DNA of 21,825 nucleotides. Origin: a virus. The stretch lies in the IMG/VR virus record IMGVR_UViG_3300020421_000162, positions 1 through 21,825 of that record; one strand, written 5' to 3'. How positions within the stretch are numbered: position 1 is the stretch's first letter; every line of letters begins with the position of its first letter. Positions 1-21,825 of the stretch are shown piece after piece. Below the pieces are notes generated by a model. It was not told where the DNA came from, did not search any database, and was given only the letters and a program-made list of their open reading frames with translations. The position numbers were made by a program, and so were the translations under genes.

Positions 1-10
1 TCGGCCAGCA

Positions 11-349
11 CTAACGCCAAGGCAATCCAGATTTGACATCTGTTCCTGAAGATTCTTTTGATGTAGTTATTTGTTCAGCAATTGATTGTTCAATTAATGC
101 AATCCTTTCACTACCCAAAGAATTTTTTACCCATGAGACTAAATCATCAGATGTCAAGCTTGAATAAGCAAGATAAGCGGCAGGATCAGGATCATCTAAA
201 TTAACCGATCCATTGATAGTTCCTCCATACTCCTGACCTAAAACATTAGTTTGCTCTCTAGCTACGAAGAAAATCTCTTTACAAACATCAGTTAAGTCTC
301 CTTCAGTTTCAACACGTTTTACTGTGTCAATATCCCAAGTAGTAGGCAT
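11..349 (-). CDS. Small conserved phage protein ending in GLPW, function unknown
   Basis: Complete 112-aa ORF from ATG at 349 to TAG at 11. It is an acidic, soluble-looking protein with no signal peptide or membrane segment. It opens with TTWDIDTVKR and ends with SGLPW. In between are a weak beta-rich stretch and a helical stretch (SDDLVSWVKNSLGSERIALIE, here split by its glycine). This layout of a W near the N-terminus, 'LVSWVKNSLG', then a C-terminal 'GLPW' resembles a small protein family that I recall from marine phage structural regions (a DUF, possibly DUF7936). The family label is from memory and its function is unknown. It is the last minus-strand gene visible and is separated from the tail cluster by the plus-strand oxygenase gene, so it probably has its own promoter in the 51-bp gap upstream. 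I see no Shine-Dalgarno sequence before the ATG. Confidence 0.75.
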   Translation of the reverse strand: MPTTWDIDTVKRVETEGDLTDVCKEIFFVAREQTNVLGQEYGGTINGSVNLDDPDPAAYLAYSSLTSDDLVSWVKNSLGSERIALIEQSIAEQITTSKESSGTDVKSGLPWR

Positions 350-400
350 TGTTTTTTTAAACGGCTTCTTTATTATACTAACTTAAGCGTTAATTTTATT
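349..400. promoter_or_regulatory. Divergent gap with candidate promoters on both strands
   Basis: This 51-bp gap separates the two divergent starts (ATG at 349 on minus, TTG at 401 on plus). On the minus strand there is an exact TATAAT at 377-372 but no good -35. On the plus strand there is TTGTTT at 349-354, a 16-bp spacer and TATTAT at 371-376, giving a predicted start near 383 with a leader of about 18 nt. The two -10 elements overlap, so the promoters could compete. Neither leader has a convincing Shine-Dalgarno. This was identified by motif inspection only, in AT-rich DNA where such matches arise easily. Confidence 0.35.
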
Positions 401-1174
401 TTGACAAAAGAAGAATCACTTATTGAACTAAGGCCGCACTTTTCAACACCACTTGCATTGTTTAAAAATAAAAAATTAATCAAAAAACTTAAAAAATATA
501 TTTATGCTCAAAATGTTCAAGGAGTAGAATCAAATGTTGCACCACTAGTTAAAAGAAATTTAAAAGAATCTAAATTTGATTTCCTAATATCTCAAAAGAA
601 AATAATAATGGAACTAAAACAGTTTATTTGGGAATCTATTAATACTGTTTTAGGTGAATTACAAAATGAGAATTGCAAATATATGATTAATTTTAGGGAT
701 AGTTGGTTTCACATTGGAGCAACTAATAGCATCCATGAAGTTCATACACATTCAAATTGCAGTTGGTGTGGTGTATATGTAATTCAGGCAGGAGATGACG
801 ATGGAGGAGAAACAGTCTTTGTAAATCCAACTGCGATTACAGGATTAACTTATTGGGATTATGGATCTAGATGGGTAGAACAAGAAAGTCATACGAGAAT
901 TAAACCTGAAGATGGTCTTATGATACTTTTCCCTTCTCATATTTTGCACCATCAATCTTTATATAGAGGGAAAAAAGACCGTGTAATTATTGGTTTCAAC
1001 TTACAGATATTAGGTAAAGACCGTGATGGAAATGGAACGGAAGAACTAGTAGATATGGCAATTGCACCACCCAAACCACCAGTAAAACCTGCTATTGACC
1101 CTAATAGTCTAAGTAATGGGTTGCCTGCTGGAACTGGTATTGAGAACAACTACTATCAAACACAAGGGTATTAA
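401..1174 (+). CDS. Putative 2OG-Fe(II) oxygenase (TIGR02466-like)
   Basis: 257 aa, the only plus-strand gene. The likely reaction is 2-oxoglutarate- and Fe(II)-dependent oxidation of an unknown substrate. The double-stranded beta-helix signature is clear: W102 then HEVHTH (112-117) followed by SWCGVYVI, a DDDGGETVFVNP turn (about 132-143), then LFPSHILHH (176-184) and DRVIIGFN (193-200). Probable metal ligands are H115 or H117 and H183, with R194 as the 2OG carboxylate anchor. The first two histidines form HxH where many relatives have HxD, so the ligand set is uncertain. After residue 205 there is a Pro/Gly-rich tail (APPKPPVKP) of about 45 residues that is not part of the fold. The start is a TTG. 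The next Met (residue 70) would remove the N-terminal FSTPLALF region that fits the family, so I keep TTG. The gene ends exactly where the minus-strand oxygenase gene ends. Marine phages often carry such enzymes; their targets are mostly unknown. Confidence 0.8.
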   Translation: MTKEESLIELRPHFSTPLALFKNKKLIKKLKKYIYAQNVQGVESNVAPLVKRNLKESKFDFLISQKKIIMELKQFIWESINTVLGELQNENCKYMINFRDSWFHIGATNSIHEVHTHSNCSWCGVYVIQAGDDDGGETVFVNPTAITGLTYWDYGSRWVEQESHTRIKPEDGLMILFPSHILHHQSLYRGKKDRVIIGFNLQILGKDRDGNGTEELVDMAIAPPKPPVKPAIDPNSLSNGLPAGTGIENNYYQTQGY

Positions 1175-1822
1175 TTATTTACCAACAAAATTAATATTAC
1201 CTGACAGAGAAATTCTATCTTTTTTGCAATTAAAAAAAGGATACACTTGATGACATAAGGAATGCGGAAACAAGCAAATTTCCCCTTCGTTAGCACTACC
1301 TAAGGAAATTTCAAAATTTCTAATCTGTCCTAAAATATCAGTATAAACAAATTGAAAAGTAGAGGCACATGGGGAATTACCTTTGCCTAATAAAAATTTT
1401 TGATCTTCCACTTCAAAAGGAATTTTCAACCAAACAACAAATGAAAAAACTCCTTGATGATTATGCAAAGGGTTAAATTCGTTTTCTTTTTGATAATTAA
1501 CCCAAAAATTCTTTAAACGAAAACCTGTAATTTCTTCCTTGTCAAAAGTTATATTTGCTACAGTACTATTTCTGTAGAAATATTTATTAAAATAATTACT
1601 AACAACAGTTTTTAGGGTCTTATTATAAAAGAAATCATCTTTATCTTTTAATTCCAAGCTGGAAGAAATATTACCAGCCAGATTGCCGCTATAACTTACA
1701 TTTTCTTTTTCTGCTTTTTTCACTCTTTTCCATAAATACTTAACTGTTTCTTTGTCTAACTTTCCATATAGAACTGGCATATTGGGCAGATCAACTGATT
1801 GCCATGATTCGGTTTCTTTCAA
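1175..1822 (-). CDS. Putative 2OG-Fe(II) oxygenase-like protein
   Basis: 215 aa from TTG at 1822; a longer reading from TTG at 1846 gives 223 aa. I prefer 1822 because GGAGG at 1837-1833 lies 10 nt upstream and the start overlaps the previous gene's stop as TTGA, a typical coupled junction. The longer version would translate the ribosome-binding site as MAGGGGRY. In 215-aa numbering the fold signature is NFWVNYQ (106-112), NPLHNHQGVFSFVVWLKIP (117-135), then CLFPHSLCHQV (183-193) and KKDRISLSGN (200-209). Likely ligands are H120 or H122 and H191, with R203 as the 2OG-binding arginine. It shares the beta-helix pattern of the plus-strand oxygenase but differs in sequence, so they are not recent duplicates. 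Its position directly after the fibre genes suggests that it modifies a fibre, virion or host-surface component, which is an inference. Confidence 0.72.
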   Translation of the reverse strand: MKETESWQSVDLPNMPVLYGKLDKETVKYLWKRVKKAEKENVSYSGNLAGNISSSLELKDKDDFFYNKTLKTVVSNYFNKYFYRNSTVANITFDKEEITGFRLKNFWVNYQKENEFNPLHNHQGVFSFVVWLKIPFEVEDQKFLLGKGNSPCASTFQFVYTDILGQIRNFEISLGSANEGEICLFPHSLCHQVYPFFNCKKDRISLSGNINFVGK

Positions 1823-2307
1823 ATACCTACCACCTCCACCTGCCAACTTGTGGTTTCTTCATCCCATTTATATATTTTCCCCTCTTCTAACTCCTCGTTA
1901 GGGACAGGAACAGGAGCTTCAAAATCATTTCTTGTTTCGTTATAAACCCATGATTTAAATATTTTACCCGCATTCTCAGCCCACCAGTCCTTAACTTCAT
2001 CTTGTACAGCTTTCTTCTCTTCTTCTGTAAAAGGTATGATGACCCAATTTTCTTGCCAATAACCATCAACTTTTATGTACTCAGGATATTCATCTGTAGC
2101 CGCTCCAATTGCATCGTGATCTACCAACCTTTGATAGGCTGCTACTTCAGGACGTTTTACTTTCTTAAATGGTTCATATTTAGAAGGAACACCAGTTGAA
2201 AAATCATGGTCAGGATAAGTTGCTAGTAAATTTTTATAGTGATGAGGATGTTCAATAGCGTTTCCTTCCGCATCAACTTCTATAAAAAGATCATTTGGAT
2301 CTGACAT
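1819..2307 (-). CDS. Small acidic fibre-region protein, possible tail fibre assembly factor
   Basis: 162 aa, ATG at 2307 with AGGAG seven nt upstream, directly after the TAA of the glycine-rich gene. It is rich in acidic and aromatic residues, with no membrane segment or signal. The C-terminal third contains SWVYNETRNDFEAPVPVP followed by YKWDEETTSWQ, a Trp/Asn/Pro-rich motif that I associate with small proteins encoded next to cyanophage tail fibres. The centre has a helix (TEEEKKAVQDEVKDWWAENA). Its place immediately downstream of two fibre/adhesin genes matches the position of fibre chaperones (Tfa or gp38 type) in other phages. There is no direct sequence signature of those families, so the role is inferred from context. 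A virion-associated fibre accessory is equally possible. Confidence 0.7.
   Translation of the reverse strand: MSDPNDLFIEVDAEGNAIEHPHHYKNLLATYPDHDFSTGVPSKYEPFKKVKRPEVAAYQRLVDHDAIGAATDEYPEYIKVDGYWQENWVIIPFTEEEKKAVQDEVKDWWAENAGKIFKSWVYNETRNDFEAPVPVPNEELEEGKIYKWDEETTSWQVEVVGI
1833..1837 (-). promoter_or_regulatory. Ribosome binding site deciding the TTG start at 1822
   Basis: GGAGG in the context GGTGGAGGTGGTAGG, 10 nt before TTG 1822-1820, lies inside the last codons of the upstream 162-aa gene. The TTG overlaps that gene's TGA stop (1821-1819), which suggests translational coupling. Confidence 0.6.
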
Positions 2308-3291
2308 TTAATAACTCCTACTATCCCCAGGCCACATAATAGCTACCGCACCACCAGCACCAGAACCTGTTGGAGGTGGTCCCCAACCTTGATTACTAGA
2401 ATATAGAGGAGAAGTCCAATAGTTATAGGCGAAATTCAATCCAGCACCACCACCACCGCCATAATTGCCACCGTCAGGATACCAACTTTGATTACTTAAA
2501 CTCATTGTTCCACCTCCATGGGCGCCATAACCATAGGTGACTGGTGAGTAGTATGAATAACAATTAGTTTGAGTGCAGTTTACAGGAGCAACTGAATTAG
2601 CAGCAGATTGACCGCCTGAACCCCCGCCACCTCCAGGCATCGCTGTTCCTTTTTGCCAAGGGCCAGTTCTGGCATTGCCATTAGCCCCAGATGTTCCTTC
2701 GCCGTAGATACCTACACCGCCGCCGCCTGTTCCTGTTCCTGTGTATTCCTCAGAAGACCCATTGCCACCACAACCTCCCTGCCCTGTTCCTCCATTGGCC
2801 GAATACCCAGCAGCACCTCCGCCAGCACTGTAAGCCACATACCAACTTGTCCCCTCTATTCCACTTGCAGGTGTATTGGCTCCTGAATAATGCCTACTAC
2901 CGTTACCACTACTACTTCCAGCACTCCCGCCATATCCCATATATCTACCCATTCCAGCTCCACTAGCTTGGCAATAACCAGATTGCATACCTGTAATTTC
3001 GGAGGAAGTTCCTGCAACTCGATAAACAGTCGTCAATTCACGAGGACCACCTGTGCCAACTTTTATTGTCAGTGTGCTGCCTGGTGTGACTGGCATATTA
3101 TTAGTTACCGCAAGCCCGCCGCCACCACCGCCACCCCAATATTTCGTTGCTCCAGCACCAGCACCAATAACAACAGCACTAATACTTGTTACGTCTGCGG
3201 GTACTGTCCAGCTATAAGTTCCTGGCGTTGTCCATTCTTCTTCACCACCTCCAACGCCTCCCGCACCCATTAACATCTGTTGGATTCCCAT
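2308..3291 (-). CDS. Glycine-rich tail fibre / adhesin-like protein
   Basis: 327 aa, ATG at 3291. After an N-terminal MGIQQMLMGAGGVGGG there is a beta domain (about residues 20-80: WTTPGTYSWTVPADVTSISAVVIGAGA) followed by about 230 residues dominated by Gly, Ser, Tyr, Asn and Ala, with runs such as WGGGGGGGLAV, GGGGGSGGQSAAN and YGGGGGAGLNF. The C-terminus is AGGAVAIMWPGDSRSY, close to the 'GAVRIIWPG.RSFPS' ending that I know from glycine-rich phage and cyanobacterial proteins. Glycine-rich sandwiches of this kind form receptor-binding tips (for example T2-type gp38 adhesins), so a role at the distal end of the giant fibre is plausible. Whether it is an adhesin or a passive decoration cannot be told from sequence. 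The intergenic leader (3292-3336) is AT-rich with a TATAAT-like box. Confidence 0.75.
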   Translation of the reverse strand: MGIQQMLMGAGGVGGGEEEWTTPGTYSWTVPADVTSISAVVIGAGAGATKYWGGGGGGGLAVTNNMPVTPGSTLTIKVGTGGPRELTTVYRVAGTSSEITGMQSGYCQASGAGMGRYMGYGGSAGSSSGNGSRHYSGANTPASGIEGTSWYVAYSAGGGAAGYSANGGTGQGGCGGNGSSEEYTGTGTGGGGVGIYGEGTSGANGNARTGPWQKGTAMPGGGGGSGGQSAANSVAPVNCTQTNCYSYYSPVTYGYGAHGGGTMSLSNQSWYPDGGNYGGGGGAGLNFAYNYWTSPLYSSNQGWGPPPTGSGAGGAVAIMWPGDSRSY

Positions 3292-3336
3292 AATCTTATC
3301 TGCTTTTTATAAACTTATTATATAAAAAAATAGTCA
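3292..3336 (-). promoter_or_regulatory. AT-rich gap with possible promoter before the glycine-rich gene
   Basis: This 45-bp gap follows the giant fibre stop. On the minus strand it reads TTTTTTTATATAATAAGTTT, containing TATAAT and a weak dyad (TTATA...TATAA). I see no good -35 and no GC-rich hairpin. It could be a promoter or simply an AT-rich spacer. Low confidence. Confidence 0.2.
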
Positions 3337-6300
3337 TTAGGAAATACCACTTCCTGTCATATATACAGTGCTTGATGCGTGCCAATAAAATGTAGCCATG
3401 CCACGGGAGGCGAGTGTATAGGTGCTGTTGTTAGAACCATCAGCAGTGTTATATAAGTAACTTGTTTGTCTGTTTATTGTTATATCACTTGAAGTTACGT
3501 TAATTACAGAAGCAACATATCCAGTAGCTGCTGTTCCAAGGTAGAAATTACCATTTGCAAATGCACAACGTCCTCTAGTACCACTATTAACCCAGTTATT
3601 TGAATATATATTATAGCCAGGTACGTCCCTAAGAAATCCATATTGATCATTGACACCATAATATGAAGTAAGTATGTTACTTGACCAGTAAAGATTGGAT
3701 GATCCACCAAAGGAACCACTGTTATTAAATTGAATTTGTTGATTAGATCCTGCGGGAGAAGTAGCAGGAATATTAGTTAGATTTGCGGCACTAACTGCTG
3801 GAAGTGTTGCAGGGAAACGAGCATCAGGAATCGTTCCAGATCCTAAATTACTTGCATTTAAAGCTGTTAAAGATGTACCAGCTCCGCTAAATCCTGTCGC
3901 AGTTAACAAGCCAGTTGAAGGATTATAAGTTAAACCTGTGTCTGTCTCTGCCCCTTGTGATCCTGTCGCTCCATCTGCAAACAATGGGTAAACAGTCTCA
4001 TCTGTTGAGTTATTAGCAGTAACTGTAAATTCAGTTGCTAAAGATGCTGTACCTGTAAAAGCAGTTGCAACAACTGTTCCTGTTACTGTTATCCCTGTTG
4101 CGGTAGTTTCTAGCTTGGCGGCTGTGTTGTGTTCTAAAACTACACCTGTATAACCATCAATATAAAGCTTTAAATGTGAGTTATTTATATGACTTCCAAC
4201 TGTGTCTTCATGCCAGATTTGAAGGTCGTTACCGTCACCGAAAGTTAATTTATTATCATCTTTAAATTCTAAATTATTGGTGGATGGATCCCAGACTAAA
4301 GCATCTGCACTTGTTCCGTCTGAGAACTGTAAAGTACCATTGAAATTTATATTGCCGTCAAATTTAGCAGTGGTTCCATCTGAATAAAGCAATAAATCTC
4401 CTGCGACCCCTGATCCCGCACCAAGCCTGATTTTGGCGTTGTCTGTAAAATAAAATGAATCATTTGGATTATCCCAAACAATATTCTTACTATTACCTAT
4501 AAAAAGAACACTTTTGTGAAAATCTATCTGTGAGGCGGCTCCTGAAAAAGTAGCAAATGTATTTGTAGAACCAGAACCTGTATCACATTTAAATTGTATG
4601 GTTCCACCACCTTGAGTTTCAAGAACCCCCTCTGATCCGTTTGAGTAAATTCTTAAATCTTGAACGCCACCAGCACCAACACCAAACTTCAAGACATCAT
4701 CTGAAGTTCCATCTGAACTATCTCCAAAGATAATATTTTCACTGTTCGTATCAAGATCACCACCTAGTTGAGGTGAGGTGTCATTTACTAAATCACTGCT
4801 TACAGTTTGCCAACTTCCATCACCTCTTAAAAAGTTAGAACTGCTTGCTGTTCCAGTTCCTAATCTTGCTGTGGCTACCGTCCCAGAAGCTAAATTTGAC
4901 GCATTTAGAGTTGATAGATCTGCTTGATTACTATTTGTCTGAACGCTGTTACCCATTAAGGCATGAGCAGAGCATTGATAATGAAGAACTTGTGGTGTCG
5001 TATCCGAAACAACTATCTGTGTATAAGCACCAGAAGACCCAGCAGTTCCGTTTGTAGTAACTCCTGTTGTATAAGCAGTTGTCTTATCTGCCTCTAAATA
5101 GAAACGTAGTGGATGCCCTGAGTTAGAACTATCAGCTTGATCAAACTTATATGTACGTCCTGGTGTAAGAGTTAGGAACGGTGATTCTTTTCCTCCTATT
5201 AAATATCCAGAACTAGAACCAGAACCGTTATAACGATGTGCGCCAGTTTTACTTGCAACAGTGACCGTTAATGTTTTTGCATTACCTGTATAAGTTGCAT
5301 TTAGATTTGAGAAACCAACTAAAGCTCCATCATTAGTTAATGTTGCATCTCCTGTAAATGTTGGTGATGATGTTGAACCTGGATCTACCCAAGATAAAGT
5401 CCCAGATCCATCACTAGCTAAGACATAACCAGAAACAGCAGCATCAGTAGAAGGAAGAGTTAATGTAAAACTACTTGCAACCGTAGCTGGTGATTGAAGA
5501 GCTATGTAATGTGAACTGTCAGCATCAGCAAAGCGTAAATCTTTTTGAGCATTAAGAGTTAAATCTCCAGTTAACGTACCGCCAGTTAAAGGAAGTTTTG
5601 TATTGTCAGTAGCGTTATCTGATGCCCATCCTAAATTTCCAGACCCATCAGATTTTAAAAACTGTGTTCCAGTTGAATCTGTCGCTGGAAGAATCCAAGT
5701 AATATCAGAGGCAACAGAAGCAGGAGCTTTTAACGCTAGATAATTTGCACCGTTTGAATCTGCTTCAGAAAAACGAACTTCTTTTGCATTATCAACAATC
5801 AAGTTGCCAGTCATTGTTCCACCAGCTTTCGGTAGAGCAGCGTTGGCAGTTGCAGTTGTAGCGGTTAATGCGTCATTTACAGTTTTGACAGCAGCAGGAG
5901 TAGCAGCAGTTGTAGCACTTGTACTGTTTGTTGAATCTGTTAGTTGTAAAACACCAACGGCACTTGTCGTTCCAGTCGTGATTTTGCTACCAGTAATCGC
6001 TGCTGTATTTGAAACATCAGCATTAACAATTGCGCCAGCAGTAATAGAAGTTAAACCTGCATTTGTTATCCCTATGTCACCCGTAACTGCAACTGCTGTT
6101 GCTACATTTGAACCATTCCCTACAAGAATTTGAGCTGAACTTAAAGCTGCTAACTTGCTAAAATCAATCGCAGCATTAGCGGCTAAATTTGCATTAACTA
6201 AACTTGCATCAACCATTGTTGATGTAACTGTATTCGTATCACCAGTTGTCACGACTGTTCCAGTCCTGTCTGGAAAAGTAATTGTCTTATCGCTTCCTGC

Positions 6301-8487
6301 TGGATCGGTTACAGCAAGAGTTAATTCATAAGCATCAACAGTTGATCCTTCAAAAACAAGGCTTCCTGTATTCCCTATTAATAATTCACCAGTAACAGTT
6401 CCACCAGCAAAACCCATCTTCTCAGTTTCAAGCTCCTGCAAGGCATCTTGAACATTAGTTGCACTTAACTGACCGTAAGGCGTGAAGGTGATATTGCTTG
6501 CTACCTGCCCTGCTACGGTTTGCGATAAATCGACCTCGTTCCAGCTACTCCCCGAACTGTTAGTTACACCCAAGACATAGTCAGGTGGAGCAAGAGCAAC
6601 AACTGGAGCTGGAGAACTTGGAGTTCCAGAATTTGAAACTACGACATACACGCCATCCGTTGTCGAGCTAGGCGTTGGCAAGTTAGAACCAACTGCTAAA
6701 CCAGCCGCAATTCCTGCGGAAGTGGTCGCCACCATTTGGCTTGTTGCAGCGTTAAATGTGCCACCAAAAACAAGACTTCCTTTTGTAAGTGTTGTAATTG
6801 CTTGCCAAGCGTTTCCATCCCAGATGAACGCATCCTCAGAAACAGTATCAAAAAGAATTTGACCGTTAAATTGTGCTGTTGGATAACCGTTTTGAGCTAT
6901 TGATTGGAATAAAGCTGTTGAAGCATTACTTAATTTAGAACCATCAATTGAATCGTTCCCAATTCTTGCAGCAGGAATCGTTCCACTTGTTAGAACTGTT
7001 GCCGCCAAATTAGGTATGTCAGAAGCAGCAAGTGTTGTCCCAGCAGTTGCAACACCTTTATTATTTACAGTGACTTTCGTATAAGTTCCTGCACTAATTC
7101 CACTAGTCGAAGTTGTTAATCCACCAGAACCGCTAACAGTTAATCCGCCACCTGCTGTGATTTGAACAGCACCTTTAGCACTAGCAGTTGCAGTAGGAAG
7201 ATCAGAAGCAGCTAAAGCCGTTGCGGCTGTAATCATCCCTTGTCCATTAAACGTGATACCAGAAACAGTTGCACCAGTAACGCTATTGGTGATTGATAAA
7301 GCACCTGCTCCACTAACACTTAAACCAGTTCCAACAGATATCCCACCGACAGCACTAGTCGTTGCAACAGGCAAATCTCCTGCTACCAGTGCAGTTGTCG
7401 CAGTAATCAATCCCTGAGCGTTATAAGTGATTCCTGATCTTGTACCTGCTGTTATTGCATTATTAATTCCAAGATTTCCAGAAGATACATTTAGCGATCT
7501 ATTGATGTTGGCAGTCGCTAATTTTGCGGCTGTAATTGTGCCATCAGTAATCTTGGCATCAGTAACGGCTCCTGTTGCTAACTTTGCAGTCGTTACATTT
7601 GCATCAACTATTGCGTTAGTGTCAACAGCGTTATTAGCTAAAGCGGCTGCATCAACAGCGTTTGCTGCAAGCTTGGCACTGGTTATAGCATCATCAACAA
7701 TCTTGGCGGTAGTTACTGCATCATTAGCAAGTGAACCAGCAGCTAATGTTCCTGATAATTTCGCAACAGTAACAGCTCCATCAGCAATTTGATTTGTTCC
7801 AATCGCTCCATTAGCAATCTTTCCTGACGTAACCGTTAAATTTGCAAGATTAGAACCTGTAATTGTTGTTGCTGCAATTTTAGCTCCAGTAATTGCACCA
7901 TTAGCAACCGCAGCAGTATCAACAGCATCGTCAGCCAACTCTGTAGCAGTAACAGCGTTAGTTGCTATTTGAGAAGCTGTTATTCCTCCAGAAGCAATTT
8001 TTGCTCCAGGTATATCTCCATCACTAAGATTTAATTTGGCATAAGTAACTGTTGTATTTGGAATTTTATTAACAGTTACAGCACCATTAGCTATTGCGTT
8101 TTCATCTACAGCGTTGTCTGCAAGTTCAGTAGCAGTTATTGCATTAGTAGCTATTTGAGTTGCAGTAACAGTATCGTTAACTAATTTCGCACCAGTTATT
8201 GTTGCATCTGTAATCTTAGTTGCAGTAACAGCTCCATTCGCAAGTTTGGCAGTTGTAACAGCAAGATTCTGGAGAGCATTTGTTGTTACTTGGTTTGCAC
8301 CTAACGTTCCAACCTTTGCACCAGGGATATCACCATCATCTATTAACGCAACACCAGCAGCAATTAAATCTTTAACTGTTACCTTTTTTGTTTCAGTCGC
8401 TGACAGGTCTGCAACTGCTAATGCGTCCGTAGAACCAACATTACCTTCCACAAGAGGAGGTAGTGCTGTGATTTTTAAATCTGCCAT
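3337..8487 (-). CDS. Giant modular tail fibre protein with cupredoxin-like domain
   Basis: 1716 aa, ATG at 8487. Modules in order: N-terminal fibre-attachment motif (MADLKITALPPL, ETKKVTVKDLI, about 1-42); about 25 decapeptide repeats (76-326); three degenerate units of about 60 residues with 'GITFNGQGMITAATAL..SDLPTA' (about 340-510); a region ending in NVQDALQELETEK (about 525-690); a collar-like repeat GVLQLTDSTNSTSATTAATP (about 840-860); two copies of a 'L.GDLTLNAQKDLRFADADSSHYIAL...LTLPSTD' unit (about 900-1060); a cupredoxin-like domain (about 1070-1185); units with 'KLTFGDGNDLQIWHE' typical of marine phage fibres (about 1240-1450); and a C-terminal head with VYMTGSGIS. The low-complexity Ala/Thr/Asn composition and periodic repeats fit a long trimeric beta-structured fibre. 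It should attach to the tail tip and reach the host surface. No Shine-Dalgarno is obvious. The domain labels are from recognition by eye. Confidence 0.85.
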   Translation of the reverse strand: MADLKITALPPLVEGNVGSTDALAVADLSATETKKVTVKDLIAAGVALIDDGDIPGAKVGTLGANQVTTNALQNLAVTTAKLANGAVTATKITDATITGAKLVNDTVTATQIATNAITATELADNAVDENAIANGAVTVNKIPNTTVTYAKLNLSDGDIPGAKIASGGITASQIATNAVTATELADDAVDTAAVANGAITGAKIAATTITGSNLANLTVTSGKIANGAIGTNQIADGAVTVAKLSGTLAAGSLANDAVTTAKIVDDAITSAKLAANAVDAAALANNAVDTNAIVDANVTTAKLATGAVTDAKITDGTITAAKLATANINRSLNVSSGNLGINNAITAGTRSGITYNAQGLITATTALVAGDLPVATTSAVGGISVGTGLSVSGAGALSITNSVTGATVSGITFNGQGMITAATALAASDLPTATASAKGAVQITAGGGLTVSGSGGLTTSTSGISAGTYTKVTVNNKGVATAGTTLAASDIPNLAATVLTSGTIPAARIGNDSIDGSKLSNASTALFQSIAQNGYPTAQFNGQILFDTVSEDAFIWDGNAWQAITTLTKGSLVFGGTFNAATSQMVATTSAGIAAGLAVGSNLPTPSSTTDGVYVVVSNSGTPSSPAPVVALAPPDYVLGVTNSSGSSWNEVDLSQTVAGQVASNITFTPYGQLSATNVQDALQELETEKMGFAGGTVTGELLIGNTGSLVFEGSTVDAYELTLAVTDPAGSDKTITFPDRTGTVVTTGDTNTVTSTMVDASLVNANLAANAAIDFSKLAALSSAQILVGNGSNVATAVAVTGDIGITNAGLTSITAGAIVNADVSNTAAITGSKITTGTTSAVGVLQLTDSTNSTSATTAATPAAVKTVNDALTATTATANAALPKAGGTMTGNLIVDNAKEVRFSEADSNGANYLALKAPASVASDITWILPATDSTGTQFLKSDGSGNLGWASDNATDNTKLPLTGGTLTGDLTLNAQKDLRFADADSSHYIALQSPATVASSFTLTLPSTDAAVSGYVLASDGSGTLSWVDPGSTSSPTFTGDATLTNDGALVGFSNLNATYTGNAKTLTVTVASKTGAHRYNGSGSSSGYLIGGKESPFLTLTPGRTYKFDQADSSNSGHPLRFYLEADKTTAYTTGVTTNGTAGSSGAYTQIVVSDTTPQVLHYQCSAHALMGNSVQTNSNQADLSTLNASNLASGTVATARLGTGTASSSNFLRGDGSWQTVSSDLVNDTSPQLGGDLDTNSENIIFGDSSDGTSDDVLKFGVGAGGVQDLRIYSNGSEGVLETQGGGTIQFKCDTGSGSTNTFATFSGAASQIDFHKSVLFIGNSKNIVWDNPNDSFYFTDNAKIRLGAGSGVAGDLLLYSDGTTAKFDGNINFNGTLQFSDGTSADALVWDPSTNNLEFKDDNKLTFGDGNDLQIWHEDTVGSHINNSHLKLYIDGYTGVVLEHNTAAKLETTATGITVTGTVVATAFTGTASLATEFTVTANNSTDETVYPLFADGATGSQGAETDTGLTYNPSTGLLTATGFSGAGTSLTALNASNLGSGTIPDARFPATLPAVSAANLTNIPATSPAGSNQQIQFNNSGSFGGSSNLYWSSNILTSYYGVNDQYGFLRDVPGYNIYSNNWVNSGTRGRCAFANGNFYLGTAATGYVASVINVTSSDITINRQTSYLYNTADGSNNSTYTLASRGMATFYWHASSTVYMTGSGIS
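4933..5280 (-). other. Cupredoxin-like domain inside the tail fibre
   Basis: Residues about 1070-1185 of the fibre. A beta-rich stretch with LTLTPGRTYKFDQADSS leads to SGHPLRFY (H1125). A second block, YTQIVVSDTTPQ, leads to LHYQCSAHALMGNSV with C1172, H1175 and M1178. The pattern H-x46-C-x2-H-x2-M matches type-1 copper sites: the H-to-C distance equals that of plastocyanin (H37, C84), and C-x2-H-x2-M is the amicyanin loop. The ligand residues are seen directly; copper binding is inferred. Confidence 0.6.
7510..8262 (-). repeat. About 25 tandem decapeptide-coding (30-bp period) repeats in the tail fibre
   Basis: Residues 76-326 of the fibre parse into 10-residue units such as AVTTAKLANG, AVTATKITDA, TITGAKLVND, TVTATQIATN and AITATELADN. 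The consensus is (A/T)(V/I)Txx(K/E/Q)(I/L)A(D/N/T)(G/N/D). Only three units break the period (two of 11 residues around GDIPGAKI, one of 9 at LAAGSLAND). The DNA follows with a 30-bp period but is diverged, so this is an old protein repeat rather than a fresh tandem duplication. It probably forms a stiff repetitive shaft. Confidence 0.8.
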
Positions 8488-8521
8488 GCCAACGAACTAA
8501 CTAAGAACCAATACCGATATA

Positions 8522-9388
8522 TTAATCCTGTTCAAGCAATATTGGACTTTCATTTTCTTGTAACATCTTATCTGTACTCTCTTGCAACAAGTATCCAGGT
8601 GTATCTCCTGTCTTTAATCTGACTTGCCCATTCGTCACAAATTCTATTCTTGTTTCTATAACCTCTGCTGCTGCAACACTTACGGCAACATTAGTAATAA
8701 TGCAATTAGCTTCGTAGTAAACATTTTTCCTTGAGTCAGAAGAATCACGATAAATATAAAATAATCCATCAAAATCTGATCCTTGCTGTGTTCTAACAAT
8801 TAATTGAGCAAGGTAAAACGGAAATTCTGGATCACTGCCATATTCATTTTCTCTAGTTCCTGTGTCATAACTATGCTCCCAAATACAGCTCATTGAACCT
8901 TGACCACTAATTAATCCAGCTTCATATTGATTTCTAAATTCATCTCCAAGATTCGTTAAATCAACTTGTTCTCTTGTCGTTGTCATTTCAAAGTCTTTGA
9001 CTCCTGCTACATGCCTGTACCTTTCATTTCTAGTTTTAATCAAAATATCTTTAGTAGCACTTGGCGAAACAAGAGTTAAAGCATTTGTCTGAACTCCTTC
9101 TATTGCTTTTGGAAACGTATCAAATAGACGCATCCCTCCAACAGGATCTACATTTATAAACCATTTCCCATCTGGATAGTTATGACCACTAACTAATTCA
9201 AGAGTAGAACCATCTGCTGTTTCTATTTCAACCTCATCTCCTGTTAACAACGAACCAGAACTGTGATCAACGCTAAATCTCTTAGTTGAAGTATTAACAT
9301 CAGCAGGATCTAGCTTTGTTCTCAAAGCCGACTGCAAAGCATCTCTTCTAAGGGCTATTTCACCCGATTGACCAAAATAAACGCCCAT
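8522..9388 (-). CDS. Tail-tube-like structural protein with LLQE C-terminal repeats
   Basis: 288 aa, ATG at 9388, 3 nt after the preceding gene. Residues about 30-120 form a beta domain with LLTGDEVEI, NYPDGKWFINVDPVGG and RLFDTFPKA. Residues about 128-260 carry a core of VKDFEMTTTREQVDLTNLG, GLISGQGSMSCIWEH, then YYEANCIITNVAVSVAAAEV and RIEFVTNGQV. That core, and the preceding GD-containing insert, parallel the major tail protein further upstream, so I call it tail-tube-like. The last 27 residues are three short repeats (YLLQES, MLQEN, ILLEQD). It lies between the tip genes and the giant fibre, suggesting a tip ring or fibre-anchoring ring. Specific function is not assigned. Confidence 0.65.
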   Translation of the reverse strand: MGVYFGQSGEIALRRDALQSALRTKLDPADVNTSTKRFSVDHSSGSLLTGDEVEIETADGSTLELVSGHNYPDGKWFINVDPVGGMRLFDTFPKAIEGVQTNALTLVSPSATKDILIKTRNERYRHVAGVKDFEMTTTREQVDLTNLGDEFRNQYEAGLISGQGSMSCIWEHSYDTGTRENEYGSDPEFPFYLAQLIVRTQQGSDFDGLFYIYRDSSDSRKNVYYEANCIITNVAVSVAAAEVIETRIEFVTNGQVRLKTGDTPGYLLQESTDKMLQENESPILLEQD

Positions 9389-9391
9389 GAT

Positions 9392-9844
9392 TTACATGTT
9401 GAGTTCGGTAGGTGCTCCATTTGCTTCCCAACTGATGTCAGCACTTAAAACTTCACCAACAGCACTATTCATTGAAACCCCAGTTATAAAAACATTAAAA
9501 GTTATATATCGGTCATGTGATCCATCTTCAATGTTCAACTTTAATTGAACCGACTCGGCCGCCGCAGCTTTTCCTTCTTCCCCTGCACTTGAACTTGTAA
9601 CAGCCTTAATGCTTTTAGTTAAAAGTGTTGTTACGTCGCCAGCAGTACCAGAAGCCGTTTGATAATAAAACAATCTTGCACTTCCGCTATAGCTGCGAAC
9701 ACCTGCAACAATAGTTCGATCCGTGTCTTCTAAAGAAGTTGTTTCAAGAACACCTTGTGAACTTGAGTAAGACCAAGATTGAACTTTTGCAGCTTTGGTT
9801 CCTGCAATTAAAAGTTGACCATCTTTTCCGCTATAAAAAGGCAC
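9392..9844 (-). CDS. Second tail-tube-like protein
   Basis: 150 aa, ATG at 9844. The sequence has the tail tube layout: KVQSWSYSSSQGVLETTSLED near the start (residues about 20-40, split here by GV), then GVRSYSGSARLFYYQ (48-62), a flexible Ala/Ser/Glu loop (about 82-97), and ITFNVFITGVSMNSAVGEV followed by SADISWEANGAPTEL at the end. The family's usual job is to form hexameric rings of the tail tube. Because the main tube gene is already present upstream at its normal place before the chaperone, this copy after the J-like genes is more likely a tip or hub ring. Alternatively it is a generic minor tail protein with the same fold. Confidence 0.68.
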   Translation of the reverse strand: MPFYSGKDGQLLIAGTKAAKVQSWSYSSSQGVLETTSLEDTDRTIVAGVRSYSGSARLFYYQTASGTAGDVTTLLTKSIKAVTSSSAGEEGKAAAAESVQLKLNIEDGSHDRYITFNVFITGVSMNSAVGEVLSADISWEANGAPTELNM

Positions 9845-9874
9845 GACCTAAAAAATCAATACGTTGTGTTTATT

Positions 9875-10306
9875 CTAAGGGGCATCTAGGCAAGCAACAA
9901 AATTACAGCTCACATTACTTCTTCCTTTAAAGGTACTTGTAACAGAAGGAGGTTGTGAATACCTCCATTTTAATCCTTTTTCTGTCAATCCTGTTCCATC
10001 ATCTCTTGCAATTTCTTTTGTCAAAAAATGACCTGAGCCTGGATCAACAATTCCTGCTGTTGCATTTAACGAGCTAAACCGAACGAAATCATAAACAGAC
10101 ATCACGTCATCATAATTATCTAGGATCAAACCAACCTGACCATCTGTGATATTAGAAAACCCCAAAGTTAATGTTGCATTTACTCTTTTGTTTCCATAGC
10201 GAATATGTGTCTTTGTACCATCTAAAGATTCAAATTCTGTACTGGGATAACGACCAGGATTAAAACTTCTAGAGCTTGGTTTTAACGCTGGAAAATCTTG
10301 TGCCAT
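9875..10306 (-). CDS. Minor tail protein, M-like (tail tip)
   Basis: 143 aa, ATG at 10306, overlapping the stop of the preceding gene by one base (TAATG). It begins with PALKPSSRSFNPGRYP, has a beta stretch NKRVNATLTLGFSNITDGQVGLILDNYDDV (about 39-68, written as NKRVNATLTLGF and TDGQVGLILDNYDDV), and ends with GLKWRYSQPPSVTSTF and SNVSCNFVACLDA. The 'strand, helix starting ITDGQ, then aromatic and PP segment' layout is reminiscent of the Phage_min_tail (lambda gpM) family, although gpM normally lies before L and K rather than after J. It has no membrane segment. Tail role is confident from position; the M assignment is tentative. Confidence 0.65.
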   Translation of the reverse strand: MAQDFPALKPSSRSFNPGRYPSTEFESLDGTKTHIRYGNKRVNATLTLGFSNITDGQVGLILDNYDDVMSVYDFVRFSSLNATAGIVDPGSGHFLTKEIARDDGTGLTEKGLKWRYSQPPSVTSTFKGRSNVSCNFVACLDAP

Positions 10307-11892
10307 TACGTGACCTCTTTAAAATGATAAAACGGAGGAGTTCCATCCCATCCATCAAGAATAGCTAATGATCCACTACTTGTTACTGGTGCATGGCTTC
10401 CTGCTATTTCAAGTAATCCATCTTCTGCATAAGAAATAGTTTCTAATTTATAAATCCTATTTGAAGTAACACTATTTTTTAACGTAAATAAAACATTAGA
10501 AGGCAAGTTTGCACCTGTAACAAAATTAACGCCAGAAGCCTCTAAAACTTCTTCTGTGCCAGGTCTCCAATAGTAAATATCTGCATTTGTATCTGTTATT
10601 GGATCATTACTAATTACTTCGCCTTCTTCTGTTATTACACCGTTGTCGTATCTTTGAACATGCGTTGATTCAGATACAAGTTTGAAATAATCTCCAGGGC
10701 TTAAATTCACACAGTATTGAGGTGATGTTTTAAACGACACTCCATGATCAATTTCTTTTCTAAGTTTTAAAATATATTTAGCGAAAATTAAAGCACTATC
10801 TCTTGTCGTGCAAAAACCAGAAAGATCATAAGCTTCGATTGGATCGGAACGACTTCCACCTTGCTCATCTATTAAACGAATAATTAAATTTTTTGTTTCA
10901 GGAAAACCATTTGCTTTTTCTTCTCTATATAAAACACTAGCTGTAAATAATTGACGTTCTTCTGGACTTAAAAAAGAAACTTTTAAATCATTAATATTAC
11001 CGTCAGTAAATAACGCTTTTACTTTAGGGGCTTTTCTATGAGCTATTTCATAAGTATCAGAAACAAAAGGAACAGAAGGAACTAAGTTAAATTTCCCACC
11101 AATAACAGTAAAATCTAAAAGATTATATGTTCCGTGTTCATACAGAAAATCTCTTAAATTAATTTTGCTACTAATAACACCATCCCAAGTAAAACCATTT
11201 GCCTTACAAAACTTAGCTGCGTCACTCATGTCACCAACGGCATTAACTCCAACGATTTCTCCAGCTCCTAATGTTGAATCAGTTAACAAGGCATAAGCAA
11301 TTTCAGCAAAATTATTACTTGCCTTTTTGGCTCCTCCGTTTATCAGATCATCAATTTTAATTCCTTTTTTAAAATAAGCCGATAATTGAGTGAAGTTAGT
11401 CCATTCTTTTGCACTATTTATTCTTATGCCACCTAAAGCTAAATTTGGATAACGTGCTTTGTCATTAGATGGATCAACCATCTCATTCACATATACAATT
11501 TCGTGTTCGGGACCTTCTTGATGACTTTTTTGTTCCATATCTGGAAACTGAACATAATCAGCAACAGCGTCATAACCATTAACATTGCCTGTTAAAACAT
11601 CAGGATTAGCAGCAGTAGCTTCTTGAGTTTCACCACTTGGAAGTTCAACACCTGCAATAACAAAAGTAGCCCCGTTAGGGAAAACAGATGAACTAGGAAG
11701 GCCACTTGAAGGTCTAGCAATTGTTAAACTTTCTCCTGCCTTATAGCCAGTACCTCTTGTTGTTACTGACCAATGAGCGTTCCATTTAGAAAACTGTGTA
11801 GTGTTCCAGCGAACAGTTACATTTAACGTTAACCCAGTGCCAGCAGTACTTCCTGTTGGAGTTGAAACGAAAGAGTGTGTGCCTACAGCCAT
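10306..11892 (-). CDS. J-like tail tip protein, C-terminal part encoded separately
   Basis: 528 aa, ATG at 11892 immediately after the TAA of the upstream J-like gene. Residues 1-85 are a beta domain with TRGTGYKAGESLTIARP, a GxGY-x-G motif common in cyanophage structural proteins. From about 115 on it resembles the central tip protein J: NLALGGIRINSAKEW, FAEIAYALLTDSTLGAG, AAKFCKANGFTWDGVISSK, LRDFLYEHGTYNLLDF, and a later LSPGDYFKLVSESTHVQRY. In lambda-like phages J closes the tube and recruits the receptor-binding part. Here the single J chain appears split between this ORF and the 857-aa ORF, which presumably assemble together. No frameshift joins them, since the stop and start are cleanly adjacent. 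Confidence 0.7.
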   Translation of the reverse strand: MAVGTHSFVSTPTGSTAGTGLTLNVTVRWNTTQFSKWNAHWSVTTRGTGYKAGESLTIARPSSGLPSSSVFPNGATFVIAGVELPSGETQEATAANPDVLTGNVNGYDAVADYVQFPDMEQKSHQEGPEHEIVYVNEMVDPSNDKARYPNLALGGIRINSAKEWTNFTQLSAYFKKGIKIDDLINGGAKKASNNFAEIAYALLTDSTLGAGEIVGVNAVGDMSDAAKFCKANGFTWDGVISSKINLRDFLYEHGTYNLLDFTVIGGKFNLVPSVPFVSDTYEIAHRKAPKVKALFTDGNINDLKVSFLSPEERQLFTASVLYREEKANGFPETKNLIIRLIDEQGGSRSDPIEAYDLSGFCTTRDSALIFAKYILKLRKEIDHGVSFKTSPQYCVNLSPGDYFKLVSESTHVQRYDNGVITEEGEVISNDPITDTNADIYYWRPGTEEVLEASGVNFVTGANLPSNVLFTLKNSVTSNRIYKLETISYAEDGLLEIAGSHAPVTSSGSLAILDGWDGTPPFYHFKEVT

Positions 11893-14466
11893 TTAAGAAG
11901 AACCCGTCATGATGAGGTCAGGAGTTACATCCATATCGTAGTAATCAACACGGATTGAGTTGTCTTCTGGATGATTAATGACACTTGGATGAACACTAGG
12001 TCTATAAATATTACCGCCAGCGTTAATTGTTACCTCAGTTGAAGGCGTTCCAGCAGGAACAACCTCATAACCAACTTCAACACCATTTTCATAAACGATC
12101 CATGCCCAGTTGCCATTAACAGGATCAAAGTCTTTATTCAATGAGATTAAATCAATTTCTTTTCGATCTTCATAAACTTCGTACACTACTGGTTCATAAG
12201 TAGGTGTGTAATTTGAACTATCAGCCTGAATAGTTACAGCTAATTTAGTCAACTCATCATCACTAACACCTGAATTATAACTCGAAAGTCCTGTTACTGG
12301 ACCACTATTAACAGCATTAAGGCTAGGGTCTCCAGTGTTATAAGAAACCTTCCATTCTGTATTGGTTAACTCATTCACTTCTAGTACAAAATCTTCTTGC
12401 CCTGAAAATGAAACAACACAGTCACCAAAAGAAGCTCTATAAGCAAACTCTTCAGAAATTGCATTGATATTTGTTGCTGTAGAGTTTAATAAGTTAACGC
12501 ATTGGCCTACATGTTTAATAGGAATATTATTTCCTGGGTAAGGTTTAAATCTAAATTCATATTGTCCATATAATTTTGGATGATTAATTCGAATAAAATT
12601 ATATTGAAACTCAGGAGTATTACCTCTTATACAAAAAAGGCCACTATGATTTGCAACGCTTGTATTTACTAAAGTCTCCCAAGTTCCATTTTTTCCTGCT
12701 TCTCTCATTTGCAAATAAAAGAAAGAAAATCTTTTTAAATAATGATTTATTCGGCCTAATTGGAACTGAACTTTATCATCAAACATTTTATCAAGTTCTG
12801 TTTTTTCTGGAACGGAATTTAAATTTGCCCCATTAATTAATCCAAAAACTTTTGACTTTAAACCTATCTCAGTCATTGAACAAGAACGACTATTTGTAAC
12901 TGTTCCAATAGCTGCTTTTTGTAAAACAGGATTTCTATATGCAAAACCATACTGTAATGAATAATCACTCATATCTTGCTTTGTTCTTATCTTTACGCTT
13001 CCAACTTTTGTTTGGGTGTCATCCCAAGCCAACCACTTTGGTTGTGCTGCGTGTTCGTACAAATTAGGGTGCTTAAATGGTGTGCCTATAGCGTCATAAT
13101 CAGTTCCTGGCTCTATTACTTTAAAAGTACAAATACGTTCAATCCCTGTATACATAAGCTGTCCTTCAATATATGTTGTAGGTCTCCAAGGTGTGCCTTC
13201 TTCTGCCCCTGAAGTTGTAATAGATTCACAAGTTACTAAAGCATCACCAGCCATATAGGTCTCACCTACCGAAAGCTGACTATCAATATTTTCTCTAATA
13301 GATCGAATCATTGATACAACATCTTCTATTCCGTGAGGTTTGTAACCTGTTTCATAAGTGTCGTCATTTGGCTGTGAACTTTTTAACAAGTGATAAGTAA
13401 TCGTGTTTCCTTCATTTGTTACATTTCCCCCTGTAAACCCTGCTCTAGTAGGCCACCAAGCTCTATTCTTTTTCGCCTTTGTTGCAATAGCTCTATCTGA
13501 GTCTTTGGAACCTCCTTTCATCATTTGATTTAACTCAAAAGAAAGATTCACAACACTCGCATTAGGCATTGGGCTATAGATGCCAAACGTAGATTGAGTT
13601 GTTGGATTTCTCGCCCCACTGAAAGGATGAATGGGAGGTGTAATTGTATTGACAGGCCATTTATCAGCTAAAACATCATCAGGATATTTATAATCCATTC
13701 CTAAAATTGCAGATTCACTATATTTATCTGCAAGACCTATTCGGTTATCTGGATTGGTATCGGGAGATGACTTAAAAAATAAATCTACTTTTCTTTTGCT
13801 ATAGCTTGAAAGCAATAAGTCACCAATGGCATACCCTTCAAACTCTGGCTTATCTTCTATTTCTCCTGAAGAGAACATTACTAATGCTTTTAACTGTTGC
13901 AGTTTTCCTAAACTTAATAATTGTGACCATAGCAATTGTCCGCTAACTCTTATTCCTCCCACAGTTGTTTCCTTTAATCCGTAAAAAGTTTGTATGGTAG
14001 TTTCTGATTGATTAGCAAAAACAAGAGGAATAACATCACCAATAGTCGCTAATTCTTGAACACTATTAAAAGCAAATTGAGGTGCAAATCGCTTGCTACC
14101 AATAGCATCTGCTCCTTTTTGTGCTGAACTACCTTTTATAGGTTTAGGCTTAGGTGTTAATAAGTAGCCAATAGCAGTTAAAGCAACAGAAACCGCAATT
14201 GCTCCAACAGTCGTTCCTAGAATTGGTGTTGCAAGAAAAACTTCTAATCCAGTTGCTTTTATGTCAGGAATTAATTCATAACCTTCTTTCCGTTGGCCGT
14301 TATAAGCAGCCGTTTGATCTACAAAAAACCAATATTCGTCTTCACTACAACCTACAACCTTACAAAATTCTATTTCCGACGGTAATAACAGCCTTCGACC
14401 ATAAGGCTGTCGAGAGGACTCCATTCCACCACCAACTCGCCGAATGTTTTTCTGTAATTCAGCCAT
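11893..14466 (-). CDS. I/J-like tail tip protein (fusion of tail assembly I and J N-terminal part)
   Basis: 857 aa, ATG at 14466, preceded by GAGGAAGG. Residues 75-103 are a hydrophobic helix pair (VGAIAVSVALTAIGYLL) followed by TPKPKP, then FNSVQELATIGDVIPLVF (132-149). This 'hydrophobic, L(A/T)PK, then F.S...A..G.V.P' sequence closely parallels the C-terminal half of lambda gpI. The remaining 700 residues hold beta-rich material with SMTEIGLKSKVFGLINGANL and FYLQMREAGKNGTWETL, consistent with the N-terminal part of a J-type tip protein. The gene overlaps the K-like gene by 97 nt. A shorter start at M15 (14424) is possible. The chain probably forms the tail hub with the following 528-aa protein and the K-like protein. 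Confidence 0.68.
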   Translation of the reverse strand: MAELQKNIRRVGGGMESSRQPYGRRLLLPSEIEFCKVVGCSEDEYWFFVDQTAAYNGQRKEGYELIPDIKATGLEVFLATPILGTTVGAIAVSVALTAIGYLLTPKPKPIKGSSAQKGADAIGSKRFAPQFAFNSVQELATIGDVIPLVFANQSETTIQTFYGLKETTVGGIRVSGQLLWSQLLSLGKLQQLKALVMFSSGEIEDKPEFEGYAIGDLLLSSYSKRKVDLFFKSSPDTNPDNRIGLADKYSESAILGMDYKYPDDVLADKWPVNTITPPIHPFSGARNPTTQSTFGIYSPMPNASVVNLSFELNQMMKGGSKDSDRAIATKAKKNRAWWPTRAGFTGGNVTNEGNTITYHLLKSSQPNDDTYETGYKPHGIEDVVSMIRSIRENIDSQLSVGETYMAGDALVTCESITTSGAEEGTPWRPTTYIEGQLMYTGIERICTFKVIEPGTDYDAIGTPFKHPNLYEHAAQPKWLAWDDTQTKVGSVKIRTKQDMSDYSLQYGFAYRNPVLQKAAIGTVTNSRSCSMTEIGLKSKVFGLINGANLNSVPEKTELDKMFDDKVQFQLGRINHYLKRFSFFYLQMREAGKNGTWETLVNTSVANHSGLFCIRGNTPEFQYNFIRINHPKLYGQYEFRFKPYPGNNIPIKHVGQCVNLLNSTATNINAISEEFAYRASFGDCVVSFSGQEDFVLEVNELTNTEWKVSYNTGDPSLNAVNSGPVTGLSSYNSGVSDDELTKLAVTIQADSSNYTPTYEPVVYEVYEDRKEIDLISLNKDFDPVNGNWAWIVYENGVEVGYEVVPAGTPSTEVTINAGGNIYRPSVHPSVINHPEDNSIRVDYYDMDVTPDLIMTGSS

Positions 14467-14750
14467 CCTTCCTCGTAATAAGCTGCCATGCCATAACCAT
14501 CATCTGATTTGCATAAAGCAATTGCTCCTAGTTTAGGGGTTGAATCAACTCCCCACCTATTTAATTCTTCAAAAAAAATACTGTAATCTTTTTTTCTTAA
14601 CCTCCGATACCAACTTCTTGCTGGTTCAGGAGAACTTATTTTGTAATGAGCTAAAACAGTTCTGCTTAAACTTAAGCAATCTCCAGCCCCATGCTTAACA
14701 GGATCAGCACCTAAACGATAAGGAAGACCAATTAATTGATCTGGCCTCAT
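14370..14750 (-). CDS. K-like NlpC/P60-fold tail protein, probably without full catalytic triad
   Basis: 126 aa, ATG at 14750, overlapping the previous stop as ATGA. The N-terminal block LIGLPYRLGADPVKHGAGDCLSLSR (residues 6-30, catalytic-type Cys at 25 in GAGDC) is the NlpC/P60 signature found in tail tip peptidases such as lambda gpK, which can open peptidoglycan during entry. The second block, expected to carry a His in 'H(V/I)(G/A)', reads YGMAAYYEEGWLNY instead. The only histidines are H20 and H35, both near the Cys block. So the fold is supported but hydrolase activity is doubtful. The C-terminal 32 residues are read from DNA that also encodes the start of the I/J gene in another frame. 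A GGAAG lies about 11 nt before the ATG. Confidence 0.72.
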   Translation of the reverse strand: MRPDQLIGLPYRLGADPVKHGAGDCLSLSRTVLAHYKISSPEPARSWYRRLRKKDYSIFFEELNRWGVDSTPKLGAIALCKSDDGYGMAAYYEEGWLNYRKTFGELVVEWSPLDSLMVEGCYYRRK

Positions 14751-15235
14751 CTATTTTGAATACTTCCAGTGACAGGCAAATGCCCAACCATTTTTGTAGT
14801 TAAGATACGATTAGGAGCATTAGCACCAACAGCATCAATACTGCTGCTTAATAAAACCTCAATTGTTGAAGGGTCATAAGACAAGGAAGACGCTAGCCAT
14901 GTTTCTGTTGTTAATAATTTATTAGTTGTAAAATCTGTATTCATCAAAAAAGTATCTACATGTATGTGATATTTATTATCTACAGCTTTTTTAGCGTATC
15001 CCATACTAATTTCATTATTAGCAAGAATAAGATTTGATTCCAAATTATCTCCTGACCTATTTCGAGCTGCTCCTTGATAAATAAAACTCAAATATTGGTG
15101 AGTTTTATTACTAATTCCATGAGTAATAGGAGTGTCATATTTCCCATTTTGAAATCTATTCGGAGTTAAATCATTAGGATTATCACCACTAGAAGTGGTA
15201 ACAGCAATGAAATTAGTTAAAACAACGATGCTCAT
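14747..15235 (-). CDS. L-like minor tail protein (tail tip)
   Basis: 162 aa, ATG at 15235, overlapping the tape measure stop by four bases (ATGA), with the K-like gene overlapping its own end the same way. Features are YLSFIYQGAARNRSGDNLES (48-67), SNLILANNEISMGYA, TTETWLASSLSYDPSTIEVL (about 108-127), and a C-terminal PNRILTTKMVGHLPVTGS. The 'R.GDNL.S.L.LANN ... W..S...D...IE.LL ... PNR.LT...G.LP' pattern is one I recognise in L/DUF1833-type tail proteins of phages. It sits between tape measure and K as L does in lambda. Lambda L carries a Cys cluster for metal; none is present here. Confidence 0.62.
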   Translation of the reverse strand: MSIVVLTNFIAVTTSSGDNPNDLTPNRFQNGKYDTPITHGISNKTHQYLSFIYQGAARNRSGDNLESNLILANNEISMGYAKKAVDNKYHIHVDTFLMNTDFTTNKLLTTETWLASSLSYDPSTIEVLLSSSIDAVGANAPNRILTTKMVGHLPVTGSIQNR

Positions 15236-18200
15236 AATCCAATATTGCTCCTTCTACTGCGTGAGTTCTGAAGCGTTGATAATGTTCTCGCTTCTCCAGC
15301 CCTTGCCCCTCTAGATGCTGCTGAATTGATGATCTGACCTATTGCAGATTTAGGAACAAATTCTTCTGAGTTGAAGTTCAATATAGGTCCACTGTAATTA
15401 ACAGTTGTTTGTGCATGTGCTCCACCCCCTGAAGAAGCTTGACCAGTGCCAGGAATCACAGATTCACCCCTCGCTCCTGCTGAATACCGTTGCATTGACT
15501 GAGCCATCTTAGAGGCTGGAATTATATACTCGTCTTCTCCTGCTTCTCCCACAAGCCCCATCGTGGGTCGTGTAGCAACTCCACCAGAAGCAAACGCTTG
15601 GAAGCCTCCTCTTTCATAACCTCCTTCTGCATTTAATTTAAAAGCACCCATAATTGCATCTTTAAGCATCATGCTTCCAATTTGCTTTGCAATAGAAGCT
15701 AATGATTCTCCTAATGATTTAGTGCCATCAATTAAACCAGTAATCGCATCGGTCAAGCCTGTTGCAATCGTTTCTTTTATTTTTCCCCACTGTTTATCTA
15801 ACTTCTTAGTATTTTCAGCTTCTTTTGTTAATTCACCATTCTTTTGTACCAACGCTGTTACTTGTGTCCTGTACCCCTCTCCTATTTTATCTACTATTTT
15901 TTCTATTACTTGATGCTGTTTAATCTCTTCTTCGTTACCGTCTATTTTTCCTTGTAATAAATTATTTTCATTTTGTAATTGAGTTAATACGTCTTCAGCT
16001 TCATCTTTTTTCTCCTTTCTAAACTCATCTATTTTTGTTTGTAAAGCAAAATTAACTTTAGCTATATCTAATTTTGCTGCTTCAATTTTACGCTGCTTTT
16101 CTGCGTCATCGCTACTCGCAGTATCTTCCATTAACTTACTTGTTATACTTGCTATTTCTTTTTGTGCATTCAACCTAAACTCAAGCTCTTTATCTTCGGC
16201 TGATCTAGCCTGTGCGATCTTCTGATCTATACCAAATAGAGCAGCTTTAAGTTCATTTTGTCTTTCTAACTTTCCTATTACCTGTTGTTCTTGTTCGTTT
16301 ATCTTTTTCATTTCTTTACCAAACTCTGTAGTTATTCCAGCTCTTTTTGTGATTCTCTCATTCATAAAGTTACCTTCTAAGTTTGCTAAATCAGCAGCAG
16401 GGAGAGCCTGATTATCTGTCCGTAAATCTCCTAGTTGACTTTTTGTTTCTGCATCAAACCCTAAAAGCTTTTTACTAAGTTCTCCTTGTGCTCTTGCCCT
16501 TTTATCAGAGAAAGTATTACCTGTAGGCATAGCAGCAGTAATTTCTAACTGTTTCGCTAAGAGTTTTGTATTATTTTCAAACTTTCTACCTAGTTCAGCC
16601 GCTTTAGCTATTGACTCTTGTAATGCAGGATTTAGCCCATCCGTTACACCAGCTATAAGGTCAGGCAATCCTGTCCAACCTGTTATAAACACCAAACCTT
16701 TTCTTATTAACGCAAAGGTTTCATTGAAAGACTTAAATACTTCAGACACTAAACGTAATACAAGCCCTAAAGCAGCAATAACTGGACTTCCAATAATTCC
16801 TAAGAACGCACCAACAGAACCAACAATGTCATTCCATGCAGATTTAAGAATATTGACAGCGTTATTTACGTCTTGAAGAGATCCAGCAGAAGCTCCTGTT
16901 TGTTTTTGCACTTGTTGAGCTGCTAACGCTCTTGCTTTTTCTATATTTCCTGCTCTTGTAAGAAGAGTTATTTGAGTTTGCAGTTCTGCACTTAAACGGA
17001 CACCTGATTCAACCAAGTCATCCATATTTAAGGTACGAAGAGATTCACCTAGTTTTGCTGCTTTTTGAACAGCAGTATCCATCATCGTTCCTATCGCACT
17101 ACCAAGAATCTGAGCACCAAATCCCTGCATACCCATCTTGTTTCCGAGTAAAGCACCACCAACACCACCACCAACAGAACCAACTCCTCCTCCAAACAAG
17201 AGAGGGAAACCAGCTCCAAGCATTAAGTTTTCTCCTCCTTTTCCTCCCATCATTCCACCTTTTCTACGTCTTATTCGATTCCAATTCTTAAGTCTGTCTC
17301 TAGCAGCCTTCTTCGATGCAGCAGAATCTCTCTTCGTTATTTTCTCTTGATTCTTCTTGGATTGTTCTATTTTCTTTTCTATTTCCCACGTTTGTCTTAA
17401 AACTCCTGTTCTTTTTGCTTCTAGTTCTAAATGCCTTCTAATTGATTTAGTAACAGCATTTTCTGCGCCTGGTCTGTTTGGTCCTGGCATTCCTGCTGGT
17501 CTACCTACTGTCTTAGGGAAAGGCCCAAACATTCCGTCTGGACGATTTACAGCTCCCGAAACTCTATCTATTTGATCTGCTCTTCTGCTGAAATCAGCAA
17601 ATCCACTACCAGCTCTAGCTGCTTTGCTTGCCCTAGTATTTTGAACAATCTTTCCTTTCATTCCTAAAGTTTGGAATTTTTTCAATGCCTCACTACTTAT
17701 ATTTATCTCCATAGTCATCTCTCTGAAAAACCCTTTCGCATCGAACGCAGCTTTACCCATCTTGTCTAAGCCTTTTATTAACTTCGGAACCCCTTGCACG
17801 GCAACATTTGTAAGTTTGTCGCCAAAAGCCATATAAGCTACACCCATAGATGCAGCTATAACTGGATGAGCAGCAGCAAGAGCAGCTAATTGACTAAGTT
17901 TTCCACTAAGAAATCCTGTTTTTACAGCAGCAACTTCAGCTCCCTTGCTAAATGGATTTAACGCACCAAAAGCGACTGATCTTAAATTTTTAAGCCAACC
18001 GACAGTTGTAGCTATATCTTGCGAAGCTTTGTTTAATCCCATAGCAGCTCCCAATCCAGCTACCCCCATAGCTCTCTTTCCTGCTGGAGATCCCATTACA
18101 TCTCCCAATTTGCTAAATCCCTCCATGCTTCTAGCTGCTTTATTCACACTTTTTGCTGTTTCTTCTGCACTACGAGTTATCCCACTAAATGTCCTGGAAG

Positions 18201-18354
18201 CCTTTCCTCCCATACGATCTAACTTTTCATTTATCTGATCTAATCCTTTAACTAGCTTTTCATTACTCGCATTTATTCCCTTTAAATTCTCTGACAACTT
18301 ATTCAGTTGGTTCAGATTCTTGACAACAATATCAATTTTGGTTTCTAAGCTCAC
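15232..18354 (-). CDS. Tail tape measure protein
   Basis: 1040 aa, GTG at 18354, 26 nt after the end of the frameshifted chaperone frame. Begins with helical heptad-like sequence (KIDIVVKNLNQLNKLSENL), has hydrophobic segments at about 155-177 (LAALAAAHPVIAASMGVAYM), about 375-405 (Gly-rich LLFGGGVGSVGGGVGGALLG) and about 508-540 (GAFLGIIGSPVIAALGLVL), and a long charged coiled-coil region (about 600-880). The C-terminus (about 920-950) has the diagnostic FASGGVATRPTMGLVGEAGEDEYIIPAS, read as FASGGV and GLVGEAGEDEYIIPAS, as in lambda gpH. The protein sets tail length and exits into the host envelope. At the usual 1.5 angstrom per residue it predicts a tail of roughly 150 nm. The GTG has no strong Shine-Dalgarno and may depend on coupling to upstream translation. 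Confidence 0.93.
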   Translation of the reverse strand: MSLETKIDIVVKNLNQLNKLSENLKGINASNEKLVKGLDQINEKLDRMGGKASRTFSGITRSAEETAKSVNKAARSMEGFSKLGDVMGSPAGKRAMGVAGLGAAMGLNKASQDIATTVGWLKNLRSVAFGALNPFSKGAEVAAVKTGFLSGKLSQLAALAAAHPVIAASMGVAYMAFGDKLTNVAVQGVPKLIKGLDKMGKAAFDAKGFFREMTMEINISSEALKKFQTLGMKGKIVQNTRASKAARAGSGFADFSRRADQIDRVSGAVNRPDGMFGPFPKTVGRPAGMPGPNRPGAENAVTKSIRRHLELEAKRTGVLRQTWEIEKKIEQSKKNQEKITKRDSAASKKAARDRLKNWNRIRRRKGGMMGGKGGENLMLGAGFPLLFGGGVGSVGGGVGGALLGNKMGMQGFGAQILGSAIGTMMDTAVQKAAKLGESLRTLNMDDLVESGVRLSAELQTQITLLTRAGNIEKARALAAQQVQKQTGASAGSLQDVNNAVNILKSAWNDIVGSVGAFLGIIGSPVIAALGLVLRLVSEVFKSFNETFALIRKGLVFITGWTGLPDLIAGVTDGLNPALQESIAKAAELGRKFENNTKLLAKQLEITAAMPTGNTFSDKRARAQGELSKKLLGFDAETKSQLGDLRTDNQALPAADLANLEGNFMNERITKRAGITTEFGKEMKKINEQEQQVIGKLERQNELKAALFGIDQKIAQARSAEDKELEFRLNAQKEIASITSKLMEDTASSDDAEKQRKIEAAKLDIAKVNFALQTKIDEFRKEKKDEAEDVLTQLQNENNLLQGKIDGNEEEIKQHQVIEKIVDKIGEGYRTQVTALVQKNGELTKEAENTKKLDKQWGKIKETIATGLTDAITGLIDGTKSLGESLASIAKQIGSMMLKDAIMGAFKLNAEGGYERGGFQAFASGGVATRPTMGLVGEAGEDEYIIPASKMAQSMQRYSAGARGESVIPGTGQASSGGGAHAQTTVNYSGPILNFNSEEFVPKSAIGQIINSAASRGARAGEARTLSTLQNSRSRRSNIGL

Positions 18355-18380
18355 GATCCATCGCTTCTTTTCACCATAGT

Positions 18381-18575
18381 TTACCTACGTCTGCGGTTTT
18401 TTCGCATTTCTTCTTCCTGATCTTCGTTTAAAACTTGAAAATAAGCACTCCATCCAATAATTTCTTCCATCGTCATCTGACGTATCTCCGCTAAAGACTT
18501 TCCTAATTCTTTAGCGATACCAAACTGAAGCATCAGTAAATTATCTTTACGAAGCTCCTTACTTAGCTCTTTGGG
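18381..18575 (-). CDS. T-like extension of the tail assembly chaperone, made by -1 frameshift
   Basis: An open frame of 62 codons continues from the slippery site (codons after AAA begin at 18569) to TAA at 18383-18381, -1 relative to the G frame. It encodes ELSKELRKDNLLMLQFGIA, KELGKSLAEIRQMTMEEII, then GWSAYFQVLNEDQEEEMRKN and a basic end RRRR. The 'FGIAKELGKSLAEIRQMT.EEI.GW.AYFQ' pattern is typical of gpT-type domains of siphovirus tail chaperones. There is no well-placed start: the first ATG (18533) is 21 nt from AAGGAG and would cut the domain, giving 49 aa. Fused to G it makes a predicted 181-aa product (119 + 62). It fills what would otherwise be a 208-nt gap before the tape measure, exactly where lambda T lies. 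Confidence 0.82.
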   Translation of the reverse strand, partial: PKELSKELRKDNLLMLQFGIAKELGKSLAEIRQMTMEEIIGWSAYFQVLNEDQEEEMRKNRRRR

Positions 18576-18925
18576 TCTAGTTGATCCTCATCGTCTGTAA
18601 TCACAGCAAGCATTAACTTTTGCAAGTCAGCATCCTTAACTTCGTTCTTTAAAACGTCAATTTCTCCAAGATTAAACAATCTTTGACCAGTATCATCTTG
18701 TGCTTTTGTCATTAAAAGTCTTAATGCAAATTCATTAGCATCATCAGATTTAGCTCCCTTTTGTGCTCTTTCTCTTTCTGCCATTGTTAATGGTGTAACC
18801 CACATCTCAAATACAGATCCATCAGATAATTCAACTTCTTTTTTAACTGCATCTAAATTTGCAGCTTTCTTTAAACGATCTACAGCTCTCAATCCTGATC
18901 GAGAAGGTTTAGGACTAGTTGTCAT
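18563..18925 (-). CDS. Tail assembly chaperone (G-like)
   Basis: 120 aa, ATG at 18925, between the major tail protein and the tape measure. It is a hydrophilic, helical protein: basic N-terminus (SPKPSRSGLRAVDRLKKA), a central strand block EVELSDGSVFEMWVTPLTMAE (written EVELSDGSVFEMWVTPL, about 31-47), and a helical C-terminal half ending LQKLMLAVITDDEDQLDPKS. Length, charge, position and the slippery sequence two codons from its stop match the G protein of lambda-like phages, which with a minority G-T frameshift product coats the tape measure and recruits tube subunits. It is not a virion component in known cases. It is the first gene after an intrinsic terminator, so its expression should be lower than that of the tube protein. 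Confidence 0.85.
   Translation of the reverse strand: MTTSPKPSRSGLRAVDRLKKAANLDAVKKEVELSDGSVFEMWVTPLTMAERERAQKGAKSDDANEFALRLLMTKAQDDTGQRLFNLGEIDVLKNEVKDADLQKLMLAVITDDEDQLDPKS
18569..18575 (-). promoter_or_regulatory. Programmed -1 frameshift slippery heptamer C CCA AAG
   Basis: On the minus strand the last codons of G are GAC CCA AAG AGC TAA. The heptamer C CCA AAG fits X XXY YYZ, letting CCA/AAG tRNAs re-pair on CCC/AAA and enter the T frame two codons before the G stop. Lambda uses G GGA AAG at the same place. A downstream stem is weak (GAGCT with AGCTT, loop of 8). Confidence 0.78.
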
Positions 18926-18965
18926 AAGAAAAATGGATACAGAATTATTCTAACCTAATAAACAA

Positions 18966-18991
18966 TAAAAAACCCTGCACTAGGCAGGGTT
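18966..18991 (-). terminator. Intrinsic terminator after the major tail protein gene
   Basis: On the minus strand AACCCTGC and GCAGGGTT form a perfect 8-bp stem around a 5-nt loop (CTAGT), followed by TTTTATTGTTT. It lies 29 nt after the tube gene stop and ahead of the chaperone gene, so it can partly separate abundant tube mRNA from downstream tail genes. The rest of the 94-bp gap (18926-19019) holds a short perfect dyad AGAATTATTCT at 18941-18951, purpose unknown. Confidence 0.82.
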
Positions 18992-19019
18992 AATTGGAAC
19001 ATTCCGTGTCCCAAGACTA

Positions 19020-19790
19020 TTATGTAGAACTTAGGTCGAAAGCAGGGAGACTTGCTGGACGGAAGTTAACTGTTACTTCTTGAGCATCATCAGGGTTAAC
19101 ACTGAAGCTTGCAGAAGTTAGCGTTGCATCAAAACTGATTGAACGACTAAGAGTATCACTAACGTTGCCACCACTAAATACACGGTCTGTATAAAGCTTG
19201 AACGCTGCACCGACTTGCTGACGTTGAAGAACGTCTTCTACCAATCTGTTTGATAGAGCTGAGTCTTCGTTTGTCATATATGTAGAAGCAGTACCAGAAC
19301 CATCACCAAATCCAGCGATGTAAGTTCTAAATGGAACGTATTGACCAGGGGCTTGACCAATTGTTGTTACATCGATCTCAGCTCTTTCAATTTCAAATGT
19401 CCACTCTCTTACTTGTCCGATAGAAGCAAAATCGTTGTAATAAACTTGAAATTCGTTAGGAGCTGCTGCTGTTCCTACGTCAGTCAAGTCAACAGCAGAA
19501 CCTCCATTGGTAGCAGAAACCTTTAAAGCTCCTGTTGCTGCTGTATAAGCATTAACGTAATAAGTTGTTCCAGCAGTCAATCCAGCAGGCAAAGTTCCTG
19601 TCCCTGTTTCACCAGTAGAGCTATCTATAACTTTAAACTTGACTGGATCGCCTACCTTTAAGTTTAAGTAAGTTTGAACAACCATTGTTTCTGTGCCAAT
19701 GGTGACATCAGTAGTACTAAAAGTACCTGTTGTTCCTGCGGGTTTGTAGTAGAGAGCACCTGATGTGCCAGATAAGACGGTTACGGCCAT
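19020..19790 (-). CDS. Major tail (tube) protein
   Basis: 256 aa, ATG at 19790. Residues about 25-110 form an inserted beta domain (LNLKVGDPVKFKVID, LPAGLTAGTTYYVNAY, ALKVSATNGGSAVDL). The tube core follows: VREWTFEIERAEIDVTTIGQ (about 127-146), YIAGFGDGSGTAST (about 157-170), QVGAAFKLYTDRVF (about 195-208), and ISFDATLTSASFSVNPDDAQEVTVNFRPAS at the end (seen as SISFDATLTSASFSV and EVTVNFRPAS). This is the layout of siphovirus tube proteins (lambda V type), which stack in hexameric rings. Its position after the terminator protein gene and before the chaperone and tape measure, plus its own intrinsic terminator, fits a highly expressed structural protein. The inserted domain is probably surface-exposed. 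Confidence 0.85.
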   Translation of the reverse strand: MAVTVLSGTSGALYYKPAGTTGTFSTTDVTIGTETMVVQTYLNLKVGDPVKFKVIDSSTGETGTGTLPAGLTAGTTYYVNAYTAATGALKVSATNGGSAVDLTDVGTAAAPNEFQVYYNDFASIGQVREWTFEIERAEIDVTTIGQAPGQYVPFRTYIAGFGDGSGTASTYMTNEDSALSNRLVEDVLQRQQVGAAFKLYTDRVFSGGNVSDTLSRSISFDATLTSASFSVNPDDAQEVTVNFRPASLPAFDLSST

Positions 19791-19818
19791 GAGGCTGCTT
19801 AAGAAATTTACCTATAGA

Positions 19819-20250
19819 TTAGCTCAAAACCGTGGCAACGTAAGAAGTTTCTATTCTTCCCATAAATAATGGTGCATCTTCAGTGCTAGAAAAGCTTGGC
19901 CCTTCTATAGATCCAACCTTTAAATACGCTCCTGTAGTACCTTTTGTTTCATCATTTAATGTCTCTAAAACATTAACAGCCGTTGTAATTAATGTTTGAT
20001 TCCTCGATGGCCCTTCTCCTTTTTTAGAAAAACAACGAATAACTATTGCTCCTCTAGCGTTATCAACGCTTGAACCTAGTGTTGGATCGTTTGTTAAGCC
20101 GAATGTAACATTTACTCTTACATGTTCGGTTGTGCTATTTGCTGGTGCAGCAGTGATGTTGTCGAAGAAAACAGGAACCGCAGGACTTAACGCTCCAAAA
20201 GCAGTTAATAATGGGTTTTCTACTTTTGCTCTGATTTTTTGGTAATTCAT
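19819..20250 (-). CDS. Tail terminator protein (DUF4128 / gpU-like)
   Basis: 143 aa, ATG at 20250 overlapping the upstream stop as TAATG. It starts with a helix (MNYQKIRAKVENPLLTAFGA), then VPVFFDNITAAPANSTTEHV, a strand HVRVNVTFGLT, RGAIVIRCFSKKGEG (about 66-80), a helix NQTLITTAVNVLETL, and a C-terminal strand GRIETSYVATVLS. The 'VP(V)..N ... W/HVR ... I....GEG...A..A..V' arrangement is that of tail terminators, which cap the finished tube as a hexameric ring and dock to the head. The order after the gp10/Z-like gene and before the tube gene supports this. Confidence 0.8.
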   Translation of the reverse strand: MNYQKIRAKVENPLLTAFGALSPAVPVFFDNITAAPANSTTEHVRVNVTFGLTNDPTLGSSVDNARGAIVIRCFSKKGEGPSRNQTLITTAVNVLETLNDETKGTTGAYLKVGSIEGPSFSSTEDAPLFMGRIETSYVATVLS

Positions 20251-20858
20251 TAGTCAGAAACACCTCTTGTTCTATAAGTCTCACTCGTAAGGAAGGTGTA
20301 ATTAGTAGGAACGTTAAGTTTCATACCCATATACTTTTTAATTATCTGATCTACTTTACCTCCACTTTTAAACGTAGAAAACCAATCTAAAGGTGCTGTT
20401 TTACTTGCCGTGCCTTTACCAAAAGAATCAGTAACTCCTCTTCGCATCACTCCAGCCCTACTTCCTCCTCCCTGTTTCCATTTTGCTGGATTAACTGGTC
20501 CACTTGGATACCAATCTCTATTAAATTTGCCCTCTTCTAAATCCATTGCGATAGCAGCATGAGGGGCTACATTTTCAATTCGTATTAACCATGTATTTTT
20601 AGAGGAAATTTCTTTTCCTGTTACTAAAGGTGCTCTGACAGGATCAGATTTTGGATCCCCTCCTCTTCTTCGAGAGGGTTGACTTTGGTTGCTTTGAGTT
20701 TTTATTACCCAAGAATTACCAAATTCACCTGACCATTGAGGCCCTGCTTTTTGCAATGCTCGAACAACAGCTTCAGAGCCACCAAGAACTTCCCCTGCTA
20801 TTGCAGAAGCAAATATTTCATCTGCTTTTTCTGCCAATTTCTTAAAAGGTATTATCAC
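20250..20858 (-). CDS. HK97 gp10 / Z-like tail completion (neck) protein
   Basis: 202 aa, GTG at 20858, overlapping the upstream stop as GTGA, with GAGG five nt upstream. The N-terminal helix (FKKLAEKADEIFASAIAGEV) leads to VRALQKAGPQWSGEFGNSW (about 33-51), the signature 'V..L...aP.dtG.LR.SW' region of gp10-like proteins. A middle basic, Gly-rich loop (SRRRGGDPKSDP) and a later IENVAPHAAIAMDLEEGK and WYPSGP follow; 'Y......G' after NVAPHA matches the family. The role is completing or activating the tail end that joins the head. It is longer than HK97 gp10 owing to the Gly/Lys-rich section at 130-165. Confidence 0.8.
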   Translation of the reverse strand: MIIPFKKLAEKADEIFASAIAGEVLGGSEAVVRALQKAGPQWSGEFGNSWVIKTQSNQSQPSRRRGGDPKSDPVRAPLVTGKEISSKNTWLIRIENVAPHAAIAMDLEEGKFNRDWYPSGPVNPAKWKQGGGSRAGVMRRGVTDSFGKGTASKTAPLDWFSTFKSGGKVDQIIKKYMGMKLNVPTNYTFLTSETYRTRGVSD

Positions 20859-21232
20859 TGTGGCCTCACAATTAGTGTGTGAAAGATAGGATTATCTCCT
20901 CTAGCTGTCTTTACACTAAGAATTTTTCCTTCTCTTGTAGCTCCTGCTTGTGGATATTGAACTCGATCTGCTTCCGTAGGATAATAATTTCCTAACTCTT
21001 CTGATCCAATCACCATTTTTACATCTGTTGTTTGGTATAAACCTTCATCTTCATTGGAATCAAGCGTTGTAATGACTCCTTTTACCGTTACATTTGTGTC
21101 CGATCCAGTTACAGCACCAGTTGTGGGGTTATAAGTCTTTGGTGTCGTGGACTTGATAAAAGTAAAGTCTTGACCCCAAGTGCTAAGAATACTTGCTGGA
21201 ATTGACCCAAATACATCATCAATTTTTGCCAT
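20855..21232 (-). CDS. Head-tail stopper / joining protein
   Basis: 125 aa from ATG at 21232. An upstream in-frame start at 21310 would add 26 residues (SWCLLSWWSWRPSSSGGE) that are simply the previous gene in another frame. I choose 21232 because GAGAGG at 21244-21239 lies six nt upstream and the previous stop is only 2 nt away. The body is a small beta barrel: DFTFIKSTTPKTYNPTTGAV, VTVKGVITTLDSNE, DVKMVIGSEELGNYYPTEAD, then GKILSVKTARGDNPIFHTLIV ending VRPQ. The pattern 'tY.p.tG.v...... V.gvi ... D.k.~i...~l......~d.v' and the gene order match stopper proteins (lambda gpFII or SPP1 gp16 type) that seal the portal-adaptor channel and receive the tail. Confidence 0.78.
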   Translation of the reverse strand: MAKIDDVFGSIPASILSTWGQDFTFIKSTTPKTYNPTTGAVTGSDTNVTVKGVITTLDSNEDEGLYQTTDVKMVIGSEELGNYYPTEADRVQYPQAGATREGKILSVKTARGDNPIFHTLIVRPQ

Positions 21233-21234
21233 AA

Positions 21235-21765
21235 TCAACCTCTCACCACCCGAACTTGATGGCCGCCAGCTCCACCAAGACAATAAGCACCAAGATAGGA
21301 CTGAAGCCAAGGATACACGTCAAAAACATTGTTCACATTGCCAGTAGCAAGACTAGCTTCGTTGTATTTCACCTTTAGTTCACCCATTTCTACTTCTTTT
21401 GCAACACCAGCAGTGCCAGTATTTCCTGTCATCGCATCCGTATCATTCGCTAAAGCTCTTGCTAATTCATACTGTGCATACTTGATTTTTGCAGGAATTA
21501 ACGTACAAGCAAGCTCAACATCATCAACTTGAAAGTTATTTCTAGGCCATTTTAATGCTTGGCCTTGATCACATCTATCGCCGTAATAATTAAAGCTGTC
21601 AATCCAGCGACAAGCAGAAATCAATGCTCGATTTTTTTGATCATCTGATTTATTTGTCCACGTTGAATCATCAGGAGAAGTTTCAAAGTAACTATTAGCT
21701 TCTGCCAAAGTGACATAACTATTAGAATTTTCACCTTTCAAAGTGGCGTGAATAGTTGCTGCCAC
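21235..21765 (-). CDS. Head-tail adaptor / connector protein (DnaT-like domain family)
   Basis: 176 aa, GTG at 21765 with GAGAGAT about 4-5 nt upstream. Contains NSYVTLAEANSYFE (14-27), STWTNKSDDQKNRALISACR, WIDSFNYYGDRCDQGQALKWPR (54-75, with YYGDRCD and QALKWPR), then LIPAKIKYAQYELARAL (about 88-104). This 'SYVt.eeAn.Y ... W.....~~K..AL..At..iD ... G.....QaL.WPR ... iP..ik.A..ELA' layout is common in phage head-completion adaptors, sometimes annotated as 'DnaT-like ssDNA-binding'. The role is inferred to be a ring under the portal that binds the stopper. The C-terminus is Gly-rich (CLGGAGGHQVRVVRG). Four-helix adaptor folds of gp6/gp15 type would suit the length. Confidence 0.78.
   Translation of the reverse strand: MAATIHATLKGENSNSYVTLAEANSYFETSPDDSTWTNKSDDQKNRALISACRWIDSFNYYGDRCDQGQALKWPRNNFQVDDVELACTLIPAKIKYAQYELARALANDTDAMTGNTGTAGVAKEVEMGELKVKYNEASLATGNVNNVFDVYPWLQSYLGAYCLGGAGGHQVRVVRG
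21239..21244 (-). promoter_or_regulatory. Ribosome binding site fixing the stopper gene start
   Basis: GAGAGG with a 6-nt spacer before ATG 21232-21230; it lies within the last codons of the adaptor gene and supports the shorter 125-aa stopper. Confidence 0.65.
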
Positions 21766-21789
21766 GCTTATCTCTCAAACATTGCTTTT

Positions 21790-21818
21790 ATTGTAGCGTC
21801 ATAAAAAACCCCCACCAA
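21790..21818 (-). promoter_or_regulatory. Weak promoter candidate upstream of the adaptor gene
   Basis: Minus strand: TTGGTG (21818-21813), 17-nt spacer, TACAAT (21795-21790). The -10 matches 5 of 6 bases and the -35 only 3 of 6. The spacer contains GGGGTTTTTT, which may instead be the 3' half of a terminator whose 5' arm lies beyond the window. The two readings cannot be separated here. Confidence 0.25.
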
Positions 21819-21825
21819 ATAAATG

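Follow-up and report, generated by a model that had tools for sequence, protein, structure and literature searches.

Between the gene for a putative tail assembly chaperone (G) and that for the tape measure protein, a marine cyanophage relative carries a short stretch of DNA that a standard gene call leaves blank, and the question raised by this locus is whether the stretch encodes the T half of a G-T fusion (GT) that ribosomes would reach by shifting frame near the end of G. The window analyzed here is the whole stretch of DNA, 21,825 nucleotides, of IMG/VR virus record IMGVR_UViG_3300020421_000162 (positions 1 to 21,825). Xu, Hendrix and Duda reportedly found in 2004 that the chaperone frameshift is conserved in long-tailed phages.

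Locus organization and protein families of G and T

The gene order in the window is tail terminator, major-tail-protein position, G, T, and tape measure (Table 1), and two overlapping frames between the major-tail-protein position and the tape measure are found in the same order in S-2L, CRP-831, and phi3LM21. The tape measure protein is locally similar to its counterparts in Synechococcus phages S-LBS1, S-CBS1, and S-CBS3. No family match was found for the protein at the major-tail-protein position, and a "major tail protein" is annotated at the equivalent place in S-2L. Further neighbors in the module were assigned by PHROG as tail terminator (phrog_179), head closure (phrog_161), and adaptor (phrog_477). 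G ends with GAC CCA AAG AGC TAA, and the T stop (TAA, 18381) lies 26 nt before the GTG start of the tape measure gene at 18354. Positions and lengths given in a preliminary description of this DNA (62 codons, a 181-aa fusion, and the 26-nt gap) were exact to the base, and the gene coordinates confirmed that 208 bp remain unannotated if T is ignored.

Table 1. Features of the G/T locus in the window
Feature	Position	Strand	Remarks
G, tail assembly chaperone, 0 frame	18563-18925	minus	120 aa; ATG start, TAA stop
Slippery heptamer C_CCA_AAG	18575-18569	minus	X_XXY_YYZ register, near the 3' end of G
T frame (-1)	18381-18569	minus	62 codons + TAA; C-terminal part of GT
GT fusion reading	18381-18925	minus	putative product; predicted 181 aa via a -1 shift at 18569
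SD-like GAGGA	18585-18589	minus	possible stimulator (suggestive only), 9 nt upstream of the heptamer
Weak hairpin	18527-18558	minus	~10 nt downstream of the heptamer
ATG inside the T frame	18531-18533	minus	codon 13; rejected as true T start
Tape measure protein	15232-18354	minus	downstream neighbor; local match to Synechococcus phage tape measures; fixes the G/T position
Protein at major-tail-protein position	19020-19790	minus	upstream neighbor of G; assigned by position

Elsewhere in the window, a convergent pair of genes at 401-1174 (plus strand) and 1175-1846 (minus strand), whose products may be 2-oxoglutarate/Fe(II) oxygenase-type proteins, adjoins tail fibre genes, and a 1716-aa protein encoded at 3337-8487 (minus strand), probably a tail fibre, carries many DNAVTTAKI-like repeats near its N terminus.

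G matched the PHROG families phrog_20784 (E = 2.5e-31) and phrog_344, "tail assembly chaperone" (E = 4.7e-4), and phrog_344 was matched by the G proteins of 35/41 relatives; Pfam gave only sub-threshold chaperone matches (PF16459, Phage_TAC_13; E = 0.0044), in 7/41 relatives. The predicted model of G, of moderate confidence (pLDDT 77), was most similar among solved structures to the HK97 tail assembly chaperone (2OB9; Foldseek E = 7.5e-4; Z = 9.0 over 102 residues), followed by YqbN (3KLU; Z = 8.0). T was modeled as a confident helical domain (pLDDT 93) and matched phrog_26456 and phrog_337, "tail protein", the latter in 32/36 family members (best E = 2.9e-8; E = 0.0022 for the T of the window), with the window's T also weakly matching phrog_14766 and phrog_16513 at their C-terminal ends. 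For the structure models, rows from annotated phage records were left out of the alignments. Both halves were matched by single predicted viral proteins, namely the "tail assembly chaperone" of Rhodobacter phage RcRhea (160 aa) and D6PII1 (179 aa). A Pfam search with T returned no match, a sequence search of solved structures chance-level matches only, and a profile search of genome contigs with the family alignment no usable pattern. Gene order, PHROG families, and fold together support the G/GT architecture that had been proposed for the locus.

Conservation of the slippery site and constraint on the T frame

Within the genes of the window, the end of G holds the only in-frame CCCAAAG, and heptamers of the form X_XXY_YYZ fill 53 of 6863 in-frame slots, which corresponds to a chance of ~5% for one in the slots available here. 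As relatives we took the best 80 of 466 IMG/VR stretches from a scan with the fused protein. CCCAAAA or CCCAAAG was present at the end of G in all 81 loci (the window plus the best 80 of 466 relatives), whose 70 distinct haplotypes carried CCCAAAA in 48 cases and CCCAAAG in 22. The junction itself is kept, with GAC and CCA each in 69/69 aligned distinct haplotypes and AAA or AAG in 47 and 22, respectively, whereas the codons flanking it vary, with several synonyms in use immediately upstream. In the remainder of the G genes of the window's cluster, Asp is encoded by GAC in 14% of cases (146/1037) and by GAT in 86%. CCCAAAG had been pointed out as unusual; it does differ from the site of lambda, but C_CCA_AAG is listed beside G_GGA_AAG as highly shift-prone in E. 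coli (Atkins et al., 2016; PMC5009743), and the same point in relatives holds CCCAAAA, AAAAAAC, and others.

The T frame was open for 62 codons in all but one of the relatives (best 80 of 466), the exception being a locus in which a deletion shortens it to 30 codons (L015). Over 66 haplotypes, pN/pS was 0.165 in the -1 frame, the two alternative frames gave 0.94 and 3.6, and the entropy at the three codon positions of the -1 frame was 0.39, 0.16, and 0.86. In T codons 4-13, which follow the G stop and reach no further than the first ATG, pN/pS was 0.135 (remainder of T: 0.16), indicating that translation enters T upstream of this ATG. The -1 frame evolves as a protein from its first codons. 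Two observations had been named in the preliminary description as speaking against a frameshift, a -1 frame without protein conservation and relatives having a separate T gene but no heptamer; the conservation is strong, and no relative was seen that keeps a separate T gene with a well-placed start while lacking the shift site.

T had also been described as having no well-placed start of its own, which holds as far as a well-spaced Shine-Dalgarno sequence is concerned, although an ATG does exist at codon 13 (18533). T might be read as a separate small gene that begins at this ATG through reinitiation after the G stop, the heptamer being incidental. All 66 T haplotypes from the window's clade keep the ATG and an AAGGAG is present downstream of the G stop, as reinitiation would have it; this AAGGAG, the nearest, nevertheless lies 21 nt upstream of the ATG and is accounted for by conserved Lys-Glu codons of T, and constraint on the -1 frame is no weaker in the 10 codons that separate the G stop from the ATG than in the remainder of T. 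Moreover, KBS-S-2A and S-2L have no ATG at the equivalent position, the first 15 T codons contain no ATG, GTG, or TTG in 117/145 of the relatives whose T is in the +1 frame, and reinitiation leaves the invariant CCCAAAR unexplained. An independent start at 18533 was rejected on the grounds of the spacing, the constraint upstream of the ATG, and its absence in relatives, and we regard reinitiation as very improbable. Slippage of RNA polymerase, not of the ribosome, would be another route to the fusion, and relatives with AAAAAAC do have runs of at least six A. At the window site, however, the longest runs of one base comprise three nucleotides (CCC AAA G), fewer than known transcriptional slippage requires, and the register of the P- and A-site codons is exact in 219/221 -1 haplotypes among the matches listed, making this route slightly less probable still. 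Least probable, in our estimate, is that the -1 frame is unexpressed, either as a decayed gene or as a chance open frame. The fact that T is annotated as part of a fusion in no cultured relative examined would fit such a frame, but the frame-specific purifying selection over 66 haplotypes is strong, T is open in all relatives but one, and it is homologous to phage tail families.

Given the conservation of CCCAAAR, the purifying selection on the -1 frame, and the chaperone-type family and fold of G, we infer that the window carries a lambda-type G/GT -1 frameshift with a minority 181-aa GT product, a reading to which we assign a probability of roughly 0.94 from the sequence data.

Elements that may stimulate the shift were sought on both sides of the heptamer. 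The downstream hairpin had been described as weak, which agrees with its predicted energy (-10.8 kcal/mol; z about -1.2), and no consensus RNA structure was found in the window's clade (68 sequences of the window type). Downstream of the junction, the mean z was -1.65 in 14 representatives of the -1 type (-0.10 in the upstream control) and -0.32 in 26 representatives of the +1 type (control: -0.53). The stem of the KBS-S-2A type, which is related to that of the window, showed some covariation (score 0.176 vs. 0.129 for shuffled and at most 0.119 for slid versions). Downstream structures seem to turn over between subclades. Upstream of the heptamer, SD-like 4-mers were present in 32/39 distinct sequences of the window's cluster vs. 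15.0 expected from synonymous draws, and were not enriched in the S-H1 cluster (10/41 vs. 17.5 expected); the GAGGA of the window is suggestive as a possible stimulator. A separate set of relatives (L130, L131, L133, L145, L156, and L163) has a different and much longer predicted stem (~14 pairs; z about -4.3 in L145) downstream of CCCAAAR, unlike the stem of the window's own subclade.

Two probable directions of frameshifting in the wider family

The wider set comprised seven further scans and cultured phages, with counts that refer to the matches listed and are not population frequencies. The 462 G/T pairs among the matches listed comprised 287 with a -1 T frame, 173 with a +1 T frame, and 2 single-indel artefacts. 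The distinct -1 haplotypes among the matches listed carried CCCAAAA (95), AAAAAAC (74), CCCAAAG (37), mixed or rarer heptamers (13), or none (2, with C_CCC_AAG), such that an X_XXY_YYZ heptamer occupies an allowed slot in 219/221 distinct -1 junctions. C_CCC_AAG takes the place of the heptamer in two GC-rich relatives (L126 and L162). In-frame fusions of G and T in L111 and L249 were treated as sequence errors, because a single indel accounts for each and the usual shift site is still present. Prochlorococcus phage P-HS2 (L471), also of the -1 type, has no X_XXY_YYZ heptamer and reads GCA_AAG (only A_AAG).

Every distinct +1 haplotype among the matches listed (141/141) has AAA_AGN at the junction, as AAA_AGC (134), AAA_AGT (4), or AAA_AGA (3); these loci are L085, L188, L195, L199-L200, L206-L285, L286-L360, and L366. 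At other places in this group, only 61% of Lys codons are AAA and Ser is encoded by all six of its codons, so that AAA_AG is retained to a degree that codon preference does not explain. In a large part of the AG-345-A17 clade, the open T frame begins 5 nt ahead of the G stop, exactly at AAA_AGC. Purifying selection also acts on T where it lies in the +1 frame, with pN/pS values of 0.34 and 0.30 vs. 0.9-2.1 for the other frames. The simplest mechanism suggested by these junctions would be a tRNA-Lys that slips +1 on AAAA before the AGN codon. A -2 shift was rejected, as the codon before AAA varies (TTG, TTA, ATG, CTG, TCC, AGC, GCC, CTC, and others), which makes re-pairing two bases back impossible.

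We placed both types on a maximum-likelihood tree of G and T from which the junction, long branches, and indel rows were left out. Shift direction needs three changes on this tree, and well-supported branches force three. Holding all +1 rows together lowered the log-likelihood by 67.6 (AU p = 0.0013), and a single origin of the +1 type is rejected. Three +1 loci (L188, L195, and L366) group with KBS-S-2A, which is of the -1 type (support 99/95), within a clade that is mostly -1 (100/99). As A_AAA_AAC and AAA_AGC are one base apart in the second codon, a substitution together with a nearby indel could interconvert -1 and +1 sites. It is likely that recoding between G and T has been kept while its direction has not, with -1 (CCCAAAR, AAAAAAC) or +1 (AAA_AGN) sites and a direction that switched at least three times, once within the KBS-S-2A clade. 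No report of both directions within one close phage family was found in the literature searched, most subscription journals lying outside its scope. These relatives amount to a natural experiment in which one protein pair is reached by -1 and by +1 slippage, and make it possible to test directly whether the G:GT ratio is held by selection as the mechanism drifts.

Proposed mechanism and comparison with known systems

According to the lambda-type model, most ribosomes would stop at the TAA of G and release the 120-aa tail assembly chaperone, and a minority would pause with tRNA-Pro on CCA in the P site and tRNA-Lys on AAG in the A site. Both tRNAs would then slip back together by one base onto CCC AAA, and reading of 62 further codons would yield the 181-aa GT. 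By analogy with lambda, G may coat the tape measure protein, the T portion of the less abundant GT may recruit major tail subunits until the tail reaches the length of the ruler, and G and GT would leave before the tail is completed.

G and T also occupy this place in the cultured phages KBS-S-2A, S-2L, S-H1, Roseobacter phage CRP-831, and Sinorhizobium phage phi3LM21, where the site is AAAAAAC or CCCAAAG. Cyanophage KBS-S-2A is similar to the window in its locus and in its GT (62% identical) but differs in having A_AAA_AAC and a stronger downstream stem instead of CCCAAAG and a weak one. The stretch between G and the tape measure is unannotated in KBS-S-2A (L082) and P-HS2 (L471), S-H1 (L084) has part of T annotated as a hypothetical gene of its own, 144 bp long, and none of these three phages has an annotated G-T fusion. 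Gene callers miss the T half in the window's marine phage group, and correcting T completes the tail module.

The closest parallel is G/GT of lambda, where -1 shifting occurs at a low level, G and GT are bound to the tape measure protein, and T recruits the major tail protein (PMC5009743). The window resembles it in the position of the locus between the major tail protein and tape measure, in the slippery heptamer near the end of G, in a short T extension without a start of its own, and in the minority fusion product to be expected. It differs in the heptamer, which is GGGAAAG in lambda vs. CCCAAAG or CCCAAAA in the window's group, and Pfam detects no sequence relationship of its G to lambda gpG. 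The HK97 chaperone (2OB9) and YqbN (3KLU) share a similar fold with G at an identity of only 11-13%. Frameshifts of +1 in tail chaperones are known or proposed in haloviruses (PMC5009743; PMC7230728), and HSTV-2 and the HF1 group shift +1 at the G/T junction as would the +1-type relatives of the window, but the HF1 motif, in archaeal viruses, is TTT-CGC, whereas the marine and freshwater relatives of the window have AAA_AGN.
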